Source: Zygnema cylindricum (lineage: Eukaryota > Streptophyta > Zygnematophyceae > Zygnematales > Zygnemataceae). Taken from it: a stretch of 64,000 nt of DNA. Numbering within the stretch: the first letter of the stretch is position 1; each line of letters begins with the position of its first letter. A program made the position numbers and the translations under genes. This document shows positions 1 to 64,000 of the stretch, piece by piece. Below the pieces are notes generated by a model. It was not told the origin of the DNA. It worked only from the letters and a program-made list of their open reading frames with translations, and ran no database searches. The stretch is from contig JBBHKE010001545.1 of the NCBI GenBank assembly GCA_037447655.1, positions 24,856 through 88,855 of the forward strand. Direction: 5' to 3'.

Positions 1-1910
1 TTATTATTGCACTGCAAACACTTCAAACAGGCAAGACTTCACTTTCCTATTTGGGTTGTTTTTTGGTTTAATAAAATATCAATTGTATTCATTTATTCAA
101 ACTTTTAGGGAGTTAGTGATTGATCCCTCTTATTTTCCGCTCCGCCCTCCCCTACTCCCTCCTTCGTTTTAAATCTCCGTTTTTTTTTGAAATTTCGAGT
201 GGAAAGATCTGATTCTGAAGGGTTTATCCTTTCACTTCAGAACGGACAAACTTCACAAACGTCACGTTATTATTTTTTTTTTTTTGTATGCAACTTCAAA
301 AAATTTAGAGTGTGCCCATGCTACTGAAACTTTGAGATGTATCGTTGTCTTTTAGTGAAGATTCTCCGAAATGCTTTTCAAAGTGTTCCAATGTGTGCAA
401 TTGAAGTTGTTAGATTCTACTTTGCAGTTGTAGACGTGTAGTACTTCTGACGGTTATAGATGTGTAAAATTTGTGAAGGTTGTAGAAAAGTAAGACTTGT
501 GACGGTTGTAGACGTCTAAAAAACTTGTGTTGCAGACGGAAATTTAGGTACGGTTGTTGACATCAAATTTTTTGTGACATTGAAGATGTTTGGGGCTTTG
601 TGACATTGTGATGTCATGCGCACTTCAGATAGCGTCGATTTTACGATTTATTAATTCCTCAACTTTTGGCCATGGCTTTCCGATTTTGTTTTTTCTTCTT
701 CTCGCACTCGATCTGTCATCAAATCACGCCTGAAGGTAGTCCAAAAAAAGATGTTTTAAAGTTTTTTCATCTCGTACAAAGTATGAGAGAAGAGCGGTAG
801 TGTGAGAGGAAAGGGGAGATATGATGACGGCGTAGAAAATGCAAAGACCTATGTTTGAAAGTATAGGTTCGAGACTCTTGATTTTTTTTCCGTATATGGT
901 TATGATGGGCGAGTAACGAATTAGTGTGTCCTCTCCCTCATGCAAAATGTTCCCAAATGTTCAAGTACGTGTGGCACATGCGCAAATGTTTTTTTATTAG
1001 TTGTACAAGTGTTACTTTAAGTAAAATTGACCCTAGGGTTTATATCTCTTAGAGTTTGTTTATATATGAGTGTGAGTTGTGGGTCGAAAAGAGGATGGCA
1101 CAAAATTGGAGTACATTCAAAATTTCAGGATGGTGTCAATTGCAATATGGTTTTCACAAAACGTACGGCAAATTATTTTCTCATTGCAAATTCATATTTG
1201 GGGGAAACTGACTTTAGAAAACCTTTACTTTGACAGATGGGCACACCCACTTAGCCTTCTACTTTGGCTCTTTCGTATGTCATTATAAAAAAGTACAAGT
1301 GGAATTATTGAATCGTACGTGGAAGAACAAAAACAGTGACATCGTGAAATTGTACGTTTTTCACGACGTCACGTGTGAAAGTTGGATCGAGGATTTTCAT
1401 TTGTTGTTTTTCTTTTAGGCAGTTACTTTCATTTTTGTTGTGTTTTGTAGCACATTTTAGCTTAAAAATTAAAGTTTGGTATTTGTCAAGGTTGTAGGCA
1501 TGCTCATATGTAAATTTGTTCACCTATGCATAAAGCTATACCCTTTAAGAACTTAATCTTCTCTATGAGACATGGTTGGCTTTTCAAAAGCTCTATTGTT
1601 GGGCTCAAACTTGTTTATCACACTAGGTGTTGTCGAAAAACCTTTTATTGTGTTTTTTTGTGTATTTTTACCTGTCGTGTTGTCATTCGAAAGCGAAAAG
1701 TCAAAAACCTAAAAAATAATTTGTTGGAGGACACGTCATGGCTTCTCATGGTCGCGCCATGAGCTATGATTGTCGACCAGGAAAGATACACCACGTATCG
1801 CTATTGGCTAATTTATTTTTTTCCCCTTTAACGTCAACTTTTCTCTATGCACTTTTGCCGGATTATAATCCAACGGTTACGATGTAAAAGAATGTCCGTA
1901 CTTTTTGTTT
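1..1910. other. Gene-free region with a transposon relic
   Basis: No coding region with recognisable protein similarity is visible here; the open frames are short and unconvincing. Positions about 340-770 match, in reverse complement, the right-hand part of the GGGTACGTCCCC element at 20109-21614. Shared blocks include the GTGACGGTTGTAGACG motif and a stretch reading CTTTTGGCCATGGCTTTCCG here. This is therefore a degraded member of that transposon family. The remainder is AT-rich with T-runs and nothing identifiable. Confidence 0.55.
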
Positions 1911-2247
1911 TGGCGGATTCATAATGGAATTTATTGACGTGTGTACACGGAGGAACGCCCGATTTATGTAGCGGGAAAAAAATCAACGGTTTGAACCGAC
2001 CCACGCTGTACTGTACTTTTTGAAGTCGATCGAAAGAAAATACAGAGATTGGCCATTTCAGGCCGTAGTCCTTACAGATTTTATGTAGATGTTTTTCGCT
2101 GCCCAAATTCCGCATTATGTTAACGATGTCATTTTCGTCGTTGTGTTTCGTTGTGAACAAAAAAAAGTACGAAACGTGTGTATCACGTTCCATTGGCGAA
2201 AATATCTCGCACGTGAGCGAAATTTGGGGCAAATGTTCATTGTAACG

Positions 2248-2330
2248 GAAGCCCGAAAAAGTTATCGGGAAGTCCGAAAAAGTTAGCGGGAAGTCCGAAA
2301 AAGTTAACGGGAAGTCCGGAAAAGTTGAAG
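2248..2330. repeat. 21-bp tandem repeat, about four copies
   Basis: A unit of the type GAAGTCCGAAAAAGTTANCGG repeats about four times inside the first copy of module A. The second copy of module A (about 4488-4545) has only about two units, one of them disrupted, so the array has changed length since the module was duplicated. Confidence 0.8.
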
Positions 2331-3176
2331 GACCTTTGCGGAACTTTGGAACTAACGGGCCCGCGGCCCTTTTCGCTCCAAACAAACAAATCAACCAATA
2401 GGATTCTGTTAGTTTATCTATCATTCTAATAGGACAAGTTTATCGAAGGGCTATCCTGCGACAAAGAGCTGGCCTTGTCCTTTTCGCGGAAATTGCTTTC
2501 TGAGCTGGCGTGACGTGGGTGGATGTTTCCACTGCTGGCCCCCGCGTACGGTTTGCGAAGAAAAATAGAAAACGATAAGTCAAAACATGACGTTTCATGA
2601 CCATATGAAAAGTCGTATTCCATGTGCAATTTAGGTTGTACGGTTACGACATGCTCTTTTGATGTAAAACGACAAAAATGGCCAGAAAAATGCACGCAAT
2701 CTCATGACTCAGAAGGGTTAAGCCTACGTGGCAAGTATCTAGCTTGTAAAACGAGCAAAGTACCTCCCGTATTTTACTACACCTCCCGTATTTTACCACA
2801 CCTTTTACAGTAGGTACAATAACGTACCTGTTCGTGGTCACGGTTACATGCTTCCAGCATTACTGTAATTTTAAATTTAGTGTGTCAACCCTATTAAAAA
2901 ACAGAAAAAAATATCAAACCCTAAAGAAGAAAAAGAAAAAAAAACAAAGGAAGTACGGAATCGTCCATGCTGGAGCTTTCGTTGAAGATTCTTTGACAAA
3001 ATTCGTTGCAGAAAAGGACCAGATTGATGACCGTACAAATATGTGACGCACGACCGTACGCCTCCCAACGAGTTTCAATAGGTTTGAGACTTTCCGTATT
3101 ACTATTTCGTACGATTGGCGTAAAAGTGATAACAATTGCCGGAAATCCGGATTCTTTATCATTTTTTTTTCAATTA

Positions 3177-3877
3177 GCGTGGACTTCCATTATGCGTCTC
3201 AGTAATTGCACGGAAAATATTACTGAAGGGCGTGCCTTCCATTATGTCGTGTCTGTAGATCAATTTTTATTTGCGTGGCGTATTCTGGTTGGTAACACGT
3301 AGGTTAATATTCGATGCTTAAAATCTTGAAAGAATCTTCGGACGCAATGTAAGAAAGCAATATCTGTACGAGCGGAGGAAATATCTGTACCAGTGGAGAT
3401 AATATCTGTACCAGCGGAGGTAATTGATGACTCGTACAGAGCGCATTAAATGTACTACCCAAAATTTCAAAACGCAACGACAAAAAGGCGGCAGCAAACG
3501 TTGATGGTGGGAGCGTGACGATATAATTTCTGCGGATTCGCAACCACCCTGGCAGAAGGCACATGGCCCTTGCGACGTGTACGCACATATGCGCGCGCCC
3601 ATCGTGGATGTTTTTTTCCTTTTCCACGCGGCCCATTTTTACACGTTATGTATTCGAGAACTGTCCTCCCTGTGCACGGTCTTAACAAACTGTAAGGTTG
3701 GTGACGTGGCTTCAAGGATAAAAAGTATAATCAAATCCGACGGTTTTAATTTACGCCTACAACCTTGGACAATTTTCTATAATGTTGTTTTCGTTGAAAA
3801 AAAAATTGTACGAACTTGTACGAAACGGTACGATCGTCAGTAAAAAACCCCACTTTTTCGCTAATGGAAGTCCACCC
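3177..3877. mobile_element. Non-autonomous inverted-repeat transposon (MITE-like, TA flanks)
   Basis: The left end reads GCGTGGACTTCCATTATGCG. The right end, reverse-complemented, reads GGGTGGACTTCCATTAGCG, giving terminal inverted repeats of roughly 18 bp. The ends are flanked by TA on both sides (3175-3176 and 3878-3879), which could also be read as TTA/TAA. No transposase frame is present. The second copy of the surrounding repeat module runs straight through this position at about 5385-5392 without the element, so that copy represents an empty site or an excision product. A TA flank suggests a Tc1/mariner-type mobiliser and TWA a PIF/Harbinger-type one; the sequence does not decide. Confidence 0.75.
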
Positions 3878-5961
3878 TAAGAACTACACATAATTGTACT
3901 GTAGTACGACATATAAACCGGCATTGAACCCGATGGAGGATTTCAAACCTGATTTTTATGACGATTTGTACCTGTTTTAATACGAAATATTATCTAAAAC
4001 ACTTTCCCTGCGCAAAAGTACGAACTCATCAACCAAATGACGTAGCTGAAACCTTTGACAAAAACGCCAAGACAAACATGACAGCCCAGCATGTCAGCAC
4101 CTTTACTAGATACGACCGCGACAGTATAGCCCCAAGACAGGATGACTGTACGATTTGGCCGGCTCATAATGGATTTCGGACGTGTGTACACGGAGGAAAG
4201 CCCGATTGATGTAGCGTGAAAATAATCAACGAAACTGACCCACGCTGTACTGTACTTTTTTAAGTCGATCGAAAGAAAATGCAGAGATTGGCCCTTTCGG
4301 GCCGTGGTCCTTACAGATTTTTTTTTTTTCGCTGCCCAAATTCCGCATTATGTTAACGACGTCATTTTCGTCATTGTGTTTCGCACTTTGGTGTGAACAA
4401 AAGTCGTACGGAACGTGTATATCGCGTTCCATTGGCGAAAATACCTCGCACGCGAGCGAAATTTGGGGCAAACGTTCAACGCAACGGGAAGCCCGAAAAA
4501 GTTAACGGGGGCGTTAACGGGAAGTCCCAAAAAGTTAAAGGACCTTTTGTTCGGAACTTTGGAACTAACAGGCCCGCGGCACTTTTCGGGGGCCTCCAAA
4601 CAAACAAATTAACCAATAGAATTCTGTTGTTTGATCTATCATTCGATACGACAAGTTTATCGAAGGGCTATCCTGCGCCAAAGGAGCTGGCCCTGTCCTT
4701 TTCGCGGAAATTAAATGCTGAGCTGGCGTGACGCTGGTGGATGTTCCACTGCTGCCCCCGCGTACGGTTTGCGAAGAAAATAGGAAAACGACAAGTAATG
4801 GAAGTAGGTAAAGTCAAAACATGACGTTTCATGACCATATGAATAGTCGCGTTCCATGTGCAAATTAGGTTGTACGGTTACGACATGCGATTTCATTGCA
4901 AAACGACAAAAATGGCCAGAAAAATGCATGCAATCTCATGATTAATAAGATAAGGGTTAAACCTACGTGGCAAGTATCTAGCTAGTAAAACGAGCAGGTT
5001 ACCTCCCGCATTTTACTGTACATTTTACAACAGGTACAATAATGTACCTGTTCGTAGTCACTGTTACATGCTCCCAGTACTACTGGAATTTGAATTTTAG
5101 CGTGTCAACCCTATAAAAAAACAGAAAATAATATAAAATCCTAAAAAAGAAAAACAAAGGAAGTACGGAATCGTCCATGCTGGATCTTTCCTTGAAGATT
5201 CTTTGACAAAATTCGTTGCAGAAAAGGACCAGATTGATGACCGTACAGATATGTGACGCACGACCGTACGCATCCCAACGAGTTTCAATAGGTTTGATAC
5301 TTTCCGTATTACTATTTCGTACGATTGGCGTAAAAGTGATTATAATTGCCGGAAATCCGGGATTCTTTATCGTTTTTTTTATAATTATTTAACTACACAT
5401 AATTGTAGTACGACATATAAACCGGCATTGAACCCGATGGAGGATTTCAAATCTGATTTTTACGATGATTTGTACCCGTTTTAATACGAAATATTATCTA
5501 AAACAATTTCAGTGCGCAAAAAGTACGAACTTATCAACCAAATGACGTAGCTGAAACCTTTAACAGAAACGACAAGACAAACATGACAGCCCAGCATGTC
5601 AGCAACTTTACTAGATACGACCGCGACAGCATAGCCCCAAGGCAGGATGACTGTACGAATGTACGGCATGATTCTGTACTCAATGTTCAAATGTACGACT
5701 GTTACTACAGTACTGTACGGAAATTGAACTAGAATCTACCCTGAATTCTGCAATGTTGGAGGTTGCTCAATATTCAATCTTTTCCTGCCAGAGTTTTGCA
5801 TATTTTTCTGCAGCTTATCTAGGTTAAAGTGAAAATCTTGTGAAGCAATAATCTGAATAACAATCGTAAAGGTTTCTTTCATCAGCTTGGCGTATTTGAG
5901 CTAAGCTTAACGTATTACGTACTATTTCTGTACGGAAAACTATACGGAAAACTGTACGGAT

Positions 5962-8900
5962 ATGGCTCTAAGACTGGGAGATCTTGTTCCTGATTTTGTA
6001 ACAGATTCAACTCATGGAGAGATTCACTTTCATGAATATATTGAAGGTTCTTGGGCCATTTTGGTATACTATTCATGCATTTTCCTTTTTTGTTTTTAGT
6101 ACTATTTTGTTTTTATCACTTTTTTTTTTATTACTTTGTTTGGTTTATATTCTTTTTTGTTTTTAATGTTTCCTTTTAGTTTTTTACCACTGTTTTGTTT
6201 TCAGTGGTTTTTTGTTTTTACCCTTTTTTTGTTTTGATTCCTTTTTTGTTTATATTACTTTTATTACTTTTCTTCCATTTTTGATTTTATTACTTTTCAA
6301 TTTTTTTTACTCTTTTTTCTTGTTTCTACCAATTTTCCAGTACTTTTCTGTTTTTGATACTTTTTTGTTTTTGTTTTTTGAACTTTTTTGTGCTCGACTA
6401 AGGTTAGGAATGTATATTTGCTTTCAAGTTTTCAAGTAATTTTTGTTTTTTGTTTTTTGCGTTAGAGATAGGATAGTATTGTACTGAATGCAGTTATATT
6501 TATGTTCACGTTTCCTAACTTAATTCTTTTTTACTCAAGCTGCCAGAGTGTGTATTTCTTTTCTTCAATTTTTTTTTTTCCAGTTTCTCTATTTCTGTGA
6601 GGAATTCTAGGTGAAGTTTGCATCTTTTTCAAAGATTTTGTCACTTTTCTTTTTCATTGGTATTGCATTGACATTATTCTACCCTTTTTTTCTCTTTTTT
6701 TTTTGGCAGTTTTCACACCCGGCTGATTTTACTCCAGTTTGTACCACTGGTGAGATTTTTAGGGATATTATTGTGTCTTAAGAAAGCCTATAAGACCCCA
6801 TAATATAAAAAATATCCTAAATAATAAAAAAAAAACCCTTAGAAACTCTAAAACTTCTAAATAGCTCTTAAAAACTCTCAGAACCTCTATAAAAATTTGA
6901 CAACTTTTAAAACAATTTTGTACCAACTGTCTCTAGAAATTTTGTTTGGTTTCAAAACATGTTAATTATTGGTTTGTTAAATTTGTTTTAAAGTTGTCCG
7001 AGGATGAATCAGTAATTTTACACAACTTTGAATAAGGTATATAAGATAAGCTGTTGTATACCCTTATGTATATAATATAAGATATTGTATATGTTATTGT
7101 GTAAAAGGTTAGATATAGTGTAGAAGATACGATATAGTGTAGAAGATAAGATATTGTGTATAAGATGAGATTTTTTGTATAAGATAAGGAGCTGTCTATA
7201 AGATATTGCATATTAGACAAGATATTGTATAAGATAAGATTTTGTACGATCCTATGAGTAGAAATTATATATGCTATGAGATATTTTGAATACGATAGAT
7301 GTTTTTTTGAGTAAGATATTATATTGTTTATAAGATAAGATATCCTATATGAGATAAGTTTAAGGTTTTGTACATGACACAGGTTTTGCATACGTTTTGT
7401 ATATAAGTTCCGAGATTGTATGTAAGATTTTTTTGTCTCTTCCTGGAGATGAAGGGAGGGGAGAGAGCGGAGGGGGAGAGGGTGAGAGGGAAAGAGAAGG
7501 GGGGGGAGAGAGAAAGGGGAGGGGAGACAGTTGGGGAGTGTGCGAGGGAGGGAGAGGAGAATGGAGGATTGCGAACAAAAGGGAAATGGGCGAGAGGGGA
7601 TGAGGTGGTAACAGAAGGGAGAGAGAAAGAATGGCAGGGGACGTTGGAGTCAAAGTGAAGGGTGAACAAAAGGAGGAGGAGAGGAGAGGGCGAGAGTGTT
7701 TTGCTACTGCTTAAGACTTATTTTTCGCTTTGTATAATTTCGTTTGCAGATTACGAGTTGATTCTGAAAGCATGCTTTTACGTTTAACCTGTTTGAAATT
7801 ACATTTTTTTTCTCTTCTGCTGACTCTCTCTCTCTCTCTCCCTCCCTCTCTCCCTCCTTTCCTCTCCCTCTCCCTCTCCCTTCCTCCCTCTCCCTCTCCC
7901 TCCTCCTTCTCCCTCCTCCCTGCCCTCCCTCCTCTCCCTTCAACTGGCCCCTGCTCCCTCAACTGTACCCCCGCCTCCCTGCAAAAAAAAATCCTGATCG
8001 GATCTGAGGATCCTGAATCACAATATATATATGGGATCCCCTTCAAGGTGATCTCCTTGAAGGGAATACACAAACAATTTTATTGAATTTTTGTGAGGTA
8101 GGGTGAGGACGTTTGCTCCAAGATGAGGTAGGATTTGGAAGACAGTCTGTGTCTCATTATTAGCGTTAATATTTTTCTCTCCACTTAAATCAACTTTCTC
8201 CGTGCACACGTGTCCGATTTTCATTTTTTTACCGTCAATCAGGAGGTAAGAAACACATTCTGTGTGAGGAGAAAAATGATTTGAATGGCTGAAAAAACTT
8301 TAACACTTATAGTGATGCACGTTGTAGGTTTTATTTTCCATCCAGTCGGTGATTTTTTTGCTGTAACATTATTCGCCTTAGATTCATTTGTGAAGAAGTT
8401 AAATGGTCCCTAAATGGAAATTGAATGCCATCTCTGTCTATCTCTGTCTTTGTATTCTCTGTCTATCTCTATCTTTGTATCTTGTTTGTCTGTCTCTATA
8501 TATTGTCTCATGTGAATATTTCATTCTTAAACGTCAATAAGAAATCCAACAATTATGAAATGGTAATGAGAAGTGTGAACTAAGAAAGACAAGTTACTTC
8601 TAAAAGGCTCGCATCGAAGAGTTATTGTTGTTGGCGTTGTCTAATAACTTTTTGACAAATTGTTCTCATAATAGCATGTTTTGTTTCCAAAAGTCGAATA
8701 TAGTCACTTGTCTGGCTCGGACCTTTGACTCTACGAGAATGATTTTTTTTTTTAATGTGAGAATAGGTTGACGTTCACCAAGCATGGATTGCCGATATTG
8801 AGGCTTATACTCCTGGATCGAAAGTGGGATATCCGATTATTGCGGATCCTAAGCGAGAGCTTGCTGTAAAGTGGGGTATGCTTGATCCCGATGAAGTTGA

Positions 8901-9349
8901 TTCAGCTGGAGTTCCCTTAGCAGCTCGGGCGGTTTTTGTTATTGGTCCAGATAAGAGGTTGAAGCTCATGATTCTGTACCCGGCGACCACAGGACGCAAT
9001 TTCAACGAGGTATGGTTTGTGTTTTCTGACCGGGCTCTAATTGTATGTAAAGTTGTTTTGTTGATGTTTTTGTCATTTTGTTATTTTTTCGTTCTCATAT
9101 GTTTTGTTTTGTTTTGTTTTGCTTTTTGATGTGTTGTGGTGACAGGTTTTGCGAGTTATCGATTCTTTACAGTTGACAGCGAATTACGACGTCGCTACAC
9201 CTGTCGATTGGAAATATGGCGACAAGTGTATGATCATTCCCTCACTGTCAGATGAAGAGGCTTCAAAGAAGTTTCCTAAGGGTTTCACTACGGCAAAATT
9301 GCCTTCAGGCAAAACCTATGTTCGAACAACAGCCCAGCCCAACATCTAA
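5962..9349 (+). CDS. PER1: 1-Cys peroxiredoxin (PRDX6/PER1 type), one internal exon not found
   Basis: Thiol peroxidase of the 1-Cys (Prx6) family, which reduces hydrogen and lipid peroxides. Exons seen: 5962-6063 (start ATG; MALRLGDLVPDF, 34 codons), 6710-6749, 8767-9009 and 9146-9349 (stop TAA). The second exon carries the catalytic motif HPADFTPVCTT with the peroxidatic Cys at about residue 45. The third and fourth carry the family-typical LYPATTGRNF, LQLTANYDVATPVDW and LPSGKTYVRTT blocks. All visible borders are GT/AG. The exon that should follow the catalytic Cys (about 25 residues, reading on from TTE) is not visible between 6750 and 8766. Exon 2 ends in phase 1 and the next visible exon is in phase 0, so splicing them directly would give an early stop. 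Either the exon is very diverged or the copy is broken. The family call is very secure; intactness is not. Confidence 0.85.
6090..6400. repeat. T-rich degenerate repeat in peroxiredoxin intron 1
   Basis: Repeated TTTTTGTTTTTA-like units make a strongly T-rich stretch within the first peroxiredoxin intron. It is low-complexity sequence with no gene content. Confidence 0.7.
7020..7360. repeat. AT-rich imperfect tandem repeat (AAGATA-type units)
   Basis: Units such as GTATAAGATAAGATATTG recur imperfectly through this part of the second visible peroxiredoxin intron. The long minus-strand open frame here is a by-product of the repeat. Confidence 0.7.
7440..7975. repeat. Purine-rich tract followed by pyrimidine-rich tract in one intron
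   Basis: Positions about 7440-7700 are almost pure A/G (GGGAGAGG-type units). Positions about 7806-7975 are almost pure C/T (CTCTCTCCCTCC-type units). The two tracts lie in the same peroxiredoxin intron about 100 bp apart, so a transcript could fold them into an imperfect hairpin. The long open frames here are compositional artefacts. Confidence 0.75.
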
Positions 9350-11160
9350 TTTGTTTTTTCCAATAACCTTCGAAACTTGATGCTCTTTAAAGAATCTTTT
9401 CTTGAAAGTTTCAAACGGTCGAGAGCTCTCAAATTTGGAAGTCTAAAGTGGAAATTTATTGTAAAAACCCGAAATGGAAATTCGACGTGGTAGGAGTTTT
9501 TTAAGTACCTGAAAGATAACTTGCGTAGGGAAAGGTGTACATCTGTTGTTACAAATATGAAAGCCAGTTTTTGTACTATGTTGGCGTTCGGAGTTTAAAT
9601 CAGGGAAGGAAACTCAGTTTGTGTAAAGTTTTTGTGTTAAAGTGGCAGTTTTTGTCCTAGCTTTATGTGTAGTAAGGATGGTTCAAAATAGGTCTCTGTA
9701 TGATGTGAGTATTAGATGGTTGTGCTATCAACTGCGTGTTCTATGGAACGGTCGGTCCGTTTGATAAATTAGTTATCAGTGAATGTTTAAATTCGTATGT
9801 GGCTATGAGATCGTGACGAGATTTTGTTGATGTTTCTCCGTCATTTTCCCTATGGCACAACAAGGAACATTACTGGATATGCTTTTTTATTGAATTTGAT
9901 GTTTAAAGGAAAAATCGTGTTGTGAATTTAGTCTTCAGAAGTAAGGGTGCCGTAATTGTGCAGTTAGTAATGTTATTTTGATGGTGTACATTTGATCGTG
10001 CTTTTTTTATTGATTCCAAACTGAATCCAATTTGAGATTTGCTTACCTATTTTTTACAAATTAGATGTCATTTTGCACACGTTGCGAAAGATGTTTCGAT
10101 ATGTAATATCCACTGGTTTAATATCCCGTTGTCAATTTAATATGTTCCAGTGCATTAACGAACGACAAAAAACTGGAGAAAAATGCCAAATTTTTCTTGC
10201 AACGCCAATTCAATGGCACTTTCGAAAGTTATGAGACACTTGTTACTTTGGATCCAATGTTTGGAGGTATTTGGTTTTGAGAAAGTTGGCGACTTAATGC
10301 AAATTTTTGGGTAATTAGCTGTCGGGGCTATTCCAAATCCTCAAGCTTTATTTTGTATGAACTTGATAATGTTACATGATTTTTTCCCGGTTTTTACCAA
10401 AAGCACTGGGTAAGGTTCCTTCAACATTCCTAACTGCAAATGTGCATACCCTTGATGTCCCATACATATAGTTGCTTTGGTTTAGTTTATATCAATGGCC
10501 TGTGATTGGCAGTTTTTGCTGATAACTACTGTATAATTAATGTGCACAATGCCAATCTATAATTCACTTGCTGTAAGAAAAGAACATGCTGTAACTATAA
10601 CAATTATAAAGTGGGTGACTAAAGTGGATTTAGAGAACAGAGTGGAAAACAGGTTATCTAGAAGTTGATATACGCAACTGCCTGTAGTTGGCGTGAGTAT
10701 TACGGAATATTCTGCACAAAAAGAATCTTTAATTCACTCGCAGAGGCAAAAAACACACTATAAGCCTCTTTTTCAATTACGGAGTTGGTTATCATAGTGG
10801 GACCAAGTGAACAAAATAAATTCCGGGCCAATAACTAGTATTTTTGGTATCTGGTAAAAACCTTCGCACTGACTTAATGCAATTGCAATCATCTAAACAA
10901 ACTGCATCAGCAATAACAAGTTTGTGATTAATGGGCAAATGACCTTCGGTCTCTTTTACTGAAGGATAACAATCAGACATGTAACATCAAGATCACACGA
11001 ATGAGGAACCAAGGAAAGAAGAGAAACAGGGACAAAAAAGTTGTCATAACTTGCCAAGCTGGTTGACTTGGCCATCTTACAAACGAGAGTACTAGCTTGA
11101 AAAATCTGAGTAATACACAAATGGCATTGCAAGAAGCAATTAACCAAGTTGAAAAAACAG
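9350..11160. other. Downstream region of peroxiredoxin, no gene seen
   Basis: The first several hundred bases probably include the peroxiredoxin 3' UTR. Beyond that I see AT-rich unique sequence without recognisable coding capacity or repeats, up to the duplicated 3' fragment of the neighbouring minus-strand gene. Confidence 0.5.
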
Positions 11161-11167
11161 GAAACAT

Positions 11168-11426
11168 GAAGTACTCTGTGTTATTTACAACTAGCACCTT
11201 CGGACAAATGAACTCAAAACTTATGCTTTCTGATTTCGTTGAAAGTCAATTTGTTGAAAACTCTTGCGGCTCTTCCTTACCAAGAACCTTCTTCGCAGAA
11301 GCTAAATCGTCATCAAGTAGTATATCAGATGGACAGTCCAATCTGATAAACAACTCCGTGTTACTTACAATTCCCACCTTCGGTCGAATGAAGTTACTTT
11401 TATCCTTCTAACTTGTTAAAATCTAG
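11168..11426 (-). pseudogene. Duplicated 3'-end fragment of the RpiB-cupin gene
   Basis: Positions about 11245-11375 repeat the last ~110 bases of the neighbouring coding region (11427-11540). Read on the minus strand, the copy still encodes a recognisable version of the C-terminal tail (DILLDDDLASAKK versus DILLDEDLASAKE in the gene). A further partial unit (CTCTGTGTTATTTACAA and following) starts at about 11170 and matches 11358 onward, so the fragment has been tandemly reiterated. It lacks the rest of the gene and is presumably part of the 3' UTR or flank. Confidence 0.8.
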
Positions 11427-12413
11427 TCATTTTGTTGACAACTCTTGCAGCTCTTCCTTACTAAGAGCCTCCTTTGCAGAAGCTAAATCTTCATCAAGTA
11501 GAATATCAGCTGGACCGTCCCATTTGATAAAAAACTCCGTGTCTCTGAAGTACAAAACTCGATGTATATCACCTGCAGGTGTGAAAAGATAATCGGCAGG
11601 CCCGAGATCATGGCATGTTTTAGCCGAAAGATTGTAAACTCTTTTTTTCCCTGTCACCACGGTAACATCATGGCCATAAGTGTGATGATGAGCTGGTTCC
11701 ACACTTCCGGCGAGGAATCGAACAAAAGCTGACGTCGGATTTTTTCGAAGAATTTGCCAGCTCCCGCCTGGCATCTCCTGAACATCTTCATAACTTTTAG
11801 CATTTGCAAGAACACAAATGGGACACGTGTCATCTTGTCCAGTAGCTGGTGTTTCAGCCTTTCCATTACCAGAATCAGATTCATTGCCTTTTTTAGGAAT
11901 GTCGGAAATTTTTGCCAGTTCTCCCATCGATTCAGCAAGAAAACTGTCAATTTCCTGATTCCATGGCTTTTTGTCACTAGCAGGACAAGGTGCTCTGAAA
12001 TCAGTACTCAGCCATGCGTCTAAAATCTCCTTTCCTTTCTCTATAGATGTATGAGTTCCTCCCATGGTAATAACATTTGCATTATTTATGGAGCGAGAAT
12101 TTTCTGCAGCTTCAACATTATCACATAAAGCAGCATAAACTCCTGCATGTTTATTGGCAGTTATAGTAACTCCCATACCAGTACCACACACCAATATGCC
12201 ACGTGTCTCAAAATTATCTTCATGACTGCCTGTCGGAGCCTTAACTCTCTTAGCAACTTCGTCAGCAACAGAGTAATAGCTGTCCGTACCAAGATCCTCC
12301 ACTGGAATACCTTTTTCTCTGGCGTGACTCACAAGTGCATCTTTCAAAGAGGCGCCAAAACTATCTGCTGCAGCTACAAGTTTTAGAGACGCGGTCTTAT
12401 TAACAGTAGCCAT
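11427..12413 (-). CDS. DRT102: RpiB/LacAB sugar-phosphate isomerase-cupin fusion protein (DRT102-like)
   Basis: Single-exon frame of 328 residues. Residues about 10-135 form an RpiB/LacA/B-type sugar-phosphate isomerase domain: VAAADSFG at the start, the active-site loop ILVCGTGMG with Cys76, and NNANVITMGG. A linker rich in Ser, Gly and Lys (about 170-195) leads to a C-terminal cupin domain. Its metal-binding pattern is visible as AHHHTYGHD (His242-244 and His248) and His284 in GDIHRVLYF. This two-domain order is that of plant DRT102, named for a UV/DNA-damage tolerance phenotype; the actual substrate is not established. The start is the first ATG of an uninterrupted frame. No intron is needed. 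A truncated duplicate of the 3' end lies immediately downstream. Confidence 0.9.
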   Translation of the reverse strand: MATVNKTASLKLVAAADSFGASLKDALVSHAREKGIPVEDLGTDSYYSVADEVAKRVKAPTGSHEDNFETRGILVCGTGMGVTITANKHAGVYAALCDNVEAAENSRSINNANVITMGGTHTSIEKGKEILDAWLSTDFRAPCPASDKKPWNQEIDSFLAESMGELAKISDIPKKGNESDSGNGKAETPATGQDDTCPICVLANAKSYEDVQEMPGGSWQILRKNPTSAFVRFLAGSVEPAHHHTYGHDVTVVTGKKRVYNLSAKTCHDLGPADYLFTPAGDIHRVLYFRDTEFFIKWDGPADILLDEDLASAKEALSKEELQELSTK

Positions 12414-14316
12414 GGCTGGCCGGAAAACTGTAGAGAGCTCCGAAAATGGAGAAAAACTGTTTGACAGCAGTTACACAGTTAACAGCAGTAACTGGAACAG
12501 CGGCAGGCATTGATAATTTGATAGAGCAAGACGGGGAAAAAGAAATTTCTTGCCGCGTTGACGGCTGCGTTCGAAGGTAAATACCAGCCGTTATCTAGTC
12601 CCTGTAAGTGGAGGTGTGGCCGGCATCATATTATATGTTTTTGCTATATTTCTAGGTACACAGAGAACCTTAATGAGCAGAAGGTCTAAATTTCAAATGC
12701 GCGACAACGATTGGAAACGTGTGCTTACGTCAGTTAGCCACTTAGCCCATAATGTACGCGTACTATACGGTACAATACGCCTTAGTATGCACTAACTAGA
12801 TATAGCGTTTCCAAAAAAATTCGCACCTTTGATGTAAAATGCTAAAACGTTAAACAGTCCGAAATTGCCGGCCGGTAACCCCAGGACCAACAGTCGTCAT
12901 CGACGAGTCGACAAACAAGCACCGCGACATCAGTGACATACATCATGAGGGAGCTCAATAGCTCATCATTGACAAGTACGAATCTTCTAGCAAGTGTACG
13001 TACATCTTAAGCTACATCACTGTCATTTCCCAATGCCAATAGTGAAGCCGGAAAAAAGAAAGAGGGTCAGTACTGAAGTTTTCTGTTGAAATCGCAGTAA
13101 TTGATACGTTTGTAGCACAGGATAAATCCTCAAAATTCACTGATTGTGACCAAATATAAAAAATTATATCAAAAAAATTGCACAATAATTTTGTGAAATC
13201 GCCTGTGGACAACTATTCAACTTACTGCTTGATTTCTAACAAGTAACATCTAACAGCATAGGAACCAAAGACCCGAAACATATTCATGTTCCCATACTTC
13301 ATGAGCAAAATTAAGCGCCGGCGAGTCTACATAATGAGCAGCAACATCTCATTTTCCCCAACCTAGTGCGAGAGCAGTTGGCGTTATAGAAAAAATAATT
13401 CAAATACTACACTGAAAAGTCACCGTTGCACACAGTTGATTTCCATCAGAGTATCCAATTCCTCTTTCAGTACAATCCGCTTTCTAAGGAAAGCCATTTG
13501 TGGTTTCTTTCAATAACATGGAATTCAATAGATAAGTCGTTACTAGCGCATACTTGAAGGAACTGAAAACTAGAAAACCAAGCCCACTGAATTGCTGCCT
13601 TAATTTTAGCTCTGAGAAACACACCGCTTGAGCTTCCACAGCAACCTCTCAGTATGTCTCCCTTTTCCTAAATCCATAACTGCAAATGTTGCAACTTGCC
13701 CTAGTTGGCATCCAGACCCAACTAAACATTTCTTCAGGTTTTTACAGTTTTTTAGGGTCTGAAGCAAATGACATAAATACATACTGACCCAGCACAGACC
13801 ACCACAATAAGAATGCCATGGGATAGAAGCAACACATGAGTCATCTACAGATATGAACATTCTAAAATCAATATAAGAAAAAGACCCAGTTCAATGAAAG
13901 GCCAATATCATCGATTGTCGCTTCGAATCTACAGCGCGACTTACTAAGGCATTAAGCTTATCTCTAACTATACTAAACCACTGTCAGGAATCAGTTTCTC
14001 TAATATGTTCAGATAGACAATAGTCCTGTCAGGAATAAGTTTCTCTAATATGTTCAGATAGACAATAGTCCCTTCGAGAGCCTGTTTCAAACTGGATTCA
14101 ATACTACCACATTGCCTTTTTCTGAAACTCGACAAGCAATTTTTTTTATAACCAGAAAGCTGAAACATCCACACCACGAGGGACAATTTACAAACTAAAC
14201 ATATATCTTTAACATCGACAAACCCTCTCAAGATACTGGAGGAAATAAAAATTTATGGAGATCAGTAATAGACCTCTACTAAAACCTTCTTATAACATTC
14301 ATTCTATTTCACATCT
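12414..14316. other. Intergenic region, no gene seen
   Basis: It lies upstream of the minus-strand RpiB-cupin gene and downstream of the minus-strand PIFI-like gene, so it should hold the promoter of the former and the 3' UTR of the latter. Open frames at 13012-13212 and 13606-13860 lack recognisable similarity or clear splice signals. The only structure found is a 45-bp direct repeat at 13981-14070. Confidence 0.5.
13981..14070. repeat. 45-bp perfect-register direct repeat, two copies
   Basis: The unit beginning CTGTCAGGAATCAGTTTCTC at 13981-14025 is repeated immediately at 14026-14070 with a single visible difference. Confidence 0.9.
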
Positions 14317-17300
14317 TTATTTTGCAGGCTCGTCAATTGGGCACGAGCCATCATCCACATTAGCAAGAGGATCAAAGAAAGGCGATTCTGGATCGGTGCA
14401 TCCTGGTACAATATCCAACTCGCAAGAGAGAGCCTACAAAATACAAACAAACAAAATGATCAGCTTTACGTTTTTGTAGTTCTTAAACCGGTTTCAGTTT
14501 CATACCTGGTTTTAGTTTAGCTTTTGTGTTATTTTTTGTTCTCGCTTTAGTTCTAGCTCTAGTTCTAGTCCTAGTTCCACTTTTACTTTTGAAATTAAGT
14601 TTTAGTTTTGATTTTGCTTTTACCCCAGAAAAAAAAAGCCCTAATCTCAATCAAGCAACAGGGAACAACACGTCAATACAACATGCATTTATTTATCCAC
14701 ATACATAGAATTGAGTTTCACAAAACATGACATTGTAAAGCTTTGACATTTTTCTTTCCAAAAATTTAGGGTTTTTATATCACTAAAAATTGTTATTCAC
14801 CTCAGTCTTGCCAAAACCGCCTGGCATTATGCATCGATCTTGAACAAAAGGAGCGTCAGGATAAATAGCAACTTCACAGGCTCCATCTGCTTCGAGCTCC
14901 TTCATCAAACCCTGAAGGAACCATAAAGGCTGGGAGTTCATCAGAGAGGTCTAAATAGATTTGCATGGAAGACTAAGATGCAAAATAACTATATTTTACT
15001 GAAAAAAAAATGCACCTAATCAAACAGTACCTTTTGGGTTAAGAGTAAGTCACTTGAACTGAGATTTAGATTACTTTGACAAATAGCCCGTCGAGAAACG
15101 TAAAATAAAATTCCATCACCCTAAAGGACTCAAAACCAGTCATTAGGTTGAAATATGAGCTATTCCTGTCTATCATGTATGGCAGTTAAACTCTTGTCGA
15201 TGGGATTCTTCAGTGTAGACCTCCATGTCTGTATGAACATTTATATGATATTTTGATATTTTATTAGACATGAATCTACAAGAGCTCCTGCAATTTGTCT
15301 ATTCCTGGATTTTTTTTTCATGCTTAACAGTTTCAAACATTTTTGTATCAACAATAGTTTAACTTTCAGTTGTGACAGTGGATGTTTCAGATAATGCCTG
15401 AACAGATTTGACTAACTAAACTAAACCGGACAAGGATGTTCCAGCGTCAAAACAAACAGTGTCTATCTCAGCTATTCCGTACTTATTCACATAGGTGGTC
15501 ACCATGCAAACCTTGGCAGTCTTCATTATTTGACTGACCTCATTAAAGAAAGACGCTGGTTGGTTCCTCCACTTTGCCGGGATTTCAAGCTCCACCCAGA
15601 AGGGTCCCTCCCATTCTTTTCCATCGGTGAAGGAAAATTCTATATGTGTGGCTGTTAAAGGACCACCACAAGCAAGAAAACACAATTTCAGTACATTACC
15701 TTCCAACACAGGAGCACCTCATGAAATTGAGAACATCTCTAAGATAACTGTTTGACTCAAAAATCGAGCACATTTGAAGAGCAAATTCTGTAACATGTCC
15801 CCAAACATGAAGGCTAAACAGAAGGTAAAAATTTACTGCCTGAGCTTCTAGAAGCACTGACAGGAATAGCTCTGTTGACCTCCTCTATGATTCTTTATCG
15901 AGATGTTCTGCTGATAGGCAAATCAGCATTGGTTCTCTGAGGTGAAATTCAACCAAAAAGGACAGACTTACCATGGATGGGAACATTAATTTTAATGGTA
16001 TAAAATGGGACACAATTTGGTCCACGCTCCTTTTTAGTCATTACTCGTGGATCTCCTCCACACATAATAGGTGAATTAAATCCACCATTGAAGCCAACAC
16101 CAAATTCAGGATTGGGAGTAATCTTTGATGCGGGAGGATTAAACCAGATAGTCAATAATTCACCCTGCATGTCCAGAAAAAGCCCTTCATTCAGAACGAT
16201 ATTGCTTTGCAGAAGCGCGTAGTTAAAATTTGGATCATTAACCAGGTTATTAATGAACGAACAACATTAAGAATGTCAGTATAAACCAGCAGAAAGAAAG
16301 AATTAGAACTTACAGATGCTGGAGGTCGTCCAGTGGCTGTTTCCCAGAACACAGGATGATGTCCCATTTCAAATTTAGCCCAAGTGGGAAGTTGATACCT
16401 ACAGCAATAGAGCCAAGATATGATATGAGTACAAAATGGAAATTAATGGCTTCTGTTCCAAAAGCTTAATATGTACCTAGCATTTTTAGGACAAAAACAT
16501 CCAAGTGACCAAAGACATTCCTCAAAAGAGCTAGGCATACATATATTGTTTAAATTTAACAGACCATTATCAGTAGAATTTCTGAGGATCCTTAATCTAC
16601 AGATAAAAAAGCACATTGAAATCCAGAAAACAGTTAACGCCAGAAATATGACTGGGATAAATATCTTCACTCAATATGAATATAATAATGCATACTATTC
16701 ACAGGAACCCGCGAAACTAGTAGGACAAGACGAAAATCAGACACAAAAAAAAAAAATTATGTACATATAAATAAAGAAAAAAGAGATGGTTTCCTACTTT
16801 ACAGCGTCTGGAGAGGGAGCAATGGCCAGCCCAGCTGAAACACACAACCTTGATCTGCTCTGCCCGGATGAGTGGCTGATAGAAGCATTTCTTAAAAAAA
16901 ATGCTTTACTATCGCCTAAAAATGAGCTTCTTGTAAAACTGCAAAACAACCCACAGCAAAGAAGCAAGACATTAGAGAATTTTCAAACGTCGTCATTAGA
17001 GAAGCGTGCAATTTAACAAATACACAATAAAAAAAGCAGCCCTTCAATGAGTGACCCCGAATGCAATCAATATTAAAATTATCAGAGATCAGTAAGTTAA
17101 TCTTAGAAAAAGACAGATAGTTTCTGTGAATTGCACGAACAACTGAAAAAATCATGTCAAAGCTTCGTTGCCCAAAAAAAATGGAGAGAAATTCTATTAG
17201 TAGCGAGTAACTTCATCCTTGGTGAACATAGACTAGGTGGATAATATTTTCAACTCCGCCCATCCCGTTATGTCCCAACCAATACCCTTATCCAATTTCC

Positions 17301-18679
17301 AACAAAACCTGACTAACAGGCTCAAAATATACCCGGTGTAAATTCCTGCATTATTAGAAAGTACAAATAAATGCCACACTTACAGTAGAGTAAAAGAAAG
17401 CAGCTTTACAAAGAGAATAAACTCAAAAACATCCAAACTATCCCATAAAATGCCAATTCCTGAGAATTAAGACTGCTTAAAAAGCAATGTTAAGGACAGT
17501 CGTTGAGCAGAGTAGCACGAGGTTACAATTAAAAAAAAAACCAGAGTTACTGCAACTTCACATATCTCTCTACTTTAAAAAACCTAAAAGTACACATCCC
17601 TAATCCTAATTGTGCATCTTTCTTCAAGAATACTAAAGAGCATGTGAATTAGGGCATATAAACTATCAAGACAATGAAGAAACACAGGAAAAACATTGCA
17701 AACACAAAAATGGAAGCATGAGACAAAACAAAGTGTAAAATACTGCGAGTTCATAGGTCTTTCAGAATCTAGGAGATATGAAAAAAAAGAGGGAGAGGGA
17801 GAGGAGAGCGAGGGAGAGTGTAAAAGAAAACAAGAAGTGGTTGGGCGCAACAAACAAAGCCAACTTAATTCCAGGATCTCCAAGGACAAAGGAATATAAC
17901 AGCAAGAAACTTCCAACCCCCTCCTCCTCAGGTTACCGAGAGATTAAAAATAAAGACGATGGAAGCCAGTAAGACGAGAAATACAGACGGTATAGAAATC
18001 AAATGAGGAACAAATAGAGGAAGTAAGTGACTAGACAGCAGTTCTATCACGTTATCACCAATAATCAGCTACACTCAAACTTTACACTTCAGTGTCATAT
18101 CTTCTGTTAGACAATGCCTTCCGGCAAGAATTCCTCTTGTTTCCAGGGAAAAAATGATTAGGTTGAGCAAAATGAAAAATAAAAGAGTTTAAAACGACAA
18201 AGTCAAAAAAGAGGCACTGTAAAAAGCATATAAACCATATTTTTTGCTTAGATTACACATCTGTAATCAGCAGTTCGAGCTCCAGCACAGCCTTGAGGAT
18301 TTCTCTGCAGTCCATTGACTGCATTGCTCTCATGTAGGCATTTAAGCATATATGCAAGAAATCGTCTACAAGAAATCATCTAAGACTTCTAGCATTGTCA
18401 CTTGCATTCATGATTCCCCTCAAAATGCACAAAAGAACGATAGAAATTGCAGAGATCTTGGCAGTTGCGTGTTAAATATCCACATAAGAATAAAGAAATT
18501 CAAATTTCCATACATTTCAGCAAAAAATAGAACATGAAATAAGAGCAGTCATGCAATCACGGCCTTTCGGATACTAACCCTAGAAAATACACGTACCTGG
18601 CTTGTTTCTGAGCCAGCGGAGCTGAAATTTCGCTCCCAAACGGAACAGCTGCTGAAATAGACGCAGAAAGGGCCTCCAT
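14317..18679 (-). CDS. PIFI: Plastid protein resembling PIFI (post-illumination chlorophyll fluorescence increase)
   Basis: Seven exons on the minus strand join without a phase conflict into 259 residues: 18597-18679 (ATG), 16798-16875, 16314-16398, 15972-16164, 15539-15651, 14801-14911 and 14317-14433 (stop TAA). The first ~54 residues are rich in Ser/Ala with few acidic residues, typical of a chloroplast transit peptide. The mature part begins [12 protein letters not shown]. It contains [34 protein letters not shown] and a Cys-containing C-terminus, GCTDP...[11 protein letters not shown]. From memory these blocks match the plant PIFI family, linked to NDH-dependent chlororespiratory electron flow. 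I am sure of the gene structure and of a plant plastid protein, less sure of the exact name. Neighbours are functionally unrelated. Confidence 0.8.
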
Positions 18680-20098
18680 TGCGTTGCCAAAAAATGGACG
18701 GCAAAAAACGCACGTCTACTACTGCACTAAAATGAAAGGAGCAAGGAGGATACAGAAAAAAGTTCGCCAGGAAAGATAAGGTTGCAAGATGATACCACGG
18801 GTATGGTAAGGCTGCAACTTGTAAGAGCATGAGCGCTAGTACTAATTCTATAAATAAAAGTACATAAGTGTATGGTACTTGTTTTTAAAGAATGCGCCGT
18901 AACGTCACGAATTCAAACATACGGCCGTACGAGAAGTTGCAGACGGTCAGATTTTCAGAAGATATGAAAAGAACGATGGTCTTTAGATATATCTGAGGGT
19001 GCCACGTCAAACAGCATTGTCATGTAGCTTGCCTGTTTTACGGAAAGACATGTGATGACAAGCAGTTTAGAAATGGCAGTTTTCTGGCCTAATTTACGGA
19101 AATGAATGCGAGACTGACCTGGGATTCGAGGAGTCAACATTGGCCGTCCGATCGACAAGTTCTGAATTTGTACGGTTAATTTCTCGTCGTCTTGAAAGCC
19201 AAAATCTGTCAGAGGGTTACACACGAGGTAATTCATATGCCAATACGAAAGTTCTCTAGAAGCTGCATTAGTACAATACGAATACTAAGGCTTCTACGTA
19301 CCAATAAGAAATATTCTAGAAGATATTTACTGATACATAGCCCATTAAAAAATCTTTATAAACAAATTGATGCACAGAGACTCATAGGAGAAAGATATAA
19401 GCGAATGGCAGCAAAGCTGTTCCACCGTCCCGTCCTCAAATTTGAAGTTTATCCTCATACCATACACCTGGACACTGGCTGCAAAAAAAAAACTCCGCAT
19501 TCGCGCGCGCTTTTTGAGGACAACCGTGGGCTTGCCAGTTTGCCACAGAATCTCCCCGTACCACGATTACACGACCAGGTACATCTGAATGAGTACGTGC
19601 TACATTCTACAGTACACCTCCCATGGTTATTACCTATTACTTATTAGTTATTACTGTATTAGAGTACAGTATTTTTCGGGCAGTCAAAAGTACTTTTTTT
19701 AATTACACAATTTTAAAATTTCAATGATGACGTTATGATCGAAGGGTAAGACCGTTGCCTTCCGATTGTTGCCCCGGAACATAAAACCAACAGTCTGACA
19801 GAGTTAAACCCATTTGACTGCCCAGTAAATGTTTAGCTCTAATAACGACGGGCGGTGATATATTTGCTGGGAACCAATTGTAGATGCGGCATTGGCAACC
19901 GTATCCAGTTAAAACAAAATAAAACATAAAAATCAACTAGCCAAGGAATCTGCCATAAAGAATCGTTTTTCTGGAATAGAACTGGCATACGGTCGGCAGC
20001 TTTACATGATTAATAATTACGATAACGGCTACCACGACGACAATGTTTATGATGACGACAAAGAAAGTGGTGCTACTTATGAGCTTTGCATAAAATGA
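18680..20098. other. Upstream region of the PIFI-like gene, no gene seen
   Basis: It probably includes the promoter of the minus-strand gene starting at 18679. It is AT-rich with many GTAC-containing words (for example around 18925, 19600 and 19670). No coding region is supported. Confidence 0.45.
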
Positions 20099-20108
20099 AT
20101 ATTTATTA

Positions 20109-21614
20109 GGGTACGTCCCCGTGTATTAAAGGTTCGACTTTAATCTGTCGTTTTGACCCAAACACAGTTCCGTACGAGAAATATTTTAGCCGTACAACGA
20201 AATCAATTCTTTAAAAGTACAGCAAACTTATCAAGTCGATACTTTGAATGTACTTCATGTTTGTCGTCATGTGAACGCATATTGGCGTTTTCCGTTTTTC
20301 GACCCCCGGGCAAGAGAATCCAGCCCGTCAAAAAACTTCATCAAAAATCACCTCGCGACCCGATTTTAGGGAAAGTACAGTACAGTACACCGCCAATCGC
20401 TATTAGCGTGTAGGTTTCATTAGCGTATACAAATAATTACCGTGGTGTACGCTATTTAAGAATTTGAAAATTTTGGAAAAAATCTTACATTCTAATTGTT
20501 TGATTATGGTAATTTGGATCTTTGAAAAAACAAATGTCGGTCGCAAACATGCTTACACTAATATAAGTTTCCGTACAAAATCTGACAAATCGTACACAAA
20601 TCGTACATTCACACGGTCGAAACGCGGCTGTCGGACGAATATGTGCGAGCGGGATTTTTTACGACCTGGTTTTTTTCCTTTTTAGAACGCACATTCTCAT
20701 GCGTCCGCGATTACTAAAACTAATTTATTGTAATTTTTAACTTAAAAAGGTACATTTATGTACGGTCTGACACTGACCGTACACCACTCTATTTAAGAGA
20801 CAACGTACTGAATATAACCCTAAATATAATAAAGAAAAAAATAGAATAAACTACGCTATTTGAGAATAAAACAAAAAAAAAGCGGGACGGGATTAGCGTA
20901 CACAACGCTAATAGCGATTGGCGGTGTACCACACAACAACGAATGAAAATGACCCACGCACGCGCCACACGAGTGGAAAATTTTTAGGACGATGGGAGAG
21001 TACTCGCTATTATTCTCCCTGCCCGTCACGTGCATGTACGGAAAAACGAGGATGTACGGGAAAAATCCGCAGGGGTCTCGGACCTCCAATTTCATTCATG
21101 GGTGTCCTCGGTAGAATTTTGCTTCGTCGTCGCCTCTCCCCTCTCCCTCTCACACCATCACTTTTAACTCACACTTTTTAGAATGAGGCACGACAAAACT
21201 GGTATGAAATGAAAGATATTTGAAAAATACTTCTTTTGACAACCTTTATGTATATTTTTATGGCAAGAAGAGCAAAAATAGTAGAGAAAACGAAATCAGG
21301 TATCCATGGCCGAAAGTTCTTGAATCTGTGACGTCACAAGTGAGTGGGACGTCACAATGTTACAAAACCCTAAACATCTGCCATGTCACAAAATTACAAA
21401 AATGTAGACGTCTACAACTGTCGCTGTTTTTGTTGGCATCACCAATTTCGTAGTCGTCGTCAACCGTCACAAAGTTGTACCTACGTCTACAACCGTCACA
21501 TGTCAAAGTTCCGATTTCATTTTCGCACATAGGGACGCTTTTCAAAGTAGTAAGGAACACTTCACTACAGTCCAAAGTACTTTTTCAAAGTATCGCTTAC
21601 ATGGGGACGTACCC
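20109..21614. mobile_element. Non-autonomous DNA transposon, GGGTACGTCCCC ends, TTA target duplication
   Basis: The left end is GGGTACGTCCCCGTGTA. The right end, reverse-complemented, is GGGTACGTCCCCATGTA. The element is flanked by TTA at 20106-20108 and TTA at 21615-21617, the 3-bp duplication expected of PIF/Harbinger-type elements. It encodes no transposase. It sits exactly at the left terminus of the hAT-type element that ends at 22020, and itself contains a smaller element at 20388-20926. A relic of the same family is seen at about 340-770. Confidence 0.85.
20388..20926. mobile_element. Small inverted-repeat element nested in the TTA element
   Basis: The termini are CACCGCCAATCGCTATTAGCG at the left and its perfect reverse complement at the right, flanked by TA on both sides (20386-20387 and 20927-20928). 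A TA duplication suggests a Tc1/mariner-type MITE. Short internal words such as AGCGTATAC and GTGTACGCT recur near both ends. There is no coding capacity. Confidence 0.85.
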
Positions 21615-21615
21615 T

Positions 21616-22020
21616 TAGTGTTGTGTATCGGTCAAAAACTTATCGCGATAAAATCGATACCAATAGCTATCGCTAATCGCTGAGGGGTCCCAATATATCG
21701 CTCCAGGACAAACAAATTCCTTATCGACAATAAGTAGAAAAAAATGTACTTTATATCATACTGTATTATATTTGTCATTGTATATACCATGGCATGCCAC
21801 GCCTGACAATCTGTTCCGACCCGGTTAAACGGAATAATGCAATGAAATAAACAGATGAACGGAGCAGATGTACAATATGAACCGTAAAATTATCGCCGAT
21901 AGTTATCAAACCCGTGTTATCGCAATAAATCGCAATAACAACGGTACTGATATATTGTGTTATCGGTAGGCCAAAAAAAGGGGCATATTACCGAAAAATG
22001 GATACCGATACACAACACTA
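21616..22020. mobile_element. hAT-type MITE, split from its left target site by a later insertion
   Basis: The ends are TAGTGTTGTGTATCGGT and its inverted match ACCGATACACAACACTA. The 8-bp duplication ATATTTAT is found directly right of the element (22021-22028) and at 20099-20106, to the left of the TTA element that inserted at its edge. An 8-bp duplication and TAGTGTTG-type ends are hAT hallmarks. The interior is rich in TATCG words and has no transposase. Confidence 0.85.
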
Positions 22021-22200
22021 ATATTTATCCCACTCAACATATAAGTACGGTAAAACAAAACTGCCTAGCAAATATTCATAAGCTGCATCAGCCACAAATG
22101 ATTTGACTAATCTCAAAGAAGAATTTAGAAGTTCACTTTATTGAGTTGAGTGTACTGCATCATAACTACAACTGTTAGATTAGTGTTTACATTTTAGTGT

Positions 22201-23582
22201 CTCATGGCACATGTTCGTAATCATGTCATGCCGCATCTCGTCGGCCATTCTAATTGTTTGTATTTAGGTGTTAGGACCGGCAGCCGCAACACTAATTTAT
22301 ATTTGGGTGTTATTTGGGTTTCGCAAGACCGTACATACCCACATTTTGCGTTCGCGTCAACCGTACAATTTTCACATCGTCGTACGCGTCGACCGTACGT
22401 ATTCGTTTTGGCCGTAATATGCGCCGACGACAAGTTTATTATACAACTTAGAATTCCCGGATTTTCTGCCGACGGCGACTTTGACCGTACTGAATACATT
22501 CTCCCGAGATTTCCGCCAACGGTGAATTCGATTTTTCACGTCAACCGTATGAATTTTTTTGTCCAGAATTTCCGCGATCATAAATTGGACCATACCTTCA
22601 GTCCAACCGTACCTACTTTAATTTCCGGAAATCTCGGCCGACGACAATTTGGAATCATTTCACGCGAGGGAGCATCTCGGCCGTCGACACCGAAGATGCA
22701 AATTTTGTTACATCATATTTGGATCGTCGATGCAAATGACAGACAAATCGGCTGTCAGTTATGACGAAGCGACGTCGTTGGACCATTTTAAGTCGTGAAC
22801 CATTTGGAGGTTCATCTGTTCACACGTAGATATGAAGGGTTTTAATCCGTAGGTTATAGATTTTGTAACGTAGGGCATAGGATTTCGGCCTCCTATTAAC
22901 TGAATCCAAACTAGACGCAAATATTTACATAGCACGCTGTACTCTGATTGGCATGTTTTCTCTAGGTGTAGTTTAGGTTACTTAGTTTATTTTAGATTAT
23001 TTCCTGGTCACGATTTTCAAGTGCAGGAATTATTCATTTTATTTATTTTCAGTATTGAGGATTTTCTGCAGCCATCTTTTTATTTGTAAAATTGTCCGGA
23101 CAGCTTAAAGGCGATTTTCTGCCTTTGCGTGGAGCGTTTAGTTTTCCATTACATTATCAATATCTTGTAAATCCTTACATATTAATCTATACGGCTTCGG
23201 CCAAGACCTACACGGTTTTCCTTCACTTCTCTCGTCATTTTGAGTGGATTTCGACAGCGTTCTCATGACACAAACTTCTTTTCTCGGTTGTGGCTGAACT
23301 TTAATTAGTGTGGAAGTTGCATGTTGGGATTTTTGATTTGTTGTTTTTATTTCTTGTGATTGTGTATTTATTTCTATTTGGCTTATGCGCATCTTTTGAG
23401 TTTGGCTATCTCAAACCTAATCAGTGTCGGGCATATTGTCGTTTTCAGTTGTTGTTTGTCATTCTCGGTTGTTTATGCTTTGATTTGTTTTATTTAAGTA
23501 TAAATTCAGATTATTCTCGATAAGATAACTCCTGCAAGGAATATAAATAGACCGTGGGGCCTAGTGGCCATCCATCGGCTTA
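22201..23582 (+). repeat. 5' long terminal repeat (lacks the first ~200 bp of the 3' copy)
   Basis: It matches 31307-32684 almost throughout. The 3' copy extends about 170-200 bp further upstream, to the polypurine tract. Here the homology begins abruptly at about 22201, after unrelated sequence. The match to the 3' copy stops at 23582, shortly after the TATA box; downstream sequence (23583 onward) probably holds R/U5 and the leader. The region 22340-22640 is rich in CCGTAC words. The 186-codon open frame here is not conserved in the 3' copy. Confidence 0.85.
23542..23550 (+). promoter_or_regulatory. Putative TATA box of the 5' LTR
   Basis: TATAAATAG precedes a GC-richer stretch (ACCGTGGGGCC). 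It is conserved at 32646-32654 in the 3' LTR, the expected place for the Pol II start of the retrotransposon transcript. A second TATATATAAG lies at about 23865. Confidence 0.55.
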
Positions 23583-24513
23583 GTATTCCTACACTTGAAA
23601 ATTGTCGTGTCTTTTCTTTTCTCGCTTGTTTGTTTTATTTCAATTTCGGTTTTCTTTTTATTTTAAAGAAAAAATAACAAAAATATTTTTAAGAAATCAA
23701 AAATATATTTTTATAGATACATTTCTACAAAAATCTATAACTAGCTTTACATTTATAATTACCATTTGCTTGTTGGTAGGCGTTTTTATCTTGTTGGCCA
23801 ATTTTCGGCCAACGATATACTACACTAACTTAAGTATTTGGTTTTTGTTTCCTTTGTTCTAAGGTTATATATAAGGGGCATTGTTTGCTCACTTTGAGAC
23901 ATACTTCACTAAAAAGTGGAGTTAGTGGAGCGGATCCGTTTTTGGGAGCTCTGCAAAACTTCAGTTGTATCGAACAACCGCAGTTCACCTTTGGCAATCA
24001 CCATATTGCTAAGAGTGTTATGTAAGTATCATGATGCCTTGCGGGTACAGGCGCGTGCTAAGGTAGTCGATTGATCGTTTAGAGGGATATTGTCTGGAGT
24101 GGATTAGTGTTAATCCACTTGTATTGAGCATTGCATTTGTCCTGCTTTCCATGCTTGCTATCTAGCCCTGAGTGGCCTTGGCTGAGTTTGCTTTGCCCGG
24201 TGTGGAATTTCTTCTATAGATCTTGTCGTTTGAGGCATTAGTTAACTCTTTTGTGGATTGTGTCGCTTTAGATCTACACTTATGAGTGCTTGGATAGTAA
24301 GTTATTTGCCTTTATAGATATAGCCCTTCGGCCTTGTCCCCTTATTTGCAGGGTAGAACGTTTTGGTAATACGGCTTCCTGATAGATCTGGCCATCGAGG
24401 CCTTGTTATAGATTGATTGGCTGATTGGATGAGTGAGTGGTGTGGTTTGGCATTTGAAGCACCTCGTATAGATCGATTTTGTTATCCGATTGTCATTTGG
24501 TTTTATCATTTTT
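23583..24513 (+). other. Retrotransposon R/U5 and leader, no gene seen
   Basis: This lies between the end of LTR homology and the first gag codon. No match to the common initiator-Met primer-binding site was found by eye. It should contain the U5 region and untranslated leader. Confidence 0.45.
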
Positions 24514-26330
24514 ATGCCCACCGATTGGGATAATCTCGATTATCCTTTCGGAACCACTTGATCGTCGGCCCCGTTTAGGCCCACAGAATCAGGACCATCA
24601 GATTTACCTAGTCTTTTGGACCATCCTTTCCCGAATATCTCAGGTCAAATTTCCCCTTCGGTTCGATCTTCTCTCACCTCAGTATCCTCGTTATCATCAA
24701 TCTCTTCCACATTTTTCGAGGAAGAATTTGACCACGATTCCCTTGACGGGTAGGATTCTAATTCATTATCTTTTTGGTTTCCACAAATTACAAATTCATT
24801 AATATCCCCAATCATTCCATTATTGGAAATGGCTTCCACATCCGAGGGAGGGGGTCGCTTTCATTTCTGTTTTTCAAGAATGAAAAACACCATGACTTTA
24901 TCGCATTTTCGAATGCTATTCGATACCGAAATGCGTGATCTTGCATTTCGGTACCAAGACCGGTTCGATCTACGGGTCGCTTTCTCTCTTTTAGGCCGTT
25001 CCCTTCGCGGTTCAGCCCTTACTCTTTACTCCCGCAAGTATGATTCTGTACTTGCGATGACAAAGTCTTCTCCATCTTTCGCTGGGAGTCCTGCTATTAT
25101 ACGACAACCAGAAATTCCCTACCAACCGGCTATTACGGAAGTCTTTGATCTCAACAGTTATGTTATTACAGCAGCAGTTGCGGAAATACCGCAACAGTTT
25201 GCTATAGCTGCACGTGTTGGAATCCCAGCACGACCAGCGATGACGATCCTTATATTGGATCCGCTCTCTGTCATGTTTGAAATGTTGCAAGCGGAATACA
25301 GTATGCAAAACCCTGACCAAGTTCGTGAGTTAATGAATGTCGAATGGAAGTCAGGAGAGACCGCCCTTGCCATGCGTGCTCGTATGGAAGCTCTCCGTGA
25401 AGTATTGCCGGACTTAATGTTAGATGCTGAAGCTGTCCAAAAATTTGTTGGACTGTTTCCGAGTAAGTCTAAGAAATTTATCCAGAGTCACCTGACTCAA
25501 ACCTACGGCTTGAAGTTCACTTTCAACCAAGCCGCCCAACATGCTGTAGAATACGAAATGCAAAATTGTTGGTGGGAAGCCCATGACCGTCCTAAAGCGA
25601 TCCCGAAAGAACCTAACAACCGGCCTCCTAAAATCTCGGCCATGGGAACCCCACCTGTTGCTCTTGGAAACCGATTATGTTTTCGATGTGGGAAGACAGG
25701 GCATGATGCCCGAATGTGTCCAGACAAAACTGTTACATGTACACATTGCAAGCAAACCGGACACTATGTCCAACGTTGTCATATAAAGAACCCGAAATTT
25801 TCCTATCAGAACCAAATCAAAAATGGTGGCATTCCCGCTCTATCCGCAAAAGCGGTTCAACCAGTTAAAGAACCGGAGAAGGACACCACTCCACCTAGGG
25901 TATCTCGAAGAGAGAGAGCGTTTAGAAATACAAGAGCAAATGGCGGCTATGATGAAAGAACAATTCGCAGCCTTCATGACTCAAATGAAGCCACAGTTTA
26001 CAGGCATGGCTCGCACTGTTGTACACATGCCCACGTTGGCAGGTCGAATCTTACGAGATTCCACCATCCAACAACAAGAGGCTACGTTAGACAAAGGTTC
26101 CACCGATCACAACCGTGACGGTAAAACTCCTAACACACGCTTCCCTTTGTCATTCACTAAAGAACCTTCTCCTCCCTTGCCCGAAACCGCTTCGGCCATC
26201 GCCGCTGAAGCTCTCAACATAATGGATCGAACTATACACGGGGCACACCGCGTTAAAGAACGCTTGTGCATTCTATCCACTGATTTCCGACTCACCAAAA
26301 ATCTCCCCTATCTCCTTTACCTCCGATAGC
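24514..26330 (+). pseudogene. gag: Retrotransposon gag (two CCHC zinc knuckles), interrupted
   Basis: The reading frame starts at ATG 24514 (MPTDWDNLDYPFG) but is broken by TGA at 24559 and TAG at 24751. It is then open to 26118. The capsid-like helical region includes EYSMQNPDQVRELMNVEW and MRARMEALREVLPD. Two zinc knuckles follow at about 25675-25775: CFRCGKTGHDARMC and CTHCKQTGHYVQRC. After about 25860 the plausible protein (a charged helix EERERLEIQEQMAAMMKEQ) continues in another frame to 26329, indicating a frameshift near 25860-25900. Gag packages the element RNA. This copy could not make a complete protein without recoding. Confidence 0.85.
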
Positions 26331-26438
26331 TCGTGTGCAGCTGTCGCGTTACAAGCACTTCAGCTGCACAGAAATCTTGCTGGTATTTAGCCTATTTCCA
26401 TAGAGGAGCCAAATTCCCTCGATCCTCACATCAGTTTT

Positions 26439-26772
26439 TTGGATAACGGGAAGGGTGCATTGTTGATCAATGGTATAGCCCCTTCCCTGCCTCTCATGGA
26501 TACGGGTGCAAAGCCGGTGATATTGGGCTCTAGCTTTGCACTCAAGTTTGGTCTAACTCCGGACAAGCTTCAGACCACTTCTACTCGCTTGTTAACATTA
26601 GCGGGTACAACCGAGCCGGTCATAGGAATCACTAAGGAACCGCTCGTTTTCACGTTTCAGAATGGAACGACCACAGATTTTGCTGAGATCTCGGTTCACG
26701 CTCTGGTCCCTAAATGTAGTGACTATGAATGCCTAGTGGGACAAGACGTTATGTTTCGTGTAGAAAGTGGAG
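26439..26772 (+). pseudogene. Retropepsin-like aspartic protease of the retrotransposon
   Basis: The frame reads LINGIAPSLPLMDTGAKPVIL, with the catalytic DTG at about 26499-26507. A family-typical C-terminal block, CLVGQDVMFRVESGVDML, follows at about 26735. It processes the Gag-Pol polyprotein. It runs directly into the methyltransferase domain, with a frame change at about 26770. Confidence 0.8.
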
Positions 26773-27794
26773 TTGACATGCTTGGGAATAGGCACTTCCC
26801 TCCTTGCATGTTTGCGGAATGGATTATTAATCCGATTTTATTATTCGGTGGAGATCGATCTGTTAGCACGCAAAGCACAATTACATCATTGTATCTGTTG
26901 CATTCCCAACCCCCGCACTTGTTACCAAAATTTGCATACGAGCATATGCATACTGCTCTCCCACAAGACATTCGCATTGTGGGCAGCTATCACTTACAAG
27001 AAATTGGTCCAATCGATCTAGTTTTTGGCGGATGGGAGTGCTAGGGAATATCTCGGGCCGGGAAAGGTCTCGGATTAGCCGATCCTTGCACCAAATTATT
27101 TTTTGAATTGGTTCGCATCTTGAATTTTTTACAAACTTTGGATCATCTTTTGGGGTATATCATGGAAAATGTCGCAGCCTATAATGATCCAAGACCGATG
27201 GTCTTGGCTGATTATCAACGTATTGAACAATTAATTGGTCCGCCTCTTATTATTGACGCGGCTCGCCATGGCTGACTAGCACACCGGGTTCGCTCCAAAT
27301 GGACGAATCTGAACGATATTGGTAGACTCCGTGAGGCCAACTTGTTAGTTCGTCCTCCTCCTACAAACATTCAGGCTGCCCTTCTTCCTTTCCTTAAGGT
27401 GTAGTCTTGCATTAAAAAGGATTGTCCCCCTAATTTCAATGTCAATGTCCCGGGTCAACCTCTCAAGGTGCTTCCTACCTTAGTTTCTTACCCACATTCA
27501 CATGCATTCTCTCATGACGGTCCTGGCATGCTCCGAAACATTCATACCGGTGAGCTCGAAGAGCCTACCTCTAGGGAACGAGAACACCTCATGCATTTTA
27601 TTCCTGGCAATACGGCCGCTACTGGTCTTAAAAAACGTCAAAGATGCACTTTATTAGGTCGTGTCATGGACCCTTACTCTTTGTCTTTTGTTTTAGGTCT
27701 CGGGTTTGCAGCTGGTCGCCACTGTCAGGCACATCCGTCTCAACCAGCTGGGGGGGGTAATGCATCAAGAAAATCTTTCCGTCCCACTCTCTAA
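26773..27794 (+). pseudogene. Retrotransposon-encoded DNMT3-like C5-cytosine methyltransferase
   Basis: Motifs appear in the order of a C5-cytosine methyltransferase. Motif I-like GIGTSLLACL (26785) and YYSVEID (acidic end at 26848-26859) lie in one frame. In the protease frame come GPIDLVFGGWEC with the candidate catalytic Cys at 27039-27041 (motif IV), LGLADPCTKLFFELVRIL, MENV (motif VI, 27162-27173), PLIIDAARHG followed by LAHRVRSKWTNL (motif VIII region), LPTLVSYPHSHAF, and EREHLMHFIPG ... RCTLLGRVMD (motifs IX/X, LLGR at 27651). The LFFE, ENV, IDA-AHR-R-W and LLGR pattern resembles DNMT3-type enzymes. Motif IV has E where Pro is usual. Stops at 27042, 27273 and 27402 and a frame change between motifs I and IV make this copy inactive. 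The domain lies between protease and RT, inside pol. Confidence 0.85.
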
Positions 27795-27879
27795 GGGACC
27801 ACATTTCAATTTTTCCTCTTTTCTTCTCCAATTCCACCAGATCTTGAAATCTCTATCTACGGTTTTCTCAATCCTAGCC

Positions 27880-29520
27880 ATATGTCTTGGTCTATACTTG
27901 CATACACGGCTGTCTAGTATGCAAGTTTCAAGCATATTCCACCCACTCCTAATTGGAGTGCTGCTTTTCCAACACGTAGTTGGAATCATTTGGTTGATTG
28001 CCTTAAACAGTCACTTGTAACTTACGAGTTAGGTCAAACCCTTATCGCAGATGAGCAGTTAGCATTTGCACTAGCTATAGAAGCTATGACAACCGAAAAT
28101 CCCGATGCTCCTAAATGGAAATTCTGCACCAATCTAACAAAGGCCGCACAAGAGTTACTGAATGACGTAGTTTTACGAAATGTTGATGCCTTTGCCTTTT
28201 CTATGAACGATTTGGGTCGTCACATCGCTTATAAGATGTCGATAGATCTCGAAGATGACGGCCTGATATTTAAACCGAAACATCGTTTGTCAGAACCTGA
28301 ATGGCAAATGGTAGACAGGCGATGTGCTCAACTAGAGGAAGTTGGCCTAATCTATCGGTTGAACTCCACATTTGCAGCCCCCACTGTCATGCCTCGGAAA
28401 AAGGATTCCGAGGGTAATTTTACTCAACGTCGAATGTGTGGTGACTATCGTGAACTAAATGCTAGACAATTCAGGATCGTCATCCCATGCCTCTTGCCGA
28501 AGAAATATTTGATCACGTAGGCGGAGCAAAGTATGTTAGTATCCTTGACCTCCGTCAGGGATTCAATCAAATTGAGATAGAGGAAAAAAATTGGCATAAA
28601 ACTGCCTTTTGGGGTAACGACGGCCGATGGAATGGGCCGTAATGCCATTCGGACTGAAAAATGCTCCGGCAGTATTTCAAAAAGTCATGGACTCCGTTCT
28701 TGGAGGTTGTAAGTTTGCTAGATGTTACATCGATGACCTCATCATTGCCTCGGCTATTATCGAAGAGCACGTTGCTCACATCGAATGGTTATTGACTGAA
28801 TTAAAAAAGGTCGAATTAAAATGTCATCCAGCTAAATGCACTTTTGGAGCCGAGGGAGTGTCCTACCTCGGCCATTTTATCTCGGCTGAGGGGATCACTC
28901 CCCTCGAAGCAAAGGTTGAGGCAATCAGTAAATTGCCTGCTCCCACGGACCTAACAAGTCTGCGAGCCTTTCTCGGACTTGCCAATTATTATTGCAGGTT
29001 TGTATCTAATTTTAGCACGATCGCATCTCCGTTAAACGGCCTTCTCAAGAAGAAAGTGGTGTTTAAATGGGATCTCGATCAGATTTCCGCATTTCAAAAA
29101 TTAAAAACCGCCTTATCAAGTGCTCTAATTCTCTATCCTCCTAATCACAAACTCCCATTTTTGTCTCCAAACAGATTTTGGGAAACCCGAAATCGCTGCC
29201 ATCTTGACACAAAGAGAGTTGAGCGGAGAGGAATACGTAGTTGCTTACGCGGGTAGAAGCAATAACCGGGCTGAATCAAATTATAGTAGCTACGAAGGAG
29301 AGTGTCTAGCCGCAGTTTGGGGAGTCGTTCGCTTCCGCAATTATTTGTACGGAAAACCTTTCACACTCCTAACTGACCACAAGCCCTTACATTGGGTGAT
29401 GACGAACGATAAGCTTTCCGGGAAGCTATCTTGATGGGCTTTAATCTTACAAGAAATATGACGTGGAAATAATTCACCGACCTGGTCTGCTTAGTCTAAA
29501 CGCGGATGGAATTTCCCGAA
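27880..29520 (+). pseudogene. pol: Reverse transcriptase and RNase H of Ty3/gypsy type, frameshifted
   Basis: The segment 27990-28520 carries the start of RT (PKHRLSEPEWQMVDRRCAQLEEVGLIY, RRMCGDYRELNA). The middle (HVGGAKYVSILDLRQGFNQIEI, about 28515-28585) continues in a second frame. From 28627 a third frame gives EWAVMPFGLKNAPAVFQKVMDSVLGG and the polymerase motif YIDD at 28726-28737, then SYLGHFISAEGITP and LRAFLGLANYYCRFV. RNase H follows after another frame change at about 29170, with YSSYEGECLAAVWGVVRF and LLTDHKPLHWV, a stop at about 29432, and EIIHRPGLLSLNADGISRNP. At least three frameshifts and one stop inactivate it. The domain order and motifs are those of Ty3/gypsy elements. Confidence 0.9.
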
Positions 29521-29759
29521 ATCCTTTGCCCCGAACTACAGATAACGTAGTTGACAGGATTTCGATGACGACGATGTTCCCGTCATGGCAATGGGTTCTT
29601 ATCTTACTTACTGCTTGGCCTCTATTCTGAACCCCCGTCCCACCACAGATCCTTGGCGTGATGGGCCTCTCATCCTTTTCCTATCCTCCTTGAACTTCAA
29701 GTGCGGCACTACCTCTGATGAAGAAGACAGAGTGAAAAAGAGGGCCAAAAGTTACCTTT

Positions 29760-30870
29760 AGCACAAAGGATCTTTAGTTCGGTTGTTGGCTGACGGAAGT
29801 CATAGGCACGTTCCACGGGCTACCGAGCGTCTTTCTCTCATTGAGCAGATTCACACTGAGCTTGGTCACTACGGTACCAAGCGAACGTTAAGTCTAGTTC
29901 GGCACGGTATTGGTGGTCAGGAATGCAAATGATGTCGCTGCCATTCTGCACAAGTGTGCCACCTGCGACCGTCTCCAAATTTCTTTCTCTAATTGGCAAA
30001 CAACGCTCCAACCTCTACCCATCAGGGGTTTATTCTATAGATGGTTGGTCGATTTGGCCGACCTTATCCCATCTCACTTAGAGGGAAACAATACATCATG
30101 ATTATGATCGAAAATTTCAGCAAGTGGGTAGAAGTCGTAGCCTTGCCTCATAAGACAGCTAAGTTAACCACCGCAGCTTTTAAGGAACATGCCCTTATGA
30201 GATACGGTGCCCTAGTCGAGGTCCTTACGGATCAAGGTACAAAATTTCGGGGAGAATTTCAAAAGATGCTTGATGAAGCTCTCATCGATCATCGCCGTAC
30301 TAGTCAGGATCACCCCCAGGCTGATGGCCTGGCTGAACGAGCAGTCCAGACATTTAAGTGTGCCATGCGTAAGCATGCTTAGAGAAACACATTTTGGTTT
30401 AGGACGAGTCCCTCGGCTACATTACCATAGGATATCGCATGTCAGTTCAGGCTAGTCTGGCTAATTTCAGCCCGTATTATGTTTTATTTGGGCGACAACC
30501 GTAACTCGGTTGCAATAATCAGAAAGCTGCAAGCTTTCCACTTTCGCTGATGTCTAGCACTATTTTTTTGGAAGAACTCACTCGTCGTGCTTTGCTTTTT
30601 GCCCGTGAAATGCCCATGGCTTTTGATAACCTGCAGATTACTCAGCATAGGGACACAATTGGGTTTGTGACCACTCGAAGCGGCAGTTATAAGCCGCAAC
30701 AGAAGCCTTATCGGGTGGGAGACTATCTTTATCTTCGCAGGCAATATTTCGACACTTTGGACACTGATGTTTCTGCACACATCCTAATGATCATCGAGGT
30801 GGATCTGAACGGAATGTTGGGATTAGAAGTAGCGAACACACGGACTTTTCGAGAGCACTCCAAGAATTGA
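29760..30870 (+). pseudogene. Retrotransposon integrase (HHCC zinc domain and DDE core)
   Basis: The N-terminal zinc domain is visible as IHTELGHYGTKRT followed, in a shifted frame, by CATC. The catalytic core has LVDLADLIP (first Asp region, about 30047), VEVLTDQGTKF (second Asp, about 30230) and DHPQADGLAERAVQTFK (Glu, about 30335). Frameshifts occur at about 29925, 30060 and 30380. The C-terminal part (30550-30870) holds QKPYRVGDYLYLRRQ, a typical post-core region of gypsy integrases. A TGA at 30868 separates it from the in-frame PHD finger. Integrase inserts the cDNA into the host genome. Confidence 0.85.
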
Positions 30871-31119
30871 GCTCCATGTTACTTACCATATTTGTCGCAG
30901 GATATGGATCCTACGCGGATGCCGATTACGGAGGCGACGGCATGTACCTTTTGTCATCGATCGGACGGGGATACTACCATGTTACTTTGTGATCATTGCA
31001 ATCAGGGGTTTCACATGGAGTGTTTGGAGCCACCATTGTTAGCAGTTCCGGATGGTCACTGGTTTTGCCACGGATGTCGCGATCTTCCGGTCGTGTTGGC
31101 TAGCTCTTCTACCGGCTAA
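30871..31119 (+). CDS. PHD finger at the C-terminus of pol (C4HC3)
   Basis: It is in the same frame as the integrase tail, after a single TGA at 30868, and ends at TAA 31117-31119. The residues ACTFC, LLCDHC, FHMEC and WFCHGC supply the complete Cys4-His-Cys3 set of a PHD zinc finger, with the conserved Trp before the last Cys pair. PHD fingers usually read histone H3 tails. In this position a chromodomain is found in many plant gypsy elements, so a chromatin-targeting role is a reasonable inference. The module itself is uninterrupted although the rest of pol is decayed. Confidence 0.85.
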   Translation, partial: APCYLPYLSQDMDPTRMPITEATACTFCHRSDGDTTMLLCDHCNQGFHMECLEPPLLAVPDGHWFCHGCRDLPVVLASSSTG

Positions 31120-31125
31120 AGAGCT

Positions 31126-31134
31126 AGGGGGGAA
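31126..31134 (+). promoter_or_regulatory. Polypurine tract (plus-strand primer site)
   Basis: AGGGGGGAA lies seven bases after the pol stop codon and directly before the region repeated as LTR, as expected for plus-strand DNA priming. The 3' LTR would start at about 31135. Confidence 0.7.
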
Positions 31135-32684
31135 TAAACCGACCTAACCATAACCAGCTAAGTCGTTGACCTTTCTTTTTCTTTCACCTTGCCTGTTGTT
31201 GTATTTATTCATTTTTCTCTTTCGTGTCTTATTTCATTCACAATATATTTTCATCATTTGGATTTAAGTGGAGCACAGCTGATGACATTGCATGCATCTT
31301 CACGTTGTTTGACACATGCACGACAACTGTCATGCTGCATCTCTTTGGCCATTCTAATTGTTTGTATATAGGTGTTAGGACCGGCAGCCGCAACACTAAT
31401 TTATATTTGGGTGTTATTTGGGTTTTGCAGGACCGTACATACCCATATTTTGCGTTCGCGTCAACCGTACAATTTTCACATCGTCGTACGCGTCGACCGT
31501 ACGTATTCATTTTTGGCCGTAATATGCGGTGACGAGAAGTTTACCGTACAACTTAGAATTCCCGGATTTTTTGCCGACGGCGACTTTGACCGTACGACAT
31601 ACATTCTCCAGGATTTCCGCCGACGGTGAATTCGATTTTTCACGTCGACCGTACGAGTTCTTTTATCCAGAATTTCCGCGATCGTAAATTTGACCGTACC
31701 TTCAGTCCCACCGTACCTACTTTCATTTCCTGAAATCGCGACCGACGACGATTTGGAATCATTTCACGCGAGGGAGCATCTCGCCCGTCGACACCGAATA
31801 TGCAATTTTTGTTACATCATATCTGGATCGTCGATGCAAATGACATGCAAATCGGCTGTCAGTTCTGACGAAGCGACGTCATTGGACCATTTTAAGTCGT
31901 GAACCATTTGGAGGTTCATGCGTTCACACGTAGATAGGAAGGGTTTTAATCCGTAGGCTATAGATTTTGTAACGTAGGGCATAGGATTTCGGCCTCCTAT
32001 TGGCTAAATCCAACTAGATGCAAATATTTACATAGCACGCTGTACTGTGATTGGCCTGTTTTCGCTAGGCGTAGTTTGGGTTACTAAGTTCATTTTAGAT
32101 TATTTCCTGGTCACGATTTTCAAGTGCAGGAATTATTCATTTTATTTATTTTCAGTATTGAGGATTTTCTGCAGCCATCTTTTTATTTGTAAAATTGTCC
32201 GGACATCTTAGAGGCGATGTTTCTGCCTTTGAGTGAAGCGTCTAGTTTTCCATTACATTATCAATATCTTGTAAAGTCTTACATATTAATCTATACGGCT
32301 TCGGCCAAGACTTACACGGTTTCCCTTCACTTCTCTCGTCATTTTGAGTGGATTTCGACCGCATTCTCACGACACAAACTTCTTTTTTCGGCTGTGGCTG
32401 AACTTTAATTAGTGTGGAAGTTGCATGTTGGGATCATTGATTTGTTGTTTTTATTTCTTGTGATTGTGTAGTTATTTCGATTTGGCTTATGCGCATCTTT
32501 TGAGTTTGGCTATCTCAAACCTCATCAGTGTCGGACATATTGTCGTTTTCGGTTGTTGTTTGTCTTTCTCGGTTGTTTATGCTTTGATTTGTTTTATTTA
32601 AGTATAAATTCAGATTATTCTCGATAAGATAACTCCTGCAAGGAATATAAATAGACCGTGGGGCCTAGTGGCCATCCTTCGGCT
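31135..32684 (+). repeat. 3' long terminal repeat
   Basis: It begins after the polypurine tract with TAAACCGACCTAACC, and from about 31307 it matches the 5' copy. It has the conserved TATAAATAG at 32646-32654. The sequence after ATCCTTCGGCT (32684) is not the R/U5 seen in the 5' copy but a second copy of the first ~195 bases of this LTR. The U3 part (31430-31720) is dense in CCGTAC words, shared with the 5' copy. Confidence 0.8.
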
Positions 32685-32880
32685 AATAAACCGATCTAAC
32701 CATATCCAGCTAAGTCGTTGACCTTTGTTTTTCTTTCACCTTGCCTGTTGTTATATTTATTCATTTTTCTCTTTTCATGTCTTATTTCATTCACAATATA
32801 TTTTCATCGTTTGGATTTAAGTGGAGCCCAGCTGATGACATTGCATGCATCTACACGTTATTTGACACATGCACGACAAT
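32685..32880 (+). repeat. Second copy of the LTR head
   Basis: It repeats 31133-31327 (AATAAACCGAYCTAACCAT to ACATGCACGACAA) with few differences, directly after the 3' LTR. It may be the start of another, truncated LTR or a recombination product. Confidence 0.8.
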
Positions 32881-34271
32881 CAACATCATCAACAAAAAAA
32901 TTGCCTTTTTTGGTGGTAACAGCATGACTTTGATGGTGATTCACATGGAACCTTTTGTTGCCATCACCGTGATGTCTACAAGGCAAAGCAGGCGGGGATA
33001 ACACAAATTGTCAAAGATTTTGGCTTACTTTCTTAGTTTTTCCAGAGGTTCAGATTTTGCTCAAGGGTGAAAACCTGCAATGTATCTTTGACAAAAGTTC
33101 CTGCATTTGTTTTTTATATTTGTTGGCTACCCTCAAAAATTAACTAACTGGGCAGTAGAGTTTCCTCGAAAACAAGAACGGACGCTTTTATGAACCCACA
33201 CATCAGAGATGACAATCCTTTGAGAGCTCATAAAGTGTCACGGTTTCACCACATCAACAATTTTTTCAAAAAAGAAATAAAAGCAGAGAAAACATTTAGG
33301 TCGTTCAATGTCAGCTGCGACTTCCACTCCAAACTGACAACCAACAATAGTAGGTTTTAATGTAGATTTCAATTTTCACTTAAGCTCAACTGGTCGCCGT
33401 TTAAGCTCTTTCTAGGAAAAAAAAGACGTGTTAAGAATCAAATATTCTTATAGATTTGTTTAGATGCAGAAGTTACTGTACTTTCCTGGTTTGATTCTGA
33501 TTATTTGGAGGTTTTTTAACTATGCATTTAGTATCATCCATTTGTCATATGTATCCTTTGATAGTAGTTTAAAGGCCTTAATATTTCACTTTATTTCAAT
33601 ACCATTTTACTCGCAAATTTTACCCCCGGGTAGATAGTAATCAAAATTATTGTTTATAGCTCCAAGATCAGTATTACTTATTGCACTCAATATGTATAGA
33701 AACTCAATAGAACTCCAGATGTATAGAAAATAATCCTATTATGTAAAATATCAATTCTTAAGCACACAAACCTTGCAAAGGCATAAAAGACAGTAAAACC
33801 TACGTGATCCAGTTTAAGGCATATCCAAAAAACAACGCACTATTGGAAAACCTAACATTACTTTCAAATGTAAACGAGGAGACACCAACAGGGAACATTG
33901 CTTTAACGTCGCTACATTAACCAAAACTGTTGATTGCAAGTAACAATCTTATCCGTAAAAACTGCCAAGAACCGGAAACTAGCAAAACCTCGTCTTTGGA
34001 ATTGCAACGGTATTTACAAATCTCACTAAATAAACAAATTGACATTAATTACACATCACCGCTTAAGAAATTTCCTTTATTTACAACACTCTCCCAAAGA
34101 CGAAAGGAAGCAGCCTTCTCGCAAGAATTACTACTAACATACCTCTTGACAGTATTGGCTGAAACGCTCCCTCATTCCTTATATCTTTGAACTCTTCCAA
34201 AAATCGACTGAGGACAATCGACAAAGGATTTCTTCACATTCTACTGAAGCATTCAAATTTGTGTTGATTCC
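32881..34271. other. Intergenic region, no gene seen
   Basis: AT-rich sequence between the retrotransposon and the end of the ceramide kinase gene. Short open frames lack similarity. It probably includes the 3' UTR of the minus-strand kinase gene near its right end. Confidence 0.45.
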
Positions 34272-37200
34272 CTAGTTCTCAGGGCCTCGTGCAAATAGGT
34301 CCACTAGACCACGGAAAACCTGCGCCGAAAGCTGATGGGCAGGAAAAAGCTCGCCATCCACATTCCAAACGCTCTCACTTCCATGAGAAACAAAAGTGAA
34401 TGCTGGAGTCTGCAAACGAAAAAATCCTCATTATTTTTAGATTTTGTTTTTGAGGAATGTTATGACCAGTCTAGGGTTACATCTATAACTACTACAAATC
34501 CATAGGAATGTTTACCTTTTAGGGAAATAGTACGTTTGTCTTTTAGAGAAATCGTATGCAATCGTACACCAGAATAGTAAACCAGGGGGTTTTTGTCGAA
34601 AATGCTTAAAGAGAAAAGTCTCAAAGTCACACAATTAAGTATACTTGTCTAAATCACAAGATTTTGCTGATTCTGTGAAGAGCATTTTTTTTTCATTTCG
34701 TTCACCCCATCATACGTTTTCTAATTTTTCCAACTGAAACACCAAAAAGTGTTACATGTTCTCACGTCCATGTGACAACGTGGAAATAACATCTTCGCAA
34801 TCGGATGACATGGCCACCACCTACTCAATCACTTTCAATAAAAAAAACTTGTCGGTCTTGAGGATAAAAAGCATATTGGTTAAAAAAACTTGGTTTGTAC
34901 TATCTTTTTGTACGATTGCAAAAGACTGCCCTACAAGACAAACGCTCAGGTGAATTTGTAGTGGTTATGGGTATACGCTAGTGTTGGGTATCGGGTAGTT
35001 TCATATCGCGATAATTTCGATATTCGATATATCGAATATCGATCGAGCAAAGTCCTCGATATATCGTACCGCGACCAACATAAATCATCGCGATATATAT
35101 CGCAAAAAAAGGGTGTCCGTACATATACCGTACAGGGAAAGTACGGTAAACCGTACGCAAAATGGTACGGACCCCCCCCCCAACACCACTGAGCCGCGAA
35201 AAGAAATCCGAAAAAAAAAAAAAAATCTGGATATTTAGCTTCTCCGTACATGGTCTCGATATATCGATTATCGGGTACCTAAAATTCGATATATATCGAA
35301 AATCGGCAATAGGTCTTCGATACCCAACACTAGTATACGCCTTAGAGTGGTTACACAGTCCCCCCCCTTTTATTTTTGAAGGGCAAAAGAGAAAAAAAAC
35401 GCAAGTCAATCCACAGTACCTGGTGGAAGTCGACAAACTTGAAGTCCAACGGATCAGCTCCTTTCCATGTCAGTCGCAATAATTGTCTGCACAAAGGTAT
35501 CCATAAACTTTGTCAGAAGGCACACCCACCAGCTATCCTTAAACAAAAAAACATCAAATATTGATTGGCCTACACCACATTAATTTTTCCGTGTTACTTT
35601 ACATGGCCCAAACCATTTAGAATGGACTATATTAATCATAGAAACCTAATTGAGCGACAGGTATCATCCACGTTGACACACAACGTTTGGGATGGACTAT
35701 GCCTCAACTAATTATAACTGGTAATATACTTAGGTCCTAACGGATCATGTTGCAAGAAAATTCAATTTTACATTCTCAACAACGTTGGTGGCATCAATCC
35801 AAGAATACATTTAATTCTGTTAAAAATAGCAGTAAACGAGAGGTATCGCAATTGACCTCTCATATTAACAAACCAAACGCGCTGACTGGGTCTTACCGCC
35901 TGGATTAGAAGCGAGAGGAAGGTATAAAATAAGCCTGCTTAACTGAGATAATGGACAAAAAAACCGAGCAAACCCTATTAAACCCTAAAGAACGTTTTGC
36001 CCCACCATAATGTCCAACTTATCAAAATGAGAATAAGTAGGGTATGATCGAGTTTGATAGTTTCAATATTGTTGTTGCAGAAAAGTTCAAAATAATTATA
36101 AAAAATCAGCAAACAGAAGTTCAAATGTACAGACTGTTGTGATGAGACTCTCTTTTTGTAGCAATGATGTCTGTAACATATCCCATTCACGATGTAGATG
36201 TATTCTGTGTCGGCTTCAAAAAGATTACACAAATACTGGCAAACTAAAACTGGCCACGAATTATTATGCAATAAACCGTAACCACACAACAAATCCACTT
36301 TTGCTATGGGGTTCACAATAGTACTAACATTCAAATACGGGTAAGATTAGAATGACGAGAGTTCAAACCACCTTGTAAATGCTATAGACTAGAAGTTCAT
36401 TTTTTAACGAATTGAATTAATTATTGAACCGATTCCAAGCTCAACAGGATGGACATCACAGTACCACCATTAATGTGGTCACATGATTCAGGTATCTGAA
36501 ATTCTGACTTCTTCACAACGTATGAGTAGCCTACAGCAAATCTTAAACAGGTATTGTGTCAGGTAGATTCCCATATACTCACCACCTTAATGTCGGACAC
36601 ACTATTTTCTAACCCACACTGGGTGAGCACCACACTAATGGTGGTAGACGGGATACTTACAGCAAACAGTCAGCACGAGAACATTCCATAATGAGGATAA
36701 GATGAAGTGCAATAAGGTGAAGTTCTTGAAAAGACATCTTAACAAGTTAATTTCCACTTATTCACATTCTCGATTCTGTCATAAAATACTTACAGCAAAT
36801 ACTCAGCACGAGAACATTCCCGAATGAGAATAAGATGAAGTTGTCCGTCAGCTAAATGAGCGTGAGCTGCGACTCCATCAGGAGCTTTTTCATTTCTGCA
36901 CGACATTACTGCAGCTCCAATACTGTGAAAATTTCCTTTTATAGTCGTCCACCGAGGGCCCTCACCACTTCCCACATTCTCCTCCTCCCTTTCCTCATTG
37001 TCCGAAATTTCCGCAAGGTGGGAAAGATCACGTCCAGCGGCACATACAGAACATTCAACACGACATACTACTCGACCAGGAGCATTCCTGGAAAACATGG
37101 AAAAAAGACGAAAAAGTGTCAGTGTGACAATCAACTCAAGAATTCAAAATTTCAGGATTTTCAATACACCAACAAATTTGTTCACAAAAAATGACATTGG

Positions 37201-37369
37201 TTTCCAGCTGCGGAAAAGGCATAAACTATGCGTTGCTTTCCGACTGAAGATCTTCGGCCCTGGATCAAAGACTCAGCTGTATGCACTTCTAATGTTTTAT
37301 AAGAGGGAGGAGGGAGGGAGGGAGAGAGGGAGGAGGAGGGAGAGAGAGGGAGGAGAGGAGAGAGGGAGG

Positions 37370-37409
<40 letters not shown>

Positions 37410-40400
37410 GAGTGTTAGAAATCGGCGATATTCAACTTATCGCAAAGGCGCCAAAGTGTTAACTTTGGGAAATGGCCAAGCCGGGGATCGAACCCGGGAC
37501 CTGTGCAAACCGCACACTAGCTCTACCAACTGAGCTACCCGGCCGATGTGTACGCAAGCGCCTAATACCGAATTTATACGGCAATGAGCGGCGCACTGGC
37601 GAACCACCTTAGAGCGCGATACACACGTGTGGAGTCCAAAGTGGACAGTTCTCCAACAGAGACAATACACAAATGATACATTTATCACACTTGAATCACT
37701 GTTATGAAAATTCTTACTTTTTATGATGACCTCTTGTTCCTCCTGCCCCACCTGGCCATGGACCATGGGGCACAGATAATTCTGAACCAGAAGTGAAATT
37801 CTTAGGCATCTCCAAAAATGACACCTCGGCTTCATATTGTCTGAAAAAAGCCCCAAATGGACCGAAATGGCTCAGAAGCTAAACCGTTTGATTAATTACG
37901 TGTTTGATTATTTCAAAATGCTAATAACTTCCTTTGTGACTAGTAAACCTGGAGCCTCAACACACAATTCACAACCACTTGTGTGATCTACACACAGGGA
38001 GCCTGACAAAAAGGACAAAACGCTTCAATAAAATTGACTTGTTAAGCTTGAACTGCTTAAGCAAATCAAAATAAGGAACAGTTTACCAAGTTCTATCCTC
38101 TAAGAGACTGAAAAAGGTAAAAAAATAAAAGCCTCACCGATGGCGAAGGTAGGTCATGAACCCCGCATAGTCGTACCGAGCAGGTCCCATCCATCGAAAA
38201 TGTTCACTCTCACGAGCTACATCCCCATAGAAACCGTAACTGTTCCACCACCAGTGACTCCAAAAACCAGGAATAAAATCTCAAGTCATGCACTTACATA
38301 GATGTACCAAAGGACATCTCTCCGCAATGAGAAAGTTGAATGTGAAATGGACCAGACATAACGACCACTGGATTACCCAACATGAATAATACGAAATGTG
38401 TATTTCCCGTGAAACTGGGACGCAATTTGTTTCTCCCTAGTGAAATAGACTACCTTGCTTGCTAAGACCTTACTATGCATCCTACGCATATATTCTCCGC
38501 ATTCATATATGCAAACCGTATGGCTGGAGGTAATTTCTTGCATTGCAACAGCCTATGGCTTTGCCAGAGGTAAGGTCATAAACATCGAAACTCACAAACT
38601 AAACAGCAAAAAAATTATGAATATAACAACTCGCTTTTTGACCTACGGTTCTTATTCCAGTGTCAAGCAGAGACCAGAACCTTATAACTGACAGGCTTTA
38701 AATATTTCTCTACCTGGAGATCCTCGTGTAGGTTTACTAGTTCGGAAACTCACCCACAAAATGATGCTGCATATCGCACATTTGGAGTCTCTTCTTTCGG
38801 ACCAGTTCGTTTTCCATCCTTCAATGGATGTCTTGATTCTTTCCATCCCGTAACTCGGACAATATCCAGAGGCATTCGATCTCCTAAAATGATATGTAAT
38901 GCTGCAGTCACATGGTCGCGACTCCCAGTAGTACTGCAGCAGCGAAGGAAAAAAAAAAGCAGAAAAAAAACTTGTCTCACAACTCAAAAAAGACAGATTA
39001 AAATAAGCCGGCTCATGTCACAAGTTCCTGTAAAGCCCTGAATGTCCCACCAGCATCAAGAGATGACATAGGCGATTAATTCCAACAAGAATTACACATG
39101 ATTCTCTGATTCAATCATCTCAAGCAATAATCCAGTTTTTCTCCTAGTATCCACAAAAAAAATCAAGCTGTAACCCTACCTCATAACAATTGTGTCGGTA
39201 GATCCTGCGGGAATAATTCCAATGCGTAACTTCCTCTTGCTAATTGTCAACCCAACATCTGGTGTTAACAGAAATCCTGACTCTTGGCTTATATTCCTTT
39301 CTATCGAAGACTCATTAACGGACATGGGACTCTCATCTCTAAGGAATTTTTCTGCCATTTTATGCCTAACTTGATCATGTCCTGTGTCAGAATCAGCTTC
39401 TGACTGAGAGGAATTATCCTCACCAAAAGTTTTGTTACTGGATAATGTGTTATTGTTTCCCGCAGGCCCATTTTCGTCACAATGTCTTTTACCCTTAGAG
39501 GTCCACTCCCCATCTATATCAGCCCCCAGACTACCCCAGTTTTTGGAATTTGCAGATGTGCTTGCAAGGTCGCCAGCCTCTGAGTTCGGATCGTTTATAA
39601 GAATAGGTGAAGTTCCCAGCTGTAATGGTCTGGATATTTGCCTAACGGCGCTCTCTCTCCCACCGGAAATATTCTCTGAATCAGCCTCAAGACGCTTATA
39701 TCCATCATTTGAAGTTCCTAAGATTCCCGCTACCTGTTTTCCCTGAGTATGAAGCTTAGTAGAAACATGGGTACCGTGAGCACTATTTTCTGATGTAAAA
39801 ACTGATGAAGTGGATGTTCCCTGTGAATCCTTTTTATTTCTTTTGTAAGGCATTGGAGCTGGGGGTGGATGGTGATATTTCGACGCCAAACCATTCAAAA
39901 CTTCGTTGAAAAGTCCGTCTCCACCCTATGCAGCACCGACGCCACATTAGACAGTGAAACTGCTGTTAAAGTCGTTGTTGAAGAAGTTACAAATCTCGAA
40001 AGAAGTAGCCATTTGGTTGAATGTGATTGTTTTTTTTTAAGTTTTAACATGTTACGTCGTGCAATGTTGAATCGTGAAAAATGTCATCTGCATATAGCCT
40101 GTACTTTGTTTTTTTGCAGTCGCAGGCTAGAGGAGAGGTGGAGAGATTCTCGAAGAGGTAGAGAGAGAAGGCCATGGCTGCCTATTAGATAGTTCAAGAC
40201 AGAGTCAATATTATTCCACAAAAAGCCGATATTATCTACGATTTGAATAAAGCCCTACATATTGTCTCAATATCGTTGGATAACACTGTCCGTAACCAGT
40301 TGATGTAGGTTTCCAATACACAGATGGAGTTTGATATTTATTTAAATCATTACAACTTTTTACCGCTCATTTAACGGAAAACATACAAACTGCGGTACAA

Positions 40401-43400
40401 GTTCAATTTTTTTGTAACATGTACGGATTGTACGGACATGAATTTATTAACGATTTTTACTATTTTCTCAAATCAACCTTTTCTATTTTTACGTATTATT
40501 CGCGCATTTGAATTATGCGTAAAATGCGTTTTGAATAACTGTGGGTCTGTACAATATCAAGTGCATACTTTAATTTGTCGAATTACCAATTTCGGCTCGA
40601 CAAAATTTACCTGTGAAACTCTTGGTCATCATAGTTCATTTGTCCGCATAAAAATTCATTAGATACACCGTAAATCGTAATTAGTATTATTGGGTATCGA
40701 GGAACATTTGCCGATATTCGATATATATCGAATTTTGGGTACCCGATAATCGATATATCGCTTCGATATATCGAATTTCAAATTATCGTGATATATCGCC
40801 GATATATCGTATCGCCGATATATCGAAGCTTCTTAGAAAAAAAAAAATCTTGCTAGTCAATTCTCTAAAAAAGACAAGGACAGTTGTCAAAGTGGTGGAG
40901 GATGTTTTTTATTTTTTTTACGGAAACTGCGAATCGGAAACTGTAAATGGCTTAACTGATAACCTAATTAATTGAGCGTTGATTAGCTGCAGCTGCTAGA
41001 ACTACGTGTCGGTGCAGCCAGAACTAGTGCTACTGCAGATGCTAGTACTAGCTACTGCTGCTGCTGCCAATAATACTAGCTGCTGGCAGTGCTATTGCAG
41101 CAGGTAGTACTAGCTACTGCTACTCCAATTAATAAAAATAAGAATATGATTTTTCAATTCGTACACTTCAAAAAATAATTAATAATAATAATAATAATAA
41201 AAGTTCACATTTTATACACTTTATAAAATATTGAATAAAAATAATAATAAGAATTCTCATTTTGTACACTTCAATAAATAAAAAATAAAAATAATTCTAT
41301 AAATTCATGCCTAAAAACAAACAGTCTGCAATTTTATTTTTCATATCATACTTGGACTAAATTATTGTGTTTCAAGTTTTCATATGTGAAGTTCTGTACC
41401 GTAGTACGTACTAAATAAGTAACGATATGAATTAGTATTACAGTATTAGTACTTTTTCGTCGGTTACATTTTGCGGCGTTACCTTTTAAGTCACGGAACG
41501 AAAATCACGTCGTACGTCGCGTTTCAGAAAAATTGTCGTTATCGCTAAAACAAAATATTAAATAAAAATTTTATTTTATAAAATACAATATATGGCGATA
41601 TATATTGCGATAATTTATGTTGGTCGCGGTACGATATATCGAGGACTTTCCTCGATCGATATTCGATATATCGAATATCGAAATTATCGCGATATGAAAC
41701 TACCCGATACCCAACACTACCAAATGCACCTTACAAAGCAATAATATGCCCAAATTTTAAAAGATGTTCTTTGAGCCTAAAGAGCTTATCACAACCCCTT
41801 CAAGTGCAAATTACACACACATTTTAAAACGTTTAGACGAATGTTTTTTAGACTAAAAAGCTAGCACAACCCATTAGAATGCAAATTACACAGGAATATT
41901 ATGCCCAGACTTTAGAAAGAATTTTTTTAGCCTAAAGAACTTACCACAACCACCACTCCATCTCTCGAAAGAAGTTCCTCATCTGATGCTTGTTCCATAA
42001 TCTCACGAGCATGACCACGATGGGTAGTGGTTATAACCTGTAAAGTCAAAAAAAAATCCTAAGTTATATTCAAAGGTCTTTCCTTTCGCTCTAAACATTG
42101 GCCGCATCATTCAACAACAATTCAATAATCACAACAGCAGAAGATTGCACAAAACTCTTCCAAAAATTCTCGAGAAACGGGACACGAAATCAAAGAAGAC
42201 CTCCCAAAATGGTGTCAATTTTAAGACTGAAAATACTTTCTTCAAAACTCCGGATTAATGCCGACAAATCACATGAGATTCAGGATTATCGAACAGAGTT
42301 TGGAAGCCTCTTCAGGTTAATACGGAACAACTGGTGGATTTTCCATTTGTTGTCCAATAAACAACAACACCCAGTGAAAAACGAAGTGATTTGATAAGAA
42401 TGAGAAAAACTGCTATAATTGCAAGATCTTAGATTGGAGAACTACGCATGACGACTAAGTGTTTGGTCCCAAACAATGGCTTATCCCCTACCTCACTCTC
42501 CTCTGCCTTTCCTTTACAATATGCAAAAGGGTGTGCAATATAGAAAATGGCGGTAACAACTGTTACACATTTATTTTTTAAGCTACACCGTGTATTGTCA
42601 TTAGCTTCAATGACACTATTCTTAACGCTAATTTTTTTAAGGGTTCAAAACCAGCCACGTTATTGGAATTAATAAAATTAATATAAACCCCACGTTAATA
42701 GTTTTCTGACTCTCATCAAGATCCAAGATTAATAATGTCTGCCATTTGTGTACCTGTGTCTCAATTCCGGCTTTTTCAAAAATTGGCGCCACTTGTTTCC
42801 ATTTTGCTGTCCCATGCTTGCGTCCTCCATATGGGTTCACAATTACCTACAAGAACAAAAAAAATCAACATCGATGATGACATTATGCATTCAAGATAAA
42901 GTAGCTCGATAAATTGGCAAGGAAAAAGTACGAGAGAAGAGATGTTCCCGATCATGAGCATACCTTCGTTTCCAAAAGTACCAACAGTGTACAAGACAAC
43001 TCTAACATGTATTTACACCTAATTTAACATTAAACCTTGATTTGAACTTGAACTGAACTGATAAAATCTTAAAAATTATCCGTACCATCCAAATTGAAAA
43101 TTGTTCCAACATCCCCATTCAGCATGCCATGGAATCTAGAAATGCTTAAACAATATGCCTGACACCTTACGAAAAAAAAAAGGCAAATTCACACAAAGGA
43201 CTTCGTTTCAGTAAAACATGTGCTAATAACAGATTACAGATAAAGAAAGAGTGAAGCTCACCAGCAATTTCCGTGGACGGTTATCAAATTTTACAAGAAG
43301 CTCCCTGATACGGTTCAGCCACAACATGCAAACATCCTCACTCTCATGTCCAAAAGTATATTCCTTGGGTATCCATTGGCCACTCGAGTCGGTTGCTCGC

Positions 43401-46400
43401 ACAAAGGTGTGCACAATGAAACGATGGAACTGAAAATCAGAACCACGAAAATCCAAAAGAAACGCAATTAATTTGACGCAATTGTCTCATTATCGGCTTA
43501 CTTCAAACATTGAACATAAAAAATCAAAAGTAGCGCAACTGAATTTACACCCAAGTGGAATTCCTAAAAGATGTTAAAAGCATATTCAGGGCAAAAAAAC
43601 TGAAAACAAAGACTACCAGCTATGTAGAAACTGTGCTATGAACTACCACAGCAAACAGCTGCATGATCTCGAATAATGAAGATTGAAAACGCAAATATTT
43701 AAGTGACCAATAACTTAAGACATCAAGTATGAGAGTCCGGAAAGTACACAGGCATCTTACACAATAAATTTGATCCCACTTGGTTCTCAACTAAGAAAAC
43801 TCACTTGACAGACCCAGACTGAATCTCTACCATATTTATAACAGAGACAAAGTCCAATGGGCCAGTTTTTATTTCACTTTTCTAGAATATAAATAACCCT
43901 GCTTCTAAGTCACTTAAATCTAGGTAAACGAGCATTAAAACTGAACATGGAGGAGAATACAGCTTTCGACAGTTAATAGGTTATAATAGACCAATGACAC
44001 AAGGTGACACAAAAATCACACAATGAACAAAAATGGTTCTGATGATTGCCATCTAAACAGTACCCTATCCTCCAGCAACTCAAACCTACACAACTTCACC
44101 ATAGTGAATACATGTTTTAGATATCACTCAAGCTTTCAAAAATATTGATCCACACCAAATTAGTCACTGGCACACAGAGACAAATCACTAGCACCATGGA
44201 ATCGGATTTAAATTACTCCAACTTATGCAACAGAATCCCCTGGCAATTTACCATTCATTCTTTCTTGGTTACGGTCATTCCACATAAATCTGGACAAATA
44301 CGCTTGTCAAATTCACAAAATAACAAACTTTTGAATTCTTTCAAAAGCTGTCTAACAAAAATTGACGAAAAGAAGTGGCATCTTAAAAAATGGAACCACT
44401 TTTGGTTAACAAACGAAAAATATTTTGTTACTTCATTTTAAAAACCAAAACTTCGTCTGCTGCCAAGTTCCACCTCCCCACATACAAGACAGCTTCCCTG
44501 CAGAAAAGGCCTGAAGAGAGTAGTGAAATGCAATTGTTTTTGACGGACTTCTCATAGTTCAACTCCATTAACAGGCTTCATTGTAACGAGCAAAACTAGA
44601 CGGTACATGCAAATACAATGGCACAATAACAGATGACATGCACTCATTCGACTCCTTAGCATTCCAACAATCTGATCGTAACTACTGGCATACTATAAAA
44701 TTTTGCATCCTCGTAGAAATAGAGAGAGTTCTCTGATACAATCGGTAGAACTATGCAAATGTGAGAGATTGACTGATAAAATCATTGAGAGACGCTAAAA
44801 GTATGCATAAGTATACTAACCATGTATCATATTCCCCCTAAAGGCTATCCTTACATGCATCATGCGTTGGCGAAAGTCTACATATGTTGCTGGAGATAAT
44901 TCACGTAGTTTGGCCCGATCACCAAAAGCACGCTGACGGAGACTCTTACCAACTTTAATGACTCGATTCCCCTGCACAGTGATGCGGGAAGTTTATATCA
45001 TCAACAACATGGGCCTGACTATTCGGAAAGGAACTTGCCAATAACTGAGTGTAAACACACACGAAACAGTACTTACTTAGCTTGGTAACCAACTCCTACC
45101 AGAGAACTGCAACTAGTATTACTTGTGCACTTAACCAGTGGATGTGATTCGACGTATGCTTTTTCCTCTTCGCACAAAGTTTATATTCTTTAGCAGCTGA
45201 GAACCTTTATTTCTAATATAACTAATAATATCACTAGTATTAGTAACATTACTAGTATTAGTAACATTACTAGTATTAGTAACATTACTAATATTTCTAA
45301 TACTACTTCTGCACTATACAAACAGATGTGATGCAGTAGATGCTTTTTCTCCCTCGCACAAATTTTTAATTCAATCTTTAGCATATGGAAGATGCTTTAA
45401 GCAGCTGAATACATCACAAACAGATCTAAAGACCTTAAAATAGACAACAAAGAGCGTTTACAAGAAACTGCAGATCGTATAACATGAGACCGAAAACAAA
45501 GAGTCAGCCAAGCAATTCATGAACACTTTCTGCAGGTCAACCACATGGATACAAGTGCTAATTGCTACAATAAAACTTGTCAGGAAAAAGTGTCAGAAAA
45601 AAATGCTCTCTCAATGAAGATAAAAGAGCATACAGACAAATGTGATAGTCTGACGATTGACACATGAAATGTCAATTACATAAATCAAACATTGGAATTG
45701 AATGACACGGTTGCTAGAATGTCACTTAAAAAAAAAAAACGAGTAATTAACACAGCCGGCTTCCGAATATTCTTCTACAATTCGAGCATTCTTTGTCATG
45801 ACCATTTGAAAAATCCAAACTGCAGTAATTCTGAATAAATAGTATCCATTAAACTTTCCGAGCCAGGAAAAATGAAAATGCCACCAAGATACCCATCAGT
45901 GCTTGATGACTTATAACCTTTGTTCAAACAAATCTCGAGGCTGGAAAGATACATGGCGCAAACCTGAAAGTCTCCACTAAATGAATGGAGGGCAAGAGTG
46001 TATTTCTTTGTAAGTTCTTCATGAAGCCAATTTCACAATTTTAATCACTTTCCCACTGACCTGTGGAACTTGGGAGACGAGACCCTCGAAGCTGGCAGCT
46101 AACTTTGACGCGGCGACAGGTCCATAACCACTCTTCTCCACAGCATACACTTCACTTAATGAAAGAGAGCCACAAGTTTCCAAGATCTTCACATGGTGTC
46201 CGTCCTTAAAACACAAAAGAAGCTCCCGATTGCAAGTATAAGTGACATCATCCTGTAAGAAGTACAACCCGCACCAGATGCTTTACACTCAGTCAAATCC
46301 CTGAAAAACACTCTAAACAGCTGTAAAAAACGCATAAAAAGATGATCCTGACACCTAATATTCTTTCATAAGAAAATTGCCGGGAAGTGTATTTTCAGGA

Positions 46401-47004
46401 ACTGCATTTTCACTACACTGGATAGTGGGGAGGTGTTAACAAGAGTTGTCTAACAATTTTTTCGTCTACCTCGGAAGAAAAGACCACAACAAACTCATAG
46501 ACGTCGCTGGTTGGTATTGGTACGAACTACACGAGCAACCATTCACATGAAGCCTTAGTGAGATAAACAAACTTGCTGACCTTCATCCACATTCGTCAAT
46601 TAAATCTCAAGAATGTATACTGGAGACTTGTCAGAGGTCAAGAAACTACGAAAAAGAATAGCTTTTGCTTCATCTACAGATCCAAAAAGAACTGCTCCAA
46701 TTAGGAAACATCTCGAACAACAAATCTGGTCGAACTGTAGTGGTGATATCGCCTGGATCGGATGTACCTGGTTGTGATCTCCCCTGCCGATTCCCTGCCA
46801 GATAATACATTCGTTTGAAAGAGTAACATTCAAAGGACCCACTCCTTCCAGGTGAAGCTTGGAGTCCAGCAAAATTTCGCCATGGCCATAGGTATCTCTT
46901 GCCATAGTTTGCAATTTTTGCGGAGAAACAATTGGCTCAAGGTCGGCCTGATCAACATCTTGCTTGAGGCCAACTAAGCCAGAATTCTTCGATTTGAATC
47001 CCAT
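34272..47004 (-). CDS. CERK: Ceramide kinase (CERK/ACD5 type)
   Basis: Thirteen minus-strand exons join in phase to 898 residues: 46621-47004, 46061-46252, 44855-44971, 43262-43429, 42754-42846, 41945-42037, 39180-39925, 38754-38933, 38138-38239, 37718-37840, 36794-37087, 35420-35486 and 34272-34409. It phosphorylates ceramide at membranes; in plants loss causes ceramide build-up and cell death (ACD5). The diacylglycerol-kinase-like catalytic domain shows VNPYGG (about 290), GGDGLFNEVLNG (350) and GIIPAGSTDT (585-594). YGFYGDV and RWMGPARYDY follow. The ceramide-kinase signature CxxxCxxC is present (Cys741, 745, 748), then NEKAPDG and the C-terminal SVWNVDGE and LSAQVFRGL. About 210 Ser/Asn-rich residues are inserted between GGDG and IPAGSTD, making it longer than I expect for plant homologues. 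Introns carry two hAT elements and a tRNA-like unit. Confidence 0.92.
34979..35332. mobile_element. hAT-type MITE in ceramide kinase intron 12
   Basis: It begins TAGTGTTGGGTATCGGG and ends TCGATACCCAACACTA. A perfect 8-bp duplication GTATACGC flanks it at 34971-34978 and 35333-35340. The interior consists largely of TCGATATATCGA-like palindromes. It has no coding capacity. It lies between exons 12 and 13 and does not touch splice sites. Confidence 0.92.
37300..37412. repeat. GA-rich microsatellite in ceramide kinase intron 10
   Basis: GGGAGGGAGAGAG-type purine repeats end in a run of (GA)n. On the gene strand it is a CT-rich tract, directly downstream of the tRNA-like unit. Confidence 0.8.
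37473..37544 (-). tRNA. tRNA-like gene, probably a tRNA pseudogene or SINE head
   Basis: The 7-bp acceptor stem GGCCGGG/CTTGGCC, the D arm (GCTC...GAGC) and a perfect T arm (CCGGG TTCGATC CCCGG) are all present. So are Pol III box A (TAGCTCAGTTGG) and box B (GGTTCGATCCC). The anticodon arm does not fold properly: a standard 5-7-5 layout leaves C at position 33, where T is invariant, and an A-A mismatch in the stem. No T-run terminator follows; instead a ~60-base body leads into a CT-rich tail. A tRNA-derived SINE or a pseudogene is more likely than a working tRNA. Confidence 0.6.
40682..41719. mobile_element. Longer hAT-family element in ceramide kinase intron 6
   Basis: The right end, ACCCGATACCCAACACTA, and about 120 adjoining bases are the reverse complement of the left part of the 34979 element. 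The left ~150 bases correspond to its right part, with an altered terminus (TAGTATTATTGGGTATCG). So it is a related element in opposite orientation and about three times longer. No matching 8-bp flanks are seen, suggesting loss or rearrangement at the left end. There is no transposase frame. It lies between exons 6 and 7. Confidence 0.8.
40985..41125. repeat. GCTACTGCTA/CTAGTACTAG-type degenerate repeat
   Basis: Words such as GCTAGTACTAGCTACTGCTG recur within the interior of the hAT-family element. Confidence 0.7.
45205..45300. repeat. 18-bp tandem repeat in ceramide kinase intron 2
   Basis: The unit ACTAGTATTAGTAACATT is repeated three times in perfect register, with degenerate copies at both sides. 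The Ile/Leu-rich minus-strand frame here is a by-product. Confidence 0.85.
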
Positions 47005-48988
47005 TTAAGCAAACAACCTCACAAAAACTAAATTTCCCCGTGAGAACTGTGCGCAAATACTTATAGCTTGCAGATTCTTATTACTTATGATATTAATTCA
47101 CCTATGCGAGTAGCACAATCTGTCTCTGAATTCGAAAACCAAAAAAGAAAAGAAACAAAACCATGTTTAGCCTGAACTGCCCCTTGCTTTGTTCAAAACC
47201 ACCTATATTTTCTTCTAATTCTTCTCTTCCTCTCTCTCCAGTATGCTGAAAAGGACAAACTCTACAAATTTGATTTGCACCACAAGATGAAACTTTAATA
47301 TATTTAAATTCCTATTCAGAGGGCTCTCCTTATTCCCAGCACTCTCAAGCTGATTGCTACTGTAGAGTCGACCGGAAAGAAATGAAGAGTTGAAATGTGC
47401 GAAAATTATTGGAAGCGGTGTCTCCGGTATCCTGCACCATACGAGCATTATAATCAAAAAAGTACGTAGGTATAGCGTATAGTACGTTATCTTTTCATAT
47501 TGTGTTTCCAAATGGTTTCGCACATTCTGGGAAAACTGGGAGAGAGTGACGTGACAGCAGATTCACTTTGTCGGTTTGTCTTATCAAATGACATGGCATC
47601 GTAAGTGAAGAGAAGATTCGAACCGTTGTACGATTTCAGTGTCATCCCTATTTAAAATGGATTGCGGACAAGGATCGAAAATTATGAGTTTTGTGATCAA
47701 CTGGCGCCGTTTAACACATTACCGCATCTTTCCAATTAAACATCTCGATCGCACGCTTTTTTGGCGTCCTATAATTTACGTCAAAAGCTTACCTCCTACC
47801 GTACCCTAGCGTACCGCACCGTCGTTTCCAAAATGGAAATGTAATTTTTTTGTTAGAATGTGGATTTGAATTTGAATAATTGATGCAGTAAATTCCAAAT
47901 GATATATCCAAATAACAAGCATACGTGGAAATATCTTGTCCACTCAGATCTATAAATAAATTTGCGTAGTCCACCCGATGTCTTGGGAAGCTGTCCGTCA
48001 AAGCAGCCCGTCTCCACGATTTTGGAACATCTAATAGTGTTCGATTGAGTTGATGAAAGTACAGTATCGTACTTTCGAATCATTTCGAATCATTATTGGA
48101 TTGTGCTTTGTCGTTTCTGGTATAAGGTGAATAGGGGTGACTGGGCTTCCCTTGCCTTGTCTGGCTGGGCCATTTGCTGGCGTATTATGGCTTTTACTCT
48201 TTTCTTCTCTTCATCTCTTCTCTTCATGTTGTCTTCGAGAGAATACTATAATTTCCAACCATCAACTGAGGCATAATCTGGAAATTATTTAAGATATTTT
48301 GCATTGTGTTTTTTAAAGCTCGTCAATATCTTTTAAGACGCTTGAGTAAGGAAACAATTCCTTCTTTCCTGCCAGAGTGTGTGTTTCGATGAGAAAAGTT
48401 ATCTCTCCGGTTATGGTTTCTTTTGTGAATTTTAAATGGACACTTAAAAAGGCAAGCTAGTGGGAAGCTTCCTGCATTTTTCATCTTTCTAAACGAAACT
48501 AAACTTCAATGTTCCACTGTACGTGGATTTTTAGCATTACTAAGTCCAATGCACTCGGCCTTTAAATCATTTTCATCCTGCAATTTTTTGCCTTAGTAAT
48601 GGTTCAATGACGTTTTATTATTCTTGAGTTTTGCAGAGTAATTTTGTTTTTTTGATTTCCCTTCAACCTCTATCCTTTGCATTAATCTCTCGACAAGCAT
48701 TTTCCAGGGAACTACACTGGATGCGTGGACATCCTGTTATCTCTAACAATGATTCCTCCTCCTATAATTCGATTTTTCATGTGAGTTGTCTTAGTTTTTG
48801 GCTGGCTTATTAATAAATACAGCCAGATGCTGGTCTATTTGCCGGTTCTCTGCGTCAAGTCCGATATCTCTTGCCATTACCTCTGACACTCGTCTCAGTT
48901 TTTTTTTTTATTTTCTGAGTGATGCAGTCTGTCGTTCATTCCCTCTGGCTCTCCTCTCACCTTTTTTTCTATTTTCTGATAAATGCAG
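47005..48988. other. Divergent promoter region between ceramide kinase and the HVA22-like gene
   Basis: The two genes are transcribed away from each other, so both promoters must lie here. No TATA box can be assigned with confidence. A possible 5' untranslated exon of the HVA22-like gene ends at GTGAGT at about 48780. No other gene is seen. Confidence 0.45.
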
Positions 48989-48989
48989 C

Positions 48990-50094
48990 ATGTTCTTCGG
49001 ATGCGTCCGGCCTGCGTATAGCTGCTATAAGGTGGTCGAATCCAGCACGCTTGATGCAAGCCAGCTTCGTCGCTGGTGCCAATACTGGTAACTTGTGAAG
49101 TAAGCAGCATGCATTCGAGATGAAGCCTAATTTGAAGATGATGGATTAGCTGATCTTTATTTGATACAATGTGTGCAGGATGATCATCGCGCTGCTGACA
49201 TCAATCGAGCGAATCGCGGATCCCTTACTCTTCTGGTTTGTCAAAACCTTTGCCATCAACGTTAGGGATATGAATGTTGAACATATAATAGCATCTCAGT
49301 TCAAGCTTCCTTAGTCGTTGCATGTATTTAAAGCTGGTGAATTGCAATGGAATCTTGCAGGGTGCCCTTATACTGGGAGGCGAAGCTTGCTCTAGTGATC
49401 TACCTTTCATATTCTAATTTGGAGGTATCGGCATTCCTTCTTGGGTCTGCACATTGGAGCACATTGCTCTTGTTTAATTTGCTTTGCTTAGTCATGAAAC
49501 GTGAATTTCAAAGTTTTCTTCATCTCTACCTGTATTTGTTAGTTCATTTTTTACTATGTCTGATGCAAACAATGGGAGTCGGCTGGTGGCGATAGGGCAC
49601 AGAATACGTATATACAAAACTGCTTCGGCCACATGTGGCGAGTAACGAGTCAGTTATTGATAAGAATGTGGCAGAAATCAGTCATGTTGCGGAGGAACTG
49701 GCTGTAAGCTCGTGGAGACATAGCCAGGCGTGGTTGCACCAACGTTTCGGGCAATTTTTACAGTATGCACATGCGCATGGACTCGTAAGTCACAACACAA
49801 CTTCATGCATATGTGTGTGTATACCGAATAAGGTAGTTGCTTGCAAAAAGAAAGGGATGTGAAATTCTGCCAAAGTACTGTAGTTGTATCGTGTGTACTT
49901 GCATATTCCCTTATGGAATAATTGCGTTGTAAACCAGGAATGTATGCCTTTGGAGGATGCTGAAGTAAATTGGCATGGGGCTACAGGTGGAGGATAGAGC
50001 TTTGCATGATTATGATGTAGTGGGGAGAGACGAGGCCCCGTCACTTGCTCGGCGGAGAGCACCAGCAGGAGCCAGGAGAGGGACGTCACAGTGA
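48990..50094 (+). CDS. HVA22: HVA22/REEP (TB2/DP1/Yop1) family ER-shaping protein
   Basis: Exons 48990-49087, 49179-49235, 49361-49424, 49596-49784 and 49987-50094 (TGA) join in phase to 171 residues. The family block runs RPAYSCYKVVES (residues 7-18), CQYWMIIALLTSIERIADPLLFWVPLYWEAKLALVIYL (30-67), then YVYTKLLRPHV. These form the hydrophobic hairpins that curve tubular ER membranes. A basic, Arg/Ala-rich tail (ARRRAPAGARRG) ends the protein. The first exon begins at acceptor 48988 and its ATG is only one base inside. Family members usually have ~10 more residues before the first conserved block, so a small upstream coding exon may have been missed. The family is secure; the exact subtype is not. 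Confidence 0.85.
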
Positions 50095-53019
50095 GACTCC
50101 TTTTCTGGCTCGCAGTCGCATGCAAACAGGACATTGGCATATACTGTTTGCCAACCAAGATTTCGGTTTCTTAAATTTGGCAATTATTGGCGATTCAAGA
50201 ATTATGCCTAAATAGATTTTGAGCTGCAAACGCTGGAAATGTTGCATTTAGGGGCATAATATGGAGTAGATTGATATAGAGGAGATTTTGTTATCTACGT
50301 TTTACTCATGGAAGCTTATGATGACGAATAGGAAGAGATTTCCATCATTTCAACAGGCTATAGCCCATTCAAATGGTTATTTTATATTGTAGGGGCCGGC
50401 TTGAGGACTAGTGATCTGTGCAGGGGGTTGTATGACGCCATGGCTATGTAATGTTAAAATCATTTGGCAGGACCTGGTGAATAAAACAGTATTCACCTGC
50501 CTCTCTGACTACAAGTTTAGTTGAATTCTGCCATTTGCATACTTTTCCATTTACCAACTAGTTATTAGTTGTGTTGGCATGTTCATATGCAATACCAGCC
50601 TGGTTGTTCTATTTTGAGTGAGACTTATGAGCCAGTTAGAATATGATTCTGTCCTTGTGATCTACTTTTCATGGTGGTTTTACGAGGAGCAAGTACGGAT
50701 TTAGTTACTGTGCAGTGCTGATCATCTTTGTCCTTTCAACATCTACTCATGTTTATCGCTTCTTGAGGTACAGCTCACTATTGAACTTGACATGATTGAA
50801 AACTAAAGCCTCCGGCTATTGCTTTCATTTCAGAATTAAATACTGTGTTGTGTCTGGAATTTTCCATGTATTTATGTCCGTTGTCAAATTGTCATGCGAC
50901 ATTACGTTTTGTCTGATCTGTGCCTTCCTTAGGAAGCTTTTCCCATTGCCACTTTTATGTTAGAAGTGTTATGGACATTGATGAGCGTATGCTTACTTTC
51001 CAGGGCATAACATCGTGTTAACATGTCATAATTGTCGAGTTCGTTGTTAACATTGAAACTATACTGCCCAGCGTTATTCAAGTGAGAAACACTAATTCGG
51101 TCGCGGCTGTTTTGGTCAAAAATCATAAAATAGTTTTAACAACACTATTGAAGCACGTGGACTACAATCTGCCAAGTCCCCTTGCACTAAATTAGTATTA
51201 TTAATTCTAATTTCGCATTAACACTAATAAACCCTTAACGTTAATAACGATGGGTGTGCACACGTTTCACGACTGCTGTTGTAAGGGAATTATTAGTGTT
51301 AGTGCGGATCAGGAGTCATTATCATTAATCTGGGTTTTGGTGGCATGGCCTACTAGTTTTAGATACAACGAATGTATTGTGGTAATGCTTATTGTATCCA
51401 ACAAATGCCATCCATTGCACCGTTATGCCTACTCTTAACATTTTTCAGTGTACACATGATACATTGAAAAGTTTCTTATGGGGGATTCAGTTTACCGGTG
51501 CCCGATGTGATCCACTAATCACACATTGCCATTTTCTACAAAACATTTTGTGATTTTCTATTTTGGCCATGTTCGTTAGTGAGTCATGATGGGAGCAAAT
51601 TCTTGAAATACAATACAAGGTCTCGGTTTCCCCTTTAATATGCATTACGCTTTACTCGAAAAATGATTCGAAAACCTGTTAGGTGAAAGCTATGAGTTTG
51701 CACCCTTGAAATTTGGACGAACGACTAAATTATCATAATGTCACTGTGATCAAAATGATTGGCTACCCACCCCAAGTTGTATTAGTGAAAGTATTGTACT
51801 TTATATTATTTCAATTTTCTACTACTTTGGGCATTATGTGTCACAAATTGTTTTCATCGCAGGCGACAATCCCAAAGCGGAATTTTGCCAAGACTGGTGT
51901 AGGAGGTGGTGCACCTACCCTCATATCGTGATATTTTTTGAGGCTAGATTCAGTACATTGTATAAAGTAAATTAGACAGACCATGGAAAAAAAAAACCAA
52001 TATAATACGGTTAGTGTTGTGACCTTAATCAATTTGAAAATAGTACAGCGATATTGTAAAGTATGTCTATCTTATAAGTCTTGGTCCTAGCAGGATTGAA
52101 TAACTAGATACATAATGTAAGTTAAATACAACAATACGAGATACAAATTGTCGAAGTAAAACGGAGCAAAGTACGCCGCTCATCACTATTAGAGTATTAG
52201 TGTTAGTAGATTTTTTGTGTTAACAGCTTATAGAGATCGGCAGCATACTTTGAAGAAATGTATTTTTCTTGTTCAAGAAACTGACTTCGATATACATCAG
52301 TAGGTTTTAGTGTTTACTCACCGTAGTCCGTTACGCAAATAATACAAAAGTTATCGACACATACGTCCCAGCACCATATGTTTCTGACAAATTAATGTAG
52401 ATGCCTAAATGAAATACGACAACTGCCGTTGCAGTACCTTTTGTTTTATCCACTTGTACCTCCACGCACCTTTTCAATCACTTTTGGGCGTTTAGGCCTC
52501 AAACGGTTGTCGCACGCTTGTCCGTTGTCAGCTTTCGGAGATTGAACTCATCATTTAATGCACAGTGGTATACAGTACTGTACTGTACCGTAATGCCGTA
52601 CATCGACTCCTTCACTACGAGTGGTCGACAGCTTTCACTTCCGTCAAAGTTACTACAGTACTGTACCGTACTGCTCGCGTATTCATATTCGAACACGCGT
52701 ATTCCACATCAAACACGCGTGTTTAACATCTAATACGACGCTGTAGGAATATGTTTGAGCATGGAAACAATACCACAGCACTGTGCCTCCGGATATGTTA
52801 GTCGAAGACACGTCGTTCCTCAGTACTTTTCTATCTTGATGCTTGCTCTCATGTATCCTGGCTCCATTGCCCTGGGAACTTCTTATGATGGAGCTTCTTA
52901 TTTTGAGCTACAAACAGACCATTAACTGCTAGATGACACTCGGTACTGTTGAATTGCAATTTTTTTCTTAGTCCCTTGTTTAGCATAGATTCACCTTCCT
53001 GTTAAGCTCAGATTTCACC
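50095..53019. other. Intergenic region, no gene seen
   Basis: It holds the HVA22-like 3' UTR at the left and the SCD2-like promoter at the right. Around 52560-52680 there are overlapping palindromic words of the type TACAGTACTGTAC. I see no coding region with splice-consistent structure. Confidence 0.45.
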
Positions 53020-56000
53020 ATGAGTTGGAAGGGATCTACTGGGGCGGGAAGTCAAGGGTATGGAAGTGTAAGTAGCAGAACGGGAGGAGGAGCAGGAGGA
53101 AGGGGAGGCAGAGGACCAAATGCTGCTGCTTTAAAAGCCCAGCAGAGGCTCAGAGATATGATGATTGGTTCAGAAGTTGATGATGAAGATGATTACCAGC
53201 CTCCGGTGAGTAATCTCGTCCAGATTTCTCCTTAGAAGGAGTAGGAATAAGGGAGCCAATGTATTCCCAATGGGCAACGGGATTCATATGGATTGTGTTA
53301 CATTGCACTTACTTTTTAATTCAGTCGCAGAGCCAGAGGTTGTTAAATTCACTTGGATTGAATCGTGTATTTCCACATAATAAGTTTTCTTTGTGTTGTT
53401 GCACAAAGAGATTTGCAAGCAATATTCACATGCCTGAATGAATTCTAAGTCTGTTTCAGAACACCAGAAATCAGACGTAATCATTGTATGTATTCAAGTG
53501 CACAGATCTTCTCGTGGTCACGGCATCTGAATGAGTTTTATCATAAATGTGGCATTTTGTGTGTCCTGTTTTACCACAATAAGTTGTAACAAGTTTATTC
53601 TACAGATACGGAAAATATTGGAGCATGAAGTCCATTACGTGAAGTTTGTGTGTGTGCTGATCAACTTCCACAATTAAGCGGTGCTTTTTTTGTTAATACT
53701 GAATTAATCTGCAAAGTATGACCTTGGGCACAATAGTTTTTTGGATGGTAAAAAGTTTTATTGAGCTCAATGTAGGCCAGAAATTGCAACCGTGGGGTCA
53801 AAGACTGGCTCTAAACGTTTATACGAACGTTTTTTCTTTTTCCCGAATTTTAAGGTTAATCGCATTCTTTTGCAAGGGGTCAGGGAAAATTGGTCTTGCA
53901 CCTCTGGGAATTTTATCTTCATAAATAAGAGAAATTAGAAGTTAGTTGGGCACTTTTGGAAGCAAACAATGGATTTGCCGGCTTGAGAAATCTACTTCTG
54001 CTTTGTGGAGGATATCAAGGTCTGTAGTTGACATTATGATCTAGAAACCAGTGTGGTAAGGAGAAAGTTTGATGCAATTTTTCCATCTTTATTTCATTAA
54101 TTTTGACAAATACTTTTAAGCGATTTTTAGTTGCTAAATTGTACTCAGGTGCACGAAATAGGTGTTCAATTCAAACTTTTCATCGATTTTTCAGGGCTGC
54201 TGTTGCTTACCACTCTTTAAACTGTACAAAGCCTGGAATCGTGAGGGTTGATAAGCTGGATATGCGAAAGTCATTTGAAGTCAAACAGCAGGCGTAAAAT
54301 CAGCATGGTTAAAGATCTTACGAATCACTTTATTCTCAGGCCCCATGAGGTTATTTATGAACTTTTGTTAATGTGCACTTTTGACACGGAGGACAAAGTA
54401 AAAGGAGACAATTCTCTTTAAAAACTCAGGCTTTTCTTGGGCTTAATGCTCAAGGAGTCATGTTCAGGTTTTTAGGTTTATGTGAACTAAACGGTGATTG
54501 CTAAAGCGTTCCATTTCATCGCTGATTTTACAGTGGAGGAAGCATGTTTATTGGACAGGTAAGAAGTCAACCTCGCGGTGGTCCTCCGCCACAGACTAAT
54601 TATCCTCCCCGTAGAGGATTTGGAACGCCGAGTTCAGTGGTACCAAGGGCTTTGTCACCCGACCCGGTCGGTTCTCCTTCTTATGCTTACCCCTCTGAAG
54701 TCCCACGTTCCACCAATAGTCGGCGATATGGGTGACTACTTAATTCTCTCAGCTTCACCATTGCTGACATTTTGTCTTATCATTGCTATTTTTCTTTTAC
54801 CAGGAAAGGTAGCTGTCCTCTTCTTGTTGAAACATAGGTTTAACAGGTAGTCATTTGAGATTCCTGTCTATTGCGGTGAACCTGTAATATCTTTGCTGTG
54901 TTCTTGTGTCTAGAGTATGTAAGATTTTATGGTTCTGAAGCTAAATATCCAGCAGGGATTTTGTCAATATTTATTCGCATAAATTCGTAGAGAAATCTTT
55001 AGTATTCTTATGATCAATTCCTCATTCTTATGATCAATTCCTCATAAATTGTGTTTCACTTCATGTTTTTTTTTTTATTCCATTTCCAAATCTCGATGGT
55101 ACTTAGTAAGTTTTTGTGTTTACCTATCAGGCCTAGAATTCACTCCCTCGATATTTTAATGAACACTCTTATAACTTCCAGTTGACGTTGATAAGACTTT
55201 TTTGGTGACATTTCTCATGTGATTAAAGAGCTGAACCGGATTCAGCGGCTGCAAGGGAAATCGATCAGCTTCGCCGTGAAGCAACCAAACTTCGAGATGA
55301 TGTAAGCTTTTCAAAATTCCGAGAAGTATCTCATAAATCAAAAGTGATTCATAGCAAAGAAGAGTGTTTATAGATGAGATGCCTAAACAATAAGCTGTCA
55401 ACAGAAGATGATTAACGGTAAGCGAGTGAGATCACAAAACACAGGTTTCTGTGCTAAATAGGCAGATGTAAATTGGTCTGTAGAAACATATAGGACACCA
55501 TGAACTATGGTAGCAGTGAGCTGAGTAAGTTGCAGGTAAGAGGAAAAGGTTCTTGTATAAGTTAGATTGAGTGGATATTTTTGGGCTGTCATTATGAGGA
55601 GAGTGTCTATCTTGTTCCTTTTTCTTCTGCGTATGTATTCTGAACTATTGACATTGCAATTTGTGGCTTACTTACTTTGAGAATCCCCATCTTGCATTAT
55701 TGACGGAAATATTATTGAATTACAAATTTCTGTGTTTTGGCGATATCCTTCACATGCGACCGGATAAAATTACGAAGGAAATCTCAATCAGCTCGTTTCA
55801 ATTTGAAACCATTCGAGGATCTTATGTTTGCATTTTCGCCAATCTGTTGTTTTCCACTTGAAGCATTTTCTAATTGATAATCATAATGGTCCTACACTCC
55901 TTTTGTGGGCATGACATCTGTGGAGGGAGCAGATTGATGTGCTTACAGACGAAAACGATTTTCTTTTAGACAAGGTAAGCGTGAATCTCTTGACATTTTG

Positions 56001-56623
56001 CCGGTTTAGAAATGCTTTATCTTTTTTCTGTATCATTGCCTTGTCAGGCAGGTTAGGAAACACCATTCTCTGGCATTCTTATTTTTTAATTTGCAAAACA
56101 TTTATAGTCAGTGCGTTTTGGGCACAACATGCTTCTCAGAGACGATTAAGTTTTTTTGGAATCGTAGAAGGCATCTGTAGTGTTCCCATGATGTTTTTTT
56201 TTTTTTTTTTTTTTGTGGGGTTTTTCAATTGTCAGGCAATTTTTGCACATTGTGAATCTTGACTGTCAGAGCACCGTTCACTCTGTATATCCACTGTAAT
56301 TGTACTTTTTAAATGTTATTATTTCATTTGTTCGTTTGGCGAAATGACGAAGGTTCGTCAAGAAAAACAAGAGATAATGTGGATCTCACATTATGTGACA
56401 AACATTACATAAGTTCTGTTGATTTGCATTGGAATCGTGCAAAATATCTCCTCAACAGAATTCAGACTAAGTATGGTGCCTGGTACGATGATATTATTCT
56501 TTTGTCTGACACTGGGAATGTACATCCGTCTTTGACATTTTCTATGTTAAGATGCCTTGATGATTTTCACGCACTCCCTCTCGCTCACTCTACTATTGCT
56601 CTCATCCTACTCTTATTATTCCT

Positions 56624-56674
<51 letters not shown>

Positions 56675-57037
56675 CTCCCCCTCCCCTCACTCTCACCCTC
56701 TCGCAGTCTCCCTCTTTCACTCTCTCTACCCCTCACATTTCTTTGTTTTCTTTCCCCCTTTTTGCTCAAGAATTTTGTTTCAGTCCGTTCTGATCTGAGC
56801 TTGACCTGTCAACTTTGTATGTGAATAATAAATAAATAATATATATGTATATATATAAAATTATGTGTTTTGTGGCTCACTATTTTTTGTGGAATTGGAT
56901 TAATCTTTGCAGCTTAAAGGAGCAGAAGATGAATTGAAGGAATCAAAATTACGTATTCATGAGCTGGAAAAACAGGTGGGAGAAAAACAGTGGATGTTTT
57001 TTTTTAGAAATTATACATTGTGGTCATAATAGTGTCA

Positions 57038-57100
<63 letters not shown>

Positions 57101-60100
57101 TCTCTCTCTCTCTCCCTCCCTCTCTCTCTCCCTCCCTCCCTCCCTCCCTCCCTCCCTCCCTCCCNNNNNNNNNNNNNNNNNNNNNNNNNNNNNNNNNNNN
57201 NNNNNNNNNNNNNNNNNNNNNNNNNNNNNNNNNNNNNNNNNNNNNNNNNNNNNNNNNNNNNNNNNNNNNNNNNNNNNNNNNNNNNNNNNNNNNNNNNNNN
57301 NNNNNNNNNNNNNNNNNNNNNNNNNNNNNNNNNNNNNNNNNNNNNNNNNNNNNNNNNNNNNNNNNNNNNNNNNNNNNNNNNNNNNNNNNNNNNNNNNNNN
57401 NNNNNNNNNNNNNNNNNNNNNNNNNNNNNNNNNNNNNNNNNNNNNNNNNNNNNNNNNNNNNNNNNNNNNNNNNNNNNNNNNNNNNNNNNNNNNNNNNNNN
57501 NNNNNNNNNNNNNNNNNNNNNNNNNNNNNNNNNNNNNNNNNNNNNNNNNNNNNNNNNNNNNNNNNNNNNNNNNNNNNNNNNNNNNNNNNNNNNNNNNNNN
57601 NNNNNNNNNNNNNNNNNNNNNNNNNNNNNNNNNNNNNNNNNNNNNNNNNCATCTCCAATGAAGAGGTATCGGCTACTTATCGGCGATAAGACCGATAGCG
57701 ATATATTGTACCAATATATCGATTATCGGGTCCCCGAAAAATGGCCCATATCGGTTATCGGAAAATCCTTACCGATACACAACACTAGTAATTACATATT
57801 TTGGAGAAGTAACCTCTACCCTCACGTACTCTTAATATGTTTTCCTCTTTACTCTTTTTTTTTTAAAGCAATGCCGCATTTAGAACCGATCTAGTCCTTT
57901 CCATTAGGAAACTAGATGGAAGAACTGATTACTACTTGAACTCCTGGAAAAATTTCGAGTTCAAGAATTTTGGTTTCGTTATGTATCTTGTGTGATAGTT
58001 GGCTTATACGCAAAAATGGTTTTCTGTCGCAGTTCTTTCTGGTGAATAATTTGCCCTTTATCCACTGTCAGTGCACAGTAACTACATAGACGGAGCCATT
58101 GTCTTTCAGAGAAAGTGAAGAGAAAATTATCTTCTAAACCATGTAGACCTTGCTATATAGCACTATAGATTTGGCTTCACGGTACAGCCATCTTGCATGT
58201 GAACTATCTTATCCGAAATCAGACTTTAGCACAATGAACAGTTCCGAATTAAAAATAAAATATTGCTGTGTTTGAAAGATAAAATAAAAAAGTACATACT
58301 TCTGAAAGTACAAACTTTTGGTTTCTTGTAGTTCACCGTTGTGCATGACTGTAATTTCGAACAGGAATGCTGTGGATCTGTGCATCCTGCAATGGCAGCT
58401 GACTTACATGAATTTAATTTTTTCTGTTATGTCTCAAGCATTGTGCAAAGCGAAAGTCCTCTCCATCTGTCATATTTTTGTCCATTCTCTTTGTTTCTGT
58501 TTTTCATGAAAAAAAAGGACCCAAGAGCCGGATTTGGCGTGAAGGGCCTGATAACACTTTAATATCTGTGATCTGTGAAGCTGACTTGGTACTTAAAATT
58601 GTACTAATTTTACGTATTATGAACTAAAATTATTTTTCGATTGAAAGTTATCGGTATGACATTGAAAGAAAAAGCATTGACGTGTGTACTTTCTTAAGGC
58701 ACTGAGTTTATGCATGTATGACATTTAAGCCAAATCTCGTGACTTGAAGCCAACTCCTATACTAAGGCATACTTTGGATGGGAGTCTAATAGGTAGTAAG
58801 CTGAATTTTCTGAAACAAAAATGACTGTCAGGTGTTTCACTCACAAATCCCATCATTGCCTCGGCAAATCCATACATTTTCAGTCGAAATCCGACGAAAA
58901 CCCTCAAACTCGAATAGGCTTACTTACTGTAACACTTTAATTTCCAAAATATGATGTCCTGGTAAGGGCACGCAACTCTCTAATTGTTTCTGTAAATAAG
59001 ACGTGCAACTCCCGAACAAGTTCAAATTGTTCGTAACCTCTTCATTATACAATCTTCATCTCAATTGACGTCACATTTTTTTTCTGGATATGCAGCTTGC
59101 TCTTCGGGCTCAGAAGGATCAAAATAGGGACGTCAATCAGGTTGAACTTAACGCACTTAAGTTGGAGGCAGAGGTGAGATAGTGAATTCACTTTTCTTTG
59201 TTTTTCTGGTTGAATTGGTTTTAATTGAAACCGTAGCTTCACCATGTTCATCTTTGTTTAATTTCAATTTCCATGCTTGTCACGTCAACCGCGCTAATCT
59301 GAGGAGTTTCAGTTTTTTGTATCCAAAAGTTGGGAAAATGTTATTGGTCAATAGTGAAGCACAGACTAGTTTCTTGTCTGTACGTCCTTAAACGCCCCTG
59401 TCTTGGTCAAATATAGCGTACATTTTTATGCTCTACAATTTGTAAATTATGTTTGTAAGGCCGGTCCCAGCATGGCTATTTATACCCTTGCTAGTGGGAT
59501 TTTAAGCGGACAGGCTGCAAAAGAGGAGGCCTTGAATGCTACAGAATTGGCGAGGCAAGCGGAATCTCAAGTTCGGGAATTTCGACAAATGACTTCCCGT
59601 TTACTCTTAACTCCAGAAGAAAAGGCGAGCCTTTCATTGGGTTACCTTTTTCGATATTCTGTGGTGTAACGGTCTCATTAGAGCCCTTTTGTGCCACACA
59701 GTTTTTAGTACACCATCCTCCGTAATTAATGTAAATTGACTAACAGTATGAACTGCGATCATCGCATGATTTTGAGGGTCGGTAATCACTGGTATTCCCC
59801 CTAATATATGTGTGGGCCTCTAAAACCAGTGGCGAGTATTATTGTCTTTTGTTTTTGTCCTCACTATTTGCAATGGACTTGTCATTGAAGTATATTTACT
59901 TTGGAATTTGTGTGCACTGCTTTGACTTCATCCTTTATACTGTGAGTTGTGTTAGCGTCACCATTGGTAATCGGCACTACGTTAGTACCATCCTCTTTGA
60001 TTGGGGGAATTCCACGCTAACTCGTAAAACATTAGCCAATCTACTTTCAAAAAAAAAAAAAAAAACCGATAAATTATACTTGCGTATATAATTAGGGGGG

Positions 60101-63100
60101 ACTACACCAATGGTGGTAAAGCTGTATTATTTGGGCAAGTTAAGGGACTAGAGTGGAGAAGGATTCCAGCATTTGATACTTTTATGGGGCTAGAATTTAT
60201 ATATTATATAATTTAACAAGATGATGTATAGGATTTATTATAGCTTTGGTGATATACTTGAATGCTAACAGCCATTTGGTATTTTTTTTTAAATGCAGCA
60301 AGAAGTTGCGCTGAAGCGATGCTGGCTCGCACGCTATTGGCTGTTGGCAAGACACCATGGTACACCTACCATTTTCCCATTTTCCCATTTTCCCATTTTC
60401 CCATTTTCCCATTTTCCCCATTTCCCACTTTCCCATTTCCCTTTTTCCATTTTTTCCATTTTCCCATTTTCCCACTTCCCCACTTTCCCATTGTCCCATT
60501 TCCTTTTCTGATTTTCCCGGATTCCTGTTTTCCTATTTTTTCATTTTCACAAACCCCCTTAATTATCTGTAGGTTTTTGTGAATTGATTGAGGTAATCTG
60601 TAGCTTTTTCTGCATCGTTTGAGGTTTAGTAGTCTTCAAATGTAGGCTTATGTGAATCGTTTGTAGGTGTTTGTGATTCGTTTGAGGTTTAATTGTCTAT
60701 AGTCTGTAGGTTTTCTTGAGCTGTCCGTAGGTTTTTGTGAATCATTTGTAGGTTTTTGTGAATCGTTTGAGGTTTAATTGTCTATTGTTTGCGCGTTTTT
60801 GTCCAGGTGTCCATGCTGAAGTGGCTGGTCCCCAGGCAGAGCTGTGGCATGGGCTGGCTCCAGTGCCCTTTGAGTATGTGATGGGAGAGGGACAGAAGGC
60901 AATTGAGGAGTCTCGTTGGGCCAATTATAATGCAGAAAGTGGTGCTTCAAAGGGTGCGTGCTGAAAATCTCGTATGAAATTTAAATTTGCCAAATTGCCC
61001 TCAATAGATTTTGAATTTGACTTAGACCCATTGAAATTGTAAAAACGCCACATTCTCTTCGGTAAACCATTAGGTGCATTGTTTTTTATTATCATATCTA
61101 ATAGTTGTTCATTGGTTACGCCGGGAACATTTTATGTGTGTTGTGTTGTAGTTTTTTCGAAATATATTACGGCTTTCAGGTACGAAAATACCATTGTTTG
61201 TCAATGATGTATGGTGAAACTGAATTAGGATTCGCTGAAATGTCACAGAGGACAGATTTTTTGACACACGAGAATTGAAGGATATCAATTCTGATTTCAA
61301 TGTGGAGAGTATGTTGCTAGTGGAAAAAGGACTTCGAGATCTCGCATCCCTCAAGGTATCCAGCTCTTAGTACTCTCTTTAAAATCTAAAACTAAAGTAG
61401 ACTTGAAACTCAAAATTAAACCGGCTAGCTCTAAGTAGTTCTAGGATTTTCGTAAATAGCCTCAAACAGCCTTCAATCACCTTGATTTGCTTTTAAAACT
61501 GTAAAGACATAGCCCCAAGTAGCTTCAACAGCTTTGAAACATCTAAAACATTTCCAGTGAGGAAAATGACTTTTGCGAGTACCTGTACTACAACTGTAAT
61601 TACAGCGAACCACATTATTTTTTAGCGGTGTAGTGTACCATACAGAATTTTTTTCAATCCCACAAGTTTCGGGACTAAAACCGTTTTAACTCGTTCATGG
61701 TAGGTGGTAAGTAGGACAAATATTAGTGGGATCGCAATATTGATATCTGTAATATTGCAAATATTGGCAAAATTATACGTCGGCTCGATATATTGGATAT
61801 TCAGACCGCTCAAAATAATCAGATATCCTCCTTGATACCCATATTTACTGCTTCAATTGGATCTAATGATTTTCCAGGTGGAAGAAGGAGTTTTGTTGGC
61901 TATGGCCCAACTGCGGAGGCCTCCAATGCTTCGTACTGGAGCCACTGGTAAGAGCAAGTCTGATTATATTGTTTATTTCTTAATAAACACCTTGTTACAT
62001 ATAGGCGTTTCACACCCATGGTTTTTGGTCACATCAATTGGAATAACTCCAAAATTTTACACTGGCCCGCGCTTACAGGTAGTGTGTATTTACTTAGTTT
62101 CATGTAAAAACGAGATTAAACATTTTGTGTGATCCGTGCATTATTACTCTGTAGTAATTTTAGTTTCCGCTTTTGTAAAAATGATACCATTGCTAAGCCG
62201 GAGAAGTACATTATTCATCGCTATAACAGTACAAGGATTATTAATTCTATCTGGAATTTGAATCAGTAATACTTTTTTACGGTTGGGTGATTTGCTAGCT
62301 TGTGGTTCACTACTTCGATTACTGTTATTAACACTATTTTTTGACTTTGGGTCAAAAAATGCAAGAATGAATGAGTGTTGTTTAACTCTAATAGTAGTGA
62401 ATAGTGTACTAATCTTGGACAAATTTGATAATCAACAGTCTGAAAACTTTAACATCACAATAAATAATTTTTCAAGGTGTACTTTATCCTGCTATCCAAT
62501 TAAGGGTAGCTTCAGGTTTTTTTTTCTGAAAGCTAAAATTGTTAACAGTTAATTACTGTGCTTGACATTTTTGCGAAGCACAGGGAACATAACCAATTCT
62601 TCTCTCCTGTCTTACAAAAGCACCAAAGTTATTCATTTTTAAAGGTTTCATATTCGAGATCTTTTTTAATTTCCTTCTTTATCAGAGCTACAAGTCAGAA
62701 AGTTTAATATGCATAAATTGTGGGTTACCCCTGACTTATTTTTTCGACCTTTTTTTGCGGCAGGTGGTGGTCCTGGAGAAGGTCCTCGTCTTCATGAGTC
62801 TGTAGGTAAATTCTATACAACCTAATCCTTATTTAGTGGGTAAACTGATACCTGTCGCTGAAGGTATTTCTCTAGTTGTTTTATGTTCAATCATTGGCTT
62901 AGAATCAATGTCTGTAAACAATTTGCTTTCTTTTGCTCTTCATTAGGAAACATGTCATTTAACTTGAATTGTCGCACTTTTCTGCAGTTACTGAAAAGTT
63001 TGTGATTGATTGACATAGAAAATGAACAATGGAGCTAAACAGCTTAACTGACTACATTTCCGTTTGCATCAGCACATACGTGAACAAAATTATGTAACAA

Positions 63101-63927
63101 TTTCTTGGCCTATTTTTTTTTCTCTCTCTCTCTCTCGTCCCTTCCTTCTCTCTCTCTCTCTCTCTGCCACAGACTTAACTGAGGAAGAGGTCCAGGATGT
63201 CCGTTTCAAACAGGTAAAACATCCACTCTAACTTCTGTGGACAGATTACAATATTATGGATGGGAAAATATCTAAAGCATGTTAAGGTTCAGGTGTTCCA
63301 CTGCGTATGAATTTCCACCTGTCTAGTTCATTTGTGATACTCAAAGAGAGGAAGATGAAAAGCCAAAATAGTTGGACATGTCCCGAGGAGGGAGGAGGGA
63401 GGAGGGAGGAGAGAGGGAATGGTGGTCAGGGGAGGCGAAGTGATAATTATTTTGTATAATTGGCATCTAATTATGCCCATTGAGAAACAAAATTGCTGCA
63501 TTTATTGAATGATACCTCAGGCAGCAATTTTGAATCTACATAGCAATTTAGAAGACTTAAAAAATGCTTGTTTTGATCCTTCAGCTGATCGCAGTTTTTC
63601 TTCCTGTTGGTTGATCGTGGGAAAGAATACTGAAATATTGACCTGTATATTTTGGCTTTTCGGTTTTGGCAAAAACTGAAACGTGAGCATGTGTATATTC
63701 TCTTTTTAGTTTCGGGAAAAAAATAACTATTGACATGTGCACATTGCCATTTCTGTTTTGGCAAAACTGAAATGTTGACATGTCTATTTTCTTGTCTCAG
63801 TTTTGGCTTGTATACTTTTGGAGGCGAGCAAAAATTAATGGAGTGGAACCAGATTTGGCCGATGATCGATTGCAATATTGGATTGCTCGTACCAACTTCC
63901 AACCGAAGCTCCAGGATGCTGTGGATG
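53020..63927 (+). CDS. SCD2: SCD2-like coiled-coil protein, 3' end outside the window
   Basis: Exons seen: 53020-53205 (ATG), 54559-54731, 55229-55301, 55933-55974, 56913-56975, 59096-59173, 59514-59624, 60299-60359, 60807-60953, 61249-61355, 61878-61947, 62764-62805, 63173-63213 and 63801-63927. All phases agree, giving 440 residues so far. The N-terminus is Gly-rich, then AALKAQQRLRDMM and an acidic stretch, a Pro-rich part, and a coiled coil (AAAREIDQLRREATKLRDD to about residue 240). The hallmark EVALKRCWLARYW follows, then FWLVYFWRRAKINGVEPDLADDRLQYW. Arabidopsis SCD2 acts with SCD1 in clathrin-linked vesicle traffic and cytokinesis. The intron after 59624 uses a GC donor. A coiled-coil exon may lie in the N gap between 56976 and 59095. 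The exon 2 acceptor (54558) is the least certain. Confidence 0.88.
56619..56690. repeat. (CCCTCA)n microsatellite in SCD2 intron
   Basis: About nine near-perfect CCCTCA hexamers, followed by CT-rich sequence. The unit differs from plant telomere repeats, so it is an interstitial microsatellite. Confidence 0.85.
57041..57164. repeat. (TC)n/(CCCT)n microsatellite at the edge of the assembly gap
   Basis: A pure TC run passes into CCCT units and then into N bases, so the repeat probably caused the assembly to stop. Confidence 0.9.
57165..57649. other. Assembly gap (N)
   Basis: A run of 485 undetermined bases within the SCD2-like gene, between exons at 56913-56975 and 59096-59173. Any frame passing through it is meaningless. 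Confidence 0.99.
57650..57787. mobile_element. Right-hand end of a hAT-type MITE truncated by the gap
   Basis: The sequence ends ACCGATACACAACACTA and is rich in TATCG words, matching the right end of the 21616-22020 element. The left end lies in the N gap. It sits in an SCD2 intron. Confidence 0.8.
60366..60550. repeat. TTTTCCCA-type tandem repeat in SCD2 intron
   Basis: Units of the form CCCATTTT are repeated with variations immediately after the exon ending at 60359. The repeated FPFSHFPIF-like open frames are artefacts. Confidence 0.85.
60560..60800. repeat. Imperfect tandem repeat (GTAGGTTTTTGTGAATCGTT)
   Basis: Diverged copies of a unit containing GTAGGTTTTTGTGAATC and TTGAGGTTTAATTGTCTAT fill the intron up to the acceptor at 60806. 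Confidence 0.75.
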
Positions 63928-64000
63928 GTGGGTCAGCCTTTACAAAATATTCTATGATTGAGAGTTGCTTTCAATTGTTCCCTGAGCGCCTTTACAAAAT

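What the first reader, a model, noticed from the sequence alone, without database searches (positions are those of the whole stretch)
26773..27794. Ty3/gypsy retrotransposon that encodes its own DNMT3-like cytosine methyltransferase
Between the protease and the reverse transcriptase the pol region carries motif I (GIGTSLLACL, YYSVEID), a motif IV equivalent (GPIDLVFGGWEC), motif VI (MENV), the IDA...LAHRVRSKW block and the C-terminal EREHLMHF...LLGR block, in the order of a C5-cytosine methyltransferase. LTR retrotransposons normally lack this. I recall reports of retrotransposon-borne DNMTs in dinoflagellates and in a charophyte (Klebsormidium), so this is probably a related but possibly undescribed lineage. 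The unusual Glu-Cys in place of Pro-Cys in motif IV deserves attention. One idea is that the element methylates its own copies to escape or shape host silencing.
Basis: partly seen in the sequence, partly recalled or inferred. Interest (0 to 1): 0.9.

Follow-up and report, generated by a model that had tools for sequence, protein, structure and literature searches.

The report
Jumping genes with altered methylation enzyme
A retrotransposon in a green-lineage genome carries its own DNA-methylating enzyme, a kind known since 2018, but in many of its relatives one residue beside the catalytic cysteine, normally proline, has become glutamate and been kept, which raises the question of what these enzymes really do.

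Summary
Window 22224-32878 is a decayed Ty3/Gypsy element (gag, protease, DNMT3-type domain, RT, RNase H, integrase, PHD finger) with a DIRS-like B-coding-A-B-A repeat layout and a 4-5 bp target-site duplication. A Gypsy element with a DNMT3 domain and that layout was published in 2018 (KnitGypsy-Dnmt3), so the headline is not new.

What I found no notice of is the point flagged in passing: Glu-Cys in motif IV is not decay. Near copies (91-93%) have it, and a relative, L010, is one open 2395-aa frame. Of 70 near-full-length domains 45 have Glu, 24 Pro, 1 Asp. In 49 Glu rows the catalytic Cys and motif VI Glu are 49 of 49, at 41% median identity. The Glu rows are not one clade (AU p 7e-8); 6 Pro/Glu changes are needed. 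In a viral scan open to Glu or Pro, 18 of 18 relatives have Pro. The genome holds Glu and Pro families; the Pro families are CpG-poorer, a weak lead.

Best reading: an old Gypsy lineage keeps a catalytically intact DNMT3 whose active site switched repeatedly. The Glu form's substrate is untested; structure prediction never ran.

The parts
22219..22223 (.). target-site duplication, left copy (AATCA; the last 4 bases if the element ends in CA)
   Evidence: read in the flanks printed; right copy at 32878-32882
22224..23580 (+). 5' terminal repeat, unit B (starts TG)
   Evidence: 93.8% to 31328-32684
24754..26118 (+). gag reading frame (stop to stop) with zinc knuckle
   Evidence: zf-CCHC E 1.8e-5; a like gag is in the open 2395-aa frame of L010
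26391..26772 (+). aspartic protease
   Evidence: Asp_protease_2 E 3.5e-4, under the cut-off; 91-92% to L019, L020, L040, L044, L047
26773..27012 (+). DNMT domain, motif I part (other frame; about 420 bases lost just upstream)
27006..27794 (+). DNMT domain, motifs IV to X, with Glu-Cys in motif IV; three in-frame stops
   Evidence: 91-93% to L019, L020, L040, L044, L047
27918..29434 (+). reverse transcriptase and RNase H, in broken frames
   Evidence: RVT_1 E 1.1e-18; RT_RNaseH_2 E 6.2e-4, under its cut-off; frames
30041..30382 (+). integrase core (DDE type)
   Evidence: rve E 1.6e-9
30943..31077 (+). PHD finger at the end of Pol
   Evidence: PF00628 E 2.5e-12
31133..31326 (+). repeat unit A, upstream copy
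   Evidence: 94.9% to 32685-32879
31328..32684 (+). 3' repeat unit B
32685..32878 (+). repeat unit A, terminal copy; the element ends here

Best explanation
The window holds a dead copy of a Ty3/Gypsy retrotransposon whose Gag-Pol polyprotein includes, between protease and reverse transcriptase, a DNMT3-type C5-cytosine methyltransferase domain, and at its end a PHD finger. [quoted passage not shown] Inferred: the domain acts inside or beside the particle on the element's own new cDNA or at its insertion site, and the PHD finger helps aim integration at chromatin, as chromodomains do in chromoviruses (recalled). In the Glu-Cys form the covalent C5 chemistry is still in use, because the Cys and the motif VI Glu are kept without exception, but rate, target context or nucleic acid differs from the Pro-Cys form. 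I think a weaker or differently targeted methyltransferase is the most likely.
For: Domain order gag-PR-DNMT-RT-RH-IN-PHD in one open 2395-aa frame of L010 and the order PR-DNMT-RT in 7 of 7 copies listed. DNMT3A is the best solved match for both forms. Glu at the site in 45 of 70 domains, Cys in 69 of 70, motif VI Glu in 70 of 70; in 49 Glu rows Cys, motif VI Glu and Asn and the first motif VIII Arg are 49 of 49, the second Arg 48 of 49. Between Glu sublineages of this genome dN is 0.11-0.18 while synonymous sites are saturated, and the Glu codon varies between GAA and GAG. Glu rows not one clade: AU p 7.3e-8; 6 changes on the DNMT tree, at least 4 forced by starred branches; 4 changes, at least 3 forced, on the RT tree of 45 elements, so the switches are not only domain swaps. 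Viral relatives found with a pattern open to Glu or Pro: 18 of 18 Pro. CpG observed/expected median 0.87 in 12 Glu frames against 0.65 in 14 Pro frames. Recent movement: repeat pairs at the 3' end are 99.6, 99.6, 95.7 and 99.5% alike in L010, L011, L013, L020.
Against: No activity, expression or methylation data exist here. Structure prediction never ran. The CpG contrast rests on about three Glu and two or three Pro lineages, so its p-value (6.7e-5, copies counted as independent) is far too strong; GpC differs too (0.91 against 0.79); CpA is raised in the Pro frames (1.25 against 1.15) but TpG is not (0.95 against 0.97, p 0.37), as deamination would ask; and a Pro-Cys element of another organism (L087) is less depleted (0.73 and 0.84 in its two frames). 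The window element's own terminal repeats show 19 of 88 differences as CpG transitions, so CpG change acts on a Glu element too. On the quick tree with outgroup the starred branches force only 1 change. Many of the 70 rows are near-copies of each other. In the published yeast test the Klebsormidium DNMT showed no activity, called inconclusive by its authors (PMC5890265).
Confidence: 0.55

Rival explanations
1. The Glu form has lost methyl transfer and serves as a binding or structural module of Pol (a pseudoenzyme, as DNMT3L is recalled to be).
For: 18 of 18 viral relatives keep Pro, so losing it is expected to hurt; Glu families show less CpG depletion in this genome.
Against: Residues needed for catalysis are kept in 49 of 49 Glu rows (Cys, motif VI Glu and Asn, first motif VIII Arg), not less strictly than in the 27 Pro rows (Cys 26 of 27, Asn 25 of 27). 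Pseudoenzymes usually lose these. The tree suggests changes back to Pro.
Confidence: 0.2
2. The Glu form is a fully ordinary cytosine methyltransferase; Pro and Glu are near neutral at this site in this family.
For: Repeated switching with no other column separating the two groups at the thresholds used.
Against: Among viral relatives 18 of 18 have Pro; in the family the site is almost only Pro or Glu (1 Asp in 77), where a free site would drift to many residues. Pro to Glu needs at least two base changes.
Confidence: 0.2
3. Glu-Cys is sequence decay, a frameshift or an assembly error in the window copy.
For: The window copy is broken by stops, a frame change and a deletion.
Against: 24 of 60 fetched loci read Glu at the site, 6 of them with the domain in full open frame, and so do 44 of the 68 database proteins counted.
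Confidence: 0.01

Closest known systems
KnitGypsy-Dnmt3 of Klebsormidium nitens (de Mendoza et al. 2018, PMC5890265)
   Same: Gypsy domain set, DNMT3-like domain within Pol, DIRS-like repeat layout described for it, purifying selection, same starred DNMT clade as the K. nitens protein P0070
   Different: Motif IV is Pro-Cys in P0070 and Glu-Cys here. The term PHD does not occur in that paper's main text; its figures and supplements were not seen. Here a PHD finger ends Pol.
SymbioDIRS-Dnmt3 and SymbioLINE-Dnmt of dinoflagellates (same paper)
   Same: Retrotransposon-borne DNMT; split repeat layout in the DIRS type
   Different: Those have a tyrosine recombinase or LINE machinery; here a DDE integrase
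Animal DNMT3A/B
   Same: Best solved match, motif order and motif VIII block alike
   Different: Glu for Pro in motif IV; embedded in Pol; ADD and PWWP domains were not searched for as such
RID/Masc1 fungal enzymes
   Same: A eukaryotic C5 methyltransferase family with an odd catalytic motif
   Different: There motif IV stays PCQ and motif VI changes to EQT or EET; here motif IV changes and motif VI stays (PMC6709928, passages)
Chromoviruses
   Same: Gypsy elements with a chromatin-reader module after the integrase
   Different: PHD finger, no chromodomain, in the window piece scanned

Membership tests
KnitGypsy-Dnmt3 type elements | Gypsy domain composition with DNMT inside Pol | tested here: met
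KnitGypsy-Dnmt3 type elements | DIRS-like split repeat layout | tested here: met
   window; a repeat pair spaced like A-B-A after the frame also in L010, L011, L013, L020, but not in L019, L009 or L012 within the stretch fetched; the left ends of these copies were not examined
KnitGypsy-Dnmt3 type elements | DNMT groups with the K. nitens element | tested here: met
   P0070 in the starred 14-row clade 97/93 with Glu and Pro families of the window's genome
KnitGypsy-Dnmt3 type elements | conserved key functional residues, Pro-Cys included | tested here: not met
   Glu-Cys in motif IV; other catalytic residues met. I therefore call it a variant. That Pro-Cys is among the residues the paper means is my reading; its Supplementary Fig. 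13a was not seen
DNMT3 | closest to DNMT3 among C5 methyltransferases, motifs in unrearranged order | tested here: met
   (solved structures only); no tree with host DNMT3 genes was built
DNMT3 | de novo methylation of DNA | not testable with these tools
   needs an assay
DIRS retrotransposons | tyrosine recombinase, no target-site duplication (recalled) | tested here: not met
   rve integrase and a 4-5 bp duplication
Chromovirus | chromodomain after integrase | tested here: not met
   Pfam on 30871-31116 gives PHD, no chromodomain

The most novel reading that the evidence does not exclude
Glu-Cys marks a second functional state of the C5-methyltransferase active site, reached and left several times by selfish elements: an enzyme that keeps covalent C6 attack but works on another substrate (for example the RNA-cDNA hybrid or single-stranded cDNA in the particle) or in another sequence context, so that its element avoids CpG self-methylation and its mutational cost.
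Probability: 0.25. Interest if true: 0.85.

Novelty: new variant of a known kind. Interest (0 to 1): 0.66.

Why it matters
PCQ of motif IV is described as a conserved triad of C5-cytosine methyltransferases (PMC6709928, passage), and 18 of 18 viral relatives have Pro. A large natural set in which Pro has been replaced by Glu, with the rest of the active site kept, and in which the change seems to have gone back and forth, is a ready experiment on how this enzyme class sets its substrate and speed. It also widens the list of named carriers: Haematococcus, Closterium and Marchantia records are among the relatives, beside Klebsormidium; a 2019 opinion paper already spoke of methylase-bearing Gypsy and DIRS elements in green algae and charophytes in general terms (PMC6338049, passage). 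One genome holding both forms makes methylome comparison simple.

Tried and rejected
Rejected: Glu-Cys as decay. Rejected: my recollection that RID/Masc1 have Glu-Cys; they have PCQ with an altered motif VI. Rejected: Glu forms as one clade. Rejected: switching by DNMT domain swap alone (the RT tree still needs 4 changes; 45 rows, 36 Glu and 9 Pro, had enough RT).

Looked for Glu-Cys outside retrotransposons: a scan of viral contigs with patterns open to Glu or Pro only gave 18 relatives, all Pro when read with a motif open to any residue; a scan of prokaryote genomes gave one relative, an algal-type Gypsy element with Pro-Cys and a PHD finger in a cyanobacterial MAG (L087), likely contamination. 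The domain-only protein search scored only the 8000 candidates sharing most words and gave 15 hits.

Outgroup: the 18 viral enzymes plus 4 (P0084-P0087) of the 9 weakest hits. My script picked the viral frames with a motif that demands Pro, so by itself does not test their state; one search does.

Literature: searches (open-licence PMC only). None of the listings or passages I saw describes Glu-Cys in motif IV or a PHD finger in these elements. Seen: PMC5890265 parts 1-3 of 7, its Discussion and passages; passages of PMC12344493, PMC6709928, PMC6338049, PMC9915684, PMC3227630, PMC9998398; the rest as listings. Supplementary figures could not be read here, so the residue may be visible in a published figure.

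Not obtained: genome-wide counts of Glu and Pro copies, DNMT-less sister elements, host DNMT3 genes and host identity by rRNA (genome search answered once; busy); a structure (structure prediction queue full).

Rows dropped: of 78 proteins with a DNMT match (76 database, L009, L010), 70 covered over 75% of the profile and were counted; 8 were left out. Some of the 70 lack motif I, and several are near-copies of each other. Of the 123 genome matches, 60 stretches were fetched, not at random (long frames and top scores first; 20 each): 24 Glu, 32 Pro, 4 neither (one of these, L022, looks to me like a host chromomethylase gene).

Full report
What was claimed. Translation confirms every motif named. 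On the broken DNMT pieces Pfam is weak (one of five pieces, E 0.013, below cut-off), but a profile of relatives in open frame scores four pieces at 23 to 110 bits.

Anatomy. Unit B at 22224-23580 is repeated at 31328-32684 with 93.8% identity; unit A at 31133-31326 is repeated at 32685-32879 with 94.9%. The layout is B-coding-A-B-A. The sequence AATCA flanks both outer ends, and the element runs from TG to CA if the duplication is taken as 4 bases (read), so the terminal A belongs to the element. A pair of direct repeats, 186 to 243 bases long, lies after the Pol frame in L010, L011, L013 and L020, 99.6, 99.6, 95.7 and 99.5% alike, spaced as A-B-A would be; only L020 and L019 match the window's unit A itself by blastn, and L019, L009 and L012 show no pair within the stretch fetched. 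So the layout seems to be a property of the Glu family, and three of these four insertions look young. The 2018 paper says of KnitGypsy-Dnmt3 that its repeats are like those of DIRS while its domains are of Gypsy; the same holds here. The two B units of the window copy differ by 6.8% (K2P), and 19 of 88 differences are transitions at CpG.

Copies in the genome. The window lies in an unnamed eukaryote assembly of 353 Mb, 2689 contigs. One search scored 123 of 782 DNA_methylase candidates, all over the cut-off; many lie in long open frames. L010 has one open frame of 2395 aa with gag, protease, DNMT, RT, RNase H, integrase and PHD finger (gag, RT, integrase and PHD read by eye and by likeness to the window). 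The nearest of the fetched copies with the whole DNMT block are L019, L020, L040, L044 and L047, at 91-93%, all Glu. In 7 of 7 copies listed, the DNMT lies between protease and RT; the PHD finger matches in 6 of the 7. Of 60 fetched loci, 24 read Glu at the motif IV site, 32 Pro, 4 neither. The Pro copies form families of their own (L009 type and L025 type on the tree).

Relatives elsewhere. Protein searches gave 38, 43 and 15 hits (5's were already). Most are unnamed environmental proteins; those with an organism name are Haematococcus lacustris, Closterium sp. NIES-53, NIES-54 and Naga37s-1, Marchantia polymorpha and Klebsormidium nitens. The PHD domain is annotated in 28 of the 38 hits. The Haematococcus and Closterium proteins read Glu; those of Marchantia and Klebsormidium read Pro. 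A 2023 survey found no DNMT3 in green algae of its transcriptome set (PMC9998398, passage).

The active site. In 70 domains the residue before the catalytic Cys is Glu in 45, Pro in 24, Asp in 1; the Cys is present in 69, the motif VI Glu in 70, both Arg of motif VIII in 70. No other column separates the Glu from the Pro rows at the thresholds (over 70% and 60%). With more copies from this genome (77 rows), all 49 Glu rows have Cys, motif VI Glu and Asn, and the first motif VIII Arg, at a median pairwise identity of 41%; one lacks the second Arg. The one domain without the Cys (P0048, Tyr) is a Pro row. This is not what a dead enzyme looks like.

Selection. Among seven Glu domains of this genome in open frame (one partial), pairs between sublineages have dN 0.11-0.18 with synonymous differences at saturation (171 to 198 differences); pairs within sublineages have dN/dS 0.21-0.31, one of them on a single change of each kind. 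The Glu codon is GAA in some and GAG in others. In the Pro families the ratios run from 0.10 to 0.37, with one pair at 1.26 that rests on two synonymous changes.

Repeated change. On the DNMT tree with the trait column masked, Glu and Pro need 6 changes, at least 4 forced by starred branches; holding the Glu rows as one clade is rejected, p-AU 7.3e-8. On a tree of the RT domain of 45 of these elements, 4 changes are needed, at least 3 forced. With 22 phage and bacterial-type enzymes as outgroup, all Pro (the viral frames were picked by a Pro motif in that script, open to any residue, shows Pro in 18 of 18), the ancestral state is Pro at 6 changes against 9 for Glu, but that quick tree forces only 1 change by starred branches. 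If only Pro-to-Glu change were allowed, 11 gains would be needed; with a single gain, 7 losses. So a Pro origin with several switches in both directions fits best; the exact number is open.

A lead on function. In frames of at least 300 codons that hold motif IV, CpG observed/expected is 0.75-0.95 in 12 Glu frames (median 0.87) and 0.56-0.83 in 14 Pro frames (median 0.65) of the same genome. This would fit Pro enzymes that methylate CpG on their own copies and Glu enzymes that do so less. It is a lead only: the copies come from about three Glu and two or three Pro lineages, GpC differs in the same direction, TpG is not raised in the Pro frames, the Pro element L087 of another organism is less depleted (0.73 and 0.84), and host methylation and codon use were not controlled.

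Family. The best solved relatives of both forms are DNMT3A/B, ahead of DRM2, HhaI, HaeIII and Dnmt2; the motifs are in unrearranged order. No tree with host DNMT3 genes could be made. A 2025 paper (PMC12344493, passages) repeats that some DNMT3 members sit in retrotransposons of streptophytes and dinoflagellates, which it calls LTR Copia and DIRS.

Host. The genome has an exon that I recognise as chromomethylase-like (L022; no family search was made) and an RpiB-cupin gene at 11430-12470, which I recall as the plant DRT102 type; I take it as a streptophyte. Zygnema cf. cylindricum SAG 698-1a is a candidate: 359.8 Mb in 3,587 scaffolds, and a PHD family at least 9-fold larger than in the other Zygnema strains (PMC9915684, passages). 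If so, these elements could explain that PHD count. This is a guess from size and one remark.

Verdict. The element kind is known; the Glu-Cys active site, its conservation and its repeated exchange with Pro-Cys are the part I found no notice of in the ten searches listed under Tried and rejected. Mechanism beyond that is inference.

Noticed in passing
P0075: A relative's protein carries both a cytosine DNMT and a Dam-type adenine methyltransferase domain (PF05869, name recalled) by precomputed Pfam.
   Followed up: no
P0068: One Glu-Cys Pol carries both PF00385 (chromodomain, name recalled) and a PHD finger by precomputed Pfam.
   Followed up: no
L087: A contig of a cyanobacterial MAG (AVDCRST_MAG81) encodes an algal-type Gypsy element with Pro-Cys DNMT and PHD finger in two long open frames; likely contamination from a eukaryote.
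   Followed up: partly
P0042, P0044, P0051, P0055: Marchantia polymorpha proteins with a Pro-Cys DNMT of the same family and no RT domain annotated; [quoted passage not shown]
   Followed up: no
P0018: One relative has Asp-Cys in motif IV.
   Followed up: no
PMC9915684 (passages): The PHD family is reported at least 9-fold larger in Zygnema SAG 698-1a; PHD fingers carried by such Gypsy elements could inflate the count.
   Followed up: no
window 37473-37544 (-): tRNA-Asn (GTT) gene.
   Followed up: no
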